A stretch of 64,000 nt of DNA. It comes from Nitrospirota bacterium (GTDB taxonomy: Bacteria; Nitrospirota; Nitrospiria; Nitrospirales; Nitrospiraceae). Below the pieces are notes generated by a model. That model ran no database searches. It was not told where the DNA came from and saw only the letters and a list, made by a program, of their open reading frames with translations. Where the stretch lies: assembly GCA_030684575.1 (NCBI GenBank), contig JAUXVD010000008.1, forward strand, positions 186,001 to 250,000. The letters run 5' to 3'. Below are positions 1-64,000 of the stretch, one piece after another. Made by a program: the position numbers and the translations under genes. The stretch's first letter is position 1. Every line of letters starts with the position of its first letter.

Positions 1-1
1 C

Positions 2-418
2 TGTGGAGCCAGTGCCATCCTCAGGACCAAGCGGTATCGCCTGGAAGCCTTTGGCCGGCAGGAAGCGGCCGAGTCTAAGAAGCGAAAGATGGATGTGCGT
101 ATGCCCGACGAATTCATCAAGAAAGTCGTGGACATGCCCAATATGGAAATCGAAGTGCAGCTCTGTGGCGATGACGAGTATTTTGCAGAAGGTGCCTTGA
201 TCGAGTTGCAACAGGGCTCCAAGAAGATCAAGCCCATCGATATCACCAAAGCCGAACGTGGCCGAAAGAATGAAGGCAGTGGACCGGCCTACCGCTCGCG
301 CTTTACGGCATCGTTCGCGTATGAAAAGTTTGATCCCCAGGCAGCGTCCCTGTTCGTCGTGAATCTTCAGGATGGAAAAGAGGCGAGAATCGCCGCTGAT
401 TTCTCCAAGGTAAAGTAG
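2..418 (+). CDS. Hypothetical protein, 5'-truncated by the window edge
   Basis: The frame is open from base 2 to the TAG at 416-418, so the real start lies upstream of the window; an internal ATG at 89 also exists but the reading frame continues before it. The visible part begins Cys-Gly-Ala-Ser, which could be the +1 region of a lipoprotein, but the lipobox itself is not visible. The remainder is charged and mixed alpha/beta with no motif I recognise. It is followed directly by a strong hairpin, so it is the last gene of its transcript. Confidence 0.6.
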   Translation, partial: CGASAILRTKRYRLEAFGRQEAAESKKRKMDVRMPDEFIKKVVDMPNMEIEVQLCGDDEYFAEGALIELQQGSKKIKPIDITKAERGRKNEGSGPAYRSRFTASFAYEKFDPQAASLFVVNLQDGKEARIAADFSKVK

Positions 419-436
419 CGCAGCCTTTTCAATCCT

Positions 437-471
437 GCCCCTGACAGCGAGTCTATACCGCTGTCAGGGGC
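437..471 (+). terminator. Hairpin terminator
   Basis: A 12-bp perfect stem (GCCCCTGACAGC paired with GCTGTCAGGGGC) with an 11-base loop, followed by a short pyrimidine-rich tail. It lies 19 bases after the stop codon of the first gene and separates it from the regulator gene downstream. Confidence 0.8.
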
Positions 472-619
472 CTGTTCTTCCATCCCCGTTCAGTCAGCCG
501 TTGGTCCCACCCTTGCATTTTCATTCCTGTACGTTGGCAAAGCCGGTGCAATCGTTGGAACATTGGGGCGTTTGTCCCCAAAGGTTGGGCTGTGCCTGTC
601 GCATTTCGCGACGGGAGGC

Positions 620-637
620 TTGACCATACTTGGTCAA
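620..637. promoter_or_regulatory. Perfect 7-4-7 inverted repeat upstream of the NtrC-like gene
   Basis: TTGACCA-TACT-TGGTCAA is a perfect inverted repeat with the same 7-4-7 geometry as the Crp/Fnr-like sites found later in this window (TGnnCA half-sites). It ends 43 bases before the ATG at 681. No convincing -10 box follows at the 21-base distance seen in the other sites, so it may be an operator rather than a class II activator site. Confidence 0.4.
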
Positions 638-680
638 AGGGCTAGCGTCTGATTTCCTGTCAGCAGAGAAGGAGTGCAGC

Positions 681-2054
681 ATGACCGAAGAGTGGGGTGC
701 GATTCTCGTCGTCGATGACGATGCGGAAATGCGAGAACTTGTCCATGATGTTCTCAAGGACCGTGGGCATCAGATCACGATGGCGGGGAGCGGACCGGAG
801 GCTCTCAAGCTGTTGGAGGAAAAAGACCACGCGGTCGTGCTGACGGATTTGCGGATGAAAGGGATGCTGGGGACGGAGTTGCTCACGGAGATCAGGCGCC
901 TCTACCCGGACATCGGGGTCATACTCATGACCGCGTTCGGGTCGGTGGACACCGCGGTGGAGGCCATGAAGCGGGGCGCCAGCGACTACTTGACCAAGCC
1001 GGTGAAAAACGAGGAGTTGGTTCGTGTGGTCGAGCGCGCGATTCGCGAAGCGGCGTTACGACGGGAAGTGAATCGGCTCCGGCGGGAAGTGCACAAGGAG
1101 TATAGCTTCCATCAGATTATCGGCAAGAGCAAGCCGATGCAGGAGGTGTTTGACCTGATCCGGCGCGTGGCCGACAGTCCCACGAATTTATTGATCACCG
1201 GCGAGAGCGGAACCGGCAAAGAATTAGTGGCCAAGGCCATCCATTATAATAGCGACCGCAAGGATGCGCCGTTCATTCCCGTCAACTGCGCCGCCATCCC
1301 GGAACAGCTGCTCGAAAGCGAGCTGTTCGGCCATATGCGTGGCTCATTCACGGATGCCAAGGTGGATAAGCGGGGCCTCTTTGAAGAGGCGCAAAAGGGG
1401 ACGCTGTTCCTCGACGAGATCAGCGAACTGCCATTGATGCTGCAGGCCAAGATTTTGCGCGCGATCCAGGAGAAAGAAATCCGTCGTGTGGGGGCGAACA
1501 AGCCGATCGCGGTGGATGTCCGCATCATTGCGGCGACGAATCTCAACCTGACGGAAGAGGTCAAGGCGAAACATTTCCGGGAGGATTTGTATTACCGGCT
1601 GAATGTGATCGAACTACGCCTTCCCCCCTTGCGTGAGCGTCGCGAAGATATCCCGTTGCTCGTGGATGCGTTCATGAAGAAGTGTGCCGCGTCCCGCGGG
1701 AAACAGATACAGGGCGTGAGCGAGTCTGCGCTGGCCATGCTGGTGGATTATGCCTGGCCGGGCAATGTGCGTGAATTGGAAAATGTGATCGAACGGGCCG
1801 TCACGCTCAGCCGGAGCGAACAGATTGTCCCGGACGACCTGCCGGTGACGCTTCAGGGCGCCCGTGGCGACCGGAGACTCCTCGATGATGCGGCTGAACG
1901 GACCCTCCCGCTGGACCAAGTGGAGAAAGAATACATTCTCAAGATCCTCGAGAAGACCGGCGGCAATAAATACCAGGCCGCGCAAGTACTCGGGATCGAT
2001 CGCAAGACGCTCTATCGGAAGTTGGGCGAGATCGAAGGGAAGACGCCGGCGTGA
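681..2054 (+). CDS. Sigma54-dependent response regulator (NtrC/AtoC type)
   Basis: This is a 457-residue activator of sigma54 promoters. Residues about 6-120 form a receiver domain with acidic residues D12-D14, the phosphate-accepting D56 (LTDLRM) and the conserved Lys of LTKP. Residues about 145-370 are the AAA+ domain with Walker A GESGTGKE and Walker B LFLDEI. The C-terminus carries a Fis-type helix-turn-helix. The sigma54-contact loop reads GSFTDA instead of GAFTGA, an uncommon variant that keeps the key Phe-Thr. The ATG at 681 has AAGGAG upstream at 669-674; an earlier in-frame start at 630 has no ribosome site. It overlaps the next gene by 4 bases (GTGA), so the two are probably a cognate kinase/regulator pair. 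Confidence 0.93.
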   Translation: MTEEWGAILVVDDDAEMRELVHDVLKDRGHQITMAGSGPEALKLLEEKDHAVVLTDLRMKGMLGTELLTEIRRLYPDIGVILMTAFGSVDTAVEAMKRGASDYLTKPVKNEELVRVVERAIREAALRREVNRLRREVHKEYSFHQIIGKSKPMQEVFDLIRRVADSPTNLLITGESGTGKELVAKAIHYNSDRKDAPFIPVNCAAIPEQLLESELFGHMRGSFTDAKVDKRGLFEEAQKGTLFLDEISELPLMLQAKILRAIQEKEIRRVGANKPIAVDVRIIAATNLNLTEEVKAKHFREDLYYRLNVIELRLPPLRERREDIPLLVDAFMKKCAASRGKQIQGVSESALAMLVDYAWPGNVRELENVIERAVTLSRSEQIVPDDLPVTLQGARGDRRLLDDAAERTLPLDQVEKEYILKILEKTGGNKYQAAQVLGIDRKTLYRKLGEIEGKTPA

Positions 2055-3154
2055 GTCCAGAGTCGTTCGATAACGAGCAGCAGTTTCGTCTTATTGTGGA
2101 GGCCGCTCCCAATGGGATGTTGCTCGTTGATGAGCGTGGAGCGATCATGATGGTGAATGCCTCTGCGCTTCACCAATTCGGCTATGAGAGAGGCGAGTTA
2201 CTCGGCCAGTCGGTCGAGATACTCATTCCAGGACCGTTTCGAACCGATCATCGGCAGCACCATGCCGGGTTCATGAAGGCCCCCCAGGCTCGATCGATGG
2301 GGGGGCAGCGCGAGTTGTTCGGTTTGCGGAAGGACGGGAGCGAGTTTGCGGTGGAAATCGGGCTTACGCCTATTCAGACGGCCAAGGGGATGGGGGTGGT
2401 GGCGTCGGTCGTGGATATTTCAGAGCGCAAACGTCTGGAGGTGCAACTCCGGCGGGCTGAGCGGTTGGCGGAATTGGGCACATTGGCGTCCGGTATGGCG
2501 CATGAAATCGGGACGCCGATGAACGTGATCCTCGGACGTGCGGAATACCTGCTCCAACGCGCAGCCGATGACGGGATGAAGAAGGGCCTGACCACCATCA
2601 TCACGCAGGTCGAGCGCATCACCAAGGTGATGAACCAACTCCTGGCCTTTGCCCGGAGGAGGACGCCGGAACGGCGGGCCGTCGATCTTGCCAAGATCGT
2701 GGACGATAGCCTGGAAATGTTCCAGGAACGGATCGCCCACAGTCACATCGCGGTCGACACGACGATTGAATCGTCGTTGCCCTTTGTCCATGCCGATCAA
2801 GACCAGCTCATCCAGGTGCTCATCAATCTCGTGATGAACAGTCTCCATGCCATGCCGGAGGGAGGGCGTCTCAGGCTGGGTCTCGCGCATGAAGGCGAGT
2901 TCGTGCGCCTTGAGGTTGCCGATACCGGACATGGCATGCCGGAGGAGATCCGCGCAAAAATCTTCGATCCTTTCTTCACCACCAAAGATTTTGGAAAGGG
3001 GACCGGCTTGGGTCTCACGGTGGTGAAAGGCATCATCGAGGAACATGGCGGGACCATTACCCTGGAGAGTGCCGTCGAAAAGGGGACAACCTTTACCATC
3101 CGACTCCCTATTGACCAGGCTCAGTCTGCTGGTACGCCTCCATCAATACAATAG
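2051..3154 (+). CDS. PAS-domain sensor histidine kinase (NtrB type)
   Basis: A 367-residue soluble kinase without membrane segments. Residues about 10-120 form a PAS domain followed by a short linker. The phosphorylated His is in AHEIGTPMN, and the ATPase domain shows an N box (NLVMNSLHAMP), G1 (DTGHGMP), F box (FDPFFTT) and G2 (GKGTGLGL). It starts with GTG overlapping the stop of the preceding regulator, so translation is probably coupled and it most likely phosphorylates that regulator. The signal sensed by PAS cannot be told from the sequence. Confidence 0.93.
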   Translation: MSPESFDNEQQFRLIVEAAPNGMLLVDERGAIMMVNASALHQFGYERGELLGQSVEILIPGPFRTDHRQHHAGFMKAPQARSMGGQRELFGLRKDGSEFAVEIGLTPIQTAKGMGVVASVVDISERKRLEVQLRRAERLAELGTLASGMAHEIGTPMNVILGRAEYLLQRAADDGMKKGLTTIITQVERITKVMNQLLAFARRRTPERRAVDLAKIVDDSLEMFQERIAHSHIAVDTTIESSLPFVHADQDQLIQVLINLVMNSLHAMPEGGRLRLGLAHEGEFVRLEVADTGHGMPEEIRAKIFDPFFTTKDFGKGTGLGLTVVKGIIEEHGGTITLESAVEKGTTFTIRLPIDQAQSAGTPPSIQ

Positions 3155-3408
3155 GCCCCTCATAGAAAGGCGATTGCCGGTGATCCCTCTCTGTCGCGAT
3201 CTGCGACAGGAGCGGGATGGTGCCTGTCCCAATTCTCGCCAGCTCCAACTGCTTTCCCCACCACGAGTCGCGCATCCCCATAATAATTTCAAACGGATTA
3301 GCGCACTTACGGATTCCATGGCCGGACGACCGCTCGGAGGCGAGCTGGCATAGGTTGTGAATTCTTGTCTTTCACGCAAGCCAATGGGGTGAGTGGCAGA
3401 GGGGGTAC

Positions 3409-3807
3409 GTGATGTTGCAGGAACGGGCGCCAGTCGTCCTACTCATTGCCGAAGACGATCAGGACATGCGAAGTCTGTTGTGCGATGAGTTGTGGGATCT
3501 GGGGGTCTCTATCCGGGAAGCGGCCGATGGAGATGAGGCGCTTCGGTCGGTGCTGGATGCTCGTCCGACATTGATTCTCACGGATCTCCGTATGCCGGCA
3601 GGGGGGTTAGATTATATTGCCAGGCTCAGGACCTTTGCTCCCGGGGTCCCGATTGTGCTGCTCACGTCGTTTGGCGATCCCAAGACGAAAGCCGATGCCT
3701 TGGCCATCGGCGTCGAGGCCTATTTTGACAAGCCGGTTCGCCTCAGCGAACTCAAGGGAACCGTCCGGCGTCTCTTAGGCCCGGCATTGCATGGGGAAAT
3801 AGATTGA
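3409..3807 (+). CDS. Single-domain response regulator
   Basis: A 132-residue protein that is only a receiver domain: acidic pair D16/D17, phospho-acceptor D59 in LTDLRMP, Thr in LLTS and Lys in DKP. There is no output domain, so it acts by protein contact or as a phosphate relay. GTG 3409 and ATG 3412 are both possible; the purine-rich GAGGGGG at 3399-3405 is better spaced for the ATG. It lies 254 bases after the kinase and 43 bases before the next activator, and could link the two. Confidence 0.88.
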   Translation: MMLQERAPVVLLIAEDDQDMRSLLCDELWDLGVSIREAADGDEALRSVLDARPTLILTDLRMPAGGLDYIARLRTFAPGVPIVLLTSFGDPKTKADALAIGVEAYFDKPVRLSELKGTVRRLLGPALHGEID

Positions 3808-3850
3808 GACCTTGTATCCTAGCGACTCTTTAGTTTGTGAGAGGTGTGAG

Positions 3851-5236
3851 ATGGCCGGATCTCAACGAGCCCCTTCATCTGTACCCATCCTGACCGATCC
3901 CATCCTTGCCGCTCGACTGGAAGCCATCAAGCAGTTAGCCGGTGGGTTTTCCGATCGAGTGGCGGTGTTGGATCGTGATTTCAACGTGATTTACGCGAAC
4001 GAATCGGCATGGTCTGAAGACGTATCGACGTCATCGGGCCGTTCAGCCAAGTGTTATCAGGCTTTTGCTCACCGGAGCGATCCCTGTGGCACCTGCCCGG
4101 CGACCAAGATGTACGAATCGCCTGAGGTCCGGTCCGTGGCCTGTGCCTCCGGCGGGGACGGCACGGCCTGCGGGATGCATCAGGCATTTCCGCTTGTGTC
4201 AAGCAGCGGAGCGGTCGAGTCGGTACTGGTGCTGTTTAAGGCCTTGCCGAAAGCCGAGGTGCAGACGAACGGTGCACATGCAGCCGCGAAGCAGGGGACG
4301 AAGCTGGGCGAGTTGATCGGCTCGAGCGCGCCGATGCGAGAAGTACTCGAGATGATCCGGCTCGTGGCGGACAGTTGCGCCACCGTGTTGATTCAGGGGG
4401 AGAGCGGTACCGGCAAGGAACTGGTGGCGAAAACGATTCACCTGACCAGCTATCGACGGGACAAGCCGTTCGTCGTGGTCGATTGCGGTTCGTTGCCGGA
4501 AACGCTGTTGGAGAGTGAGCTGTTCGGCCATGTGAGGGGCTCCTTCACCGGCGCACATGCGGCCAAACGTGGACTCTTCGAAGAGGCGGATGGCGGGACG
4601 ATCTTCCTGGATGAAATCGCCGATACCACTGCCACGTTTCAAGCCAAGCTGCTGCGGGTGCTTCAGGAGGGGGAGATCAAGCGGGTCGGCGGCAATCAAC
4701 CGATCAAAATCGATGTGCGAGTCGTGTCGGCGACGAACAAGGATTTGGTCGAACTCGTCAAAGCCAAGACCTTTCGGCAAGACCTCTACTATCGGCTTGC
4801 CGTGCTGCCCCTGTCTCTTCCTCCACTCCGTCTCCGGCAGGAAGATATCCCGCTCCTGGTGCAGCACTTCGTGGCGGCGTCCTGCAGACGCCACCGGCAG
4901 CCGGTCCGGCAGGTCTCGCCGGATGTGATGCAGGCGCTGATTCAGGCCACATGGCCCGGCAACGTGCGGGAACTTCAACATTATATAGAGCGGGCCGTCG
5001 TCACGACCACGGGTCCCACGTTGAAGTGTACGGACATTGTGGCAATGGGATCGGACCCGGCAGCGCACGATCTCCGTACCGTTGCCCGCGAGGCGACCCG
5101 CCAGGCTGAGCATACGCGGATTCTTCAAGCGCTCCAGCAAACAGGGAATAATCGTGCGCAGGCTGCCAAGCTCCTCAAGATCAGCCGGGCGAGCCTCTAT
5201 AACAAGCTCCGTAGTTATGGAGTGGGTGAAATCTGA
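3851..5236 (+). CDS. Sigma54-interacting activator with PAS-like, Cys-rich sensor domain
   Basis: A 461-residue enhancer-binding protein without a receiver domain. The N-terminal ~130 residues look like a PAS domain (RVAVLDRDFNVIYANES) with an added cysteine cluster (CYQ...PCGTCP...VACAS...ACGM) that could bind metal or sense redox. The AAA+ domain carries GESGTGKE, loop GSFTGA and Walker B IFLDEI; the C-terminus is a Fis-type helix-turn-helix. ATG 3851 follows GAGG at 3840-3843; a TTG at 3812 in the same frame lacks a ribosome site. It lies directly upstream of the large multicopper oxidase, whose long leader holds palindromes and a possible sigma54 promoter, so the oxidase is a plausible target. 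Confidence 0.9.
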   Translation: MAGSQRAPSSVPILTDPILAARLEAIKQLAGGFSDRVAVLDRDFNVIYANESAWSEDVSTSSGRSAKCYQAFAHRSDPCGTCPATKMYESPEVRSVACASGGDGTACGMHQAFPLVSSSGAVESVLVLFKALPKAEVQTNGAHAAAKQGTKLGELIGSSAPMREVLEMIRLVADSCATVLIQGESGTGKELVAKTIHLTSYRRDKPFVVVDCGSLPETLLESELFGHVRGSFTGAHAAKRGLFEEADGGTIFLDEIADTTATFQAKLLRVLQEGEIKRVGGNQPIKIDVRVVSATNKDLVELVKAKTFRQDLYYRLAVLPLSLPPLRLRQEDIPLLVQHFVAASCRRHRQPVRQVSPDVMQALIQATWPGNVRELQHYIERAVVTTTGPTLKCTDIVAMGSDPAAHDLRTVAREATRQAEHTRILQALQQTGNNRAQAAKLLKISRASLYNKLRSYGVGEI

Positions 5237-5414
5237 CGTGAGCAAAGTGGTCCATACGACCACATGCTATTCCCCGCCTGTTGGTGTTCCTCGACCCTGC
5301 CACTGCTGACTCAGTACGCCTTCTTTCTTGTGCCGCCAATCCATCTTGCGTCTCCCATTTCTCTTCGCCGAGGCTCTCGCGTCTGCCCGTTTCCGCCCCA
5401 CATTTCCATCTCAG

Positions 5415-5444
5415 CTGTCCAATAGATTGGACAGTCCATCTATT
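5415..5444. promoter_or_regulatory. Overlapping palindromes, possible activator-binding sites
   Basis: CTGTCCAA-TAGA-TTGGACAG (5415-5434) is a perfect 8-4-8 inverted repeat. It overlaps a second near-perfect palindrome, AATAGATTGGAC-A-GTCCATCTATT (5421-5444), with one unpaired T. They lie about 160 bases before the -24 element proposed at 5597, the usual distance for a sigma54 enhancer site. Binding by the neighbouring Fis-type activator is inference. Confidence 0.45.
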
Positions 5445-5596
5445 TGAATTTGCAGCATTTGCAATTACTGCACGATGAGACTGTCTAGTTTCATAGAAGA
5501 TTATTTGGGCGACGGGATGTGCGGCACAGAGCCGTCATGTGTGAATCGTCAAGCCTGGAGCGGATTAGCTGCTCATCCTTCCTGATTGCTCTGTTG

Positions 5597-5612
5597 AGGC
5601 ATGCAAGCTGCG
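5597..5612 (+). promoter_or_regulatory. Possible sigma54 (-24/-12) promoter for the multicopper oxidase
   Basis: AGGCATGCAAGCTGCG contains GG and GC separated by exactly 10 bases, with 12 of the fixed sigma54 positions matching or neutral, but the flanking T and W positions differ. It lies 256 bases upstream of the oxidase start. The match is moderate and rests on context. Confidence 0.3.
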
Positions 5613-5867
5613 TATACGTAGCGTTGCTGGTGGAGGTCTGGGTGATTAGGACCGGCCTCCGAATGACCCTTTCCTCCGTAAGGAGGACCCTTCACCAGCA
5701 CCTAACGAAGGCCAAGAGACGTGAAGTGGAAGACATCTGTCGATCCGGTGAATTTCCAACATTCAACAGATCGTAGATCGACCGATTCCGGAATTGTTTC
5801 ACAAACGACGAGTGTTGGATTCAACCATCCGCCTGGTGAGGCGGGCATTAAGAGGGGAGGCCGTACT

Positions 5868-8800
5868 ATGAGGGGTGATGTGTTTCAACCAACGCGCAAG
5901 CGGCGCCGTACGGGGTTAGCACTGATGCTGCAAAGCGTCTTGCTGGCCGGCAGTCTGGTGGCAACACCGGGGCTGTTTGCGGCGGGAGCAGGAGAGGAAC
6001 CCCATCAGGGGCATGCCACTCCGGTCGCCATGCCGGGATGGACTCAGCAGTTGAAGGGCCAGACCGTGGTGGAGAACGCCATGGAGGGCCGTGCCGGTAA
6101 TGCAGAAAAGATGGAGATGCAGCACCACCGCCTGATGGAGAAGCTCGAGCAGCAGGCGCAGAAAGATGCCAAGGCGCAGCAGACGTCCGGTGCCTTCAAC
6201 GAGATGTCGATGATGCACCAGTACATGGGGCAGGACGGCAGCAGCTTCTTGCTCATGTCGGATGGGACTAAGGGCGAGCCGGTGATGACCTCGGGCGGGA
6301 AGTGCCCGGCCGGTGCGCCGGTGAAGAAGTATGACGTGGCGATGGTCAACATCGAGATCACGTTGAACCGTTGGCTCGATTTCTATCCAGGCTACATGTA
6401 TGTGCTGGCCCAGGATGTCGACAAAGTGCGGGCCGAAGAAGCCAAGAACAAAGCCGCGCGTGACAAGGATGGCTTCGATCCAGGCGCGGTGACCACCGGG
6501 TTACAGGGCGACATGATTCAGCCCCTGGTGCTTCGCGTCAACCAGGGCGACTGCATGAAAATGACTCTCCGCAACCAGATGGAAGGTGAGGACGGCAGTC
6601 TGTTCATCAGTGCCTCCAGCATGATCGTCAGCGCGACCGGCAAGCCGGCCACGACGACGAATCCTGAGTCCATCGTGGCTCCTGGCAAGTCGCAGGAGTT
6701 CGAGTGGTACATCCATCCCCAGATGCAGGAGGGGGTGCGGCAGTTTCACTCCTACAGCCATGACCGTGAGTTGACCGTGCTGGGTCTGTTCGGCGCCCTC
6801 ATTGTGGAGCCGAAGGGGTCGAGCTACGTCGATGCGTTGGGGACTGGTCCCGATAAGCCGGTCACGAGCGGCTGGCAAGTGAACATCGACAACGGGTCCG
6901 GACCGGACTTCCGCGAGTTCGTGTTGTTCTATCACGAGATCGGCGATGAAGCCTTCCGTCCGTTGAACAAGAAGGGCGACTTCCTCCCGCAGCGCGATCC
7001 GCTGACCGATGCCTATCGTCCGGGTGGCCGTGCGATCAACTATCGCAGCGAGCCCTTCGGTATCGATGAAATGCATCTGCAGCACGAGTATTTCGGCTTC
7101 GAAGATGAGTCGATGGCCTACAGCGCCTATACGTTCGGCGATACGCCGACCACGATTGCCCGCGGCTATCTGGGCGATCCGGTCAAGTGGCGGTTGGTGC
7201 ATGGTGGATCGGAAGTGTTCCATTCCCACCATCCTCACAGTGGAACGATCCGCTGGCAGCGCAGCCCGCGTGCCGATCAGGAAGAACATTGGTACAAGGG
7301 GCAGGATGGTCCGGTGAAGTATCCGGTCGTGCGGACCAAGTCCGATCGCGTGGACGTGGAAGTCATCGGGCCGTCAGAAGCCTTGGACCTCGAACCGGAA
7401 TGCGGGGGCGGTGGCTGCCAGCATCTGGCCGGAGAGTTCCTGTATCACTGCCATGTCGCGCACCATTATGTGGCGGGCATGTGGGGGTACGGACGTTTCT
7501 ACAATACGTTGCAAGTCGGCGCGGCCCACACGGACACGATGCCTGACTTGGCGGAATTGCCGGACCGGAAGGGCCGGATGAAGCAGGGCGTGTCGTCCGA
7601 TAAGCTGATCGGGACGACCGTCGATTGGTTCGGGAAGGTGTTCAAGATCGTCGACAAGAGCCAGAAGACCAACTGGAAGTCCGATCCCGTCATTGTGAAC
7701 GTCAAGGATTGGGTCGAGATGTTTGTGCCGGCCGCTGGTCAGCCAGGCCACACGAACGATGAGAAGGCCCAGATCCTGTCTTACGATTCCACCGTGTGGG
7801 ATTGGAAGTGGGACGGCAACATCGCCAGGGGCGAGCGCGAAAGCACCGCCAAGAATCCGAAGTACCCGGCGGCAGCCAAGTGGGATGACAGCACCAGACC
7901 GGCCATCCTGTTTGACCCGACCACGGCCAAGATGTCCTGGCCGCTGTTCAAACCGCACTTCGGCAAGCGGGTGCCGTTCTCTTCGAACCATAGTGGTGCG
8001 CCATGGCTGGAGCCGATTCACCAGGATGAAAATGGTGAGCGGACCTCAGAGCCGGCCAAGCCGGGCGAGCAGGGCCGTTGGAGCCTCTGCCCCGATAATG
8101 CCAATCGCAAGCATTACAACATCCATTTCGTCCGTATGCCGATTACCCTGGCGAAGGCGCAGGGGAAAGAGCCGGCGATGGTCGACAAGGACGGTCTGAT
8201 CTACGTGCTCCATGAAGAGGAGAACCTGACCAGAGCGAACGACGACCTCAAGCTTCCGGCGGTCATTCGCGCTAACGTGTATGACTGTGTGGACTTGTTG
8301 TTGACGAGCGAGTGGGACGACGACGATTACACGAATTTCCAGTCGTCCAAGATCAACATCCATCCCCACTTCTTCCAGTTCGACACGGGGAATTCGGATG
8401 GGGTCATCTCCGGGTTCGAGTATGAAATGTCGGTTCGTCCGTTCACCATGTGGGGCAAGAAGACCAAGCATGGGTTGCCGGCGCCGATGGTCGGGAAGTT
8501 GACGGGTGCCGCGAAGGCAGGTGCCAAGTCCATCAAGATTCAGATGGCGCCGGGCGCCACGCCCTTCCACCTGAACACCGAAGTCATGGTGGGCATGGAT
8601 TGTCTGGAGAAGGGCCACGATGCCACGGCGTCACTGCCGCGGGACAAGAGCTGTCAGGAAGTGGTCCGCATCAAGAGCATCAAGGGTGATGAACTGACAT
8701 TCTTCACCGGATTGAAGCAGAACCATCCGGCGGGCGATCTCGTGTCGCCGGAGTTCGTGCGGTACCGGTGGTGGGTGGACGTCGATATGGGGACCGTGTT

Positions 8801-10808
8801 CTGGCATGATCATGCGTTCGGCGCGACGACCTGGCCGCATGGCGGGTTCGGCGTGACGATCGTGGAGCCGTTCGGGTCCACCTATCACGATCCGAAGAAC
8901 GGCAAGTTGGTGTATAGCGGTCCGATTGCCGATATTCACAGCAACGAGCCGATTGGTGCCGGAGTCAGCGGCAGCTTCCGTGAGTTAATGGTGTCGATCC
9001 ATGACACCGTTCCGCACACGGTGAACACCATTGAAGCGGGTAATCCTCCGGGACAGCCCATTGAAGTGGCGTTGGAAGCCGGTAAGACCATTTCGTTCCA
9101 GATGCCGGATAAGATTCTGGCCTCTCCGAACAAGTACATCAACGGCGGGACGCATACGACCGGTAGCGGGTTCAACTTCCGCGCAGCTCCGTTTGCGCAA
9201 CGTCTGTCCAACAATCCGGATACGTCCAAGCTGTTCAACAGCGCGATCCATGGCGATCCTGGTACGCCGCTTTTGCGGGCGTACACAGGGGACACCATGG
9301 TGTTCCGTCTGTTGCACCAGCTCATGAACGAATCCCATGTCTGGACCATTTCCGGCCATACCTTCCTCACGGAACGGTATGCGGCGGATGCCAATCGGAA
9401 GAACTCGATTCACGTCGGGATCGCCGAACGGTATGACCTCGTGAGCAAAGCGGGCGGATTCCAGGGCATGCCGGGCGACTACATTCACTTCAACGGCAGA
9501 ACGTCACACTTCGCCGAAGGTGGATGGGGCATCCTGCGCGTGCTCGATAAAGAAGTGGCGGACCTGAAGCCATTGCCCAGAGGAACCAATCCTCTCGGGA
9601 TTCCGGCCACGCCGAGTTCCGTCTGTCCGTCCGATGCCCCGGTGAAGAATTTCAACGTCGTGTCCTTGGACCGTCCGTTGAAGCTCCACCCGAAGGCGCC
9701 GGATACGATCGAGGTCGATTTCGAGCGCAAGATCGAAATGACCGTGCCGGAAGGCAAGATCTTCGCGCTGGAAGAAGAAGCGACCACGGTGGCAGGCAAT
9801 GTGATGCCCAGTCCGCTCACGTTGCGCGCCAATCTTGGCGACTGCATCAAGGTCCATCTGAAGAACAAGATGAAGGCGAGCCGGGCGTCATTCTTTGCGC
9901 CGGGCCTGGCGTTCGATCCAAGAGACAGCCAGGGCCTGAACGTCGGGAACAATCCTGGCGATCAGACGATTGCCCCGGGCGAGAGCCGCACCTACACCTA
10001 CTACGCGCATCCTTCCAACAAGGAAACGACGTCGCTGGTGTGGGACGGTGGCAACATCGTCGTCAATCCGAGGAATGGATTGTACGGAGCGGTGGTCATC
10101 GGGCCGAAGGGCTCCCAGTATCGGGACCCTGTCACCGGAGCCGATATCTCGCAGAAGAATTCATGGAGAGCTGACGTCATCGTGGACGCCAGCCTGCCGG
10201 AGAACGTCGGCAAGCGGAACTACCGTGACGTGGCCCTCTTCTTCCAGGACGAGGACAACATCATCGGCACCGCGTTCATGCCCTATGTGCAAAACGTCGC
10301 CGGGTTGACGTCGGTCAACTATCGCGCGGAACCCTATAAGTTCCGTGAGGAGCAAGGCTGCTCGCTGGGCAAGATTTTCCAGCCCTGCGTGGTGGACAAG
10401 CCCGAAGATCCGGTCACGCCTCTGATCGAGGCGCATGCCGGTGACGCGATTCGCATCCATGTGATCGGCGCGAACAGCGAACAGAACGGGATGTTCGGAG
10501 TCGAAGGCCACGAGTGGCCGATCGAGCCCTACATGCCCGGTGCCGACATGATCAGCGTGGTGGAGTACGCCGGGTCTGAGATCCTCGATGTCTTTATCCG
10601 CGGCGGTGCGGGCGGCCCGTATCGTCAGGTGGGTGACTTCGTGTGGTCCAATGCGCGGCTGCCCTATACGCAGTCCGGACAATGGGGCTACCTCCGTGTG
10701 TTGCCGGCCGGCGACTCACGGATCCAACCGCTGAGCGCTCAAGGAATGGGCGCCAAGCGTGCGGATGTGGAGCCAGAGCCTCGTGCTATTCCGACGGCGA
10801 TGAAGTAG
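5868..10808 (+). CDS. Giant periplasmic multicopper oxidase, three-module (six-cupredoxin) type
   Basis: A 1646-residue exported oxidase. The N-terminus has a basic run (RKRRR) and a hydrophobic segment ending near AGA, a Sec- or Tat-like signal. Three tandem modules are visible, each starting CP..AP/NA and ending with a GWG-like strand. Copper motifs: HSHHPHSG (about residue 451) and HCHVAHHYVAGM (527-538, a full type 1/type 3 HCHxxxHxxxxM) in module 1; IHPHFF (about 831) and WHDH (about 978) in module 2. Module 3 keeps the fold but has SNA where module 1 has HCH. Oxidation of a metal such as Mn(II), Fe(II) or Cu(I) is possible; the substrate cannot be read from the sequence. ATG 5868 follows AGAGGGGAGG. 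Confidence 0.92.
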   Translation: MRGDVFQPTRKRRRTGLALMLQSVLLAGSLVATPGLFAAGAGEEPHQGHATPVAMPGWTQQLKGQTVVENAMEGRAGNAEKMEMQHHRLMEKLEQQAQKDAKAQQTSGAFNEMSMMHQYMGQDGSSFLLMSDGTKGEPVMTSGGKCPAGAPVKKYDVAMVNIEITLNRWLDFYPGYMYVLAQDVDKVRAEEAKNKAARDKDGFDPGAVTTGLQGDMIQPLVLRVNQGDCMKMTLRNQMEGEDGSLFISASSMIVSATGKPATTTNPESIVAPGKSQEFEWYIHPQMQEGVRQFHSYSHDRELTVLGLFGALIVEPKGSSYVDALGTGPDKPVTSGWQVNIDNGSGPDFREFVLFYHEIGDEAFRPLNKKGDFLPQRDPLTDAYRPGGRAINYRSEPFGIDEMHLQHEYFGFEDESMAYSAYTFGDTPTTIARGYLGDPVKWRLVHGGSEVFHSHHPHSGTIRWQRSPRADQEEHWYKGQDGPVKYPVVRTKSDRVDVEVIGPSEALDLEPECGGGGCQHLAGEFLYHCHVAHHYVAGMWGYGRFYNTLQVGAAHTDTMPDLAELPDRKGRMKQGVSSDKLIGTTVDWFGKVFKIVDKSQKTNWKSDPVIVNVKDWVEMFVPAAGQPGHTNDEKAQILSYDSTVWDWKWDGNIARGERESTAKNPKYPAAAKWDDSTRPAILFDPTTAKMSWPLFKPHFGKRVPFSSNHSGAPWLEPIHQDENGERTSEPAKPGEQGRWSLCPDNANRKHYNIHFVRMPITLAKAQGKEPAMVDKDGLIYVLHEEENLTRANDDLKLPAVIRANVYDCVDLLLTSEWDDDDYTNFQSSKINIHPHFFQFDTGNSDGVISGFEYEMSVRPFTMWGKKTKHGLPAPMVGKLTGAAKAGAKSIKIQMAPGATPFHLNTEVMVGMDCLEKGHDATASLPRDKSCQEVVRIKSIKGDELTFFTGLKQNHPAGDLVSPEFVRYRWWVDVDMGTVFWHDHAFGATTWPHGGFGVTIVEPFGSTYHDPKNGKLVYSGPIADIHSNEPIGAGVSGSFRELMVSIHDTVPHTVNTIEAGNPPGQPIEVALEAGKTISFQMPDKILASPNKYINGGTHTTGSGFNFRAAPFAQRLSNNPDTSKLFNSAIHGDPGTPLLRAYTGDTMVFRLLHQLMNESHVWTISGHTFLTERYAADANRKNSIHVGIAERYDLVSKAGGFQGMPGDYIHFNGRTSHFAEGGWGILRVLDKEVADLKPLPRGTNPLGIPATPSSVCPSDAPVKNFNVVSLDRPLKLHPKAPDTIEVDFERKIEMTVPEGKIFALEEEATTVAGNVMPSPLTLRANLGDCIKVHLKNKMKASRASFFAPGLAFDPRDSQGLNVGNNPGDQTIAPGESRTYTYYAHPSNKETTSLVWDGGNIVVNPRNGLYGAVVIGPKGSQYRDPVTGADISQKNSWRADVIVDASLPENVGKRNYRDVALFFQDEDNIIGTAFMPYVQNVAGLTSVNYRAEPYKFREEQGCSLGKIFQPCVVDKPEDPVTPLIEAHAGDAIRIHVIGANSEQNGMFGVEGHEWPIEPYMPGADMISVVEYAGSEILDVFIRGGAGGPYRQVGDFVWSNARLPYTQSGQWGYLRVLPAGDSRIQPLSAQGMGAKRADVEPEPRAIPTAMK

Positions 10809-10834
10809 TCGCGAGCGGAATAGTCTCGGTCGAG

Positions 10835-10875
10835 ACGGGGGAGCTGCGCGTACCGTGTGGCTCCCCCGTTTTCTT
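10835..10875 (+). terminator. Rho-independent terminator after the multicopper oxidase
   Basis: A 10-bp perfect stem (ACGGGGGAGC with GCTCCCCCGT), a 15-base loop and a T-rich tail (TTTCTT) 26 bases after the oxidase stop codon. It isolates the oxidase as a single-gene transcript. Confidence 0.9.
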
Positions 10876-10950
10876 AGAACGATTGCGTCGGCGCATTGCG
10901 CGGCATGGTTGCAGAGCGGTCGTCCGCAGGGACGATGGGGAAGGACCCAG

Positions 10951-11397
10951 GTGCCGGTCACGTATGTCGTGCTGAATCAGGGATCGCTGGTGCTGGAGTT
11001 GTGGACGGGAGTGGTCGCCCATGAGGAAGTCCTCACCCATGAGCGCCAGCATGTGAGCGATGCCTCCATCGCGCGCGGCGTATTCGTTCTCGTCGATGCC
11101 ACAGGCGCATCGTTCGAGACAACCACGGAATCGGTGCATGAGGTCACCGATCTCTATCGACGATCGATAGAGAAATTGAGAGTGGGGAAAGCGGCGCTTC
11201 TGGTGAATGAAGCGACCTACGATCGCGCGCGAATATATGAGAAGCAATCAAGAGACCATGGCCTGCGGGTCATCCTCTTCAACTCGCTGGATGTGGCCTC
11301 TGCATGGGTGGGGGTTGACGTCACGAGGGCGCGTGAAGCCTTCGAGCAGCTCCGATCCTGTATCCCTGGAGTGGGAGCGGTTACACCGCCTACGTAA
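10951..11397 (+). CDS. STAS/SpoIIAA-like domain protein
   Basis: A 148-residue soluble protein resembling SpoIIAA-like or STAS folds: a beta-strand (YVVLNQGSLVLELW), a helix, a central strand ending VFVLVDATG, then VGKAALLVNE and LRVILFNSLDVASAWVG, the pattern seen in STAS-like proteins of signalling or phospholipid-transfer systems. The start GTG at 10951 has AAGGA six bases upstream; the frame is open further upstream, but that part runs through the terminator. It may share a transcript with the FGE-like genes downstream. The family call rests on fold pattern only. Confidence 0.6.
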   Translation: MPVTYVVLNQGSLVLELWTGVVAHEEVLTHERQHVSDASIARGVFVLVDATGASFETTTESVHEVTDLYRRSIEKLRVGKAALLVNEATYDRARIYEKQSRDHGLRVILFNSLDVASAWVGVDVTRAREAFEQLRSCIPGVGAVTPPT

Positions 11398-11441
11398 CGG
11401 TGAGAGAGGCCGGCTTGCTGATGAGGTATGAGGCGATAGGC

Positions 11442-12401
11442 ATGAGACGATGGAGTGAAATCTGTCAGACGTGGCGGCTGGTCATGCTGTTCTTATTCGC
11501 CGCGTGCCTTGCGCCACTCGCCTCTTGGCCCGATATCTCGTACGCCGATCATTTGTCTCCCAAACACGACCCCTGGGCGCAACCCTGGGAGCTGGAACGG
11601 TTGGCGCTGCTGGAGATTCCCGAGGGGATGGTTCCTGTGCCGGGAGGACCGTTCTTGATGGGTAGCGATCCCAAGGTGGATCGCGCGGCTGGACCTCAGG
11701 AGCAGCCGCAGCGGCCCGTCTCCCTCAATGCCTTCGAGATCGACCGGTATGAAGTCACCAACGTGCATTATCTTCGATTCGTGTTGGCGACTGGAGCGGC
11801 CTGGCCGGAGTTTTGGATGCAGGATCCCTTTCTCGAAAAGATGGCGTCACATCCGGTCATTGGCGTGAGTTGGGAAGAAGCCACGGCCTATTGCCGGTGG
11901 GTGGGAAAACGTCTGCCGACCGAAGCCGAATGGGAAAAGGCCGCGCGTGGTGAGGATGGTCGCATGTTCCCCTGGGGGAACGAACCGGCCGGGTGGCTGA
12001 AAAGTAATATCGCCCATTCGGGATCGAAACGAGGCTTTAAGTATCCGCCGCTGGCCAATGTAAACCGGTATGACAAGGGTGTCAGCCCCTACGGTGTCCA
12101 TCAAATGGCCGGTAACGTCAGTGAGTGGGTGTCGGATTGGTTCGACCCCGAGTACTACCGGAGCAGCCTGCCGGACAATCCGACGGGACCGGCGACCGGC
12201 GAACTCAAAGTGTTCCGTGGCGGTTCCTGGAACGAAGATCCGGAGGTCGCGCGATCCGCAGGCCGTAATGGCGGCACGCCGGACCGCAGAAGTTATTTGA
12301 CGGGATTGCGATGTGCGAAATCAGCAGTAGGCAAGGGGCTTGAGGCGAAAGGCGAGAGGGGGGAGTCCGATCCCCTCTTGCCGCTGGCCTCGCGCCGCTA
12401 G
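11442..12401 (+). CDS. Exported formylglycine-generating-enzyme-like (SUMF1) protein, catalytic Cys absent
   Basis: 319 residues with a signal peptide (hydrophobic run LVMLFLFAACLAPLA) followed by an FGE-sulfatase domain: MVPVPGGPFLMGS, RYEVTN, GVSWEEATAYCRW, LPTEAEWEKAARG, FPWGNE, GNVSEWVSDW and FRGGSW. True FGE proteins carry two active-site cysteines just after RGGSW; here the stretch is NEDPEVARSAGR, with none, so it should not make formylglycine. It may instead bind a protein or ligand, as other domains of this fold do. ATG 11442 follows GAGG at 11429-11432 and gives a compact signal peptide; ATG 11421 is an alternative. A paralogue follows 20 bases downstream. Confidence 0.85.
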   Translation: MRRWSEICQTWRLVMLFLFAACLAPLASWPDISYADHLSPKHDPWAQPWELERLALLEIPEGMVPVPGGPFLMGSDPKVDRAAGPQEQPQRPVSLNAFEIDRYEVTNVHYLRFVLATGAAWPEFWMQDPFLEKMASHPVIGVSWEEATAYCRWVGKRLPTEAEWEKAARGEDGRMFPWGNEPAGWLKSNIAHSGSKRGFKYPPLANVNRYDKGVSPYGVHQMAGNVSEWVSDWFDPEYYRSSLPDNPTGPATGELKVFRGGSWNEDPEVARSAGRNGGTPDRRSYLTGLRCAKSAVGKGLEAKGERGESDPLLPLASRR

Positions 12402-12421
12402 CCTGTAACAGAGGAGACCGG

Positions 12422-13396
12422 ATGATGAATGTGGCGGGAATGGAACGATTGGTGACAGTCAATCGGGTGGTGAATGCGATCATCGCCTTGGTAGTGGCCC
12501 TGGTGATCGCAACCGTCGCCTGGGGGCTCGATACGCAGGATGTGACGATGGAGTGGACCGAGGCGGGTAAGAAGCTTGCGGCAGAACGGGTGGCCACATG
12601 GAAACCCAAGGATGAGATGGTCCTAGTGCCGGCCGGTGAGTTTGTGATGGGCAGCGACAAGAAGACGGACCGGCTCGCCTATCGCGGCGAGATTCCGCAG
12701 CGGCGCGTTTATCTGGATGCCTTCGAGATCGGCAAGTACGAAGTGACGGCGCTGGAATATCTCAAGTTCGTGCTTGCGACGAATCGCCCGCCACAAGTGG
12801 ACTGGCGGTATGAGGGCGGAAATTTCCAAGAGGCGATGGCGCACCATCCCATTATGCATGTGTCCTGGTATGACGCCGATGCCTACTGCAAGTGGAATGG
12901 GAAGCGGTTGCCGACCGAAGCGGAATGGGAGAAAGCGGCGCGGGGAGTGGACGGGCGTCTCTTCCCTTGGGGCAAAGAATATGCGGGGCCGAGCCGGGCG
13001 AATTTCGGAAGAACCGGCCTGTCCGGTCCGGTGCGGGATCGTCCGGAGCGGCTCTTGCTCTATCCCCCGATCATTTCTGTCGATAAATATGAAAATGCCG
13101 TGAGTCCCTTCGGCCTCTATCAGACGATCGGGAACGTGTCTGAATGGGTGTCCGATTGGTACGACCAGGACTACTACGCCACGGCGCCGGATCGAAACCC
13201 CAAAGGCCCTGAGGTCGGTACGCAGAAAGCCTTCCGTGGCGGCGGATGGATGGACAGCACGACGACGATGCGGGTCGCGATGCGGAACGGGACCGATCCT
13301 AATACGAAGATCAATTGGATGGGATTTCGCTGCGCCAAGTCTGTCGGTGAAAGACAACAGCTTTCAGCGATCAGCGGTCAGCATGAGAAATCTTGA
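12422..13396 (+). CDS. Second FGE-like (SUMF1) protein with N-terminal membrane anchor
   Basis: 324 residues. An N-terminal hydrophobic helix (IIALVVALVIATVAWG) anchors or exports the protein; the rest is an FGE-sulfatase domain parallel to the preceding gene: MVLVPAGEFVMGS, KYEVTALEYLKFV, HVSWYDADAYCKW, LPTEAEWEKAARG, FPWGKE, GNVSEWVSDWYD and FRGGGW. Again the two catalytic cysteines after the RGG motif are missing (MDSTTTMRVAMRNG). AGGAGA at 12411-12416 precedes ATG 12422/12425. The pair probably arose by tandem duplication and is likely one operon. Confidence 0.86.
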   Translation: MMNVAGMERLVTVNRVVNAIIALVVALVIATVAWGLDTQDVTMEWTEAGKKLAAERVATWKPKDEMVLVPAGEFVMGSDKKTDRLAYRGEIPQRRVYLDAFEIGKYEVTALEYLKFVLATNRPPQVDWRYEGGNFQEAMAHHPIMHVSWYDADAYCKWNGKRLPTEAEWEKAARGVDGRLFPWGKEYAGPSRANFGRTGLSGPVRDRPERLLLYPPIISVDKYENAVSPFGLYQTIGNVSEWVSDWYDQDYYATAPDRNPKGPEVGTQKAFRGGGWMDSTTTMRVAMRNGTDPNTKINWMGFRCAKSVGERQQLSAISGQHEKS

Positions 13397-13437
13397 AAGT
13401 TGGCGGCTGACAGATACGACCGTGATGGGAAAGACGG

Positions 13438-13830
13438 ATGGTAAAGGGCTTAATCACCAGGCTGATGTCTCGGAGCGGCGAGGTGTTCACAGATGTGTAT
13501 CGTAATGATGGTCGAAGCAACGACAGTACGGCTGGCTACTATATCGGAGGAGGCTTGGATCTCCTGATGCACTGGGATTTCTTGGGGATCAAAGGCTTGT
13601 CGTTGCTGGGAGAACTCGGGGTGGAGTTCAAGAGATGGAATTCCAACACCGTCACGCAAGCTGTACCGACTGTGGTTGGCGAGGCAGCAGGGATCAATAA
13701 AGTTTAAATGACCATGCTGACAATGAATATCGCTCCGAAGCTCAAGTTCATGGAGGGGAACAAATTCCGGCCCTGGATCATTCCTGTCGGTTTGGACTTT
13801 CACGTGATCAGCTCACCCGATGAGCCTTAG
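13438..13830 (+). pseudogene. Remnant of an outer-membrane beta-barrel protein gene
   Basis: The frame reads as alternating beta-barrel strands (YYIGGGLDLLMHW, LSLLGELGVEFKRW) up to a TAA at 13705-13707, then continues in the same frame with MNIAPKLKF...FRPWIIPVGLDFHVIS before TAG at 13828. This looks like one barrel gene interrupted by an in-frame stop and lacking its signal peptide and C-terminal strands. A ribosome site is not visible. It could alternatively be two meaningless small frames, but the strand pattern continues across the stop. Confidence 0.5.
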
Positions 13831-13844
13831 AGGAATTCAGAGTC

Positions 13845-14402
13845 ATGTTGCATCTCGTCATCCATATTCCGTATCGGGTCGACGAGGATAGCGTAAGAGC
13901 GTTGAGCTTGGCCCAACAGGCTCCGAGCTTTACGATGCAATGGGTCGATGCCCAGAAGGTGGCGATGGGGACGTTCCCGTCGCTGCCGTCCGGCATCGAC
14001 CTGGCGGTTCAGCTCGTGGGCGAAATGGTCAGACTGTCCGGGGCCTGGGCGAGCATCAACTCCGAGCGAATGTCCAGTGTAACCAAGCTCTGGCAGCGAC
14101 TGAACTGTTATCGCGACAGTCTGATTGCGCGGGATCGCGAGCGGTATTGTCAGCAGAAAACCGCCTTCTTCAATACCCTGGTGGGGTGTGAAGGGCATCG
14201 GTGTCCTGTCCCGTGCCAGTTTATTTGCACACCCTGTATGCGCATGAATCAGGACCAGTCCCCTGTCGATGGAGAAGACCGCTTTGCGGTCGCGACGGAG
14301 CTGGCGGAAATCGCCTGGTGCCCGAACCTTAGCCTATCGGAGCCAAGCAATCAGGCCGGACGTCCACTTCTCACCATTGAACCCAGAACGACGGGCAGGT
14401 GA
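13845..14402 (+). CDS. Hypothetical protein with a cysteine cluster
   Basis: 185 residues, soluble, no signal peptide or membrane helix. I do not recognise the family. The notable part is residues ~114-131, where six cysteines sit close together (CEGHRCPVPCQFICTPCM), which could bind zinc or an Fe-S cluster. It starts ATG 13845 with AGAGGA about ten bases upstream and overlaps the following CopD-like gene by four bases (GTGA), implying a shared transcript and a linked role, perhaps in metal handling. Confidence 0.65.
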   Translation: MLHLVIHIPYRVDEDSVRALSLAQQAPSFTMQWVDAQKVAMGTFPSLPSGIDLAVQLVGEMVRLSGAWASINSERMSSVTKLWQRLNCYRDSLIARDRERYCQQKTAFFNTLVGCEGHRCPVPCQFICTPCMRMNQDQSPVDGEDRFAVATELAEIAWCPNLSLSEPSNQAGRPLLTIEPRTTGR

Positions 14403-14899
14403 TTGGTGGAGTGGTTGCGGCGATGATCGTTCTCCTGGTCTGGCTTCACGTGCTGGCGGCGGTCACCTGGATCGGCGGAACGATTTTCTTGTCGGTCGTG
14501 CTCGTGCCGGTGCTTCGAGGTGAGATTTTTGTCTCACAGAGATCGCTGTTCTTTCGGACCACGGCTCGTCGATTTCGCTCGGTAGTGTGGAGCGCGATTG
14601 CCGTTCTCCTTCTCACGGGACCTCTATTGCTGCATCAGCGGGGGATTTCGATTGCAGACCCATCAGGATGGCCGATGGTCCTGGCTGCCAAGCTGGGGCT
14701 CGTGGCGATCCTTCTTGTGTTGACGCTGACCCACGATCTCATGGTCGGGCCTCGCGTCGGGAGAATCCTCCGACTTCCCGCCGAGAGCCGAAGTACGTTC
14801 GAGCAGGCTCTGGTGTTGTGGGCTCCCTGGCTCGCGCGATTCTCTCTCGTTCTTGCTCTGGCTATCCTGTTTGCCGCGGTCGCGCTTGTCAGGTGGTAA
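14399..14899 (+). CDS. CopD-like four-helix membrane protein
   Basis: 166 residues with about four hydrophobic helices: LLVWLHVLAAVTWIGGTIFL, a second near residues 62-78, KLGLVAILLVLTLTHDLM, and a C-terminal LVLALAILFAAVALV. The HVLAAVTWIGG and THD motifs are typical of CopD-domain or DUF4149-like proteins, some of which are linked to copper import or haem-containing membrane proteins; the histidines in helices 1 and 3 could be ligands. GTG 14399 overlaps the stop of the preceding gene. The exact subfamily is uncertain. Confidence 0.7.
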   Translation: MIGGVVAAMIVLLVWLHVLAAVTWIGGTIFLSVVLVPVLRGEIFVSQRSLFFRTTARRFRSVVWSAIAVLLLTGPLLLHQRGISIADPSGWPMVLAAKLGLVAILLVLTLTHDLMVGPRVGRILRLPAESRSTFEQALVLWAPWLARFSLVLALAILFAAVALVRW

Positions 14900-14956
14900 G
14901 CAGGGGCAGAATCTGGCGGATGACGGTCCTGGTCAGTGGCGCTGGCAGAAGTTCTC

Positions 14957-14978
14957 ACATCTTGCTCGAGCAAGATGT
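14957..14978. repeat. 22-base perfect palindrome between convergent genes
   Basis: ACATCTTGCTCGAGCAAGATGT is perfectly self-complementary. It lies 58 bases after the CopD-like gene and 96 bases after the end of the minus-strand ACP gene, so it may act as a bidirectional terminator (stem with a four-base loop) or protein site. No T-run follows on either strand. Confidence 0.5.
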
Positions 14979-15073
14979 CCGACGTCGAACTCGGGAAGGG
15001 GCCTAAATCTCAGAATCAGGGCAACCGATCAAGCGGAAGTCCGATGCAGCCATCTGTACTTCCGATGCCAACC

Positions 15074-15331
15074 TCAGCACCGCGTATGCTGGCTGGTCGA
15101 AACATAGGCCAGAATGTCCGCACCACACTTCATCTGGGAGGCTGTGGCATCGGGGATCGCCACCTTGAAAAGATCTTCAATCTCGAAGAGCAAAGTCAGT
15201 TTATCGAGAGAGTCGAGCCCCAGGTCTTCTAGCGGTGTCTCCATCGAAAACTCGGCCAGGGGCGTTCGGGGCAGTCTCGCGGACACCTTGCCTTTAATCA
15301 TCTGGATCAACTTGGCAGGGACGGTTTTCAT
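15074..15331 (-). CDS. Acyl carrier protein
   Basis: An 85-residue carrier protein. The phosphopantetheine-accepting serine is in DLGLDSLDKL near residue 40, preceded by TPLEDLG and followed by a helix LLFEIEDLFKVAIPD, the classic ACP layout. It would carry acyl or aryl groups as thioesters. The start at 15331 has GGAGGA on the minus strand five bases upstream; the frame is open further upstream without a better site. It is the last gene of a minus-strand cluster with a deacetylase, a methyltransferase and a chorismatase-like enzyme, so it probably serves a secondary pathway rather than bulk fatty acid synthesis. Confidence 0.85.
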   Translation of the reverse strand: MKTVPAKLIQMIKGKVSARLPRTPLAEFSMETPLEDLGLDSLDKLTLLFEIEDLFKVAIPDATASQMKCGADILAYVSTSQHTRC

Positions 15332-15403
15332 CTGGTCCTCCATGTACGAACATGGCGAGGTCCCGAAGTGGATTGGAGGCTCGCAACGCATCATCGAATA
15401 TTC

Positions 15404-16543
15404 CTAGTACCGGTGCCCGAGGGCCTGTGCAACGGCAGTGGTCTCTTTGCCAGCCCCTGCCGGGGGTGAGGCCGCACGTTCACTGCGGCCATCGATCGAC
15501 TTGGACTGAAATCGTGTCGTCCCGCGCGTGAGAGGCTTTGTGCCCTGCGACGCGCCAAACGAGTCTGCAAAGAGAGTCGGGGCGTAGCCTTGCAGCATCA
15601 TGTGTTCGACGAATCCGTCAAGACGTGGGATGTTCTCCGGCGTCATGCCTTTCATGTTCCATTTGGACATGTTGCGCGGGAAGGACTGCCGATGTGCCTG
15701 CACGAATTCGTAGGGGTGGCAATAGAACACCAGCCGTGAAGCCTGTCGGGTAATCCGGCGGACCATCCACTTCATCACCGGCAGGCCGAGCACCCGGAGC
15801 GTGGCCATATTGATAGGGAACAGGAATGCTGAGGGGGCTATCTCAATGATCGAACTGTCTCCAGGCAGGCGAAGATGGCTTGACGAAAGACGATAGGGCT
15901 CACTCGGAGCACGAAAGTATTTCAGATAATGCACCCGGCCGAACCCGCAATCGAATCGCCTGGCCGGCACAGATGAATCGTAGCGGTATCCCTCGTCTTC
16001 GAGCGCACGCAAGGTCGTTTCGCCGATCCACAAGCTCGGGGCGCGGAACACGATGGGGCGAATCCCTGCGGCCTTCTCCACGGCGTCCGTGGCTAATCGG
16101 ATCCAGGCTCGCTGCTGGTCGTAACTGGCCGATCTGAAATCTTCATCTTGCTCGAGGCCACCGTGCTCCCACCCATGCGTGCCGAGTTCGTGCCCTCGCC
16201 GCCGGCATTCTCTGACCAGGTCTGGATAGGTTTCTGCAAACCGCCCGGCTACAAAAATTGTGGCCTTTAGTTTCCATCGATCGCAGAAATCCAATAACCC
16301 CTCCAGTCCGACCTCGGACCCGGGGACCCAGTCTACATCGATGGTAAAGTGCCATTGCTGGCAGAATTGTGCGCGCAGGGGGTGAAGACGTAGCGATCCA
16401 TCCGAAGGCTCAGAGGAAAATCGCGCCGGAGCCCGTTGGACAGGTTGTTTTTCCAGTACTTGAATATTTTTGTGCATCTCGGTTTCCGGTTTCTCTGACG
16501 TGTTCTTCGCCTTCGTATTCACTGCACTCATCGTGGCTCGCAT
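15404..16543 (-). CDS. NodB-type polysaccharide deacetylase family protein
   Basis: 379 residues. The NodB homology region shows FTIDVDW (catalytic/metal Asp), HELGTHGWEHGG (metal His pair HxxxH), FRAPSLW and a late FYCHPYEF histidine, matching the metal-dependent deacetylase family close to the exopolysaccharide PEP-CTERM-associated type. It lacks a clear signal peptide, so it may act in the cytoplasm on a lipid-linked or carrier-bound sugar. ATG 16543 is preceded by GAGGTGG; a GTG nine bases earlier is in frame. It lies 25 bases after the methyltransferase and 72 bases before the ACP. Confidence 0.82.
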   Translation of the reverse strand: MRATMSAVNTKAKNTSEKPETEMHKNIQVLEKQPVQRAPARFSSEPSDGSLRLHPLRAQFCQQWHFTIDVDWVPGSEVGLEGLLDFCDRWKLKATIFVAGRFAETYPDLVRECRRRGHELGTHGWEHGGLEQDEDFRSASYDQQRAWIRLATDAVEKAAGIRPIVFRAPSLWIGETTLRALEDEGYRYDSSVPARRFDCGFGRVHYLKYFRAPSEPYRLSSSHLRLPGDSSIIEIAPSAFLFPINMATLRVLGLPVMKWMVRRITRQASRLVFYCHPYEFVQAHRQSFPRNMSKWNMKGMTPENIPRLDGFVEHMMLQGYAPTLFADSFGASQGTKPLTRGTTRFQSKSIDGRSERAASPPAGAGKETTAVAQALGHRY

Positions 16544-16568
16544 CGTATCCACCTCAGTGTGCCTCCGT

Positions 16569-17495
16569 TCAGATGCGCGTCTGCTTCTTCGTCCGGTCTT
16601 CCTTGACCTTCTCTGCCGCCTGCAGGGATTCCCTCCCGACGTCCTCGGCGGACATCAGGCACGTCTGTCGCCGGTTACGCCGACAGACGAGGAGGATTTC
16701 ATCCACGTTCGCGGCGTCGATCAGACCAGAGGCCCAGGCAAGGCGGGGCTGTAAGAATAGCCCGATGGGGAGAAAGATTCCGTTGTACCAACGCATGGCC
16801 TGAGCCCGTTTGTGTGTCATGCCCCACACGGCGAAGTCCAGGAGCCAGCCGTTCCGGGGTTGCATGCCGAACAGGGCGCTTTGTTCGAGCGCCAAGGCAT
16901 GTTCTTCGAGGATGGCGAGGAGGTGGCGAGGGTCATAACGTCGAGCATGACCGACGAGGGTGTCGAAGCTTGTCCAGCGGTCTGGATGCAGGGGCACCGA
17001 GAAGATGACCGTCGCATCGTCTTTCGCTACCCGGCTGAGCTCGCGGAAGGCCTGCCGGTCATCCTCGATGTGTTCGACGATGTCGAAGGCGCAGACGAGG
17101 TCAAAGCTGCAATCTGGAAAGGGCAGGGCGGTAATTTCCCCGTGCATCGCGTGACCGCCGCAGGCCTTCAGACCGGAGAGCGCCGGACGGCTGATGTCGA
17201 CAAAGGACGTGCCCAGGATCGGGAGTCTCGGGCGCAGGCCTGGGCCGATTTCGAGTCTCGCCGGTGCCGAGGCGGCGAGCGAGGCGAGCCGCGGCCAGGT
17301 GTTGAAGCGGTGCGGCAGAACGACATGGCTTCCTGACCAGAGTCCGTCGTAGAAGTTCTGGTTGACGGTCGCAACGGTCGGGCGCGTCGCCTCCTGTACC
17401 GGGCTGATCTGCGTGGAGCCGCCATTGGCCGAGCCCGCGGTCTCCGCGCTACCCTGTCGACTCTGTCTAGGCTCTCTTGAAGCGATCTGGCTCAT
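16569..17495 (-). CDS. Class I SAM-dependent methyltransferase
   Basis: 308 residues. Motif I is LEIGPGLRPRLP, followed by an acidic strand end FVDISRP, then ALPFPDCSFDLVCAFDIVEHIEDD (motifs II/III of the Methyltransf_11 fold) and FSVPLHPDRW. A C-terminal hydrophobic stretch (WYNGIFLPIGLFLQP) may touch the membrane. The N-terminal 45 residues are low-complexity. The gene overlaps the 3' end of the chorismatase-like gene by 29 bases, so both are on one transcript; an O-methylation of a hydroxybenzoate-derived or glycan product is possible but not shown. Confidence 0.85.
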   Translation of the reverse strand: MSQIASREPRQSRQGSAETAGSANGGSTQISPVQEATRPTVATVNQNFYDGLWSGSHVVLPHRFNTWPRLASLAASAPARLEIGPGLRPRLPILGTSFVDISRPALSGLKACGGHAMHGEITALPFPDCSFDLVCAFDIVEHIEDDRQAFRELSRVAKDDATVIFSVPLHPDRWTSFDTLVGHARRYDPRHLLAILEEHALALEQSALFGMQPRNGWLLDFAVWGMTHKRAQAMRWYNGIFLPIGLFLQPRLAWASGLIDAANVDEILLVCRRNRRQTCLMSAEDVGRESLQAAEKVKEDRTKKQTRI

Positions 17496-18726
17496 AGTGG
17501 GACACCATAGGTTCGTGGAGACGGTCGGAAGATTGCGACAGCGTTCGATTCATGTCAATGGACGATCCTTGGGCCAGAACGCCCTCGATCTCCAGCAATA
17601 ACTCGCGTCGGCACATCTCTCCTTGAAGATAGAGAATCTGAGCATGGGACGGCAGCCGGTTTTTGAGGACGTTGTGGATCGCCGAGACATGCTCCGGGTG
17701 CCTGACATATATCTTGAAGAGGGCCTGTCCTGACCATTGTCCGCGAGCGATTCCATGAAGCCGTTCCGTCTGTGTGAGTAGTGCATTCAGGTTGTAGAGT
17801 ATTTCAAGGGTCTGCTTGTGAGGCTCTCCGATGTGAGCACTGATATGCCCGACCACGCTTGCCGTCCCGGCGATGAGCAGATTGGCCCCGGAGAGGGAGG
17901 GGCGAAGGGTGGCTCTCGCGAACGACGGGCTACATGGGCCGTACAAAGGAGGGTACTCGTATGCGCGCACCTGGCGTGGATTCTCGATATGCGTTCCTGG
18001 AAGTTTGGCTGCCAGAAAGTGGATGTTCAGCGGGCCGGACAGGGTCCCGACGGCTGTCCCCGCAGGCAGGGTGCGAGGGAAGCCCGAAAGGCCTTCGGCC
18101 AAGGCTTGATAGCGGCCGGCGCAAAATTGTTGGTACCGTTCCAGCCCGTTGGATTCACGGTTGATGTGGGGGAAGTAATTCCACATCCGCAACAGATGGG
18201 GGTAGCCCAGGGCACGGGCTTGGGCGAGTAGGCGTCGATAGGCGCTGTAGGTCACGGTATTCAACTGCGTACCGGCATGTTCTTCTATGTGCAACGCCCC
18301 AAAGAGCACCTCATCGCTCATGGCGCAGTGGATGTCCTCCGCCTGATGATAGGTGACCGGCTGGGGGCTCGTCCATATCTCGGCCATCGGAGGCCCGTTC
18401 AATTTCGGCAGATCGAGGTAGACAATCGGGCAGGCACCGGCGCCACAGGGCTCCCCGTGATTCCGGTCATGACGGACGATACCCAGGACGTGAGAGAGCG
18501 AGGTCTTCAGACGTGATTCGAGCCGAGCAATCTCCACATATTCCACGCAAAACGCACGAGCCGTGGATACTAGAGCAGATGGAGCGGACGTGACCGGTGG
18601 CCACTCAACGACTCGTTCCGCCACACATTGGTTTGACTTGGTTCGGTTCACAACCCGATCTCCACTTGTAGTCGACGTCTGCAAGGCGACCGTTGAAATC
18701 ACCGAGTCACGCGTGACCTCGGTCAC
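17467..18726 (-). CDS. Chorismatase-like protein (FkbO/Hyg5/XanB2 family)
   Basis: 419 residues. The C-terminal two-thirds match the chorismatase family that makes 3-hydroxybenzoate or dihydroxycyclohexadienoate from chorismate: YPHLLRMWNYFPHIN, then RYQ.F..GR, the block LIAGTASVVGHISAHIG, and a C-terminal CRRELLLEIEG where family members carry the catalytic Glu. Some 60 N-terminal residues look non-conserved. GTG 18726 is the furthest open start; a later GTG is possible. With the ACP, methyltransferase and deacetylase downstream it suggests a small aryl-acid pathway, as xanB2 serves in xanthomonadin synthesis; that link is inference. Confidence 0.8.
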   Translation of the reverse strand: MTEVTRDSVISTVALQTSTTSGDRVVNRTKSNQCVAERVVEWPPVTSAPSALVSTARAFCVEYVEIARLESRLKTSLSHVLGIVRHDRNHGEPCGAGACPIVYLDLPKLNGPPMAEIWTSPQPVTYHQAEDIHCAMSDEVLFGALHIEEHAGTQLNTVTYSAYRRLLAQARALGYPHLLRMWNYFPHINRESNGLERYQQFCAGRYQALAEGLSGFPRTLPAGTAVGTLSGPLNIHFLAAKLPGTHIENPRQVRAYEYPPLYGPCSPSFARATLRPSLSGANLLIAGTASVVGHISAHIGEPHKQTLEILYNLNALLTQTERLHGIARGQWSGQALFKIYVRHPEHVSAIHNVLKNRLPSHAQILYLQGEMCRRELLLEIEGVLAQGSSIDMNRTLSQSSDRLHEPMVSHYEPDRFKRA

Positions 18727-18794
18727 CTCTCAGGGTGAATGCCTCTGATTCGTCGGTTTCACGAGCGAATAGCTAGATCCCTTCGCGACAGGAC

Positions 18795-18830
18795 GCCTCC
18801 CTCGAGGGGCGAGGACCCCATTGGGGAGGC
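18795..18830 (-). terminator. Possible hairpin terminator for the minus-strand lipoprotein gene
   Basis: GCCTCCC (18795-18801) pairs with GGGAGGC (18824-18830) around a GC-rich loop, 37-73 bases beyond the stop of the 18868-19221 gene. No clear T-run is present, so the call is weak. Confidence 0.35.
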
Positions 18831-18867
18831 ATCCGTGAAGCCAGGGCTCGTTCGGTATGACGCTATG

Positions 18868-19221
18868 CTACGGAAGCAGCGCATCTCCCGCGACGTTCGT
18901 GTACACCGGGGTGAAAATGAACCCCAAGCCCGGGATGAGATACCACATGACCGACGTGTCAGATTGTACGATTCGCACCTTCGTGGCACCGGCTTTTTTC
19001 GCTTCATCGGCGAATGCCTGGACGGTCGCGTTGAGTGTGGCGTCTCCCACGATCGGTTTGCTCATGAACAGGTTGATTGCATAGTTCCTCGTGTTGATGT
19101 GCGTCAGCTTGTCGCCGTCAACTCCTTTAATACCGCGTAAATCACTTGCGGTATCGGTAATGGAGCAACCGGCGCCAACTCCCATGACTAACACGAGCAT
19201 CGCCATAGCGGAATATCTCAT
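18868..19221 (-). CDS. Small lipoprotein of unknown function
   Basis: 117 residues. A lipoprotein signal peptide (MLVLVMGVGAGC) leads to Cys19; the mature part is ~99 residues with no family I recognise. It contains TVQAFADEAKKAGATKVRIVQSDTS, an alpha/beta pattern, and a hydrophobic segment MWYLIPGLGFIFTPVYTNVAG near the C-terminus that could lie in a membrane. AGGAGGAA precedes the ATG. It has its own class II-type promoter about 80 bases upstream, the same family as the other stress genes. Confidence 0.75.
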   Translation of the reverse strand: MRYSAMAMLVLVMGVGAGCSITDTASDLRGIKGVDGDKLTHINTRNYAINLFMSKPIVGDATLNATVQAFADEAKKAGATKVRIVQSDTSVMWYLIPGLGFIFTPVYTNVAGDALLP

Positions 19222-19272
19222 AGTTTCCTCCTGTGGATGGACATATGCCTACGCATATGTAAGTTCTGATCG

Positions 19273-19316
19273 AGTCTATCTAGTGAGTAGCCGGCAATCT
19301 GTTCACAATTGCTCAC
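19273..19316 (-). promoter_or_regulatory. Crp/Fnr-like class II promoter, site 1
   Basis: On the minus strand: TGAGCA-ATTG-TGAACA(G), then 21 bases, then TAGACT as -10. It drives the lipoprotein gene ending at 18868, with the -10 about 50 bases before the start codon. Confidence 0.65.
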
Positions 19317-19395
19317 ATTCGAATATTTCATGCAGGGAACGGCTTCGAGGTTGCTTGCTCATAATGAACGACGCTTCGGTGAATTCGACGTCCAT

Positions 19396-20187
19396 TTACT
19401 TTGGCGCGCTCGGCTGAAACGCGACGTCCGTGACCTTGTTTTCCTGGTCCACTAAGAGTATGGCGGCATCGCCTTTGGACAGCGCCGTCAACCTCGGCTG
19501 AACGAGCGAACGTACCTTGTACGAGTGCTCTTTGCCGTCCTCGGTCCGAATGACAATGATATTGTTCTTCAATGGCTTCAGGATCTTGCCTGTGACCTGT
19601 TTGAGGTTACCCTTGAGAGGAGACTTCTGCTGCCCGAGATCCGCCGCCCGATGTACTGACTCCACGCTTCCCATCGTCACGTCGACGATCTTATCCAATT
19701 CGTCGATGAGAAAAATAACGTCTGCTCCGACGGGAATAGAGGCCACCTTACTTTTCGCGACCGGTCGGATGAGGTGAGACTCTTCTTTCCCATCTGTCGT
19801 ACGAATCACCGCCTTATCGTGTCCGGTCGGCATCGGTTCGGCGAGCCGCCCGTGAACCACACGATGGTGACTGGCCTCACCGGCTTTGTGAACGTCCACC
19901 AGCAGATTCTGATCGTTGATCGTGATCTCGATCAGATCTCCTACTTTCAGTTCCGGCAATCCCTTATCCTTCCGCACGTTCATGGGGATATATCGAGGCT
20001 GTCCTTCACCGATATTGATTTTGGCCTGGTCGCTTCTGATTTCCTCTACCGTGCCGAGAAGAACACGGTTCTCGGAAAGCAGCTGAGGATCAGTTCCCGG
20101 TACTTCAGATGCAGCATTCGCAGCGGGGGCCGTTGCGATGAGCCACAGGGTGAGGACTGCTAGCCGCCAGATAGTAAGTTGTGTCAT
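19396..20187 (-). CDS. Exported protein with three related beta-domains
   Basis: 263 residues with a signal peptide (LAVLTLWLIATAPAANA). The mature protein shows three similar ~60-residue units: LLGTVEEIRSDQAKINIGEG...VGDLIEITINDQNLLVDV; KAVIRTTDGKEESHLIRPV...VGADVIFLIDELDKIVDV; and IIVIRTEDGKEHSYKVRSL...KGDAAILLVDQENKVTDV. The pattern resembles small OB- or SH3-like barrels. No enzyme motif is seen, so a structural or ligand-binding envelope role is likely. AAAGGAGC precedes the ATG at 20187. Confidence 0.75.
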   Translation of the reverse strand: MTQLTIWRLAVLTLWLIATAPAANAASEVPGTDPQLLSENRVLLGTVEEIRSDQAKINIGEGQPRYIPMNVRKDKGLPELKVGDLIEITINDQNLLVDVHKAGEASHHRVVHGRLAEPMPTGHDKAVIRTTDGKEESHLIRPVAKSKVASIPVGADVIFLIDELDKIVDVTMGSVESVHRAADLGQQKSPLKGNLKQVTGKILKPLKNNIIVIRTEDGKEHSYKVRSLVQPRLTALSKGDAAILLVDQENKVTDVAFQPSAPK

Positions 20188-20338
20188 GAGTGCTCCTTTA
20201 GATTCCGCATGATTGCGTGAACGTGAATGCTCTTCGGTCCCTTGCACTATTGGGGGGAATCACCAATGCGCCGAGCATGCTGTCCCCCTGATCTCTCTGA
20301 ATCGGCGTTCCGCGGCTGAACACAGATTCCGATTTCGA

Positions 20339-20382
20339 TGTTACGCGTCTCGATCGGGAGGCGTCTGATCAATAGTGCTCAG
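20339..20382 (-). promoter_or_regulatory. Crp/Fnr-like class II promoter, site 2
   Basis: On the minus strand: TGAGCA-CTAT-TGATCA(G), 21-22 bases, then GTAACA/TAACAT as -10. It lies 152 bases before the start of the three-repeat exported protein at 20187. Confidence 0.6.
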
Positions 20383-20461
20383 ATGTGAGGGATTGACTCA
20401 GCCTGAGAGGACGGGGGAAGTCTCTGTCTGGATGGAAACGTGAACAGGCGTGGAGCCCCAA

Positions 20462-21727
20462 CTATTGCGGCGGTGCTTGGAGAAATTCTGCGATCCGACG
20501 TCGACCCTCTGGGCCGGTCACTAACTCCATATGTCCCACCCGCAAGTGTTGAGTGGTGAGATGGAGGGCATTCTCGTAGGCCGCAGGCAGGGTGGCAGAC
20601 TTTAGGGTGACCGACCCATCTCCATCCTCATTCACGATGTCCGTGTCGAGATCGGGCAGACGCGTCTTGAACTGATCGGTATCGAACAGGACATTGTCCT
20701 GGTCCTGTCCGGCCTCCTCCGGTATCCAGACTCCTCGCGCCAGCGTGCGCTGTCCCTCTGCAGCGAGATAGAGGACAGGGATCGGTCGATCGTTCGGCGT
20801 GGCGAGGGGAGCATGGAGCCGATCCAGGAATCGTTGCGATCGATCCAACCAGTAGGAAGTATAGGTCTCCCGACGCTTGACGGTCTGGGCCGGCGAGGGC
20901 GTTGTACCTTTCAGCAATCCCCATCTCTGCTCGCGCCAATTGGCCGCTGTGCGAATTTGTCCCGCGACGGGTTGTTGCGCAAGCGTCAGCAAGACATCCG
21001 CCTCCGACAGCGGGAGCATATAGTAGGAGGTAGGAAACGATGCCATCGCCTGTTGATGCAAGATCGAGCGATTGAGACCGATCAGCCTTCCATACTGCAT
21101 GTTACGAAAGGCCCACATCGACCCCAGATACGGCACACCTGCCATGACGACCTTCTCGACGTGCCTCGCGCCTTCCCAGGTTTCAACGGCCTTGTCAGGC
21201 TCTTGATCGCCGTATCGAAGATAGTAACTGACGATTAAGCCGCCCATGCTATGGGCGACGAGAGCGATATGCGTCGTGCCTTCGGACTGGAGACGCCCGA
21301 TCTCTGTGCGCAAGAGCCGAACGGCATCCATGAGATCCAGCCGCCAGTCGTAATTCAAGGAAGAGACCGACAGTTGCCCGTTGTGCAGCTGGCCCAGCTC
21401 ATCGAGGAGAGGGCGATACAACTTGAACGAGTAGAGCCAGGGGATCACCGTGACTTCATCGAGGATCCCGTTCGGACGGAGGGCCATCCCGTCGAGCTCC
21501 AGCTCGGGCAATGGAAGCGTCAGCGATTCGTCCCCTCCGAGGGCTTGCGATGCGGTGACCCAGAGGAGGTTCCCATTATCGACGCGCGCGAGCTTGGTCC
21601 CATAATAGCCAGCCACCACGATGACGGCAGAGTGTGGCCTCAGCTTGGGGTCCAGCTGAGTGGGCGGTGTCCCACAGGCCGTGAAGGCAAATATGAAGAG
21701 AGAGGCGGCCGCGGCATGCCACGTCAT
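20462..21727 (-). CDS. LCAT-like alpha/beta-hydrolase lipoprotein
   Basis: 421 residues. A lipobox (FAFTAC) near Cys18 makes it a lipoprotein. The fold is that of lecithin:cholesterol acyltransferase-like lipases: an early AVIVVAGYYGTKL oxyanion region, SLNYDWRLD, and the nucleophile elbow VAHSMGGL. Near the C-terminus NEDGDGSVTLKSA and LRVGHMELV supply the likely Asp and His. It may act on phospholipids at the outer membrane, in keeping with the MlaC-like lipoprotein encoded upstream in the same minus-strand run. The gap to the PRC-barrel gene is only 40 bases. Confidence 0.85.
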   Translation of the reverse strand: MTWHAAAASLFIFAFTACGTPPTQLDPKLRPHSAVIVVAGYYGTKLARVDNGNLLWVTASQALGGDESLTLPLPELELDGMALRPNGILDEVTVIPWLYSFKLYRPLLDELGQLHNGQLSVSSLNYDWRLDLMDAVRLLRTEIGRLQSEGTTHIALVAHSMGGLIVSYYLRYGDQEPDKAVETWEGARHVEKVVMAGVPYLGSMWAFRNMQYGRLIGLNRSILHQQAMASFPTSYYMLPLSEADVLLTLAQQPVAGQIRTAANWREQRWGLLKGTTPSPAQTVKRRETYTSYWLDRSQRFLDRLHAPLATPNDRPIPVLYLAAEGQRTLARGVWIPEEAGQDQDNVLFDTDQFKTRLPDLDTDIVNEDGDGSVTLKSATLPAAYENALHLTTQHLRVGHMELVTGPEGRRRIAEFLQAPPQ

Positions 21728-21767
21728 GGTATTTCAACCGATCAGGCTCGATGGTCGTATCCGCTCG

Positions 21768-22241
21768 TTATTTCTTGTGGGTCCCTGTTGACTTGTCTGT
21801 CGCGCTTTCCCCCTCTTCGGGGCGCGGCAGATTATAATACTCGTAGACCGTGACGATCCATTCCCGATTCGACATGTCGGGCCACTGATCTTTGGAGAAA
21901 CCAGGGGCATGTTTGAGGTCCTTCTTGCTCACGTCGAGGACGAGGTAATTTTGGTTATCGCTTAAGTGCATCGCTTCCCACGGTATGGCAAAATATTTGT
22001 CTCCGATTCCCAAAAACCCGCCAAAGTCCAGCACGACATATTCAATGTCCCCTTCCAGCGGGTCAATGACGAGGTCTTTGATATCCCCGAGTTTCTTGCC
22101 TTCGGTATCTTGGACCTTGGCCCCGATCAGATTACTGGCCTTCAGCACGCCGCTCTTGTCGCGCGCGGCGATCGAGGGATTGAGGGTGAAGGTGGTACAG
22201 AGAGCCACTGCGGCGAACGCGACCCACAACTTTGTCATCAT
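21768..22241 (-). CDS. Exported PRC-barrel domain protein
   Basis: 157 residues. A signal peptide (LWVAFAAVALCTTFTLNPSIA) precedes a PRC-barrel domain: LIGAKVQDTEGKKLGDIKDLVIDPLEG followed by EYVVLDFGGFLGIGDKYFAIPWEAM. This fold is common in proteins that bind other macromolecules; in related genomes such exported PRC-barrel proteins accompany stress genes. ATG 22241 follows GAAGGAAG. It sits between the dihaem peroxidase-like and lipase genes on one likely transcript. Confidence 0.85.
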   Translation of the reverse strand: MMTKLWVAFAAVALCTTFTLNPSIAARDKSGVLKASNLIGAKVQDTEGKKLGDIKDLVIDPLEGDIEYVVLDFGGFLGIGDKYFAIPWEAMHLSDNQNYLVLDVSKKDLKHAPGFSKDQWPDMSNREWIVTVYEYYNLPRPEEGESATDKSTGTHKK

Positions 22242-22307
22242 CTTCTTCCTTCTGAACAATGTTCTTCTTCCGCAGTTCCCATTCGAGGGGAATGATCGGT
22301 CATGACA

Positions 22308-23711
22308 TCAAAGCACGCGTAGAAATGCCACCAGGTCCTGCTTCTCTGCCGCCGTCAATTGAGTCCCCAGCACCAGGCTGAAGAACTCGACGGTATCCTC
22401 CAGGGTAAGCAACCGCCCATCGTGCAAGTAGGGGGGCGAATCCTTGATGCCGCGCAAGGGAAAGGTTTTGATGGGGCCATCGGCGCTCGCCATGCGTCCA
22501 TTAATCATCCGCGGCTTGTAAAAACGCTCTACCCTTAAATTGTGCATGGAGTTGTCCGTGTAATAGGGCGCCTGATGGCAACCAGCACATGCCGCTTTAC
22601 CGAAGAATAGGTTCTGCCCTCGCGTCTCAGACGCGGTGGATTTTTTGAGGTTTAACTTCCCGTCAATGCCCAGCTTAGGCGCTGGGGGAAAGTCCAGGAG
22701 CTCCTGAAATTCCGCCATGAAGTGCACCTGGCTGCCCCGCTCGAGAATGTTGACGCCTTTTTTGGTGGCGATGACGGGGTCGCCGTCGAAGTAGGCAGCG
22801 CGTTGCTCAAATTCCGTGAAGTCTTCCACGCTTTTCAGCGCCCGTTGCGAGCCGAACAGCCGCTGAATGTGCAGGCCGCGCAACGTCGGGGTATCGAGTC
22901 GATGGCGGAACTCCTGCGGGCGGACATCTCCTGCCAAATGGGTGCTGGCATTCGTATGACCGTTCGCATGACAGTCGAAGCAGGCCACACCACGGCTTGG
23001 ACGCAGGGTACGGCGATCTTCAGTCTGGTTGAACTGTTGCTGCGGGAATGCGGTGACGAGCAGGCGAAGGCCTTCGAGCTGTTTCGGATTCAGGATCCCG
23101 TTGAAGGTTTCATAATAGTTGTCGAGGGTGATCAATTTACCGTGAGACAGGTCACCAAGATCCGCCCTGGTCGTGAGATAGATGGGAGCAGGGAACTCAG
23201 GCAGGAAATGGTCCGGCAGATCAAATCCCAGGTCGAAGCGAGTGAGATCACGGCCCTCTTGCTTCTGAACCTCCTGGATATGGAACGTGGGAAATACCAT
23301 CCCTCCTTCAGGATGGTTAGGATGAGGAAGAGGAAAGAATCCAGCCGGAAACGAATCCTTTTCACGGATCTCTTCGGGGCTCATGGCCTGAAGCGTTTCC
23401 CAGGTCGTCCCCTGCTGAAGTTTGACTCGTATCCCTTCCTGGACCGGCTTGCCGCGTGGCATCGCGGCGTCTTTGGCCGGGCGATTCGAGAGGTCGTAGC
23501 GCTCGTTGAGCAGATTTATCTGCCGCTTCATGATCTCAGGCTTCGCGGCGTTCATGCGCGCAATGACGACCGCTACGTCCTCCTTGAGATCGACGGGAGC
23601 ATAACTCGTCCCTCTCGGGGGTAACTCTTGAGCGGATGGAGCGCCGGCAGCGAGAAGGACGGTCGCGAACATGCCCACGAGCACCCATTGCCGGTTTGGT
23701 TGATATGTCAC
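22308..23711 (-). CDS. Dihaem cytochrome c peroxidase-like protein
   Basis: 467 residues, periplasmic, with signal peptide VLVGMFATVLLAAGAPSAQ. Two CxxCH haem sites are visible (CFDCH and CAGCH), in the order expected for the CcpA/MauG superfamily; TPTLRGL and FPLRGIKDSPPYLHDGR are family signatures. It is longer at the N-terminus than classical peroxidases. It would transfer electrons from a c-type cytochrome to peroxide or another oxidant. The GTG at 23711 has GAGAGGG six bases upstream and gives a clean signal peptide, so it is preferred to the ATG at 23774, which would add 21 odd residues. Confidence 0.88.
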   Translation of the reverse strand: MTYQPNRQWVLVGMFATVLLAAGAPSAQELPPRGTSYAPVDLKEDVAVVIARMNAAKPEIMKRQINLLNERYDLSNRPAKDAAMPRGKPVQEGIRVKLQQGTTWETLQAMSPEEIREKDSFPAGFFPLPHPNHPEGGMVFPTFHIQEVQKQEGRDLTRFDLGFDLPDHFLPEFPAPIYLTTRADLGDLSHGKLITLDNYYETFNGILNPKQLEGLRLLVTAFPQQQFNQTEDRRTLRPSRGVACFDCHANGHTNASTHLAGDVRPQEFRHRLDTPTLRGLHIQRLFGSQRALKSVEDFTEFEQRAAYFDGDPVIATKKGVNILERGSQVHFMAEFQELLDFPPAPKLGIDGKLNLKKSTASETRGQNLFFGKAACAGCHQAPYYTDNSMHNLRVERFYKPRMINGRMASADGPIKTFPLRGIKDSPPYLHDGRLLTLEDTVEFFSLVLGTQLTAAEKQDLVAFLRVL

Positions 23712-23777
23712 GTGTACCCTCTCGTTACGACCTGAAGAATGGTGATCGACCCCTTCTACGGACGAATGGCACATTCG

Positions 23778-24548
23778 TTAGGGCGCGTCGAGTGCAGGCG
23801 CAGGCAATAGCGCGACATCAGAGGCGATTTTTTCAAATAGTTTCACGGTGTGCACCCTCTCCTTCATCCTCTCCACCAGACCGGTGTACGAGTGATCTCG
23901 GATAATACGGCTGAACTGTGTTCGGTAGTTCCTCACGATGCTGGCGTTGTCAATAGCCACATCGTACACGATCCATTCCCCGGTGTGGTTATCTAACCGG
24001 AAATCTAACGAGGTGTTTACTTTTGGCCCAATCAAGTTGGTCCTGACCTCGGCAAAGTTTCCCTCGCGGCGTTCGAAGAGATAGAAGACTTGTTCGTCGT
24101 AATATTGGTCAATCTTGTTGGCAACCGCGTCTCGTATCAATTCAACGAACAGACGGACGAACTCCTCTCGCTCCAGGGCGCTGAGTTTCGCCCAAGGAGC
24201 CCCTAGAGAGCGTTGGGCCATGAGGGTATAGTTTACGCGGTGTCTGATGACCTGCTCGATTTGTTGGCGGCGTTCCTCGGAGCGGCCGGGCTGCTTCAAT
24301 GTTTCATCCCCAAGGATCGCGAGCACATCGATGATGGAGTGTTTCACCGACTCGGTAGGGGAGTATTCGGTCGGCGTCACCCGTGTGGGCCCATTCACGA
24401 TGGCGGCCATCGCCGGTTGTCGGCTCAGCCGATGATGGTTCGATTTCCCGACGATCGTTGACCCATTGGGAGATTCCATCGAGGCGCAACCTGTGACTGC
24501 GGTCACCATTCCAAGAACAACGAACCAAGCCGAGAATTGTGAATACAT
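23778..24548 (-). CDS. MlaC/Ttg2D-like phospholipid-binding lipoprotein
   Basis: 256 residues with a lipobox (VTAVTGC). The mature part matches the MlaC family: VIDVLAILGDE, RRQQIEQVIRHRVNYTLMAQRSLG.PW, LSALEREEFVRLFVELIRDAVA, and a C-terminal YRTQFSRIIRD...YTGLVERMKER. MlaC proteins ferry phospholipids across the periplasm for an MlaFEDB transporter; mlaE and mlaF homologues lie at the far end of this window. Anchoring as a lipoprotein is unusual, since MlaC is normally soluble. ATG 24548 follows AGAGGT. Confidence 0.85.
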   Translation of the reverse strand: MYSQFSAWFVVLGMVTAVTGCASMESPNGSTIVGKSNHHRLSRQPAMAAIVNGPTRVTPTEYSPTESVKHSIIDVLAILGDETLKQPGRSEERRQQIEQVIRHRVNYTLMAQRSLGAPWAKLSALEREEFVRLFVELIRDAVANKIDQYYDEQVFYLFERREGNFAEVRTNLIGPKVNTSLDFRLDNHTGEWIVYDVAIDNASIVRNYRTQFSRIIRDHSYTGLVERMKERVHTVKLFEKIASDVALLPAPALDAP

Positions 24549-24601
24549 GGCAGACCTCTGTGTTGGGTGGGTACAATCTGCGTGTTTGCCGCCGTTCTCA
24601 A

Positions 24602-24645
24602 GCCTACGACTCCGGAGGGGTGATGATCTGGTCAAAATAGCTCAG
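24602..24645 (-). promoter_or_regulatory. Crp/Fnr-like class II promoter, site 3
   Basis: On the minus strand: TGAGCT-ATTT-TGACCA(G), 21-22 bases, then GTAGGC/TAGGCT as -10. It lies about 55 bases before the MlaC-like start and should drive the run MlaC-like, peroxidase, PRC-barrel, lipase. Confidence 0.6.
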
Positions 24646-24806
24646 ATTGGTAGAACAGAGTCAGCCTGCTTGGCTCTGCTCCGCGCCACGGCTATGGAAA
24701 GCCGCATGTGCGTGCTGGGATGGTAATCCATGAGGTCGCCTTCCAGAATCTGCTCGTAAAGATGCAGCCGCGCGAACGCGAGGCGCCTATTCATGCTAGC
24801 TAACGC

Positions 24807-25682
24807 TTAGGGCGAAGGAATTGCCTCCTCCTCTGATTTTGTCGACAGACGGGGGCTCACAAGCTCTATGCGCATGATCGGCCCCATGAGTTGCAAGGGC
24901 CCTTCGAATTGCACGAAGCTCGGCACCTCATCGGCCAGGATCCAGCAGTCATAGTGGAAATGGGCCGGGAGCTTACCGACGGCCTTGCCGATGAACTTCC
25001 GGATCATTCCCATATCGGGCTTGAAGGCGTAGTGCAGTGCTTTTCGCGATACTTCGCCCACCTGCACGGTACGCTCCCCCATGAGAAGAAGATCCAGTTT
25101 GATGGCCTCTGGCCCTGGCGTAAAGGCAAGAAGATGCACCGTGTCGCTGGCGCCTTTCGGCAGATTCAGCAGCATCGTGACGAGCATGCCGTTGTAGGTA
25201 TCGTTCGGCAGCGCAAACTTCCCGGTCAGCACCTGTTCTTGTGCATCTTTTCTCGCTTTGGATCGAACCTTGTAGGTGCCCGTGCTCCGGTCTGCTGAGA
25301 CGTCGAGCTGCTCTGGAAAGGACGGGCCCTGCTGGACCAGGTGGTAACGGATCATGGTAAACACATGCTGTTGCGAGAAGGCGACGTGCTCATCGTGCAG
25401 AGAGCCGTCTTTGAACCGGAGCACCAGCCGGCTCTCAACCAGGTCACCTTCTTTGACGACTTGAGTCATCTCGCCCTGGCCGATGGTCTCACCAGCAAGC
25501 GACCGCACGAGAAGGAATCCATGTGTCACGCCTTCTGAAAATCGCACCGAGACCGGCGCGGCATCTGCCGGACTGGATAGGAGCGCGGTGATCGCCATGA
25601 TGACCGCCAACCAGGTTCGAGTCTCACGATGACCCATCATGGTGATCAGCCTGCACGACGGAGTGAGGAGTGGCGCCTTCAT
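24807..25682 (-). CDS. Exported protein of unknown function
   Basis: 291 residues. A signal peptide follows the second in-frame ATG at 25640 (TWLAVIMAITALLSSPADA); the ATG at 25682 overlaps the stop of the upstream transporter by four bases (ATGA), so either could be used. The mature part is beta-rich: VTHGFLLVRSLAGETIGQGEMTQ, LVLRFKDGSLHDEHVAFSQ, DTYNGMLVTMLLNLPKGASDTV. It resembles periplasmic lipid-binding or DUF3108-like folds, but I cannot name the family. Co-transcription with an AI-2E-type transporter suggests an envelope role. Confidence 0.7.
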   Translation of the reverse strand: MKAPLLTPSCRLITMMGHRETRTWLAVIMAITALLSSPADAAPVSVRFSEGVTHGFLLVRSLAGETIGQGEMTQVVKEGDLVESRLVLRFKDGSLHDEHVAFSQQHVFTMIRYHLVQQGPSFPEQLDVSADRSTGTYKVRSKARKDAQEQVLTGKFALPNDTYNGMLVTMLLNLPKGASDTVHLLAFTPGPEAIKLDLLLMGERTVQVGEVSRKALHYAFKPDMGMIRKFIGKAVGKLPAHFHYDCWILADEVPSFVQFEGPLQLMGPIMRIELVSPRLSTKSEEEAIPSP

Positions 25683-26854
25683 TTTCTCAGCAACTCAGCC
25701 AAGGGCTGGAGCTCTTCTATGTGTTCGGAGACGACTTTCACGATGCACATGATGGGAATAGCGAGCAGCAGGCCCCATGCCCCCCAGAGCCATCCCCAGA
25801 AGAGCAGCGCGATAAAGACCGACACGGCATTCATGCTCGCGAATTTTCCCGTCATCCAGGTGACGACAAATATGCCGACGAAGGTGGCGATCGCCAGCGA
25901 ACTAGCCGACACCAATAGCACCATCCAGAACGAATCAAATTGCAGGAAGGCCGCCATTCCCGTCATGACTGCGATCAAGGCCGGTCCCAGGTAGGGAATG
26001 ACGTGCAGTCCGCCAGCAGCAATCGCCCATCCGCCGGCATTCTCCAAGCCGATCCACCGGAATGCGGTCCAGGTCAGGAGTGCCAGGAGCACGTTGGAGA
26101 CCAGCAGCGTGAACATGTACCGCTGAATGGACGAGTTGATATCGTCGAGGAGGTGCACCGTGATTTTCTTGTCCGATAACGATGGCCCAACCAGATGCAC
26201 CAGCTTGTGTTTGAAGGTGTCGTCGGCCAGTAACAGAAAGAAGACTAAAATAAGCACCATGGTTGATTGGCCGATGAAGGTGACCAGTTTCATGGAGCCT
26301 GCTTTTAGAAAGTCGCCAAGCTTGAATACGGGCTGGTCAATAACGAGATGTGTCGCGGCCTGCTTGGGTGACGAGTGGATATCCCCCGCCTGGCTGGTGG
26401 CGTTATCGAATTCTCGCGCGGCAGCTTGCACGTTCTGCATGGTGTTGGGCTGGCCCCCCCGTTTTGGGAGAAGCGCAGCAGACAATTTGCTCGCCGCCAC
26501 AGGTAACTGATCAAGGATAGTCTGTGCCTGGTCCCGTAGTGAGAATGCCACGAACGCGCTCCCACAGAGGATTGTCAGCATCACGAGGCTCGTCCCCAGC
26601 ATCCGAGGGATCTTGATCCGCTCCAGCCACACCACGAGGGGATTGAGGGTGTACGCAATGAAGATGCCGAGCAGGAGCGGTACGAAAAACTTTTCTGCCC
26701 ACTGCAACGCAAATACCACGACGACGGCCGTCACAATGGTCAATGCCAGGCCTCGCACGTTCAGCGACACGCGGGTGGTGAGGTGAGCAGGGTCCGGCAG
26801 GGGTTGCGGTTCAGGCGTCACGTCTGTTGCAGCATTCACGTCGAGAGCGTTCAT
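25679..26854 (-). CDS. AI-2E family transporter (PerM-like)
   Basis: 391 residues with about eight membrane helices: LALTIVTAVVVVFALQWA, FVPLLLGIFIAYTLNPLV, LVMLTILCGSAFVAFS, then after a soluble stretch FIGQSTMVLILVFFLLLADD, TLLVSNVLLALLTWTAF and a final bundle ending in FWGWLWGAWGLLLAIPIMCIV, a hallmark of this family. Family members are proposed to export small molecules or sodium/proton-linked solutes; the substrate here is unknown. The product is encoded first in an operon with the exported protein downstream. Confidence 0.9.
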   Translation of the reverse strand: MNALDVNAATDVTPEPQPLPDPAHLTTRVSLNVRGLALTIVTAVVVVFALQWAEKFFVPLLLGIFIAYTLNPLVVWLERIKIPRMLGTSLVMLTILCGSAFVAFSLRDQAQTILDQLPVAASKLSAALLPKRGGQPNTMQNVQAAAREFDNATSQAGDIHSSPKQAATHLVIDQPVFKLGDFLKAGSMKLVTFIGQSTMVLILVFFLLLADDTFKHKLVHLVGPSLSDKKITVHLLDDINSSIQRYMFTLLVSNVLLALLTWTAFRWIGLENAGGWAIAAGGLHVIPYLGPALIAVMTGMAAFLQFDSFWMVLLVSASSLAIATFVGIFVVTWMTGKFASMNAVSVFIALLFWGWLWGAWGLLLAIPIMCIVKVVSEHIEELQPLAELLRK

Positions 26855-26928
26855 TGCGATTGACCCTTACCATGCAGCCTTCTGGGTTTAGACTGACGGC
26901 GCGCGGGCGCGCACAAAGATCTCGCGAC

Positions 26929-26972
26929 ATCATGCCTGGAGGATCGAAGGAGGTCCGGTCAAAACTGCTCAG
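26929..26972 (-). promoter_or_regulatory. Crp/Fnr-like class II promoter, site 4
   Basis: On the minus strand: TGAGCA-GTTT-TGACCG(G), exactly 21 bases, then CATGAT as -10. It lies about 75 bases before the AI-2E transporter start. Confidence 0.65.
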
Positions 26973-27149
26973 ATAAGGAAAATTTGCTGAGGCCGGCGCG
27001 GTGTGCGGCCGCTACGCGATGGGCGGCGAGAAGAGGTGGATCCGATGCCGTTCTATCTTATTCGAACGACCTGTCGAGAGCGGCGGGGGATGTGAGCGCC
27101 GCCGGGCCCGTCCGATCCATTTTCTTTCGCGCGCTTGCTTGATGGACTG

Positions 27150-27566
27150 TTAGTGTTCGACGATCCTGGAAGAGGGTGTCAGGGTCTGGAAGAGCCGCTG
27201 CCTCAGAACCGCTAAGCGCTGAAATTCGCTCCGGTTCGGCTTCTGTCCTGTGGCGTGACCTGCGTGAGCGCCTCGTACCATCTGTAGGTCATGGGCCGCT
27301 TTCCGTTCGTCTTGATGGGTTTTCGGCTCTGCAGGCTCCCAGAGGTCCACCCGCGAGCCGGATATTTCAAAGTGCTGGAGCGCATTGAAGACCCGCTCGA
27401 CGTCTTCGCAGCGGGCCATGTGCACGATCCCGAGGCCGAGAGCATGTCCGCATTCATCCCTCAGGACTTGGGCTAACAGGACTGTTCCAAACGGGATGAA
27501 GGCCTGGCGAAGCTTAGCATTGGTACAAAAGTAGGACAGCCCGCTGACATGGATGTGAGTACCCAT
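27150..27566 (-). CDS. RRM-type RNA-binding protein
   Basis: 138 residues. The N-terminal ~80 residues form an RNA recognition motif: RNP2 IHVSGLSYFC, then LRQAFIPFGTVLLAQVL, RNP1-like GLGIVHMARCEDVERVFNAL, and a closing strand SGSRVDLWEP. The RNP1 aromatic positions are partly replaced, so RNA affinity may be altered. The C-terminal part is basic and unstructured. Small RRM proteins of this size occur in cyanobacteria and Nitrospirota, where some respond to cold or stress. GGGAGGG precedes the ATG. Confidence 0.82.
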   Translation of the reverse strand: MGTHIHVSGLSYFCTNAKLRQAFIPFGTVLLAQVLRDECGHALGLGIVHMARCEDVERVFNALQHFEISGSRVDLWEPAEPKTHQDERKAAHDLQMVRGAHAGHATGQKPNRSEFQRLAVLRQRLFQTLTPSSRIVEH

Positions 27567-27609
27567 ATCGAACCCTCCCGGTGAGAAAACAGGTCATCAC
27601 GCACAATTA

Positions 27610-27653
27610 TAGTATGCATAGGAGGTTCAGGCTGTCTGGTCACAATCGCTCAA
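27610..27653 (-). promoter_or_regulatory. Crp/Fnr-like class II promoter, site 5
   Basis: On the minus strand: TGAGCG-ATTG-TGACCA(G), 20 bases, CATACT, then immediately TATAAT, so the exact -10 is ambiguous. It overlaps the 3' end of the PAS-domain gene upstream and drives the RRM gene. Confidence 0.65.
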
Positions 27654-28222
27654 TATGTCTTCGTATCCGACTCCGCGCGGGTTGATGCTTGCGTGCGCTC
27701 CTTGCGAGTTGTAGATGCCTGACTTGCGGTCGCTGTCGTCCTGCTTCCTAGAGACGGTGCAACAGTTTGTGCAGGGCTTGCCAGTGCCTGCCGATGGTCG
27801 ACGCGATCTAGAATGATCAAAATGCACGAGTCCTCGTATGAATTCCGGTCCGCGACTCCGAATCCTCGAATATTGATCGTGCGTGGCACATTGAATACAG
27901 GTTCTTCTAACTCGAAGGATTCCCAGATCTGGGCCGCGCTGCGTTGGTCCAATGTCGTTTCGATCCGAGTCCTGGTTTCCTGAATCCATGCCCAAAGGAT
28001 ATCGTGAGCGGGGCTGGTCTCCGTCGAAGCAAGGGGGCCCATCAGCTCCAAGGCCCGGCGATTGATATAGCGTAACTGCTGCCTGCGCGAGAAGATCAGA
28101 ATGCCCGGTTCCGAGCGCACAGTGGTCGCAGTTGCGCCAGGCCAGGAGGAGTACAACTCTTGTAGTATTTGACGTATACAGGATTCAGTACATTCTCGTA
28201 TCGTCGACCTGCAGGTCGTCAT
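27650..28222 (-). CDS. PAS-like sensory protein without output domain
   Basis: 190 residues. Residues about 35-150 fit a PAS fold: EPGILIFSRRQQLRYINRRALELMG, a long helix, then NIRGFGVADRNSYEDSCILIILDRV, a pattern like PAS modules of kinases. There is no kinase, receiver or DNA-binding part; the C-terminal 40 residues are low-complexity Ser/Thr/Ala and probably disordered. GAGGGGA precedes ATG 28222. The protein may act by binding a partner kinase or is a shortened relic of one. Confidence 0.65.
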   Translation of the reverse strand: MTTCRSTIRECTESCIRQILQELYSSWPGATATTVRSEPGILIFSRRQQLRYINRRALELMGPLASTETSPAHDILWAWIQETRTRIETTLDQRSAAQIWESFELEEPVFNVPRTINIRGFGVADRNSYEDSCILIILDRVDHRQALASPAQTVAPSLGSRTTATASQASTTRKERTQASTRAESDTKTY

Positions 28223-28289
28223 TGAGTGTCCCCTCGAGTCAGGGTTAGCGTTCGAGGCGATCGCAGGTCACGATGCCTTCATGCTGTTG

Positions 28290-28547
28290 TCATCTATGGG
28301 TTGATGGCTCAACGGAGCCATAGCGCTCCGCGTGAGATCGTGCGAATACGCCGCTTGCCTTCCTGGTCCCTCTGTGAGGCACCGCCCGTTTTGGCGTCAG
28401 AGGGTGAAGGCGATTTTCACGCGTGACGGCGTCCCCGATATCCCCGCAATTAATGCATCGCGTGGCCATGTATATGTGGCCGGTTTCCAATCTCAGGTCG
28501 TCGAATGTTTCACGGACAAGCAGTCCGCTGCAGCGTTGGCAGCGCAT
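28290..28547 (-). CDS. Small zinc-ribbon protein
   Basis: 85 residues. Two Cys pairs, CQRCSG near the N-terminus and CINCGD near residue 35, form a zinc-ribbon; the rest is basic. It resembles the zinc-ribbon part of the gene at 57178-57528 (CLRCGG...CVNCGD), so the two are paralogous modules. AAGGAGGAC precedes the ATG. Function unknown; such domains bind nucleic acids or proteins. Confidence 0.72.
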   Translation of the reverse strand: MRCQRCSGLLVRETFDDLRLETGHIYMATRCINCGDIGDAVTRENRLHPLTPKRAVPHRGTRKASGVFARSHAERYGSVEPSTHR

Positions 28548-28717
28548 AAGTCCTCCTTCTACTGTCTTTGTGGCTTAGGATAAAATGCCCCTCACGATCC
28601 TGGTTCGCCCCGCCTCATTGATGACTAGTGACGCGGCGATGTCCTGAACGACATCCATGTACTACGTCATCCTGGCTCTGTAGCGAGGAGCCAGCAAGAG
28701 AGCTGTCCGGTGCTATC

Positions 28718-28930
28718 TCAGGCAACAGGTTGCTCCCACATGGGAGACCGCGCCATGGGCTGCTCCCACGCTCCATATTCGACCAGGGATCGGGCGCAGG
28801 CCTCGCACAAATGCGGTCCTAGTATGTGCCGCGTGTGGCACACCTCTACATCCGATGAACCACATTCACTGCAGCAGACCAGGTCAATGCAGGGAGAGTC
28901 TTGTGGAAAACGGGCTACTCGACAGGTCAT
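28718..28930 (-). CDS. Small cysteine-rich zinc-finger-like protein
   Basis: 70 residues with a CCSECGSSDVEVCHTRH...LCEACARSL pattern: two Cys pairs about 20 residues apart and an extra Cys/His, consistent with a treble-clef or zinc-ribbon. AAGGAGG precedes ATG 28930. The C-terminal 15 residues contain a near repeat (WEQPMA...WEQPVA), produced by a short duplication in the DNA (GGGCTGCTCCCA-like units at 28728-28774). It has its own class II-type promoter. Confidence 0.7.
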   Translation of the reverse strand: MTCRVARFPQDSPCIDLVCCSECGSSDVEVCHTRHILGPHLCEACARSLVEYGAWEQPMARSPMWEQPVA

Positions 28931-28976
28931 GGTCTCGCCTCCTTCTGTTCTCAGATAGATGGGGAGTGTGAACAGC

Positions 28977-29020
28977 AGTATGCCTGGAAGGCCGAGAGAG
29001 GTCTGGTCACAATTGCACAG
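28977..29020 (-). promoter_or_regulatory. Crp/Fnr-like class II promoter, site 6
   Basis: On the minus strand: TGTGCA-ATTG-TGACCA(G), exactly 21 bases, then CATACT as -10. It is 47 bases before the start of the cysteine-rich protein at 28930. Confidence 0.68.
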
Positions 29021-29112
29021 TTTTGAAAATCGATACCGAAGCCACGTAGGACCGAATCCCGATATGCCGGTGGAGGGCTGGTGAGCATGTTGTGTCGTTG
29101 TGCCAGCAGGAA

Positions 29113-29565
29113 TTATGCAGAATGCGGATGTGCGTAATAGTGCCAAAAGATGAGGTCGAGGATGATGAAGGCTAAGACAACGCTGAGGATGCCGGATAGG
29201 GTAAGATTCAACCACGGCTGCACCATCAGGAGCGGGAGCAGGCTTTCCAGGACCTGGTCGAGACCAGGAGCATGGCCCCCCGAGGCCAGTCCAAGCCGTC
29301 GCTTGATGAAGCTCGTCAGACTATCACCCAGCAACGCCCCCAGAGAAAACACGAGCCCCGTTGTCGAATCGAGACCTTCGATCCATGCGCAGGCGATCGT
29401 GATCGGGATCGAAAAGAGGAAGCCGCGCCAGGTTTTTGAGGGCCCCAAGAGGGGGCGTCCATCTAGAAACCGCAACCCGCAATCCAATGGAGAGGCAAAG
29501 CGGTTTCTCAACAGCCGTTGCCCGATGATGGGCGCCAGATTCGCCACGATGATTAAGATCAGCAA
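29113..29565 (-). CDS. CDP-archaeol-synthase-like (DUF46) membrane protein
   Basis: 150 residues with four to five membrane helices. The signature LDCGLRFLDGRPLLGPSKTWRG, then LGALLGDSLTSFIKRRLGL and LDQVLESLLPLL, is that of the CarS/DUF46 family (CDP-archaeol synthase and bacterial relatives related to CdsA). Bacterial members may handle CDP-activated lipid precursors; the substrate is unknown. The frame starts TTG 29565, but the frame is open for eight more codons upstream (CTG codons only) next to GGGAGG, so the true start is uncertain. Confidence 0.8.
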   Translation of the reverse strand: MLILIIVANLAPIIGQRLLRNRFASPLDCGLRFLDGRPLLGPSKTWRGFLFSIPITIACAWIEGLDSTTGLVFSLGALLGDSLTSFIKRRLGLASGGHAPGLDQVLESLLPLLMVQPWLNLTLSGILSVVLAFIILDLIFWHYYAHPHSA

Positions 29566-29617
29566 CTTGAGGTATATCAGTTCCAGGTGAAGCCTCCCAT
29601 GAAGTCGTGAGTCGCAG

Positions 29618-32248
29618 TTACTGCGTGAGACGCGTGATCATTCCCGTCGTTGCATTCACGGCGATGCGTTCGCCGTCTTTCAGGAGGTGCGTAACGCCGA
29701 GGACATTGGCGATGGCGGGGAGGCCGTATTCGCGGGCGATGATCGCTCCATGGGACAATGTACCGCCCATCTCCACGATGAGCCCGGCTGCAAGCCCCAT
29801 GAGCGGCGCGATGCCGGGATCAATCACCGATGCCACCAGGATATCTCCCCGTTTCACGTTCTTGAGATCGTCGGGCGTCCGCACCAGACAGACGGGTCCT
29901 TCGACGTAGCCGGCGCTGATAGGGAGACCTCGGAGCGAACCTACCGCGCTGACGATGTCGTCGAGCACTCGTTCATCGTCTCCGATGACTGTGTCCAACA
30001 CCTGTTGCGCGGCATGACCCTCCCGCTCCTTGCGGCGCCTGTCCACCAGGCCCTTCCAGTCGTTCATTGAGCCGGATGTGGCCTCCGTGATTTCATCGAG
30101 CCTCAGGAAGAAAATATCGTTGCGTGAGTGTAAGCGGTCGCGTGCCGCCAATGTCCCGCCGACGCTCGTTGCAACCAGTCGAGCGGTGGCAATGAACTGC
30201 ATGAGGGCATGCCGATTGGCTTCTCGTAATTCCAGATAACGACAGAGCCGTCGGTGCCACCAGCGCCACACCGCCCATTCATGCCAGCGCCAGCCGAATC
30301 CGCTACGGAGTCGACGCAGCGCCTCCTGTCTGGCGGACTCTTGCTCACGGCGAATCTCGCAGGCAGGTCTGGCCGGCGGGGTCAGCAGATGTCCCCTGAT
30401 GACTCCAAGGACGTATTCAGGGATCTCCGCAAAGCGCGGCGACATGATGTCGGATTCGCCGACTGCCCGATGTCCGTATTCCGATAGGTAGGCCTCGAAG
30501 GATCGAAGAAATTGCGTGCCGGCCAGTGCGGCGCGGAACGGCTCGGGTGTCCACGGTTCTGCAAGTAGAAAGTCCCGAACCACCGGCTCGCGTCCGGCTG
30601 CCTCGGCCAGCTCCGTTAAGAGGAGAATTTGTTTGGCGCTGATGATGGTCCCAACTCCTTGCAACGTCTGGTTCAGGAGCGACCGCCATGTCGCCCCCAG
30701 CCGCCGTTCGAGGAGCAGTTTCATCACATAGAACCCCTGAGACACTCCGCTGAAGATCGCGAAGGTCAGATCTCCATTCGTGCGAAGGTGCCGACCCAAC
30801 TCTTCTTCCCATGCCGATAGCTCGACCTCCGTGAGCTCTCGTAGTGGTTCGTCCTTGCACCGTGCTCCTAGCTGTCGCATTTCCTGGAACCACTTGGGCG
30901 CTCGCCTGGCTGCACGCCGGATCTTCCATTCCATGAGGATGGCGACTCTCCACCAAGGAAGCCGTGTCACCGCGCGCGGGGCTGGAGATGTTCCACCACC
31001 CATCTGTTCGGCAAGCAGGGCGGGGTCGCCCCCCAGTTGCGCCATGACAGACTGGAACAGGGTTACGTTGATGAACGGACGGCCCCTGATCACCCGGACT
31101 GACGAACATCCCTGCGGGATGCAGCATCCCAACTCGCGGTAGCAGCGCACGATGTGGGTCTCCATAAACCCATGCAGGAGCGAGAGGCCGAGGGGACTCG
31201 GTAATTCCGGCAGGGTTTCCTTGAAGTTTGCTCGGGACCAGACGATCGGCGTGGAGTCCTGCCACTCGCTTCGTGCCGGGATCGGCCTGGCCTGCAAGAG
31301 CCAGAGCCCTTGCGTATCGTCCGCCCATTCGATATCCACGGGTGTCCCGACCGCTCCCTCCACTTTTTTCACCAGCCTCGCCAATGCGAGAACTTCACGC
31401 TCCTCTAGTACGGATCTTCTCTGATCCCGTTCGGGTACAGGCTGATCCGTCAGACCCCACGGCATGGCGAGCCTGACCTTCGTCTTTTCGGCAATGTCTT
31501 GCTGGGTTAGTATCAGGGAAGCCGGATCTTTCCCGATCTCCACGACGTACTGATCCGGCCTAGTCAGGCCGCTCACCAGTGGTTCGGCCAGCCCGAACAC
31601 GGCATTGATCATGATCTGGTCGGTCCGGCCGGAGAGGGGATGTCTGGAGTAGGCGACTCCGGCCGTGCGAGGAGAGAGGAGCGGCTGCAGGATGACTGCC
31701 ATGGCGGGAGCGGGACGCGGTTTCGGCAGACGTTCCCGATAGGTAAAAGCAAAGGCTGTCCATTGCGAAGCCCAACAGCTGAGGATCGCCGCGGCGATCG
31801 AGTGGCGTGGCACTCCCAAGACCGTACGATAGATACCCGCACAAGTTGCGTCCGTCGCGTCTTCATCGGAGGCGGAGGATCGCACCGCCCAGAGTATGCC
31901 GCCTGTCGATCTGTCTTCTCTCGCGAACTCGTGCTCCAGCCTGGAAAGTTGTGCCTCAATCGTGTCGAGCATGGACCGAGGCAGGACCAGTGCCGAGATC
32001 GTTCTTCGGCAATGCTTCAGCAATGGCTCGCGTTGCACCCCCGGCACGAGTCCGATGCGATTCCAGCGCTCCAATGAGTTCAGCCCCCCCGCTTGCAACG
32101 TGTCACGATAGGCCTGCGTCGTCACGCAGAGGCCGGGAGGAACCCGGAATCCCTGTGCGATCAGCCGGGCGAGCCCCGCGGCTTTTCCGCCGACGAGCGC
32201 CGGATCGGTGCATGACTCCAAGGGGAGGATCAGCGGTGAAGACGGCAC
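29618..32248 (-). CDS. PEP-synthase/rifampicin-phosphotransferase-like three-domain enzyme
   Basis: 876 residues. The N-terminal ~310 residues are an ATP-grasp PPDK/PEP-synthase domain (VGGKAAGLARLIAQGF, WAVRSSASDEDA, TAGVAYSRHP, IEWADDTQGLWLLQARP). A long middle domain follows, and the C-terminal ~80 residues are the swivelling phosphohistidine domain with GGTLSHGAIIAREYG (His ~833). The order and length match rifampicin phosphotransferases rather than PEP synthase, which lacks this middle domain. It may phosphorylate an antibiotic or another substrate. It starts GTG 32248 with no clear ribosome site and lies 52 bases before the CarS-like gene; the two may act together. Confidence 0.82.
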   Translation of the reverse strand: MPSSPLILPLESCTDPALVGGKAAGLARLIAQGFRVPPGLCVTTQAYRDTLQAGGLNSLERWNRIGLVPGVQREPLLKHCRRTISALVLPRSMLDTIEAQLSRLEHEFAREDRSTGGILWAVRSSASDEDATDATCAGIYRTVLGVPRHSIAAAILSCWASQWTAFAFTYRERLPKPRPAPAMAVILQPLLSPRTAGVAYSRHPLSGRTDQIMINAVFGLAEPLVSGLTRPDQYVVEIGKDPASLILTQQDIAEKTKVRLAMPWGLTDQPVPERDQRRSVLEEREVLALARLVKKVEGAVGTPVDIEWADDTQGLWLLQARPIPARSEWQDSTPIVWSRANFKETLPELPSPLGLSLLHGFMETHIVRCYRELGCCIPQGCSSVRVIRGRPFINVTLFQSVMAQLGGDPALLAEQMGGGTSPAPRAVTRLPWWRVAILMEWKIRRAARRAPKWFQEMRQLGARCKDEPLRELTEVELSAWEEELGRHLRTNGDLTFAIFSGVSQGFYVMKLLLERRLGATWRSLLNQTLQGVGTIISAKQILLLTELAEAAGREPVVRDFLLAEPWTPEPFRAALAGTQFLRSFEAYLSEYGHRAVGESDIMSPRFAEIPEYVLGVIRGHLLTPPARPACEIRREQESARQEALRRLRSGFGWRWHEWAVWRWWHRRLCRYLELREANRHALMQFIATARLVATSVGGTLAARDRLHSRNDIFFLRLDEITEATSGSMNDWKGLVDRRRKEREGHAAQQVLDTVIGDDERVLDDIVSAVGSLRGLPISAGYVEGPVCLVRTPDDLKNVKRGDILVASVIDPGIAPLMGLAAGLIVEMGGTLSHGAIIAREYGLPAIANVLGVTHLLKDGERIAVNATTGMITRLTQ

Positions 32249-32344
32249 AGATTGTGTGATGGCCAGCCTCGCTTCATCAGTGGAACGTACAGACAGGACG
32301 CTGACATCGCCCGCACGATTTCACCCGTGCAGGGCATGTCGTGG

Positions 32345-33040
32345 TTAGCCCGCTGCGACGGAAGAGGGTGAATCGGTCAGGAACGCGCCTTCTTTCCGTT
32401 GTACGGTGGGATGCAGCCACTCCGGCACATACCGCTCGACATCAGAAGCCCAGGCCGTCGCGTCTTCCTCGATGGAGGTAAACAGATCGCCCAGCGTGGC
32501 GACCATGTCGTGCGTCAGTGCGAGATATTCCTGTCCGCGATCCCGGAGGGCTTCCGGCGAACTCACCCCGGTCGCGAACATCCGTTCCAGGGTGCGGCAT
32601 CCGAAGCCGTGGTGCGCTTCTTCCTGTTGCAACAGCATGCGTCGTAGGCGCTCGAAGGGCGCGTTGCGTTTCGCCAGTCCCTCTTCGATGCGTTCGAGGA
32701 TTGCCTGACCCAGCCCTTCAAGAATGATTTGTTCCGCCATCAGGGTTTCGGCAAGGTCTCCCCGTCCGATGGCCTCTTCAATCAACGTCCGATACCGCTC
32801 CATCGGCGGCAGCAAGGGGCCGGTGCCCAAGTGGCGTGGGGCCAGCCAGGCGATAGCCCCTTGAAAGACGAACGCATGATAGGACTCTTGCCGGGACTGA
32901 TTGAGGAGGAATCGGCGCATGCCAGGGTCCGGCACGAGCTGAGCCTGCGCCTTGGCACAGTCGCTGGCGAGATATTCTCCATCTCGAAGGAATTGGAGAA
33001 GACGGGCGGTCGGCGCTTTCTGGTCAGGATGAATAAACAT
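32345..33040 (-). CDS. Ferritin-like di-iron carboxylate protein
   Basis: 231 residues, all-helical. Di-iron ligands fit the ferritin-like pattern: ESYH (ExxH) near residue 53, E in MAEQIILEGLG, and QQEEAHHGFG (ExxH) near residue 145. This is the four-helix arrangement of small-molecule di-iron oxidases and DUF455-type proteins rather than an iron-storage ferritin, given its length and its C-terminal extension. GGAGGAAAT precedes ATG 33040. It lies first in the transcript that continues into the phosphotransferase-like enzyme, 96 bases downstream. Confidence 0.75.
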   Translation of the reverse strand: MFIHPDQKAPTARLLQFLRDGEYLASDCAKAQAQLVPDPGMRRFLLNQSRQESYHAFVFQGAIAWLAPRHLGTGPLLPPMERYRTLIEEAIGRGDLAETLMAEQIILEGLGQAILERIEEGLAKRNAPFERLRRMLLQQEEAHHGFGCRTLERMFATGVSSPEALRDRGQEYLALTHDMVATLGDLFTSIEEDATAWASDVERYVPEWLHPTVQRKEGAFLTDSPSSVAAG

Positions 33041-33128
33041 GTCGATTTCCTCCAAGTCGCGAAGATCCAGGTTGGACCGGACAGTCGTGTGTTTGTGAGT
33101 TTCAGGATAACGTCTGACAGCTAGTGAG

Positions 33129-33172
33129 AGTCTGCCAGCAAGACAGAACCTGGTCTGGTCAAAACTGCTCAG
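33129..33172 (-). promoter_or_regulatory. Crp/Fnr-like class II promoter, site 7
   Basis: On the minus strand: CTGAGCA-GTTT-TGACCA(G), exactly 21 bases, then CAGACT as -10. One of the best matches to the consensus. It is about 90 bases before the ferritin-like gene. Confidence 0.7.
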
Positions 33173-33269
33173 CTTGGACGAATAGACAGGGCCGCAGGGC
33201 GGCCCCCTCAGTAGTACCTGAGAGACGCGTACCGGCATGCCGATGTGAGAAGGAAGAGGACTCCATATT

Positions 33270-33313
33270 ATGAGCAGTAGTGAACAGACAATATGGGAGG
33301 TGATTGATAATTT
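33270..33313 (+). promoter_or_regulatory. Crp/Fnr-like class II promoter, site 8
   Basis: On the plus strand: TGAGCA-GTAG-TGAACA(G), exactly 21 bases, then TAATTT as -10. It lies 66 bases before the DUF3309 gene and only 98 bases from the divergent site 7. Confidence 0.68.
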
Positions 33314-33378
33314 AGAGCAGGGCTGATTACAGCGCCTAATGAGACTAGGTTCATCACATTCTGAATGGGAGGTCACAC

Positions 33379-33531
33379 GTGAGCACCATACTACTCGTCA
33401 TTCTGATCCTGCTCCTTATCGGCGTCTTGCCGACCTGGCCTCACAGCGCGAATTGGGGATACGGACCCAGCGGTGGACTCAGCTTGGTCCTCGTGGTGCT
33501 GCTCATCCTGTTGCTGACGGGTCGGCTGTAA
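33379..33531 (+). CDS. DUF3309 family small membrane protein
   Basis: 50 residues, mostly two hydrophobic helices around the family core: STILLVILILLLIGVLPTWPHS, a polar GYGPSGG turn, then LVLVVLLILLLTGRL. DUF3309 proteins are tiny membrane peptides of unknown role that accompany stress genes. GTG 33379 follows GGGAGG. A close paralogue lies at 48929-49096 and a broken third copy at 51870-51981. Confidence 0.85.
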   Translation: MSTILLVILILLLIGVLPTWPHSANWGYGPSGGLSLVLVVLLILLLTGRL

Positions 33532-33593
33532 CGGCTACAGTGCCATTGTAATAGGGCGTGAAGGGAGCTCACGAGAGCAGAGGGAGAACTCGT

Positions 33594-33902
33594 ATGATCC
33601 GAATTCCACACATGCTGATGGTGTTGGCTGTCTTCAGTTTGGTCACCATCGGTTGTCAATCGAATCCCCAGACCACAGGGCACTACATCGATGATGCGGG
33701 CATCACGACGGCGGTGAAGGCGCATCTGGCCACAGACGGCCCGCTCAAGACGATGACACAGATCAGCGTCAAGACCGTCGAGAACATCGTCTATCTCACC
33801 GGCGTAGCGGCAACTCCGCACGATAAGAATCGAGCGGAGGAGATCGCGCGTCAAGTGGAGGGGGTGCAATCGGTGGTGAATAACATCACCGTTCAGCCGT
33901 AG
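33594..33902 (+). CDS. BON-domain lipoprotein
   Basis: 102 residues. A lipobox (FSLVTIGC) gives the lipid-modified Cys20; the mature part is one BON domain: DDAGITTAVKAHLATD, then ISVKTVENIVYLTGVA and ARQVEGVQSVVNNITV. BON domains bind membrane or phospholipid and are typical of osmotic-shock proteins such as OsmY. AGGGAG precedes ATG 33594. It follows the DUF3309 gene in the same direction, 62 bases away, and probably shares its promoter. Confidence 0.86.
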   Translation: MIRIPHMLMVLAVFSLVTIGCQSNPQTTGHYIDDAGITTAVKAHLATDGPLKTMTQISVKTVENIVYLTGVAATPHDKNRAEEIARQVEGVQSVVNNITVQP

Positions 33903-34514
33903 CGTTCGTCAGCGTTCAGTTCCGACTACTCACGTCAGCATTCTTCGGGGCGCATCGCCGGGCTAGTCTTTCCGAGAACGACTGGGTGCTCGCTGTCATG
34001 CTGAATGGCCTTACCTCGGAGATGAACGAGGACTGGCACGAGTTGTTCTACGCACAATCAAGCCAGTTTGAGCTGCTGCCGCATTATTCCTGAATTGAAG
34101 GTGCCTGCCCGCGCAGATCGTCTTCCCCGAATCAAAACAACATCCGCTGCTCGCTCCGCGCGTTGCCGAAAACGGCGAGTGAGGCGAGGTCCTATCGTAT
34201 CATTGCCCTGACGATGTAGCGGGAGCCCGCGTCAGTTGCTTCATGCATACGTTCTACATTGCCCTCCTCAACATCGTCCTTCACGACTACGCTCCCTGTG
34301 ATTATCGGTGGCTTCGTTCAGTGCAGGCGCAATTGTGAATGCCTTGAATAATATTTTTCAGACCTGATCAGTATTGACCAGCCTGGAATTGATCTACAGG
34401 TCAGACTCTAATCAGAGTTGAAGTAATTACAGCAAGCGGTACTGGCTGCGCTGGTGCGGTGAAAGGTTCTGATTCGTTGTTTACAGGTTCTAACCGATTC
34501 AAGGAGGTGTTCCC
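33903..34514. other. 612-base intergenic region
   Basis: No gene is supported. A short open frame at 33998-34093 (MLNGLTSEMNEDW...) has no ribosome site. The second half contains the class II-type promoter at 34364-34407 for the lipoprotein at 34515. Nothing else is recognised. Confidence 0.5.
34364..34407 (+). promoter_or_regulatory. Crp/Fnr-like class II promoter, site 9
   Basis: CTGATCA-GTAT-TGACCA(G), exactly 21 bases, then CAGACT as -10. It is 108 bases before the SmbP-like lipoprotein start at 34515. Confidence 0.68.
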
Positions 34515-34949
34515 ATGAGACAGATCAAGAAGATTGGCGCATTCGCGGGTGGGTGCATGGTGGTGCTGGCATTGGTGGCCTGCTCGTCGGCGACGAGCGC
34601 ACCGAAGATCGACGCGAGCGTGAAGCATTTACAAAAAGAGAATGCGTTTTATGACCGGAACGTCAACGCAGCCTATAACCATGCGCGCGCCGCCGAGGTC
34701 GCAGGGGGGCAGGGCAATAACGGCCTGCTCGTGCACCATGCACAAATCGCCTTGGGACAGGCGCACGAGGCCCAGCGGACGGGCAGCAATACGCCTCTGG
34801 ATGAGGCCGTCATGTCGCTCAGGAAATCGGTGGAAGAAGGCCAGAAAAATAACACGCAGGATGCGATGGAGTCTGCGAAAGATGCTCGCGAGAAGCTCTC
34901 GCATGCGGCCGACGTGCGCATCGTCGAAAGCGCCAATAAGGTCTCCTAG
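34515..34949 (+). CDS. SmbP-like helical lipoprotein
   Basis: 144 residues with a lipobox (LALVAC) near residue 23. The mature part is alpha-helical with repeated His-containing heptad-like units (AAYNHARAAE, LLVHHAQIALGQAHEAQ, AREKLSHAADVR), the pattern of the small metal-binding protein SmbP of nitrifiers and related DUF4398-type lipoproteins. A role in binding Cu or other metal is possible; His content is lower than in classical SmbP. AAGGAGGTG precedes the ATG. It opens a run of small envelope-stress genes. Confidence 0.65.
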   Translation: MRQIKKIGAFAGGCMVVLALVACSSATSAPKIDASVKHLQKENAFYDRNVNAAYNHARAAEVAGGQGNNGLLVHHAQIALGQAHEAQRTGSNTPLDEAVMSLRKSVEEGQKNNTQDAMESAKDAREKLSHAADVRIVESANKVS

Positions 34950-35086
34950 GCGGCTGTACGCGGAGAGGTGGCAGGCGGAAAGCTGGATCGGCAAGCAGTC
35001 CGGAAACCCTGGACTAGTGTCTGTCCACTGCTCCGCCGGCCTGTGGAAGTCGTGAATTCATATGACCCAATCAAGGAGGATGCAGC

Positions 35087-35314
35087 ATGAACGCCGATCA
35101 ACTCAAAGGAAAATGGATGCAGTTCAAAGGCGAACTGAAACAGCAGTACGGCAAGTTCACCGATGACGACCTGACGCAGATCGAAGGCAACTACGATACG
35201 TTCGTCGGTAAAGTGCAGGAGCGGTATGGCGACAAGAAGGACGAACTCATGAAGTGGGCGGACCAATGGCACCAGAAGCCGACGCCGGACGCCACGAAGA
35301 TCAAGACGCATTAA
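35087..35314 (+). CDS. CsbD family stress protein
   Basis: 75 residues. The CsbD fold is recognised from MNADQLKGKWMQFKGELKQ, YGKFTDDDLTQIEGN and GKVQERYGDKKDELMKWAD, a short protein induced under general stress in many bacteria; its molecular role is not established. AAGGAGGA precedes the ATG. A second copy at 46779 is about two-thirds identical over the first 60 residues. It is followed directly by the double-BON protein, an arrangement repeated in degraded form at 47 kb. Confidence 0.92.
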   Translation: MNADQLKGKWMQFKGELKQQYGKFTDDDLTQIEGNYDTFVGKVQERYGDKKDELMKWADQWHQKPTPDATKIKTH

Positions 35315-35378
35315 GGGGAAGTCATCAAGACAAGAGCCCCAGATCACTGGGCAATTTCACATTTCATTTAGGGAGAAG

Positions 35379-35939
35379 ATGATGAACACACGCTATGTAT
35401 TGACACTTTGCACGGTCCTGGTTGTCGGTGGGGTATTCATCACCGGAGCGGTCACCGCTGCGGACAAGTCCACGGAGAAGACTCCGATCAATGATACGTG
35501 GATTACGGCGAAGACGAAGATCGCACTGGCGGCCGATGGCCGGGTCAAGGGGCGGCAGATCGATGTCGAGACCACGCAAGGCGTCGTGATGCTCCGCGGT
35601 AAAGTCGATTCGGAATCGGCCAAGCAGGCGGCGGGGGACGTCACCAAAATGCTCGATGGCGTCAAGACGGTGAAGAACGACCTCGAGGTGGTGGCCCCGT
35701 CCAAGCAGGCAGCAGTCGAGGAGAAGGACGAGGCTGTCACCGCACGGGTGAAGGAACACTTCGCGAAGGACGCCCATCTGAAGAAAGCCGAGATTGCGGT
35801 GCAGACGAATGCAGGCGTGGTCTCGTTGACCGGCGAAGTCAAGGACCTCATGACCAGTGCCAATGCATCCTGGACTGCGTGGTTCGTGTCGGGCGTGAAG
35901 TCCGTGAAGAATGATCTCACAGTGAAAGAGAAGGCCTAA
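35379..35939 (+). CDS. Exported double-BON-domain protein (OsmY-like)
   Basis: 186 residues. Signal peptide ends at TAA (VVGGVFITGAVTAA). Two BON domains: TWITAKTKIALAADGRVKG...VKTVKNDLEVV and AVTARVKEHFAKDAHLKKA...VKSVKNDLTVKEKA, each with the VxLxGxV strand (VVMLRGKVD; VVSLTGEVK). This matches OsmY, a periplasmic envelope-stress protein. AGGGAGAAG precedes ATG 35379/35382. It forms a pair with the CsbD gene upstream. Confidence 0.9.
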   Translation: MMNTRYVLTLCTVLVVGGVFITGAVTAADKSTEKTPINDTWITAKTKIALAADGRVKGRQIDVETTQGVVMLRGKVDSESAKQAAGDVTKMLDGVKTVKNDLEVVAPSKQAAVEEKDEAVTARVKEHFAKDAHLKKAEIAVQTNAGVVSLTGEVKDLMTSANASWTAWFVSGVKSVKNDLTVKEKA

Positions 35940-36028
35940 GGCATTGTGAAATGCCCGACCTGTGTCGTTCGAAACGACCGAATCAGTGCTATCGGATACA
36001 TCACCATTTCGTGCAAGGAGGTTTCGTC

Positions 36029-36325
36029 ATGAACAAGCTCATCGGGTTGTTTGTATGTGTAATGGCCATCGGTGTCGGCGCGGCATCCCTTTCATTCGCA
36101 GCTGATGACATGGCGGTGCACAGCAGCCAGACAATCAGCGGGGATCTGCTGAAAATCGACGGGGAATTTTACGTGGTGAAGGAAATGTCCGGCAAGGAAA
36201 TCCGCCTGCATGTCGACAAGACTACGACCACGGATGGCTCCATCAATGTCGGCGAAAAAATCGAGGTCCAGGCCACGGAAAAGAACCACGCCGTGTCTAT
36301 TCGACATGTACAGCCTAAAAAGTAG
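36029..36325 (+). CDS. Small exported beta-barrel-like protein
   Basis: 98 residues. After a signal peptide (LIGLFVCVMAIGVGAASLSFA) the mature part reads ISGDLLKIDGEFYVVKEMSGKEIRLHVDKTT, SINVGEKIEVQATEKNHAVSIRHV, an OB-like all-beta pattern as in other small exported proteins of this type. AAGGAGG precedes the ATG. No enzymatic motif; function unknown. Confidence 0.72.
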   Translation: MNKLIGLFVCVMAIGVGAASLSFAADDMAVHSSQTISGDLLKIDGEFYVVKEMSGKEIRLHVDKTTTTDGSINVGEKIEVQATEKNHAVSIRHVQPKK

Positions 36326-36352
36326 GTCGAAGGTAGAAATTTAAGCGTAGAG

Positions 36353-36381
36353 AGTGGGCCGGTCTGTAGGACTGGCCCACT
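36353..36381 (+). terminator. Hairpin, possible terminator or processing site
   Basis: AGTGGGCCGGTC pairs with GACTGGCCCACT (one G-U) around a five-base loop, 28 bases after a stop codon and 62 bases before the next gene. There is no T-run, so it may instead stabilise or attenuate the transcript. Confidence 0.5.
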
Positions 36382-36442
36382 GGACTCAAGAAGGGTTGGC
36401 CTGCTCGTCATGAGAGGGGGCCAACAGCGGGAGGATTGTCTT

Positions 36443-36859
36443 ATGCGCACCATGACGTTGAAGGGGCTTGTGGGGGCATTGGTTCTGGCAGGCGTCGGGC
36501 TCGTGACGACTGCCTGTAACACGTCCAAAGCCACGGTGGATACGTTCGCCAAGTTTACCTCGAGCACGAGTCCTGGGGAGATGTTCGATGCCGATGGTTA
36601 CGTCAAGCAAAGCCAAAAGGCGCGTCTGTTTACCGCGGTCGCGTTCGAGAACCTCGAACAGGACATTGCACGCGGGAATGGAGAATATCTCGCATCGTTG
36701 GGCGTGTTGCTGAATATTTCAGCCGCAGATCAGGAGGAGTTTCGAACGCGCGCTCAGAGCGCATATCCCCGCCTCTTCGCGTCCGATGGGCGGACAGCGG
36801 AAAGCCTATTGGCTATGCTGACTCGCCAAAGAGAGGACGGTCGAACAGACCGACCATAA
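36443..36859 (+). CDS. DUF3015-like lipoprotein
   Basis: 138 residues with a lipobox (GVGLVTTAC). The mature part contains SQKARLFTAVAFENLEQDIARGNGEYLASLGVLLNIS, the ENL..DIARGxGEYLASL core of DUF3015, followed by a helical FRTRAQSAYPRLF region. Function unknown. GGGAGGA precedes the ATG at 36443. Confidence 0.7.
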   Translation: MRTMTLKGLVGALVLAGVGLVTTACNTSKATVDTFAKFTSSTSPGEMFDADGYVKQSQKARLFTAVAFENLEQDIARGNGEYLASLGVLLNISAADQEEFRTRAQSAYPRLFASDGRTAESLLAMLTRQREDGRTDRP

Positions 36860-36918
36860 AAGGGCTACGTGTCCCTGCCCGTACGTTCATCTTTATTTCT
36901 AAGCTCAAGGAGGCCGCT

Positions 36919-37302
36919 ATGTTGTTATTCAAAATGTTCATCGTGGGTGGATTGATCGTCATAGGCGCATTGTCTGCGGAGGCTGCGGACATGGAGCTGC
37001 AGCTCGTCGATAAGAACTGTTGGATCGAGGTGTTCGATGACACGAAGTACGATGCCGATGACCCGCATGTCAAATTGCAGGGTCCCAAAGAGTACGCCTC
37101 TTTGAAAAATCTGAGCGGCAGGGATTGGGCAAACGATATTCAGAGTGTCATTGTGGGATCGAGCGCCTCGGTGCTTGCCTATAAAGATAAGGATTTCAGG
37201 GGTGCAGAGATCGCCTTCGCGCCGGGGCAGCGCATTCCGGACCTGTCCAATCTGGATATGTCGAACGACATTGAATCGATGAAGATTACCTGCGCGAAGT
37301 AG
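36919..37302 (+). CDS. Exported beta/gamma-crystallin-like protein
   Basis: 127 residues with a signal peptide (MFIVGGLIVIGALSAEA). The mature part fits a beta/gamma-crystallin Greek-key pair: CWIEVFDDTKYDADD, DIQSVIVGSSASVLAYKDKDFRGAEIAFAPGQ, DLSNLDMSNDIESMKI, where the YKDKDFRG and NDIxS motifs often bind calcium. Such domains occur in small periplasmic stress proteins. AAGGAGG precedes the ATG. A strong terminator follows, so this is the end of the transcript that starts near 34.4-35.1 kb. Confidence 0.8.
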   Translation: MLLFKMFIVGGLIVIGALSAEAADMELQLVDKNCWIEVFDDTKYDADDPHVKLQGPKEYASLKNLSGRDWANDIQSVIVGSSASVLAYKDKDFRGAEIAFAPGQRIPDLSNLDMSNDIESMKITCAK

Positions 37303-37315
37303 CCGTCCGTCGGAG

Positions 37316-37356
37316 CAGGCTCGGGATGAGCACTGCCGGTGCTCATCCCGAGCCTG
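37316..37356 (+). terminator. Strong hairpin terminator
   Basis: An 18-bp perfect stem (CAGGCTCGGGATGAGCAC with GTGCTCATCCCGAGCCTG) and a five-base loop, 14 bases after the crystallin-like gene. No T-run follows, but the stability alone should stop or slow transcription and separates the stress genes from the large glycan gene. Confidence 0.85.
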
Positions 37357-37730
37357 TCCTGCTGATCAACCTGGCCGGCAGGGTGGCCGGGTCCCTGGCC
37401 GTGCCGTCTTGTGTTGCGTCTTCGATCGGTCAGGTTCCTGGCATACAGCTCTCTCTCATGCCAGGCTCGGCGGGCGAGCTGCGCCGGTATTCCCAGGATC
37501 AACGGTCCAAGGGGAGCCGGGGAGCGATGCAGCCACTGCATACTCCAGTTTCTCGCCAGCGCTCGATCTTCTGATTCGCATTGAACGTCGACAGACATAT
37601 TGGCCTTGAGACCGTCGACTCCAACCGACCGCGGCCTTACGTCGGAAGCCCCGAAGCGAGGCATCCGCCTCCTCCACCCTGATTGCGAATTGGTTCGCAA
37701 GACCTCACCTGGACGAAAGAGGCCTCACCG
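37357..37730. other. 374 bases without a supported gene
   Basis: High-GC sequence between the terminator and the giant glycan enzyme. Frames exist on both strands but none has a ribosome site or a recognisable protein. The promoter of the downstream gene must be here but I see no clear match to a known class. Confidence 0.4.
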
Positions 37731-40700
37731 ATGAAGGTACGCGGCAAGATCAATCTCAGTAGCTTGCTCCATCTGAGAGCGAGCTTTCCTGAAAACGATT
37801 TGGCAGAAAAATACGCCGGCGGCGAGCCTCCGCTGCGTTCGGAGCTCTTCAGCGCCGATCAAATGGAGCAGCACGGCAAGATTCTGGCTGGTCAGCACCA
37901 GGTAAGTCCGGGACAGGCTCCGGACCAGTTGCTGGGCAGGCTGGCTGAGAATGAAGACGTGCTGATCGGCGTGCGCGATCTGTTGGCCGAAGCGGTCAAG
38001 GCGAACCGCCGGATTACGCCGGCGGGGGAATGGCTGCTCGATAATTTCTATCTCATCGAAGAGCAGATTCGCACGGCGAAGAGACACTTGCCCAGGGGAT
38101 ACAGCCGTGAGCTGCCGCGCTTACTGGATGGCTCATCGGTCGGACTTCCACGCGTGTATGCCATCGCGCTTGAAACGATCTCGCATGGCGACGGACGAGT
38201 CGATCCGGGTAGCCTCAGTCGTTTCGTGGCCGCCTACCAGACGATGACCAGCCTCACCTTAGGCGAATTATGGGCCATCCCGATCATGCTCCGCCTGGCC
38301 CTGATCGAGAATCTCCGGCGCGCGGCCACGCGTATCGCCGCGCATAGGATCGACCGCAATCGCGCCGACTACTGGGCGGATCAAATGATGGAGATCGCCG
38401 AACAGGATCCCAAAAATCTGATTCTGGTGACGGCGGACATGGCGCGGTCGAGCCCGCCAATGGCGAGTGCGTTTGTCGCGGAGTTCGCGCGGCGGTTGCA
38501 GGGACAGAGCCCCGCATTGGCATTGCCCCTCACCTGGATCGAGCAGCAGCTCTCCGAGTCCGGTCTGACGATTGAACAGTCGGTGCAATCGGAAAACCAA
38601 CAGCAGGCCGTCGATCAGGTCTCCATCAGCAACAGCATCGGCAGTCTCCGGTTTCTGGGCGCGATGGACTGGCGCAGGTTCGTCGAGACGATGAGCGTGG
38701 TCGAGCAGACGCTGCGAGAGGATCCCGCCGCCGCCTACGGCAAGATGGATTTTGCGACCCGCGATCGGTACCGCCATGTGGTCGAGAAAATGGCGAGGAG
38801 CAGCCGGCTCTCTGAACCTGAAGTGGCGCGCCACGCGATCCTTCTTGCGCAACAGCGCGCGAGCGGGCAGGGCGGCGACAGTCGAGAAACCCATGTTGGA
38901 TTCTACCTGATCGACAAGGGGGTGCCAGAGCTCGAACGAATGGCAGAGGTGCGCCTCTCCACCTGTGAGGCGCTTCAGCATGCGAGCAGCCGGTGTCCGT
39001 TGCTCCTGTATGTCGGCACGATTGCGTTGATGACGGGGGGCTTCACCGGCGGCTTGCTGGCGCTGGCGGATGCCGAGGAGATGGCGTGGTGGTTACTCGC
39101 GTTGGTCGGTCTCCTGTCCCTGCTCGGTACCAGTCAATTGGCGGTGGCGCTGGCGAACTGGCTGACGACAAGGCTAGTGACACCACATGCGCTGCCGCGA
39201 CTGGATCTCACCGGCGGCATCCCCCAGGAGTTGCGCACGCTGGTCGTGGTTCCGACGATGCTGAGCAGTCTTGAACATATCGATGCGCTGGCCGAAGCGC
39301 TCGAAGTCCGGTTTCTGGCCAATCGAGACGAACACCTCTATTTCGGTCTGTTGACCGATTTTCGAGACGCGTATGAGGAAACATGTCCGGAAGATGAGCC
39401 CCTGTTGCGGCTGGCCCGGAAGAGAGTCGACGCGCTGAATGAAAAGTACCGGGAGGTGACGCGCGATGCGTTTTTTCTGTTTCATCGCCCCCGCCGGTGG
39501 AATCCCGGGGAGCGGATCTGGATGGGATATGAGCGGAAGCGAGGTAAGCTTGCCGACTTAAACCAACTGCTTCGCGGTGGCTCACGGGATCGCTTCTCAC
39601 TGATCGTCGGTGAGACGGCCGTGCTGTCGAACGTGCAATACGTCATCACCCTCGATACGGATACACAACTACCGCGCGATGCGGCGCGGCAGTTTGTGGG
39701 CGCGATGGCGCATCCGCTGAATCGTGCGCGATACGACGAACAGCAGCAGCGGGTCTGCGAAGGGTACGGGATTCTGCAGCCACGCGTCGCCGTGAGCCTC
39801 CCGGGCACGAGCCGGTCGTACTATGCACAACTCCACGGGAGTGAGCCGGGTATCGATCCCTATACACGCGCCGTCTCCGATGTCTACCAGGACCTGTTCG
39901 GCGAAGGCTCGTTCATCGGCAAGGGGATCTATGAGGTCGACGCGTTCGAACGCGCCCTCGCAGACCGCTATCCCGAGAACCGGATCCTCAGCCACGATCT
40001 GCTGGAAGGGTGCTACGCGCGATCTGGGCTGTTGAGCGATGTGCATTTATACGAGGAGAATCCCCCTTGCTACCGCGTGGATATGAGCCGCCGGCACCGC
40101 TGGATCCGTGGAGATTGGCAACTTGCGGGGTGGCTCCTGCCGCGCGTTCCCGGCCCCGGAGGGCGGCGTCAGAAGAATCCGCTCTCCGGACTGTCTCGAT
40201 GGAAGCTCTTCGATAACCTCCGGCGAAGTCTCGTCCCGTCGGCATTGACCCTCCTGTTGCTGCTCGGCTGGACGGTCGTATCTCCGTTCTGGTTGTGGAC
40301 CCTGTCGGTGATCGGCATCGTCCTGATTCCTCCTCTACTCGCCACGATTCTCGATCTGTTTCAGAAGCCGGAGGATCTGTTGCCGGAGCAGCATGCCGCC
40401 ACCGCGCTCCGCACGGCCGGCCGCCACGTCCTTCAGACGGTCTTGACGATCGCGTTCCTTCCCTACGAGGCGTTCGTCAGTGTGGATGCGATTGTGCGCA
40501 CGGTCTTGCGAATGGCGGTCACGCAGACACGACTGCTGGAATGGAGCCCGTCAAGTCACCCGGATCTCGATCGCCGCACAGACCTCGTCGCCTACTGTCG
40601 GACGATGTGGTTCGGACCCGTTCTTGCCATGGCCGCAGTGCTGTACCTGGCGCTGTCGGAGCCGGGCGTCTTCGGTGTCGCGATGCCCATCTTGATTCTC

Positions 40701-43700
40701 TGGTTCACCTCCCCTGCGATCGCGTGGTTCATCAGCCAACCGATCGTTCGGCGCGATGCAAATCTGACGGCCGACCAGACGATCTTTCTCCGGACGCTCT
40801 CCCGTAAGACCTGGGCCTTCTTCGAGAAGTTCGTCGGAGCAGGCGATCATTGGCTGCCGCCTGACAATTTTCAAGAACATCCCGTGGCCGTCGTCGCGCA
40901 TCGCACGTCGCCGACCAACATGGGTCTCGCGCTGCTCGCGAATTTGTCCGCATACGACTTCGGCTACCTGTCGGGCGGACAACTCATCGAACGCACATCG
41001 AATGCGCTCCACACGATGAAAGCGTTGGAGCGGCATCGGGGACACTTTTACAACTGGTACGACACGCAATCGCTGAAACCGTTGCTGCCGACCTATGTGT
41101 CGACGGTGGACAGCGGAAACCTTGCAGGCCATCTGCTGACACTTCGGCCGGGTCTGCTCGCACTCCCCGATCAGAAAATTCTAGGGTCGCGATTCTTTGA
41201 CGGGCTCACCGACACATTCAGGATTCTCGAGGATGCTGTAGGGGAAGCCTCGTCCGGTCCACTTGCTCAATTCCAGCAGCAGCTGGCGGTTGCCTCCGAG
41301 TCCAGGCCAACCACGCTTACGGCGGCACGGTTCTGCCTCGACCGGCTGGCGACGACCGCCGAGGAGATACGCTCGAACGTGAAGGCGACCCCCGAGAGTC
41401 AGGTGGCCTGGTGGGCGCACGCACTCGCTCGGCAATGCCAAGCCGCTCTCGCGGATCTCACGTTCCTCGCTCCATGGGCCTTGCTGCCGGCCTCACCGAA
41501 CAGGATCAGCGAATATGGCGACCTCGACGAAATCCCCACATTGCGAGAATTGGCACGCCTTGACGAGGACTGTCTACCGGCCATCGAACAGCGGATGGGC
41601 CTGGAGCCGACGCCTGAGGGGAATGCATGGGTCGAGCGGCTGCAGGCGTTCATGGCGAAGGCGAGCCAGCGCGCGCGAGAACGAATCGCGGCGATCGAAT
41701 CCCTGGCACGGCAAGCCGGTCTCTTCGCGAATGTGGAGTACGATTTCCTGTTCGACGAGGGTTGTCAGTTGCTCGCGATCGGCTACAACGTCGGCGAGCG
41801 CAGGCGGGATTCGAGTTATTACGATCTGCTGGCGTCGGAAGCGAGACTGTGCTGTTTCGTGGCGATTGCACAGGGACAACTGCCGCAAGAAAGCTGGTTT
41901 GCGCTCGGGCGTCTCCTCACGACCACCGGCGGAGGGCCGGTATTGATCTCGTGGAGCGGGTCGATGTTCGAGTACCTCATGCCGCTGTTGGTGATGCCGA
42001 CCTACGAGAACACCCTGCTCGACCAGACCTGCAAGGCGGCGGTGGAGAGACAGATCGAGTATGGCAAGCAGCGCAACGTCCCCTGGGGCATTTCGGAATC
42101 CGGTTACAACATGACCGATGTGCATCTCAACTACCAATACCGCGCGTTCGGCGTGCCCGGGCTGGGACTCAAACGTGGGTTGGCCGACGATGTCGTGATT
42201 GCACCCTATGCCTCGGCGCTTGCGCTGATGGTGGCGCCCGAAGAGGCCTGCCTGAATTTGCAGCGGCTCGCGATGGAAGGCGTTGAAGGACCATTCGGGA
42301 TGTATGAAGCGATCGACTATACGCCATCCCGGCTCCCGCGCGGGCAAGCGAGTGCCCTGGTTCGATCGTACATGGCCCATCACGAAGGCATGAGCTTGTT
42401 ATCCTTGGCCTACCTGCTCCTGGACCGTCCGATGCAGAAGCGATTCGAGTCGGATCCGTTGTTCCAGGCGACCACGCTGTTGCTGCACGAGCGGATCCCA
42501 AAGGTCACGGCCTGGTATGCGCCGACGGTCGAGCTGTCCGACGTCCAGACGGCGGCCAGTGGATGGGAGACGCCGGTGCGCCGATTCAGCAGTCCACATA
42601 CGCCGATTCCGGAAGTCCACTTATTGTCGAATGGTCGTTATCACGTGATGATCACGAATGCGGGTGGCGGCTATAGCCGTTGGAGGGACCTCGCCGTGAC
42701 ACGCTGGCGAGAAGATAGTACCTGCGACAACTGGGGGACGTTCTGTTACATCCGCGACGTGACGAGCGGGGAGTTCTGGTCCACGGCCTATCAGCCGACA
42801 TTGACGCCACCGAAGTCCTACGAAGTCATCTTTTCCGAGGGACGGGCTGAGTTTCGCCGGCGTGACCACGATGTCGAGACGTATACCGAAATCGTGGTGT
42901 CTCCGGAAGACGACATCGAATTACGTCGCACCCGCATCACCAACGGCTCAAGGGTCCGCCGGACGATTGAGATTACGAGTTACGCAGAAGTCGTGCTCGC
43001 CTCACCTGCGGCAGACGCCCTGCATCCGGCGTTCAGCAATCTCTTTGTGCAGACCGAGATCGTTCGCGAACAGCAAGCGATTCTCTGTACGCGCAGGCCC
43101 CGCTCCGTCGACGAACATTCGCCATGGATGTGTCACCTTATGGCCGTGCATGGCGCAGACGTCGGCACGATGTCCTACGAGACGGACCGCCTCCAGTTCA
43201 TCGGCCGCGGCCACACCACCGCCGATCCACAAGCCCTGGGCGGACTCGGCGCGCGAGCAGAGGCGGCGGCGCTCTCCGGCAGCGAGGGCTCCGTGCTCGA
43301 TCCGATTGTCGCCATCCGGTGCCGGGTGACGCTCGATCCTGAAGAGTCGGCCACGATCGATCTCGTGACCGGCATCGGCGACACCCGCGACATCTGTCTG
43401 GGCTTGGCCGAGAAATACCACGATCGGCGGCTGGCCGACCGTGTTTTCGATCTGGCCTGGACCCATAATCAGGTGGTCATGCGGCAGCTGAATGCCACCG
43501 AGGCCGATGCGCAACTCTATGGTTGCCTGGCCAACTCGATCCTCTACGCCAATTCCTCTCTGCGGGCCGACTCGAATGATCTGATTAAAAACCGCCGCGG
43601 GCAATCCGGGCTCTGGGGCTACGCGATTTCAGGCGATTTGCCGATCGTGCTGTTGCAGATCGGCAATCCGACAAATATCGATCTGGTGCGACAGCTTGTA

Positions 43701-46466
43701 CAGGCCCATGCCTATTGGCGCTCGAAGGGGGTAGCCGTGGACCTGGTGATCTGGAATGAAGACCGCACTGGGTACCGGCAAGTCTTGCATGAACAGATTC
43801 TTGGGCTGATCGCCTCGGGTCTCGAAGCACAGGTGATGGATCGACCCGGCGGCATCTTCGTCCGTCCGATCGACCAGATCTCGAACGAGGACCGCATTCT
43901 GCTGCAATCGGTCGCCCGCGTCATTCTCACCGACAATCGGGGATCGCTCGCGGACCAGATCGCCCGTCGCGTCCATCCGGACGTCACGGTGCCGCGCCTG
44001 ATACCAACCAGAACCCGCCGAACCGAGCCCGTGCCATCCGCTGCGCTGCCACGCCACGATCTCTTGTTCTTCAACGGGCTGGGAGGGTTCACGCCCGATG
44101 GCCGCGAGTATGTCGTCACGACCGCGCACGGACATGTGACCCCGGCGCCATGGGTGAACGTGCTGGCGAATCCGCATTTCGGCACCGTCATCTCGGAAAG
44201 CGGCCAGGCCTATACGTGGTATGAGAACGCCCACGAATTCCGCCTCACTCCCTGGCACAACGACCCGGTGAGCGATGCGAGCGGAGAAGCGTTCTACCTC
44301 CGTGACGAAGAGCGGGGTCACTTCTGGTCCCCCACGCCGCTGCCCAGCCGCGGGGCGACCCCGTACGTCAGCCGGCATGGTTTCGGGTATAGCGTCTTCG
44401 AGCATACGGAGCGCGGAATCCGTTCGGAGTTATGGGTATACGTGGCCCTGGATGCACCGATCAAGTTCACGGTCTTAAAAGTAAGGAACGAGTCAGGCCG
44501 GGCGCGCAAACTCTCCGCGACGGGTTATATGGAATGGGTGCTGGGAGATTTGCGGCCAAAATCGGCGATGCACGTCGTGACTGAGTTGGACGCGAAGAGC
44601 GGCGCGATCTTCGCGAGGAATCCCTATCACCCTGAGTTCGGCGGGAAGATGGCGTTCTTTGACGTGCAGGAGACGGCTCGAACCATCAGTGGAGACCGGA
44701 CTGAGTTTATCGGGCGCAACGGTTCGCTGCGCAATCCGGCGGCGATGGCGTCGTCCGGGCTCTCGGGCAACGTGGGGGCCGGCCTCGATCCCTGCGCCGC
44801 GATCCACGTTCCCTTCGAACTGGCCGACGGACAAGAGCGTGAGATCATCTTTATGTGTGGCGTCGGGCAAGACGCGGAGGACGCAGGAAATCTGATCCAT
44901 CGCTTCCGGGGATCTGCGGCTGCGCGGGGCGCCCTCGAAGCGGTGTGGCAATATTGGACGCACGCGCTCGGTGCTGTGCAGGTGGAGACCCCAGACCAAT
45001 CACTGAACGTGCTGACCAACGGCTGGCTGATGTACCAAACGCTCGCCTGCCGTCTATGGGCACGGAGCGGATACTATCAATCGGGGGGCGCCTTCGGGTT
45101 CCGCGATCAATTGCAAGATTCCATGGCGCTCATCCACACCGAGCCGCATCTTGTGCGCGAGCATCTTCTGCTGTGCGCCGCCAGGCAATTTCAGGAAGGC
45201 GATGTCCAGCATTGGTGGCATCCCCCTACTGGCCGAGGCGTGCGTACACGCTGTTCGGACGATTACCTCTGGCTACCGCTGGCAGCATGCCGATACGTGC
45301 TGAGCACAGGGGATAGCGGGGTCTTGGATGAGCCCATCCACTTCGTCGAAGGCCGTCCGGTCAATCAGGAGGAGGATTCGTATTACGATCTGCCTGGCCG
45401 ATCTGAACAGACGGCCAGTTTGTACGAGCATTGCGTGCGAGCCATTCTCAACGGCCTCACACGGGGGGCGCATGGCCTCCCGCTCATCGGATCCGGTGAC
45501 TGGAACGACGGCATGGACATGGTCGGCAAACAGGGCAAAGGCGAGAGTATTTGGTTGGGATTCTTCCTGTACGACGTGCTCATGCAGTTCACCAAGGTGG
45601 CACGTCTGCGTGGCGACCTCTCCTTTGCGCAACGTTGCCAGGAGGAGGCGCATGACCTGCGCCAGCATCTCGAACAGCATGGCTGGGACGGAGCATGGTA
45701 TCGCCGTGCCTACTTTGACGATGGCTCGCCTCTCGGGTCGGCGAGCAACCCTGAATGCCAGATCGATTCGATTGCGCAAAGCTGGTCGGTTCTCTCCGGG
45801 GCGGGGGATGCGACGCGCTCGCACATGGCGATGGAGTCGATGGATCGGCGCCTCGTTCGCCGTGACTCTGCGCTGATCCAACTGTTGGATCCGCCGTTCG
45901 ACAAGTCGACGTTGAATCCCGGCTACATCAAAGGGTACGTCCCGGGGGTGAGAGAAAATGGCGGGCAATATACCCATGCGGCGATCTGGGCGGCGATGGC
46001 GTTCGCCGCGCTGGGAGACGGACGACGCGCGTGGGAACTGTTGTCCATGATCAACCCGATCAACCATGCGAGATCTTCGGAGGAGACCGCGATCTACAAA
46101 GTCGAGCCCTACGTGGTCGCCGCCGACGTCTATGCGGTCTCGCCACATACCGGCCGCGGAGGATGGACCTGGTACACGGGTTCGGCCGGCTGGATGTACC
46201 GGCTCATCGTCGAATCACTTCTCGGGGTGAGGCTGGACGTAGACAAGTTATACGTGACTCCCTGTCTCTCTTCGGGTTGGAAGGAGTTCAGGTTGCACTA
46301 CCGATACCGGGACACGCATTACCATATCACCGTCTCGCACGTCATAGCCGAGACCGGTATGACGAGCGTGACGGTCGATGGCGTCAAGCAATTCGATCGG
46401 GCGATTCTTCTTGTGGACGACCGGCAGGACCATTCGGTTGAGGTCACAATCCAGGCCGCGCAGTGA
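37731..46466 (+). CDS. Giant cyclic beta-1,2-glucan-synthase-like protein (GT84/GH94, NdvB type)
   Basis: 2911 residues, similar in size and order to NdvB. A helical N-terminus (~400 residues) precedes membrane helices near 420-480. A GT domain follows (about 490-815) with TLDTDTQLPRDAARQF (DxD) and RRHRWIRGDW (R/QxxRW). More helices (about 835-990) lead to a glucoamylase-like domain (TSPTNMGLALLANLSAYDFG). Two GH94 carbohydrate-binding parts (NGRYHVMITNAGGGYSRW; a related copy near 2110) end in a GH94 phosphorylase domain with DWNDGMD (~2592). Such enzymes make periplasmic cyclic glucans for osmotic adaptation. ATG 37731 follows AAAGAGG. Confidence 0.92.
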   Translation: MKVRGKINLSSLLHLRASFPENDLAEKYAGGEPPLRSELFSADQMEQHGKILAGQHQVSPGQAPDQLLGRLAENEDVLIGVRDLLAEAVKANRRITPAGEWLLDNFYLIEEQIRTAKRHLPRGYSRELPRLLDGSSVGLPRVYAIALETISHGDGRVDPGSLSRFVAAYQTMTSLTLGELWAIPIMLRLALIENLRRAATRIAAHRIDRNRADYWADQMMEIAEQDPKNLILVTADMARSSPPMASAFVAEFARRLQGQSPALALPLTWIEQQLSESGLTIEQSVQSENQQQAVDQVSISNSIGSLRFLGAMDWRRFVETMSVVEQTLREDPAAAYGKMDFATRDRYRHVVEKMARSSRLSEPEVARHAILLAQQRASGQGGDSRETHVGFYLIDKGVPELERMAEVRLSTCEALQHASSRCPLLLYVGTIALMTGGFTGGLLALADAEEMAWWLLALVGLLSLLGTSQLAVALANWLTTRLVTPHALPRLDLTGGIPQELRTLVVVPTMLSSLEHIDALAEALEVRFLANRDEHLYFGLLTDFRDAYEETCPEDEPLLRLARKRVDALNEKYREVTRDAFFLFHRPRRWNPGERIWMGYERKRGKLADLNQLLRGGSRDRFSLIVGETAVLSNVQYVITLDTDTQLPRDAARQFVGAMAHPLNRARYDEQQQRVCEGYGILQPRVAVSLPGTSRSYYAQLHGSEPGIDPYTRAVSDVYQDLFGEGSFIGKGIYEVDAFERALADRYPENRILSHDLLEGCYARSGLLSDVHLYEENPPCYRVDMSRRHRWIRGDWQLAGWLLPRVPGPGGRRQKNPLSGLSRWKLFDNLRRSLVPSALTLLLLLGWTVVSPFWLWTLSVIGIVLIPPLLATILDLFQKPEDLLPEQHAATALRTAGRHVLQTVLTIAFLPYEAFVSVDAIVRTVLRMAVTQTRLLEWSPSSHPDLDRRTDLVAYCRTMWFGPVLAMAAVLYLALSEPGVFGVAMPILILWFTSPAIAWFISQPIVRRDANLTADQTIFLRTLSRKTWAFFEKFVGAGDHWLPPDNFQEHPVAVVAHRTSPTNMGLALLANLSAYDFGYLSGGQLIERTSNALHTMKALERHRGHFYNWYDTQSLKPLLPTYVSTVDSGNLAGHLLTLRPGLLALPDQKILGSRFFDGLTDTFRILEDAVGEASSGPLAQFQQQLAVASESRPTTLTAARFCLDRLATTAEEIRSNVKATPESQVAWWAHALARQCQAALADLTFLAPWALLPASPNRISEYGDLDEIPTLRELARLDEDCLPAIEQRMGLEPTPEGNAWVERLQAFMAKASQRARERIAAIESLARQAGLFANVEYDFLFDEGCQLLAIGYNVGERRRDSSYYDLLASEARLCCFVAIAQGQLPQESWFALGRLLTTTGGGPVLISWSGSMFEYLMPLLVMPTYENTLLDQTCKAAVERQIEYGKQRNVPWGISESGYNMTDVHLNYQYRAFGVPGLGLKRGLADDVVIAPYASALALMVAPEEACLNLQRLAMEGVEGPFGMYEAIDYTPSRLPRGQASALVRSYMAHHEGMSLLSLAYLLLDRPMQKRFESDPLFQATTLLLHERIPKVTAWYAPTVELSDVQTAASGWETPVRRFSSPHTPIPEVHLLSNGRYHVMITNAGGGYSRWRDLAVTRWREDSTCDNWGTFCYIRDVTSGEFWSTAYQPTLTPPKSYEVIFSEGRAEFRRRDHDVETYTEIVVSPEDDIELRRTRITNGSRVRRTIEITSYAEVVLASPAADALHPAFSNLFVQTEIVREQQAILCTRRPRSVDEHSPWMCHLMAVHGADVGTMSYETDRLQFIGRGHTTADPQALGGLGARAEAAALSGSEGSVLDPIVAIRCRVTLDPEESATIDLVTGIGDTRDICLGLAEKYHDRRLADRVFDLAWTHNQVVMRQLNATEADAQLYGCLANSILYANSSLRADSNDLIKNRRGQSGLWGYAISGDLPIVLLQIGNPTNIDLVRQLVQAHAYWRSKGVAVDLVIWNEDRTGYRQVLHEQILGLIASGLEAQVMDRPGGIFVRPIDQISNEDRILLQSVARVILTDNRGSLADQIARRVHPDVTVPRLIPTRTRRTEPVPSAALPRHDLLFFNGLGGFTPDGREYVVTTAHGHVTPAPWVNVLANPHFGTVISESGQAYTWYENAHEFRLTPWHNDPVSDASGEAFYLRDEERGHFWSPTPLPSRGATPYVSRHGFGYSVFEHTERGIRSELWVYVALDAPIKFTVLKVRNESGRARKLSATGYMEWVLGDLRPKSAMHVVTELDAKSGAIFARNPYHPEFGGKMAFFDVQETARTISGDRTEFIGRNGSLRNPAAMASSGLSGNVGAGLDPCAAIHVPFELADGQEREIIFMCGVGQDAEDAGNLIHRFRGSAAARGALEAVWQYWTHALGAVQVETPDQSLNVLTNGWLMYQTLACRLWARSGYYQSGGAFGFRDQLQDSMALIHTEPHLVREHLLLCAARQFQEGDVQHWWHPPTGRGVRTRCSDDYLWLPLAACRYVLSTGDSGVLDEPIHFVEGRPVNQEEDSYYDLPGRSEQTASLYEHCVRAILNGLTRGAHGLPLIGSGDWNDGMDMVGKQGKGESIWLGFFLYDVLMQFTKVARLRGDLSFAQRCQEEAHDLRQHLEQHGWDGAWYRRAYFDDGSPLGSASNPECQIDSIAQSWSVLSGAGDATRSHMAMESMDRRLVRRDSALIQLLDPPFDKSTLNPGYIKGYVPGVRENGGQYTHAAIWAAMAFAALGDGRRAWELLSMINPINHARSSEETAIYKVEPYVVAADVYAVSPHTGRGGWTWYTGSAGWMYRLIVESLLGVRLDVDKLYVTPCLSSGWKEFRLHYRYRDTHYHITVSHVIAETGMTSVTVDGVKQFDRAILLVDDRQDHSVEVTIQAAQ

Positions 46467-46778
46467 ACGGAGAAGGATAGGCCGCAGTTCATGACAGGCT
46501 TCCTCGCCGTCACTCTCAGCGAGAAGGAGGCGGCGCCATGCCGACTTGCGGAAGCGCCCCCATGCCTCATATGCCAACATCGCTGAAAGAATGACGTCTC
46601 CAATCCCATTCGAGTCGCACAATCGATCTGCGCGCCACGCTGCCATCGGATTTATGCACCTGATCTGAGCAGTATTGACCAGACCGCTGCCGGTCTTCTC
46701 GCCATACTCATTTTGCATGGAGAAGATCATGAAAGGCGGGACCAGATTAAGAGAACCGCTCAAGGGGAGGGAGACCGT
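46467..46778. other. 312-base gap with the second CsbD promoter
   Basis: No gene is supported. It holds the class II-type promoter at 46665-46708; the ribosome site of the CsbD gene, AGGGGAGGGAG, is at 46762-46772. Confidence 0.55.
46665..46708 (+). promoter_or_regulatory. Crp/Fnr-like class II promoter, site 10
   Basis: CTGAGCA-GTAT-TGACCA(G), exactly 21 bases, then CATACT as -10: the closest match to the consensus. It lies 71 bases before the CsbD start at 46779. Confidence 0.72.
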
Positions 46779-47030
46779 ATGAACGCGGAGCAACTCAAAG
46801 AGAAATGGATGCAGTTCAAAGGCGAACTGACACAGCAGTATGGCAAGTTTGCCGATGACAACGTGGACCAGATCGAAGGCAATGTCGACACGCTCATCGG
46901 TACAGTTCAGGAGCGGTGTGGCGAGAACAATGATGCGTTCATAAAAGGGGCGGACCGATGGCAACAACAGCCTGGGCCACAACGCTGGGGGAGCAGCCCC
47001 ACTGAATGGATGCGATTCACGAGAGATTAA
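46779..47030 (+). CDS. CsbD family protein, second copy
   Basis: 83 residues. The first ~60 match the CsbD protein at 35087 (KWMQFKGELTQQYGKFADD, QIEGN, GTVQERCGEN), but the end diverges (RWQQQPGPQRWGSSPTEWMRFTRD), so the C-terminus appears replaced. The first 31 bases after its stop read like the 3' end of the BON gene that follows the other CsbD copy (NDLTMKERG), so a csbD-BON duplication with a deletion is likely. ATG 46779 follows AGGGGAGGGAG. Confidence 0.85.
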   Translation: MNAEQLKEKWMQFKGELTQQYGKFADDNVDQIEGNVDTLIGTVQERCGENNDAFIKGADRWQQQPGPQRWGSSPTEWMRFTRD

Positions 47031-47348
47031 CGAACGACCTCACGATGAAAGAGAGGGGCTGAACGATGGGAAGCAATACAGTGATGCCACTGAACCAACC
47101 CGCCACCTCATGGCGTCCGGCTGCTCCAGCGCTGTGCCTGGCTCTCGTCCAGGCAGGCCGTCGAAAAAACATTGACCAGCCGCTGCCCGGATCACCGGGC
47201 ATGCCGGCGAACGGAACAGGGCGGCCACGTTGATGTGGCGGCTATCGCATTGTGAGCCGCCGTGAAAACCACCCGAGCATGACGCGACTACCGCGGCGAC
47301 GGGTGATCGACACAATAGAAATGGGGCATTCCCCGAAAGGAGAGCATC
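47031..47348. other. Intergenic stretch with a BON-gene 3' remnant and a half promoter
   Basis: Bases 47031-47062 resemble the last codons of the BON gene at 35379 (NDLTMKERG stop versus NDLTVKEKA stop). At 47173 a TGACCAG half-site is followed after 21 bases by CATGCC, but the left half-site is missing. A 55-codon frame at 47066-47233 after GAGGGGC has no known relative and is not called a gene. Confidence 0.45.
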
Positions 47349-47987
47349 GTGAAAACTACCACCTCGACAGCAGTACAACCTGACAATGCCGCGACGCGTG
47401 CGTCCCGAAAGGAAGAAATCGTGAAAGAAGCCATCGGTCTGACCGATGTGAAGACGCTTCGGGCTCGGGCACGGCAGGGGATCGAGGACGGGGCCATGAC
47501 CGCGGGCTACAAGGCCAAAGCGGAGACCGTGATCAAGTTGCTGAACGAAGCTCTCGCCACGGAAATTGTCTGCGTCCTTCGCTACAAGCGTCATTATTTC
47601 ATGGCCAGCGGGATCAATTCTCTCAGCGTGAAGGCCGAGTTTCTCCAGCATGTTATTGAGGAACAGGCCCATGCCGATCTATTGGCCGAACGCATCGTGC
47701 AACTCGGGGGTGAGCCGGACTTATCTCCTGAACGGCTGCTGAGCCGGAGCCACTCGGAATATGTCGAAGGGGACTCCTTGATAGAGATGATCACGGAAGA
47801 CCTGATTGCCGAACGGATTGCGATCGACAGCTATCGGGAATTGGTTACCTATGTCGGCACGGATGATCCCACGACCCGTAAGGTGTTGGAGCAGATCCTC
47901 GCTCAAGAAGAAGAACATGCCGAGGACCTGTCCAGTCTCTTGAAGGACCTCGGTTCTGAAGCTCAACCTCATCGCCCGGGTCGCTAA
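47349..47987 (+). CDS. Ferritin-like / bacterioferritin-type di-iron protein
   Basis: 212 residues. Residues ~60-190 are a ferritin-like four-helix bundle: LLNEALATEIVCVLRYKRHYF, FLQHVIEEQAHADLLAERI (ExxH), DLIAERIAIDSYRELV, and ILAQEEEHAEDLSSLL (ExxH). The ligand spacing matches DUF892/bacterioferritin-like proteins that bind or oxidise iron. AAAGGAGAG precedes GTG 47349. It opens a run of small membrane and stress genes, and an iron-detoxifying role fits that setting. Confidence 0.88.
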   Translation: MKTTTSTAVQPDNAATRASRKEEIVKEAIGLTDVKTLRARARQGIEDGAMTAGYKAKAETVIKLLNEALATEIVCVLRYKRHYFMASGINSLSVKAEFLQHVIEEQAHADLLAERIVQLGGEPDLSPERLLSRSHSEYVEGDSLIEMITEDLIAERIAIDSYRELVTYVGTDDPTTRKVLEQILAQEEEHAEDLSSLLKDLGSEAQPHRPGR

Positions 47988-48010
47988 TCGGGCGGGAAAG
48001 AAGGTGCACC

Positions 48011-48094
48011 ATGGGAAAGGCATTTATTCTCTGGCTGTTGGGAGTGCCGTTCACCTTGCTCGTCGTCCTCTGGGTATTCGGTGTCCTTCGATGA
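48011..48094 (+). CDS. 27-residue membrane peptide
   Basis: MGKAFILWLLGVPFTLLVVL followed by WVFGVLR is one hydrophobic helix with a Gly-Pro kink, typical of small membrane peptides encoded among stress genes. AAGAAGGTG precedes the ATG 17 bases after the ferritin-like gene. Function unknown. Confidence 0.6.
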   Translation: MGKAFILWLLGVPFTLLVVLWVFGVLR

Positions 48095-48149
48095 TCTGGC
48101 ATGTGAAGGGTTTCCCTCTCGCAGCGCCGCAGAGCGGAGGAGGCGCGCG

Positions 48150-48557
48150 ATGATTGTCGAGATCGCCGTATGTGTGGGGACGGGGGCGTTCGTCGTGCTG
48201 GTCTACGCGCTGGTCCCGCTCTTGAGACAGCTCCGGAGGCCGATGGCGGAATCAGAGCATCTGCTGGTCCATATGAACGCCGAGCTGCCATTGTTGCTCA
48301 GGGAGATGCGGGCGACGACAGAGCATCTGAACGCGCTCATCGCGCAGGCGCAGGGAGGGGTCGAGCATGCGGCGGGCTTGCTGCATGCGGTTGGTGCGTT
48401 GGGCGATACCGTGCAGCGGGTTCATGCGATGGCGGGGGGTACGAGCCGGGCACTTCTCGTCAACCTGGCCAGCATGGTGGCCGGGTTGAAGGCGACGGCA
48501 GGGGCCGTCACGTCACACATTCACGGAGAAGGAGGGACGTACAATGGCACACGATAG
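48150..48557 (+). CDS. DUF948-like membrane-anchored protein
   Basis: 135 residues with one N-terminal helix (IVEIAVCVGTGAFVVLVYALV) followed by a helical, coiled-coil-like region (LRQLRRPMAESEHLLVHMNAELP...). DUF948/YtxG-like proteins usually pair with YtxH-like ones, as here: the next gene overlaps it by 14 bases. ATG 48150 follows GGAGGAGG; the frame upstream is open but covers the preceding peptide gene. Confidence 0.72.
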   Translation: MIVEIAVCVGTGAFVVLVYALVPLLRQLRRPMAESEHLLVHMNAELPLLLREMRATTEHLNALIAQAQGGVEHAAGLLHAVGALGDTVQRVHAMAGGTSRALLVNLASMVAGLKATAGAVTSHIHGEGGTYNGTR

Positions 48558-48864
48558 AGGCTGCTCATTGGGATTCGTGGGGTTGGCATTTGTGGGCGGA
48601 GGGTTGCTGGGCGCTGCGATGGCGCTGTTGCTGGCGCCGCAGTCCGGTCGTGAGTCACGGGATCAGTTGCGAGGCTATGCGCGGCGAGCGGAAGAGAACC
48701 TCCATGAGTTTGCCGATACCGCCACCCAGGTTGTGGCGCAGGCGGTGGACAGAGGACGCGAGTTCGTTCAGGAGAACAAGTCGGTCCTGACCGAGGCGGT
48801 GGCAGTCGGGCGTGCGGCGATGTCACGGGAGCGTGAGCGGCTGTCTGGCGAAAAGAACGCGTGA
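48544..48864 (+). CDS. YtxH-domain protein
   Basis: 106 residues. A glycine-zipper-like membrane helix (GLAFVGGGLLGAAMALLLAPQSG) and the YtxH signature APQSGRESRDQLRGYA precede a helical region of repeated Ala/Glu/Val with ENLHEFADTATQVVAQAVD. YtxH proteins respond to envelope and general stress. It overlaps the DUF948 gene and has AAGGAGGG within it as ribosome site. Confidence 0.82.
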   Translation: MAHDRGCSLGFVGLAFVGGGLLGAAMALLLAPQSGRESRDQLRGYARRAEENLHEFADTATQVVAQAVDRGREFVQENKSVLTEAVAVGRAAMSRERERLSGEKNA

Positions 48865-48928
48865 CGGCAGAATGTCGAGACGCAGCTGCGAGCCGATGGG
48901 TTGAACGCAGAGAAAAAGGAGATGCACG

Positions 48929-49096
48929 ATGAATATGATACTGACCGTCCTCTTGATTCTGTTGCTCGTTGGCGCATTGCCCACCTGGCCGCATAGCGCC
49001 GGGTGGGGCTATTACCCGAGTGGCGGGGTGGGCATAATTTTGCTGGTCCTGCTCATCGTGGTCCTGACCAGTCGGCGTGGCCGGACGGTGCGCTGA
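48929..49096 (+). CDS. DUF3309 family small membrane protein, second copy
   Basis: 55 residues: LTVLLILLLVGALPTWPHS, a YYPSGG turn, then IILLVLLIVVLTSRRGR. It is the closest relative of the DUF3309 protein at 33379, with a slightly longer basic C-terminus. AAAAAGGAG precedes the ATG. Confidence 0.82.
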   Translation: MNMILTVLLILLLVGALPTWPHSAGWGYYPSGGVGIILLVLLIVVLTSRRGRTVR

Positions 49097-49199
49097 GAGA
49101 TCTGTAGCAATTGCGCGCACGGCGCCCTGTCTCATGTACGGGGGCTGGCCTCGCAGGGAAGAAGCCGCCCGTCATGTTCGCAGGCGAAAGGATAGGACT

Positions 49200-49424
49200 A
49201 TGAAAACAACAACGATTCTCGGCATCGCGCTCATTATGCTCGGCATCGTCGCGTTCACCTACCAAGGCATTACCTACACCACCCGTGAAAAAGTGATTGA
49301 CCTCGGCCCACTCCAAGCCACGGTCGACAAGAACGAAACCATTCCGCTGACGCCTCTCGTCGGGGGGCTGGCGCTCGTCGGCGGGATCATCTTGCTCATC
49401 GGTGGAGCCAAGAGAGGCTCATGA
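49200..49424 (+). CDS. DUF3185 family small membrane protein
   Basis: 74 residues with two helices: TTTILGIALIMLGIVAFTYQ and PLVGGLALVGGIILLIGG separated by a charged YTTREKVIDLGPLQA segment, the DUF3185 pattern. GAAAGG precedes the ATG. Function unknown; it continues the run of tiny membrane-stress genes. Confidence 0.75.
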   Translation: MKTTTILGIALIMLGIVAFTYQGITYTTREKVIDLGPLQATVDKNETIPLTPLVGGLALVGGIILLIGGAKRGS

Positions 49425-49498
49425 CGTGACGACAGGTCTCGCGATGCAGCGCAACGAGGTGTGCCGGTGACAGGCGGAAGCCGCGGGAGCGAGAAACC

Positions 49499-50032
49499 GT
49501 GAAGACCGGGACCGTCCTCGCACATGTGCTGATGAGTCTGGTGCTGGCGGCCGGATGCGCAGACCCGACTGAGCAGCGGCTCAGGCAGGTGCAGCAGGAG
49601 TTGGCGCAGGTGCTGCGAACAGCCTTGCGCGAGGGTGACGTCAGGATCCAACGGACCGGCGATCATCTCACCATCGTAATTGCCGAACGGCTGCTCTTCG
49701 ATGCCGGGAGTCCGGTGATCACGCCGAGCGGCATCGACGTGCTGGCCCGTATGGGAATAGTTTTCAACGCGGCATCGCTCAAAGAAATCCGAGTGGCCGG
49801 GCATGCCGACCAGGCTCCGATCTCCGATCCGTCCACCCGGTATTTCGAGAAGTTGGCCTTGTCCAAAGCTCGTGCGACGCACACGGTCCGTGCGATGAAG
49901 GCCTCCGGGACGAATTCACAGAGTGTCATCGTCGAATGGTTCGGGGACATCCGGCCGATCGCCAGTAATGAGACTGAAGAAGGGCGGCAAATGAATCGCC
50001 GCGTCGAAATTCTGCTGTACGCAGGAATGTGA
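49499..50032 (+). CDS. OmpA-like peptidoglycan-binding lipoprotein
   Basis: 177 residues with a lipobox (LVLAAGC). The C-terminal ~110 residues are an OmpA C-terminal domain: ERLLFDAGSPVITPSGIDVLARM, EIRVAGHADQAP, the NRRVEI motif, and the LALSKARATHTVRAM helix. Such lipoproteins tie the outer membrane to peptidoglycan. GTG 49499 follows GGGAG. It lies at the end of the stress-gene run. Confidence 0.86.
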   Translation: MKTGTVLAHVLMSLVLAAGCADPTEQRLRQVQQELAQVLRTALREGDVRIQRTGDHLTIVIAERLLFDAGSPVITPSGIDVLARMGIVFNAASLKEIRVAGHADQAPISDPSTRYFEKLALSKARATHTVRAMKASGTNSQSVIVEWFGDIRPIASNETEEGRQMNRRVEILLYAGM

Positions 50033-50075
50033 CCGGACATGTTCATGCGCGAGCCGTAAAGGTCACGGACACACT

Positions 50076-50585
50076 ATGATGGAGAATCTGGATGCCATGC
50101 CCTTGTCCTTCATGCTGCTGGGCATGTTTGCCGGTGTTGCCGCGATCTATTATACATTCGGGATCGCTCGTGAATGGCTGCGGCGATGGGGCGGCGCCAC
50201 CACCGGCACGATCCGCAGGGCGGTCGTGCCCGATGTCTCTCTCGATGGGCACATCGCGACCCAATGGACTGAAGGCCGGGTACGGTTGGATTTTCTTCTG
50301 GCCATGCTGAAGAAGCTGGGACGCTCGTTGGAGCAGGAGGTGGAGACCCTGAAGGGGCTCGATCATGCCGACCCCCTGTATGAGCGCGAAGCCCGTAAGA
50401 TGGTCGAACCCAACCTGCGGCGCTTCACCTTCGATCGACATCTGCGGGATGAGTGCCGCGCGCTGATCCCCTTCCTCCGGTTCTGCGCCCATGATCTGGC
50501 GGAATCTCAGGGCCTCGACATGACACAGAAATTGAGCGTCCTCGACGAGATCCAAGCGGCCTTCGAGTTGGTTGATCGCGGCTGA
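50076..50585 (+). CDS. Membrane-anchored protein of unknown function
   Basis: 169 residues. One hydrophobic helix near the N-terminus (SFMLLGMFAGVAAIYYTFGIA) is followed by a soluble helical region (REWLRRWGGATTGTIRRAV..., EGRVRLDFLLAMLKKLGRSLEQEVETL) and a C-terminal helix pair. No family recognised. AAAGG lies 13 bases before ATG 50076, spaced too far for a good site, so ATG 50079 is also possible. The orientation and position suggest it belongs to the same transcript as its neighbours. Confidence 0.6.
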   Translation: MMENLDAMPLSFMLLGMFAGVAAIYYTFGIAREWLRRWGGATTGTIRRAVVPDVSLDGHIATQWTEGRVRLDFLLAMLKKLGRSLEQEVETLKGLDHADPLYEREARKMVEPNLRRFTFDRHLRDECRALIPFLRFCAHDLAESQGLDMTQKLSVLDEIQAAFELVDRG

Positions 50586-50635
50586 CTGCACGTGCGCTCA
50601 ATCGGTTATCCCCTTTGCTCACAGGAGGTCCCGTG

Positions 50636-50896
50636 ATGAACGTCCTACGCGCATGTGTCGTCGTGTTACTGCTGTTGCTCGGCGCTCCAGCGCAGGCACA
50701 ACCTCTCTGCGAAGACTGTCTCAAGGCCTCGCAAGACCAGCTGACGCAATGCCTCGAGAGTGCGATTAGCGCAGAGGATAAGAAGTCCTGCCTGGAGAGA
50801 CAGGAAGCCAAAGCGAAGACCTGCGAAACCGGTACATGCAAGATGGAACGGGACAGGAGTACCAAGAAAGAGGCCCCCCTCCCTCAGAAGAAGTAG
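50636..50896 (+). CDS. Small secreted cysteine-rich protein
   Basis: 86 residues with a signal peptide cut after AQA (LRACVVVLLLLLGAPAQA); the mature ~64 residues hold six cysteines in CEDC, CL, CLE, CET and CKM positions and are strongly charged at the C-terminus. AGGAGG precedes the ATG at 50636. It may be a periplasmic metal- or disulfide-binding protein. It precedes the strong promoter of the Crp/Fnr gene. Confidence 0.65.
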   Translation: MNVLRACVVVLLLLLGAPAQAQPLCEDCLKASQDQLTQCLESAISAEDKKSCLERQEAKAKTCETGTCKMERDRSTKKEAPLPQKK

Positions 50897-50934
50897 CGGC
50901 TGTACGAGAGAAAACAGCCATCTGGCCTCCCCGA

Positions 50935-50962
50935 TTGACAACAATACGCCATGTTTTATAAT
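50935..50962 (+). promoter_or_regulatory. Consensus sigma70 promoter before the first Crp/Fnr gene
   Basis: TTGACA (50935-50940), a 16-base spacer and TATAAT (50957-50962) match both sigma70 hexamers exactly. Transcription would start near 50969, giving a leader of about 60 bases to the ATG at 51028 of the Crp/Fnr gene. Strong constitutive expression is implied. Confidence 0.8.
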
Positions 50963-51097
50963 AGCCACCCGTAGCAGGCACCGGCATGCTGTCGATGCCC
51001 TCCCTTCACGTGAATGGAGTCCTCCTGATGGCCCGGAAGCAACCTCCGCCGTTTTCCCCCAAAGACCTTTCTCGCAAAAATCGGCCCAGGCACAAGC

Positions 51098-51682
51098 TTG
51101 CTCCAATCCGCCAAGCGTCAACTGATCTTTTCGCAAGGGGATGCCGCAGATGCCGTGTTCTATGTTCAGACCGGCCAGATCAAGCTCACCGTGGTCTCGC
51201 AGCAGGGCAAAGAAGCCATCATCGCATTGCTGGAGCCGGGCAGTTTTTTCGGGGAAGGCTGTCTCGCCGGGCAGTTGGTCTGTATGGCCACGGCGACTGC
51301 CGCGGCACAGTCCACGCTCGTCCGCATTGACAAACAAGCCATGATTCGTGTGCTCCACGAGGACCCCGGCTTCTCCGAGCTGTTCCTTGCCTATCTCCTG
51401 ACACGCAACATCCGCATCCAAGAAGACTTGGTGGATCAACTCTTTCACACGAGCGAGAAGCGGCTGGCGCGAGTGCTGCTGCTCATGGCCCACTTTGGGA
51501 AAGAAGGCAAGTCGGAGGCGATCATTCCCAAGATCAGTCAGGAGGTGCTGGCCGAAATGGTCGGCACCACGAGGTCACGGGTGAGTTTCTTCATGAATAA
51601 GTTCCGGAAGCTGGGCTTCTTGAAGTACAACGGTGGCGTCCACGTGCATAGCTCCCTCCTCAGTATCGTGCTCCACGACTAG
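51098..51682 (+). CDS. Crp/Fnr family regulator, first copy (5' end frameshifted)
   Basis: 194 residues visible. It has a cNMP-binding-like barrel (FYVQTGQIKLTVV, GSFFGEGCLAGQ, VRIDKQAMIRVL) and a C-terminal winged helix ending IPKISQEVLAEMVGTTRSRVSFFMNKFRKLGF. The paralogue at 57635 continues upstream as ...FNPRTFLAQ; here the matching residues FPPKTFLAK lie in this frame, but the only ribosome site (GGAG, ATG at 51028) is in another frame, and deleting one base from the C5 run at 51056-51060 joins them perfectly. So the gene is either frameshifted, slips at that run, or starts at a TTG near 51098. See the findings. Confidence 0.85.
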   Translation: MLQSAKRQLIFSQGDAADAVFYVQTGQIKLTVVSQQGKEAIIALLEPGSFFGEGCLAGQLVCMATATAAAQSTLVRIDKQAMIRVLHEDPGFSELFLAYLLTRNIRIQEDLVDQLFHTSEKRLARVLLLMAHFGKEGKSEAIIPKISQEVLAEMVGTTRSRVSFFMNKFRKLGFLKYNGGVHVHSSLLSIVLHD

Positions 51683-51704
51683 CAGGCCTTGCTGAACAGC
51701 CTGC
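51682..51704 (+). terminator. Short hairpin at the 3' end of the Crp/Fnr gene
   Basis: GCAGGC and GCCTGC form a stem around CTTGCTGAACA directly at the stop codon. It is a shortened version of the repeat found after the second Crp/Fnr gene (58357-58430), which shares GCAGGC...CTGAACAGCCTGC. Confidence 0.45.
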
Positions 51705-51760
51705 GGCTACGTTTGACGGTGTCCCCTTCTGTTGCTGCGTTGCCCCATCATTGTTCAAAC

Positions 51761-51804
51761 CTGAGCAATTCTGAACAGCTGCCTCGTCATCGACAGGCGT
51801 AGTC
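51761..51804 (+). promoter_or_regulatory. Crp/Fnr-like class II promoter, site 11
   Basis: CTGAGCA-ATTC-TGAACA(G), 21-22 bases, then GTAGTC/TAGTCT as -10. It lies 66 bases before the remnant DUF3309 gene at 51870, so the promoter survives where its gene is broken. Confidence 0.6.
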
Positions 51805-51869
51805 TTTGGGATAGCCCCTCACGGGTCATCCGGGCCGGACCGTTGTATCGGAGTCGAGGGAGTCGCAAC

Positions 51870-51981
51870 CTGCTCAGTACAATTCTGATGGTTCTCTTGG
51901 CGCTGTTTCTCTTCGGTGCGTGGCCGACCTGGTCACAGCTACCTCGGGAGCATCGGGTTCGGCGCGGTCGAATGGCGCTAG
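51870..51981 (+). pseudogene. Broken DUF3309 gene, third copy
   Basis: Translation of the frame through 51870 gives LSTILMVLLALFLFGAWPTW, the first helix and PTW of DUF3309. After PTW two bases are missing relative to the intact copies: shifting the frame restores HSYLGSIGFGAVEWR before a stop at 51979-51981. The start codon is CTG instead of ATG/GTG although a GAGGGAG ribosome site is present. A class II-type promoter lies upstream. The second helix is essentially lost, so this is a decayed paralogue rather than a functional gene. Confidence 0.55.
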
Positions 51982-52259
51982 GGTCGCCGGCGGCGGCTGA
52001 ATCGACACCAGGACGTGCGGCTGACATGGATGAGCCTGTCATAGGGGTGAGGAACAGACGATGCGTCACCTGTCATTGTAACTGGCAAGTGAAATGAACC
52101 AGGCGGCGCTTGCCGTAAAGCTGAATCGTTCAGCCTCGACCGCTCCCGCCGCGGCACATCCTTGCAGCGGCAGGTTATTGGGGTGTATCCATAGATCGGT
52201 CCCGATGGGGCAATCATGGGAAGCAGAGTTGGATTGCTGAGAGCAAGAGGGGGCGAGCG

Positions 52260-54026
52260 TTGACGCTTCAGGCACGGTTGGACCTCGACAAACCCTGGTG
52301 GTCGGGAATCTTATTGCCCCTGTCGTTCCTCCTATCGTTTGCCGTCGCCGTCGGAGTGGTCTTTTATACGACGGCGTCGTTGAGAGCCGTGCTGGTCGAA
52401 GAACGGGGCGCAGACCTCGCTCGAACGGCCGCCAGGGTCGCGGATAGGCTTGATCGTGTCTTGTTCGATCGGTTCGGCGATATCCAGGTGTTTGCGAATG
52501 ACCGAGTGCTCTTAGAAAGCAATCAGGCTGCGAAGAGACAGCGGTTACTGCAATACAAACAAATGTACTGGCAGTATTCCTGGATTGGGGTGACCGATGA
52601 GACTGGTCGGGTGGTCGCGGCGACCGACGGGGAGGTCAGGCCAAAGATAAGCGGGCCGGCAAAGGGCTCGGGAGAGGGTGGAACTCGGCCAGAATGGTTT
52701 CAACGGGTGAGACAGACGGGGCAGGTACATCTGGACTCGGCTCGGCCTTCACCAGAGTCAGAGGGGATCATGGTGGTGGGGTTCTCGGCTCCGATCTCCG
52801 GGCCACAGGGAGAGTTTCGCGGAGTGGTGACGAGCCAGGTCCCGCTGGAAAGTCTTCGAACCATTCTTGCGCAGGAAGCGAAGCTCCAACATGGAGAAGA
52901 AGCCCACGACTGGTTGGTGCTGAACCGTCAAGGAGCGATCATCCTCGAGAAGGGCCAACCGACGGGTATGGACAGTAACCTGTCGATGATGGACCTGCTT
53001 TCCGTCAGACGGGCAGCCGGGACGCGTGGCGAGTCCGGCTTTGTGGAGGAACTGCACCAGCGCCGGCAGATTCCTGTGGTGACCGGCTACGCGACTGCAG
53101 CAAACTATAGTAAATTTCCCGGATTCGACTGGACCGTGTTAGTTCGGTTGGATCGTGACCGTGCCTATGCTCCGATCAACCAGCGCGTCTGGGCCATCGT
53201 CTCCGTCGGGCTCCTGCTTGTCGTGCCGCTGGCCGGCTTCGGCCTCTGGGCGTCCTGGAGGCTGATTCGCGAGCAGCGCATTCTTGTGGTGTCGCAGCAG
53301 GCGCTGAAGGATAGCGTCGCCGAACTCAGCCGCTCCAACTCCGATCTGCAACAGTTTGCCTATGTCGCCTCCCATGACTTGCAGGAGCCGCTGCGGATGG
53401 TGGCCAGTTACGTGCAGCTCTTGGCGAGGCGCTACAGGGGCAAGCTGGATGCCGATGCCGACGAGTTCATCGCCTATGCCGTGGACGGGGCCAAGCGCAT
53501 GCAACATTTGATCAATGACCTGTTGGCCTACTCACGTGTAACCTCGCAGGGCCACGTCTTTGAACCGGTGGACTGTAACGGGGTTCTGGCGGAGGTGCTG
53601 ACCAATGTGCGGGCCGCGGTCGAGGAGAGCCGGGCGGTCGTGACCCATGATCCTCTCCCCACGGTGATGGCCGACGAGAGACAGCTGTGGCAGCTTTTTC
53701 AGAACCTGATTGCCAATGCCATCAAGTTCCATGGCGCGGAGCCTCCGAACGTTCACCTGTCGGCTGAGCAGCGGTCCAGCGAGTGGCTCTTCTCGGTTCG
53801 TGACCATGGCATCGGGATGGACCCCCAGTATGCCGAGCGGATTTTTGTCATTTTTCAACGCCTGCACGACAGAGAACAATATCCCGGCACCGGCATCGGC
53901 CTGGCTATCTGCAAGAAGATTGTGGAACGCCATGGCGGAAAAATCTGGGTGGTATCGCAGACAGGGCAGGGGGCGACCTTTCATTTCACCCTGCCGATAA
54001 TCGGCCAGAGCCACCAGGGCTCGTGA
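52260..54026 (+). CDS. Sensor histidine kinase with periplasmic CHASE/Cache-like domain
   Basis: 588 residues. Two membrane helices (LLPLSFLLSFAVAVGVVFYT near residue 15 and VWAIVSVGLLLVVPLAGFGL near 310) frame a ~270-residue periplasmic sensor. The kinase core has the phosphorylated His in YVASHDLQEPLRM (phytochrome-type HisKA), an N box NLIANAIKFHG, DHGIGMD and a G2 GTGIGLAI. TTG 52260 follows AGAGGGGG. It starts a four-gene run of kinases and response regulators, so it most likely feeds that relay. Confidence 0.9.
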   Translation: MTLQARLDLDKPWWSGILLPLSFLLSFAVAVGVVFYTTASLRAVLVEERGADLARTAARVADRLDRVLFDRFGDIQVFANDRVLLESNQAAKRQRLLQYKQMYWQYSWIGVTDETGRVVAATDGEVRPKISGPAKGSGEGGTRPEWFQRVRQTGQVHLDSARPSPESEGIMVVGFSAPISGPQGEFRGVVTSQVPLESLRTILAQEAKLQHGEEAHDWLVLNRQGAIILEKGQPTGMDSNLSMMDLLSVRRAAGTRGESGFVEELHQRRQIPVVTGYATAANYSKFPGFDWTVLVRLDRDRAYAPINQRVWAIVSVGLLLVVPLAGFGLWASWRLIREQRILVVSQQALKDSVAELSRSNSDLQQFAYVASHDLQEPLRMVASYVQLLARRYRGKLDADADEFIAYAVDGAKRMQHLINDLLAYSRVTSQGHVFEPVDCNGVLAEVLTNVRAAVEESRAVVTHDPLPTVMADERQLWQLFQNLIANAIKFHGAEPPNVHLSAEQRSSEWLFSVRDHGIGMDPQYAERIFVIFQRLHDREQYPGTGIGLAICKKIVERHGGKIWVVSQTGQGATFHFTLPIIGQSHQGS

Positions 54027-54090
54027 GGCGTGACATGAGCCGGAGGGCCCCTCGGTCACCTATGACGTTGAGCGAAGGAGATACGACCGC

Positions 54091-54555
54091 ATGAACAGCT
54101 ATACGAATGTCAGGCCCGTGCAGATTCTTTTAGTGGAAGACAATTCCGGTGATGTCCGTCTCACGATTGAGGCCCTCAAAGAGGCCAAGATCCTCAACAG
54201 GCTCATGGTCGTCAAGGATGGCGTCGAAGCCTTGTTGTTCCTGCGTCAGCAAGGGCCGTACGCAGACGTGACGATTCCGGATCTCATCCTGCTCGATCTC
54301 AACCTTCCCAAGAAAGACGGGCGGGAGGTCCTGGCGGAGATCAAGGATGACGACAGGCTGAAACATATTCCCGTGGTCATCCTCACGACCTCTCGGGACG
54401 AAGAAGACGTGTTGAAGAGCTACAACCTCCATGCCAATTGCTACATCAGCAAGCCGGTGGAGTTGGACCAGTTCATCAGGGTGGTGAAATCGATCGAAGA
54501 CTTCTGGCTCGGGATCGTGGTGCTGCCGAAGAATGACAACAACAAGGGCATGTGA
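54091..54555 (+). CDS. Receiver-only response regulator (Rcp1-like)
   Basis: 154 residues, one receiver domain: [23 protein letters not shown] (phospho-Asp), VVILTTS and [11 protein letters not shown]. It is the type paired with phytochrome-like kinases, as in cyanobacterial Rcp1, and here follows such a kinase by 65 bases. GCGAAGGAG precedes the ATG. No output domain, so it may relay phosphate to the next gene products. Confidence 0.92.
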
Positions 54556-54564
54556 GTCATCCCG

Positions 54565-55614
54565 ATGGATATTCTCCTGATTGAAGACAACCCTGGCGAT
54601 ATCCGGCTGCTGCAGGAATATCTGAAAGAGGGCGGCACCTGCCGGTTTCAGATCACGCAGGTGGACCGGCTATCGGTCGGGCTTGCGCGCCTGGCGGAAG
54701 CCTGTTTTGATGTGGTGCTGCTGGATCTCACGCTTCCCGACAGTCAAGGGATCGACACGCTGCACCGATTGCATGAGGCCGCGAAGGGCGTGCCGATCGT
54801 TGTCCTGACCGGCACCGAGGATGACGTGCTGGGGGTCCAGCTCATCCAGGCCGGCGCCCAAGATTATTTGATCAAGGGACAGGTGACCGGCTCGCTGGTC
54901 ATGCGTTCCATCCGTTACGCTGTTGAACGCAAGCGGGCAAAGGACGCGCTGCAACGCGCATTGGGCGACCTGCGTGCCCTCACGCGGAAGTTGGAGGCGG
55001 TGCGGGAAGACGAGCGGACCAGGATCGCTCGGGAATTACACGATGAATTGGGGATGCGCATGACCTGTCTGAAAATGGACCTTGCGCGGTTACGGGTTCT
55101 CATGAACAGCGCGTCTCGTTCCGCAGTGGAGGAGAAGTTGCAGTCGATGACCGAGGTCGTGGACACCACCATCGTCGCCGTGCAGGCACTGGTTTCAGAA
55201 CTGAGGCCCGGGGTGCTGGATGATCTCGGATTGGTGGCAGCCGTCGAATGGCAGTGCCGGGATGTAGAACGGCGGAGCGGCATCCGATGTTTCGTGGACT
55301 CCGAGGAAGGGGATATCCCGCTGGCATCTGCCAAGGCCACAGCCGCCTTTCGTATCTGTCAAGAGGCGCTCATCAACGTGGTGCGGCATGCCGGGGCGAA
55401 GGAGGTACGCGTGCGCCTGGAGACCCTCGAGGGATTCCTGCGCCTGGAGATTCACGATGATGGACAGGGGATCCTGCCGGCGAGAATCACCGAGGCGACG
55501 TCGTTGGGTCTGTTGGGGATGCGCGAGCGGGCAGAGGCAGTCGGGGGGACGTTCCGGATTGTCGGCCTGCCGGGACAGGGGACGACCGTGACGGTGCGGG
55601 TGCCTTGCGGGTAA
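54565..55614 (+). CDS. Receiver-HisKA_3 hybrid histidine kinase
   Basis: 349 residues: an N-terminal receiver (ILLIEDNPGDI, VVLLDLTLPDSQG, VVLTGTEDD, YLIKGQV) fused to a HisKA_3 dimerisation helix with the phospho-His in RIARELHDELGMR and a HATPase domain (ALINVVRHAGAKEV, IHDDGQGI, LGLLGMRERAE). It has no membrane part. Kinases of this kind usually pass phosphate to a NarL-type regulator, and one follows 27 bases later. Start ATG 54565 is nine bases after the previous stop. Confidence 0.9.
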   Translation: MDILLIEDNPGDIRLLQEYLKEGGTCRFQITQVDRLSVGLARLAEACFDVVLLDLTLPDSQGIDTLHRLHEAAKGVPIVVLTGTEDDVLGVQLIQAGAQDYLIKGQVTGSLVMRSIRYAVERKRAKDALQRALGDLRALTRKLEAVREDERTRIARELHDELGMRMTCLKMDLARLRVLMNSASRSAVEEKLQSMTEVVDTTIVAVQALVSELRPGVLDDLGLVAAVEWQCRDVERRSGIRCFVDSEEGDIPLASAKATAAFRICQEALINVVRHAGAKEVRVRLETLEGFLRLEIHDDGQGILPARITEATSLGLLGMRERAEAVGGTFRIVGLPGQGTTVTVRVPCG

Positions 55615-55641
55615 GTCGCAGGGCAGAGGTAGGAGGAGCCG

Positions 55642-56274
55642 GTGCTGAAAATTTTGATTGCCGAGGACTTCCCGCTGTATCGGCGGGGGGTGAAGGAATT
55701 GCTGGCCGACGGCCTCGGGGAGGTCACGGTTGGCGAATGTGGCAACGCCTACGATCTGCTGGAGCTGGTCCGGCTGAAGAAATGGGATCTGGTGATCCTG
55801 GATATCACCATGCCGGGAACCACCGGGACGGAGGCGCTGACGCAGCTGAAAGCCAAATACCCGAAGCTGCCGGTCCTGATGCTCAGCATGCATCCGGAGG
55901 ATCAGTACGCCGTCCGTATGTTCAAGGCCGGTGCGGATGGATATCTGGCCAAGGCGAGCGCACCGGAAGAACTCGTGAAAGCCATCAAGAAAATACTTGG
56001 AGGAGGGAAGTATGTCAGCCCCGAGCTGGCAGAAACGTTGGCGATGACGCTCAAGGCGAATGCCGGCGACGACCCTCATGCGCAACTGTCGGACCGTGAA
56101 TATGAGGTGATGTGCCTCATTGCATCAGGCAAGACGGTCTCTGAAATCGCCGAGACGTTGCATCTCGGCGTGACGACCATCAGCACCTATCGGGCGCGCA
56201 TCCTGGAGAAGATGAATCTCAAGAACAACGCGGAGCTCACTCGCTACGCGCTTCAACGCGGACTGGTCAGCTGA
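55642..56274 (+). CDS. NarL/FixJ-type response regulator with LuxR DNA-binding domain
   Basis: 210 residues. Receiver: ILIAEDFPLYRRG, LVILDITMPGTTG, PVLMLSMHP, YLAKASAPEEL. C-terminal LuxR helix-turn-helix: LSDREYEVMCLIASGKTVSEIAETLHLGVTTISTYRARI. AGGAGGAG precedes GTG 55642. It follows the hybrid kinase and is its natural partner. Confidence 0.92.
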   Translation: MLKILIAEDFPLYRRGVKELLADGLGEVTVGECGNAYDLLELVRLKKWDLVILDITMPGTTGTEALTQLKAKYPKLPVLMLSMHPEDQYAVRMFKAGADGYLAKASAPEELVKAIKKILGGGKYVSPELAETLAMTLKANAGDDPHAQLSDREYEVMCLIASGKTVSEIAETLHLGVTTISTYRARILEKMNLKNNAELTRYALQRGLVS

Positions 56275-56452
56275 CCGGTCCGGTTTCCCTCTCGTGTCCG
56301 TAGACCCCCCCGAACATGCCTCCATTCTGCTGTCGTTCAAACCACGACAGAAAAATCGAACTGCCGCCGATGGTGCCCTCCGCGTGACGACAGTATAAGT
56401 AATGTACGAAAGATTCAGGCGCTCTACGCAATGCCGTGCAGAGGAGGGACCC

Positions 56453-56803
56453 ATGAAATACGAATCCACCCAGATCATGTCACGCATTGAATGGTGCCGG
56501 CTCCAGCAACAACTCCACTCGGTCACGAAGGATGAACGCGCCGGGTGGCGAGCCGAGGAAGCGGGCCTCGCGGATGCCTTGGACGGGAGAGATCGGATCG
56601 CGTTCATGCGAGGGGAACACCAATCCCAGTTCTCTCGCTATCGACGCGGTCTCCTGGATGGGCAAACGCTCCTCAGTCTTGGCACGTTAACTCCCTGTGG
56701 GATGACAGGTATGGAGGGATGGAGCCCGCTTTTGGCCCCAGCCTTGGTGAACAGCAGGCCCTCACAGGTTCCTCCGTCAGCGCGCATGGAGTCCGTCCGA
56801 TGA
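56453..56803 (+). CDS. Hypothetical protein
   Basis: 116 residues. GAGGAGG lies seven bases before ATG 56453. The N-terminal half is helical and charged (YESTQIMSRIEWCRLQQQL, DERAGWRAEEAGLAD) and the C-terminal half is Pro/Ser-rich. No family recognised; it lies between the signalling operon and zinc-binding genes. Confidence 0.5.
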   Translation: MKYESTQIMSRIEWCRLQQQLHSVTKDERAGWRAEEAGLADALDGRDRIAFMRGEHQSQFSRYRRGLLDGQTLLSLGTLTPCGMTGMEGWSPLLAPALVNSRPSQVPPSARMESVR

Positions 56804-56896
56804 TCTGTCCATAGGATGATGGGCCCTTGCGGCCCATGCGTACCGGCTCGATCCTCCGGAAGGGCTTGTTGGCCTGGTGTATGAAAGAGGTGGTGT

Positions 56897-57181
56897 ATGT
56901 CCAGTCACATGTCGGTTGCTCGAACGACTCCTTCCGCGCCGAAGAGTGCAACCCTTCGTGCAGCAAAAATGCTTCCTATCTGTTGTGTGTGTGGACGCAT
57001 TCGAGACGAGACCAAATCAACCCTTCGCCGCGAGCGCTGGGTATCGCCCAGAACCTATCGACAGACCCATGGCGTGGACTCAACCAAGCTCGCACTTACG
57101 CATACCTATTGCCTGAAATGTTTCGCGAAGGTCCAGGAAGAAGTGCGGCAGCTCTTACGGACTATCGGCACGCCATCATGA
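56897..57181 (+). CDS. Small protein with a CxxC...CxxC zinc-binding domain of the type found in PAS/receiver proteins
   Basis: 94 residues. After a Ser/Thr-rich N-terminus it reads MLPICCVCGRIRDETKS...ERWVSPRTYRQTHG...ALTHTYCLKCFAKVQEEV, which matches the LPICxxCxRIRD...W...THxxCxxC module often attached to response regulators and PAS kinases, here on its own. The four Cys would bind zinc. AGAGGTGG precedes the ATG. The next gene overlaps its stop by four bases (ATGA), so they are co-translated. Confidence 0.72.
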   Translation: MSSHMSVARTTPSAPKSATLRAAKMLPICCVCGRIRDETKSTLRRERWVSPRTYRQTHGVDSTKLALTHTYCLKCFAKVQEEVRQLLRTIGTPS

Positions 57182-57528
57182 ACCGGCGCATGGGCGGTGC
57201 CCCCATCAATTCCGTTCCGTTCACCCTGTCCGATGTGTCTCGCCGGACAACGGCCAGGGCCGCACAGCCGCGCAAGCAGGCGTCGGCTCCGTCCGACACC
57301 TCCTGTCTGCGTTGTGGGGGGTTATGCGTTCCCAGTTATACGGTATCCCTGGAAGGGGGCTATATCGGCGCACCGGAGACCCTGTGGCGTTGCGTGAACT
57401 GTGGCGATTATGTGGATCCCGAGATCCTGGCCCACCGGGGGGCGCAGGTCCTGCCCGCGCGCCAGCGCGCGAGACCACGAACGCCTGTGCCGATACCGTT
57501 GTGCCGCAGCCTGCGACAGGCGTTGTGA
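57178..57528 (+). CDS. Zinc-ribbon protein
   Basis: 116 residues. A zinc-ribbon is formed by CLRCGGLCVPSYTVSLE...LWRCVNCGDYVDPEIL; a longer, basic and disordered N-terminus precedes it. The ribbon resembles that of the protein at 28290-28547. ATG 57178 overlaps the stop of the preceding gene. It lies 106 bases before the second Crp/Fnr gene. Confidence 0.7.
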   Translation: MNRRMGGAPINSVPFTLSDVSRRTTARAAQPRKQASAPSDTSCLRCGGLCVPSYTVSLEGGYIGAPETLWRCVNCGDYVDPEILAHRGAQVLPARQRARPRTPVPIPLCRSLRQAL

Positions 57529-57634
57529 GGGGCACAGGCCGCTGACCGATGAAACCCTGACGTAGGCCAGTACCGGCACGATCGATCCTGTTACGCAGAT
57601 CACGAGTGTATTCGACCCAAAAGGAGTTCCCGTC

Positions 57635-58357
57635 ATGACTACCACTTCTTCGCTTTCCGCAAGACCCCGTCCCGCAACCGTGAGACGTCTTCGAACGGTG
57701 CCCCTCCGAAGCGCCATTGCGGCGCCATTCAATCCCCGGACCTTTCTGGCACAGGCCGGCGACAGCCGCACGACGCTGCAATGCCAGGATCACCAGCGGC
57801 TCTTTGCGCAAGGGGAGATGGCCACCGCCGTGTTCTACGTCCAGACGGGCCAGGTCAAACTCTCGGTCGTATCTCGGGAAGGGAAAGAGGCCGTAGTCGC
57901 GATCCTGGAACCGGGTAACTTTTTCGGGGAGGGGTGTCTCGCGGGGCAACTCCTGTACATGGCCACGGCGACGGCCATGGGCCATTCCCGTATCGTGCGG
58001 ATCGACAAACAGGCGATGGTCGACGTGCTCCACAACGAGCCGGCGTTCTCCGAACTGTTCATGGCCCATCTCTTGACGCGCAGCCTTCGCATTCAAGAGG
58101 ACTTGCTCGATCAACTCTTTAATTCTGCCGAAAAGCGGCTGGCGCGGACGCTGCTGCTCCTGGCTGCGTTCGAGAAAGCCGATGAATTGGTATCGGTCAT
58201 TCCCAAAATCAGTCAGGAAACGTTGGCCGAAATGGTCGGGACCACGCGGTCGCGGGTGAGTTTCTTTATGAATCGGTTCAAGAAGCTCGGCTTCATTGAG
58301 TACACCGACGGCTTGCGTGTGCACAAGGCCCGCCTCAATGCCGTCTTGCTCAATTAG
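57635..58357 (+). CDS. Crp/Fnr family regulator, second copy
   Basis: 240 residues. It starts ATG 57635 after AAAAGGAG and continues through a cNMP-binding-like barrel (AVFYVQTGQVKLSVVSREGKEAV, NFFGEGCLAGQ, VRIDKQAMVDVL), a long dimerisation helix and a winged helix (IPKISQETLAEMVGTTRSRV, SFFMNRFKKLGFIEY). Compared with Crp and Fnr the recognition helix TTRSRVSFFMNRF keeps an Arg but has Ser and Phe at the Crp Glu181 and Arg185 positions, so its DNA site should differ from TGTGA or TTGAT. It is the intact paralogue of the gene at 51098. Confidence 0.92.
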   Translation: MTTTSSLSARPRPATVRRLRTVPLRSAIAAPFNPRTFLAQAGDSRTTLQCQDHQRLFAQGEMATAVFYVQTGQVKLSVVSREGKEAVVAILEPGNFFGEGCLAGQLLYMATATAMGHSRIVRIDKQAMVDVLHNEPAFSELFMAHLLTRSLRIQEDLLDQLFNSAEKRLARTLLLLAAFEKADELVSVIPKISQETLAEMVGTTRSRVSFFMNRFKKLGFIEYTDGLRVHKARLNAVLLN

Positions 58358-58430
58358 CAGGCTGTTGATACAGGCCTCCAGCATCGTTCTCGCCTCTCCG
58401 CTTGCTGGACGGCCTTTCTGAACAGCCTGC
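58357..58430. repeat. REP-like extragenic inverted repeat
   Basis: GCAGGCTGTT (58357-58366) pairs with AACAGCCTGC (58421-58430) around a 54-base middle that itself contains partial pairs (GCCTCCAGC / GCTGGACGGC). It abuts the stop codon of the second Crp/Fnr gene and looks like a short extragenic mobile-type repeat; a minimal copy lies at 51682-51704 after the first Crp/Fnr gene. I recall similar GCAGGCTGTT...AACAGCCTGC elements from Nitrospira genomes, but this must be checked. Confidence 0.5.
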
Positions 58431-58975
58431 AACGAATTCTGACCCCATCGGCAACTGTTCTAGCATGGCATTCCCGCAATGGCCTGGCAATGTATCAACA
58501 ACCTGTTAGCAGGAAGCCGATCCCTCTATACGTCGATCGACAGTGCCGCTTACGGACTCTGCAGAATTCCCTTTTCAAAATCGTCCTCCGCCACGCTGTT
58601 CATCATCAGCGTCAGCTGGTTCGCCAGGAACCTGCCTGACGTTGCTCCCGAAGTACCATTATTATTCAGATATGAGCTGTTTTGAGCAGTTCCTCATCGG
58701 CCGATGGGGCATATTGCGGCATCCTGGTCGCCCGAGTGGGACATCAGCGAGCGCTGGCAGCAGGACAATCGTGCGATGAGAGGTATCGGGGTCCTGCCCC
58801 AGAAGGCTGTGCGCGGGGAGCGCCCCCTATCGAAAGGTTCGGTGTTCACTGGTCGATGCCCAAGCCCCGGAGGTGACGGTTTAAAAAGTCGTCTCAATGA
58901 ATGGCGCGGCTCTTGCCTGGTTGGGCTGGACTGCAGATTTTCGGATGGCTCATGTGAGGTAAAAGGAGACAGAAC
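58431..58975. other. 545-base intergenic region
   Basis: No gene is supported; frames in it have no ribosome site. It contains the class II-type promoter at 58672-58715, 261 bases before the lmo0937-like gene. The ribosome site of that gene, AAAAGGAG, is at 58961. Confidence 0.45.
58672..58715 (+). promoter_or_regulatory. Crp/Fnr-like class II promoter, site 12
   Basis: TGAGCT-GTTT-TGAGCA(G), exactly 21 bases, then CATATT as -10. The half-sites are less perfect but the spacing is exact. The nearest gene downstream is the lmo0937-like peptide at 58976, with an unusually long leader of about 250 bases. Confidence 0.55.
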
Positions 58976-59122
58976 ATGCTCGAGACTATTGCGGTTATTT
59001 TGGTTGTCCTCTGGATTTTGGGCCTTGTCAGCTCGTACACCATGGGCGGATTCATTCATGCCCTCTTGGTGATTGCGATCGTGGTGATTCTGGTTCGTGT
59101 CATTCAGGGTCGACGTGTATAG
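58976..59122 (+). CDS. lmo0937-like small membrane protein
   Basis: 48 residues: LETIAVILVVLWILGLVSSY, TMGG, then FIHALLVIAIVVILVRVIQG. Two short hydrophobic helices with a glycine turn match the lmo0937/DUF5670 family of tiny membrane peptides. AAAAGGAG precedes the ATG. Like DUF3309 it is often found among stress genes. Confidence 0.8.
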   Translation: MLETIAVILVVLWILGLVSSYTMGGFIHALLVIAIVVILVRVIQGRRV

Positions 59123-59143
59123 GGCCTCGTAAGGGATAAAATA

Positions 59144-60193
59144 GTGCCAACAACTGTCGCGGGGTATGCGCAAGCTGCTCGAATGAAGGGGGAGATCACG
59201 GTGGGGACTGTGTATACGTTTCGAGCCATCCAGGTGAAGGTCTGTTGGATGCTGATGATGGGAACTGTGCTGTGGGTGACCGGAGGGGCGGTGGCCCTGG
59301 CGGGTGAGGCCGGTGGCGAGAAGGTGACTCCTCCTGTCGATTGTCGTTATGAGACTGCTACTCAGGCTTCAGCGGCAGAAGGATCTGGTTCGACGGCGAG
59401 TATCCCGTTCCCCGATGGCGATGTGTTCCGTCCGCTCTTTGCGGACCCGAAGCAGCCGCAGACGTTCGCGAGCTTACAGGCCGCGAGGAACCGAGTCTCA
59501 AAGACCTCGACCACGGTGGGCTCGGTCGGGTTCGGAGAGAACTTCGGATTCTATTCGAGCCGGGACGGCTGTAACGGGTGGCAGGTGGGGATTTTGGCCG
59601 GTGTCTTCTCGCAATTCGATATGAATGCGCCGTCCACAGACCTCATCAATGCCGATTACGTGGTCGGTATTCCCCTATCCTGGCGGAGCGGCCTCTTCTC
59701 GACGCGTGTGCGCCTCTCTCATCAGAGCACGCACTTGGGCGATGAGTTTGTGCTGAATAATCCCGGAGTCGGCCGGGTGAATTTCAGTTATGAAGAAGCG
59801 GAAGCGATTCTGTCCATGGATGCTCCTGGCGGCTGGGGGCGCCTCTATGCCGGTGGCGGATACTTAGTGCATCGTGAGCCGGCCACCCTGGACCGGTTGA
59901 AAGCGCAGGCCGGGGTCGAACTGCGAGGGCCGACGTGGAGCAGCGGTCCGATTGAACGATTCGTGAGTGGGCCGCTCGTCATGACTCCGGTCCTCGGGGC
60001 GGATTTCAAATCGTTCGAACAATTGAATTGGACCCTCAACGTGAATGTCGTGGGCGGGCTGGAATTTGCGCGGGCTGGAGCGCTTCGCCGGTTCCGGATC
60101 CTCGTCAACTACTATCACGGCAATAATCCCTATGGACAGTTTTATGGGCAGAAGGTTGAGAGCGTGGGGCTCGGTGTGTATCTGGCCTTCTAG
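59144..60193 (+). CDS. DUF1207 outer-membrane beta-barrel protein
   Basis: 349 residues. After an N-terminal export signal (WMLMMGTVLWVTGGAVALAG) come FRPLFADPKQPQTFA, the DUF1207 signature, and alternating strands ending GQKVESVGLGVYLAF, whose final Phe is typical of outer-membrane barrels. GTG 59144 has AAGGGA upstream; GTG 59201 would give a shorter signal peptide and also has a purine-rich site, so the start is uncertain. Function unknown. Confidence 0.82.
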   Translation: MPTTVAGYAQAARMKGEITVGTVYTFRAIQVKVCWMLMMGTVLWVTGGAVALAGEAGGEKVTPPVDCRYETATQASAAEGSGSTASIPFPDGDVFRPLFADPKQPQTFASLQAARNRVSKTSTTVGSVGFGENFGFYSSRDGCNGWQVGILAGVFSQFDMNAPSTDLINADYVVGIPLSWRSGLFSTRVRLSHQSTHLGDEFVLNNPGVGRVNFSYEEAEAILSMDAPGGWGRLYAGGGYLVHREPATLDRLKAQAGVELRGPTWSSGPIERFVSGPLVMTPVLGADFKSFEQLNWTLNVNVVGGLEFARAGALRRFRILVNYYHGNNPYGQFYGQKVESVGLGVYLAF

Positions 60194-60660
60194 GCCAGGC
60201 GGAAATCTGAGGCGCTGGTCATTCGGAGCAAGACGGGTGATCGTGAGCCAGTGACTCACAACCTATCCAGTTCGATCTGATGCGCTATTTTTCTCAAGGC
60301 GCAGAGCTTGATGTGTTCTGGTGTCGATCGCGCAGAGACAGTGTTCGCCACGGTGTACGGCGGGCGGGTATGTTGCTTCCTACCGTTGCTGTTGCCTGAA
60401 TGCCAATGAGACCGACTGTAGCCTTCCGCTACAGCGCGAGTTTTTTGTGCTGTCGCAAGACTCCCCACATGGCGGATGATCTCCTCGCTTGAATGGTTCA
60501 ACTGCTGAATAACTCAGTGAAAATATGTGCGATGTTTTGAGCGGCAAACGGCCTTTGGTTTGCAAAGATCTGCTTGCGACGCGGTCGCCTAGCCTTGTGT
60601 TGCGAGGGTGGCACTATGCGGGCGTCTCTACCCTCTGCTCTCTCAGGATAGGTGCTGGCT
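60194..60660. other. 467-base intergenic region before ftsH
   Basis: No gene is supported. A possible sigma54 promoter is at 60609-60624 (TGGCAC-N8-GGGC, GG and GC ten bases apart), 37 bases before the ftsH start; the -12 half is weak. The ribosome site AGGT lies just upstream of 60661. Confidence 0.4.
60609..60624 (+). promoter_or_regulatory. Possible sigma54 (-24/-12) promoter of ftsH
   Basis: TGGCAC followed by GC at the required 10-base GG-to-GC distance matches the -24 half fully and the -12 half poorly. Its position, about 26 bases before the ftsH ribosome site, is sensible. Weak evidence. Confidence 0.28.
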
Positions 60661-62466
60661 ATGCCCGTGAATAAAAAAATCTCCTTTTCGATCTGGTATG
60701 TCTTTCTTGCCATTTGGGCGGTCATCCTCGTGCACGATTTTATTCAGGCGATGCAGAAGATTGAAGAGCTTCCCTATAGCGAGTTCAGGACCCTCGTGGC
60801 CGACGGGAAAGTGGCCGAAGTGACGGTCTCGCCTCAGACCTTGACCGGGAAACTGAAATCGGAAGTAGGAGCCAAGGACGGGAAGTTGTTCACGACGATC
60901 CGCGTGGAGGATCCGGATCTTGTCAAGGCGCTGAATGAGCATCAGGTGAAGTTCGCCGGCGTGATTCAGAGTACGTTTGTGAAGGACCTCATGTCGTGGC
61001 TGCTGCCGACAGTCGTCTTCGTCGGCATCTGGTTTTTCATTTTTCGTCGCTTAGGGCAGGGGCAGGGCGGGTTCATGACGGTGGGGCGGTCGAAGGCGAA
61101 GATCTATGCGGAGAAAGACACGAAGGTCACGTTTGCGGATGTGGCCGGCGTGGACGAGGCGAAGGACGAACTGCTCGAGGTGATCGAATTTCTCAAGACG
61201 CCTGAAAAGTTCACACGAATCGGAGGAAAGATTCCGAAAGGCATCCTCCTCGTCGGCCCGCCGGGAACCGGCAAGACGCTCCTGGCCCGCGCCGTGGCCG
61301 GAGAGGCCGGCGTGACCTTTTTCAGCATCAGCGGGTCCGAGTTCGTGGAAATGTTTGTGGGGGTGGGTGCGGCCCGCGTGCGGGACCTGTTCGAGCAGGC
61401 GAAGGTCAAAGCGCCCTGCATCATCTTCATCGATGAACTGGATGCGATCGGAAAAGCGCGCGGGATGGGACCGATGGCGCATGAGGAGCGCGAACAGACC
61501 TTGAACCAGCTGCTCGTTGAAATGGACGGGTTCGATCCCCGCATCGGCGTCATTCTGATGGCGGCGACCAACAGGCCGGAGATTCTGGATCCCGCGTTGT
61601 TGCGGGCCGGTCGCTTCGACAGACAAGTCTTGGTCGATCGTGCGGACAAGATCGGCCGTCTGGCCATCTTGCGTATCCATGCGAAGCAGGTGGTCATGAG
61701 CCCCGATGCGGACCTTGAGGTGATCGCCGCGATGACCCCCGGTTTCTCGGGCGCCGATCTCGCCAATATCATCAACGAGGCGACGTTGTTGACCGTTCGC
61801 CATGGCAAGGAACAGGTGGGCTTCACGGAATTACAAGAAGCGGTCGAGCGGGTCGTGGCCGGGCTGGAGAAGCGAAACCGGGTGCTCAACAAGATGGAGA
61901 AGGAACGGGTTGCCTACCATGAAGTGGGCCATGCGTTGGTGGCCCTGTCGTTCCCGGGGGCAGACCCGATTCAGAAAATCTCGATCATTCCTCGCGGGAT
62001 TGCCGCGTTGGGCTACACCCTTCAGCTCCCGACCGAGGATCGTTTTCTCATGACGAAGACGGAGCTGGAGAACAAGGTCGCCGTGTTACTCGGAGGGCGG
62101 ATTGCGGAAGAGTTGATGTTTGGCGAGGCCTCCACGGGAGCGCAGAACGACCTGGTCAAGGCCACGGACATTGCCAAGAGTATGGTCAAGTCCTACGGGA
62201 TGAGCGACAAGCTGGGGACGGTCACGCTCGATCGTGAGCGCCAGCCGTTTTTGATGCAGATCCAGGCGCCTCAGGACAAAGGCGACTACTCGGAAGAGAC
62301 CGCCCGTGAGATCGACTGCGAAGTCCGCCGGATCATCGACGAGCAGTACGAGTCGGTGAAGCGGCTGTTGGCGGAGCAGAAGGCCTCGCTCCTCGAAGGC
62401 GCGAAGCAGTTGCTCGAGCGCGAGGTGATCACCGGGGCGGAACTCAAAGCGATTATGGACACATAG
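60661..62466 (+). CDS. ftsH: ATP-dependent zinc metalloprotease FtsH
   Basis: 601 residues. Two membrane helices ([18 protein letters not shown] near residue 12 and [17 protein letters not shown] near 110) flank a periplasmic loop. The AAA domain has Walker A GPPGTGKT, Walker [13 protein letters not shown] and the SRH ([19 protein letters not shown]); the protease domain has the zinc motif HEVGH and an acidic third ligand in the [10 protein letters not shown] region. FtsH degrades misfolded membrane proteins and regulators. ATG 60661 follows AGGATAGG; a GTG nine bases earlier is possible. Shorter linker regions than E. coli FtsH. Confidence 0.95.
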
Positions 62467-62479
62467 GAGTGTGACGGCT

Positions 62480-63607
62480 ATGTCGGCGGCCGCTCGATTG
62501 GAACAAGCGGGCATCACGATCGGTCACGACCAGATCGTGCATTGTGTCGGCCCCTGGACACTCGACTACCTACTGGATCTTGAACGAGAGCTGGAGAGCC
62601 TGTCGTGGCCACGGTCGAGAGAGCTGGTGTGCGAAGCGGGGCATGTCACAGCGATGGATACGGGCGGAGCCGTGCTGTTGTACCGAACGGTGGCGCATCT
62701 CCGCCGCCAAGGGCGGCAGGTGTCGGTCCAGGGGTTGCGTGCTGAGTTCGCCGAGCTGCTTCAACTGGTGTCGGCCAATTGGGATCGCATCGATGCGGCT
62801 CCGTCGCCAACAGCTGGCTGGCTGGAGCGGCTGAGTCGATTCATCGAGGATCGCGTCCGGCACGTGGTGACGGCGCTTGGGTTTATCGGTGAGAGCACGG
62901 TCGCGGTGTGGCGGGCGCTCAAGAATCCGTCGCTCATTCGTTGGCGGGCGCTGTTCAGAAGTCTCGAACTGGACGGATTCAATGCGCTGCCCATCACGGG
63001 CCTTCTCGCCTTCCTGATCGGAGTGGTGATCTCCTATCAGGGGGCGGAGCAGTTACGGAAGTTCGGCACCAATATTTTCGTGGTGGATCTGGTCGGGATT
63101 TCGTTGCTGCGCGAGATCTCTCCGTTGATCGTTGCCATTTTGATCGCCGGCCGCTCCGGTTCGGCCTATGCCGCGCAGATCGGCACGATGAAGGTGACTG
63201 AGGAACTGGACGCGGTCCAAACGTTAGGCCTCTCGCCGATGCAGTTGCTGGTCCTGCCAAGGGTCTTCGCGCTGATGATCGCGCTGCCGTTACTGACGGT
63301 CTACGCGGACGGGTTGGGCGTATTCGGTGGCATGTTGATCGCGTCGAATTTGCTCAATGTCAGTTTCACCGAGTTTGTCTCACGCTTTGAAGAGGCCGTG
63401 GCGGTACGTCATTTTCTCATCGGAATCGTGAAGGCGCCTGTCTTCGCGATGATCATTGCATTGGTGGGTTGTTATCAGGGGTTTCAGATCAGGGGGGGCG
63501 TGGATGATGTGGGGCGGTACACGACCACCAGCGTGGTGCAGAGTATCTTCCTGGTCATCGTGTTCGATGCCATGTGCAGCATTGTGCTCAACTGGTGGGA
63601 TTTGTAA
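62480..63607 (+). CDS. mlaE: STAS-MlaE ABC permease
   Basis: 375 residues. The N-terminal ~100 residues are a STAS-like domain (IVHCVGPWTLDYLL..., RRQGRQVSVQGLRAEF), followed by an MlaE permease with about five helices: LRSLELDGFNALPITGLLAF, FVVDLVGISLLREISPLIVAILIAGRSGSA, EELDAVQTLGLSPMQLLVLPR, ALPLLTVYADGLGVFGGM and VVQSIFLVIVFDAM. It is the membrane part of a phospholipid transporter; fusion of STAS to MlaE occurs in several phyla. ATG 62480 follows AGGAG; GTG 62471 is too close to that site. It is followed by mlaF. Confidence 0.92.
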   Translation: MSAAARLEQAGITIGHDQIVHCVGPWTLDYLLDLERELESLSWPRSRELVCEAGHVTAMDTGGAVLLYRTVAHLRRQGRQVSVQGLRAEFAELLQLVSANWDRIDAAPSPTAGWLERLSRFIEDRVRHVVTALGFIGESTVAVWRALKNPSLIRWRALFRSLELDGFNALPITGLLAFLIGVVISYQGAEQLRKFGTNIFVVDLVGISLLREISPLIVAILIAGRSGSAYAAQIGTMKVTEELDAVQTLGLSPMQLLVLPRVFALMIALPLLTVYADGLGVFGGMLIASNLLNVSFTEFVSRFEEAVAVRHFLIGIVKAPVFAMIIALVGCYQGFQIRGGVDDVGRYTTTSVVQSIFLVIVFDAMCSIVLNWWDL

Positions 63608-63626
63608 GGGATGTTGAACATCCCTT
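63606..63626. repeat. Intergenic palindrome between mlaE and mlaF
   Basis: AAGGGATGTT-G-AACATCCCTT is a 21-base palindrome just after the mlaE stop codon and 26 bases before the mlaF start. As RNA it forms a hairpin between the two genes. It may set the ratio of the two transcripts. Confidence 0.5.
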
Positions 63627-63651
63627 GGAGCAGGCAGAGGAACTGCAGGTA

Positions 63652-64000
63652 ATGGCTATCGTGGCGAACGAGAAGACTGTGCCGGTCATTGAGGTCAGCC
63701 ATGTCGCCACCAGGTTTGGACAGGCCGTCGTGCACAAGGATGTGAGTTTGACGATTTATCGGGGCGAGATCTTTGCCATCGCCGGAGGGAACGGGTGCGG
63801 CAAGTCCACACTCATGCGGGAGATCGTCGGATTGCATGCGCCCTCTTCAGGCTCGACCAGCCTGTTTGGGATCGACAGCCGGTTGTTGGGGGACGGGCAT
63901 CCGCAAAACGTCTATCGCCGGTTCGGTGTGATGTTTCAGCAGGGCGCCTTGTTCAGTTCTCTGACGCTGGAGGAGAATGTCGCAGCGCCACTCAAGGAGC
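63652..64000 (+). CDS. mlaF: MlaF-like ABC ATPase, cut by the window end
   Basis: The first 116 codons of an ABC transporter ATPase: VIEVSHVATRFG, then Walker A GGNGCGKST (63790), and the Q-loop region RRFGVMFQQGALFSSLTLEENV typical of MlaF proteins. The signature and Walker B lie beyond the window. AGAGGA precedes the ATG. It pairs with the MlaE permease upstream for phospholipid transport. Confidence 0.93.
   Translation, partial: MAIVANEKTVPVIEVSHVATRFGQAVVHKDVSLTIYRGEIFAIAGGNGCGKSTLMREIVGLHAPSSGSTSLFGIDSRLLGDGHPQNVYRRFGVMFQQGALFSSLTLEENVAAPLKE

Follow-up and report, generated by a model that had tools for sequence, protein, structure and literature searches.

The question raised by this locus is what a chorismatase and an acyl carrier protein (ACP) do together where no polyketide or ligase gene is in view. 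The window, which is the whole 64,000-nucleotide stretch of DNA analysed here, carries four genes on the minus strand (15074-18726) encoding a chorismatase, a methyltransferase, a NodB/CE4 deacetylase and an ACP. The open reading frames are found exactly where the original prediction placed them, the Pfam matches agree with the enzyme types it named (chorismatase, SAM methyltransferase, NodB-type deacetylase and ACP), and its guess of a Nitrospira-like host is right. The chorismatase and methyltransferase reading frames overlap by 29 bp, the methyltransferase is separated from the deacetylase by 16 bp, and the deacetylase and ACP reading frames are 9 bp apart. The four genes contain no internal stops, have dN/dS values of about 0.2-0.46 against relatives, and their order is kept in relatives. 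The block consists of real genes and is not chance open reading frame noise. A promoter and terminator scan gave no signal exceeding shuffled sequence. Upstream of the chorismatase is a small lipoprotein-like protein (18868..19221, minus strand), which is without a match in Pfam and NCBIfam and is found with 68-98% identity at the same position in loci of the window type (type W) in relatives.

The chorismatase (17467..18726, minus strand) belongs to the FkbO/Hyg5/XanB2 family and, within it, to a lineage designated W. It matches the FkbO/Hyg5-like N-terminal domain PF21168 at 8.4e-38, TIGR04444 at 8.7e-68, which is under that model's cut-off, and the FkbO structure 4bps with an E-value of 5e-47. 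When an AlphaFold2 model (mean pLDDT 77, pTM 0.76) is aligned with FkbO (4bps) and Hyg5 (5ag3), Z is 39-40 over 321-325 residues, and YjgF folds match residues 240-390. As modelled, the protein has the chorismatase fold with an N-terminal domain and a YjgF-like C-terminal domain. Fold and catalytic glutamate are common to FkbO, Hyg5 and the window enzyme, while identity to either is only about 31-33% and the pathway context differs. E379 corresponds to Hyg5 E334 and Nat-hyg5 E325, a glutamate with a catalytic role (PMC7170507). The loss of catalytic residues, which had been named as evidence that would count against the prediction, is not seen in the alignment or in the AlphaFold2 superposition. 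Conservation is poor over the first 55 or so residues, which leaves the start codon in doubt.

The residues around the active site bear on the product. C372 and G287 correspond to Hyg5 C327 and G240, and FkbO has alanine at both positions. The Hyg5 (CH-II) subclass is defined by Gly164, Gly231 and Cys318 of Nat-hyg5 (G173, G240 and C327 in Hyg5, a mapping inferred through a constant offset of 9). The window enzyme falls outside this three-residue definition, with A225 at the position of Hyg5 G173, and all aligned homologues from aryl-polyene clusters have alanine there too. The cysteine and the second glycine are those of the class that forms 3-hydroxybenzoate (3-HBA), Hyg5/XanB2, and not those of FkbO. 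From the catalytic glutamate and these residues, conversion of chorismate to 3-HBA is strongly predicted, with the reservation that a chorismatase product is unpredictable from sequence alone (PMC3949708). The XanB2 (CH-III) subclass is defined by the formation of both 3-HBA and 4-HBA.

The block looked partnerless in the original prediction, which saw no polyketide or ligase gene and suggested looking for a ligase or ketosynthase (KS) elsewhere in the genome. Both are present on another contig, C21, and the apparent lack of partners does not hold. Outside the window the genome has a second chorismatase and further ACPs and AMP-ligases. The region C21:14072-28637 encodes a XanB1-like flavoenzyme, a chorismatase, a CE4 deacetylase, a lipoprotein, a GT2 glycosyltransferase, a ketoreductase (KR), a chain-length-factor-like (CLF-like) protein, a KS, an MMPL exporter, LolA, an acyltransferase, a FabA-like dehydratase (DH), an AMP-ligase, an ACP and a methyltransferase. 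The KS is over the NF006618 cut-off with 517 bits, and the domain matches include PF13723 (CLF), LolA_3, Lip_A_acyltrans, AMP-binding and MMPL. Judged by gene content, the region is a full xanthomonadin/aryl-polyene-like gene set. The genome thus holds a type II KS with a CLF-like protein, KR, DH, AMP-ligase and ACP (C21; L019/L020), on a different contig from the window block and without physical linkage to it. Such linkage is not strictly required because split loci occur in Azoarcus too.

The window and C21 loci are related but distinct. The two chorismatases are 49% identical, and the small lipoproteins (18868 in the window, 17544 on C21) gave no alignment when compared. C21 by itself already supplies a chorismatase, a deacetylase, a methyltransferase and an ACP, which makes the window block redundant in formal terms. 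The dN/dS of the block is about 0.3 against 0.055 for the C21 KS, and this looser value means that reduced constraint or functional divergence is possible.

The other three window genes may modify or carry the aryl group. The class I SAM-dependent methyltransferase (16569..17495, minus strand; Methyltransf_11 PF08241, 2.5e-11) may O-methylate an aryl head group. It is found in the W blocks of genomes G155, G159, G143, G120, G066 and G058 and is absent from those of G136, G141, G150, G137, G149 and G016, which is about half of the blocks. The deacetylase (15404..16552, minus strand; Polysacc_deac_1 PF01522, 8e-20) matches CE4 structures and keeps the CE4 motifs, with IDVD at 71-74 (motif 1 Asp-Asp) and HGWEH at 126-130 (motif 2 His-xxx-His). 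It is 65.9% identical to its paralogue in the C21 cluster (L019:16480-17547), and its substrate may be a GlcNAc-type anchor. The ACP (15074..15394, minus strand; PP-binding PF00550, 1.4e-6) has a DSL motif with Ser62. Homology to relatives begins at an internal Met18 (about 15343), which is therefore the likely true start. The window ACP lies outside the aryl-polyene cluster ACP subfamily NF006617, with no match listed at E 0.1, and the C21 ACP matches that model with 107 bits against a cut-off of 70. Homologues with 67-89% identity directly follow the deacetylase in G155, G016 and G137. An absence of conserved ACP linkage had been named as a point against the prediction, and it applies in part, as the ACP is found in 4 of about 13 block-bearing genomes (the window genome and these three) and the linkage is not general.

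The comparison of the locus in relatives, which had also been suggested, covered 175 genomes of the family. A chorismatase is present in 42 genomes and an aryl-polyene KS in 51. Two locus types are found. Type C has XanB1, chorismatase and deacetylase inside the cluster, and type W has lipoprotein, chorismatase, an optional methyltransferase, deacetylase and an optional ACP. In the tree, the W chorismatases (16 rows) and the C chorismatases (23 rows) form two separate groups, each on a fully supported branch, and both lie within the aryl-polyene chorismatases. The W block directly adjoins GT2-KR-DH-CLF-KS-MMPL genes in G136, G150, G141, G058 and G137. A decayed W copy lies beside CLF and KS in G093, where the chorismatase has a stop and the methyltransferase is short; this genome also carries a type-A cluster. 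Within the available sequence, no such genes adjoin the block in the window genome (G000), G120, G066, G159, G143, G155 and G016, of which G155 and G016 have it on short contigs. G149 has its W block and a type-B KS on separate short contigs and is placed in neither set. An aryl-polyene KS is encoded elsewhere in each of the seven genomes whose block is detached, compared with 51/175 across the family, and the chance of this at random is about 1e-4, uncorrected for kinship. A tree of the chorismatase and deacetylase shows the detached blocks as paraphyletic, and its key nodes are weakly supported; it therefore does not distinguish whether a type-B cluster was lost or whether the block became linked to one later.

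Beyond the family, nearly all of the best 80 loci in the genome collection that have enough flank lie in aryl-polyene clusters, from Nitrospirota, Nitrospinota, and beta- and gammaproteobacteria. Three proteobacterial clusters (L116, L150, L151) also have a CE4 deacetylase, of another subfamily than that of Nitrospira. Their alignment to the Nitrospira enzyme spans only about 90 residues and they are closer to the XrtA type, so recruitment of a deacetylase to the Nitrospira and the beta/gamma clusters may have been independent. Judged by these three cluster deacetylases, direct orthology with arcN is rejected.

A close known parallel is the arc system of Azoarcus sp. BH72, where the genes lie in two unlinked loci and include the chorismatase arcB, the methyltransferase arcM, the polysaccharide deacetylase arcN, the ligase arcT and the ACP arcV (PMC3949708). 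ArcB forms 3-HBA, ArcT adenylates 3-HBA and not 3-methoxybenzoate, the arcuflavin pigment has a methyl group derived from methionine, and disruption of arcK or arcT abolishes the pigment (PMC3949708). Given the preference of ArcT, methylation in the present system would come after activation. The same kinds of genes as in the window block there serve one aryl-polyene pigment from unlinked loci, which like C21 contain type II PKS genes, LolA, an exporter, an acyltransferase and a glycosyltransferase. The Azoarcus halves complement each other, whereas C21 has the appearance of a complete cluster, some of whose functions the window block repeats; the Nitrospira deacetylase also differs in CE4 subfamily from those of the beta- and gammaproteobacterial clusters.

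The xanthomonadin cluster of Xanthomonas and Lysobacter has a halogenase-like flavoenzyme beside the chorismatase (xanB1, xanB2), as here, and shares ligase, ACP, KS, CLF-like protein, KR, DH, acyltransferase and exporter with C21. Unlike that cluster, Nitrospira has a second chorismatase with methyltransferase, deacetylase and ACP apart from the PKS genes. The aryl-polyene clusters of E. coli and Xenorhabdus (apeA-R) follow the same logic of assembly and likewise have a second ACP and a head-group methyltransferase (ApeB), but take 4-HBA from UbiC, and the listed cluster contains no chorismatase or deacetylase (PMC8253772). There is precedent for a remote chorismatase that serves another cluster (PMC7170507). 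At the level of KS-III genes, of which the genome has only two, no partner cluster of the dialkylresorcinol type was recognised. The second KS-III gene (L153) lies beside a phosphate-transporter-like gene. Genome mining has reported antiSMASH-type aryl-polyene clusters in some Nitrospira species (PMC9765116).

Taken together, the window block probably supplies the aryl starter and the tailoring steps of an aryl-polyene pathway of the xanthomonadin/arcuflavin type whose polyketide genes lie elsewhere. It would act in trans with C21 and its products would be starter and tailoring parts of a cell-envelope pigment. The parallel with XanB2 and xanthomonadin drawn originally is borne out by the C21 gene set and by linkage to aryl-polyene genes in relatives. 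The chorismatase would convert chorismate to 3-HBA, perhaps with some 4-HBA, and pyruvate. The C21 AMP-ligase is predicted to load the aryl acid onto an ACP, either that of C21 or that of the window as a second ACP, and the C21 KS/CLF-like pair, ketoreductase and dehydratase to extend it to a polyene. The window or C21 methyltransferase may cap the ring hydroxyl by O-methylation. The acyltransferase and glycosyltransferase would join the polyene to a lipid or sugar of the envelope, the CE4 enzyme would strip an N-acetyl group from this anchor, and MMPL and LolA, by analogy with known clusters (PMC8253772), would carry the polyene to the outer membrane. Tentatively, the detached module could be under selection as a second trans-acting unit for the type-A line, supplying a different aryl head (such as a methylated one or another mix of 3-HBA and 4-HBA) or a different deacetylated anchor, so that one line makes two pigments.

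Other roles for the block can be weighed against the same evidence. The new aryl-ester or aryl-glycan pathway proposed originally is not needed, given the partner genes on C21 and the adjacency of the block to such clusters in relatives. In an independent pathway, the window ACP would bear 3-HBA or its methyl ether for transfer, with no extension of the chain, to a glycan or lipid that has been deacetylated. The block does have its own ACP, which is unlike the cluster ACP and could serve something else, it has no KS or ligase locally, and it is redundant with C21. However, it is not accompanied by a ligase or an acyltransferase, homologous blocks adjoin KS clusters, and an aryl-polyene KS is found in every block-bearing genome, so an independent pathway is unlikely. 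It is also quite improbable that a lost type-B cluster left the block behind as a relic, still expressed or decaying and with no present role. The type-B KS adjoining the block in sister genomes and the damaged chorismatase and methyltransferase of G093, which retains a type-A cluster, would fit a relic, but the four window genes are intact with the dN/dS values given above, and detached blocks persist in several subclades.

Membership in an exosortase (XrtA/PEP-CTERM) exopolysaccharide system is very improbable. The best NCBIfam match of the deacetylase is TIGR03006, and the genome has an XrtA-like region with ligase, ACP and deacetylase at C8:984-1000 kb. However, that match scores only 80.4 bits against a cut-off of 276.2, and the deacetylase of the XrtA-like region is 28% identical to the window enzyme, which is much nearer to its C21 paralogue; on these grounds the link is rejected. 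In addition, a chorismatase is foreign to XrtA systems, and relatives link the block to aryl-polyene genes.

The finding is most likely explained, for the greater part, as a split and partly duplicated xanthomonadin/arcuflavin-type aryl-polyene system. The kind of pathway is already known, and mild novelty is limited to the arrangement over separate loci and the doubling of some enzymes. What remains puzzling is the presence of a second set of starter and deacetylase genes at a separate place. The genus has two chorismatase/deacetylase lineages, one of which is able to stand apart from the polyketide genes. A seemingly partnerless chorismatase-ACP block is now tied to aryl-polyene pigments in nitrite-oxidising Nitrospira, and the recurrent CE4 deacetylase is a testable candidate for polyene anchoring.

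The small lipoprotein-like protein encoded upstream of the window chorismatase (18868-19221) is 96-98% identical in the nearest relatives, which is above the identity of the adjoining enzymes. A Pfam or NCBIfam family match was sought for this protein and none was found. In many of the window-type loci the deacetylase is followed by a DUF1207 gene (L055, L056, L057, L062, L063, L068, L069 and L071). The window has a DUF1207 gene that is about 40% identical to these, located 40 kb away (59144-60193). The related genome G093 carries a window-type copy (L067, contig C4) with an in-frame TAG in the chorismatase and a shortened methyltransferase, as well as an intact type-A cluster.

Elsewhere in the window genome, a 3104-aa ORF (G000:C23:47686-55989) contains three PP-binding and several AMP-binding stretches and is apparently a nonribosomal peptide synthetase. 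Judged by their sequence alone, two adjoining window genes (11400-13396) resemble formylglycine-generating-enzyme/SUMF1-type proteins, and a gene of similar appearance lies upstream of the C21 aryl-polyene cluster (L019:4183-5097).

When the C21 cluster of the window genome (L019:14072-17547) is compared with G159/RSF8 (L058, L091), its XanB1-chorismatase half has just 63-76% identity, whereas the neighboring deacetylase, KR, CLF and KS have 94-97%. This contrast in sequence identity marks a mosaic border, which suggests recombination or gene exchange.
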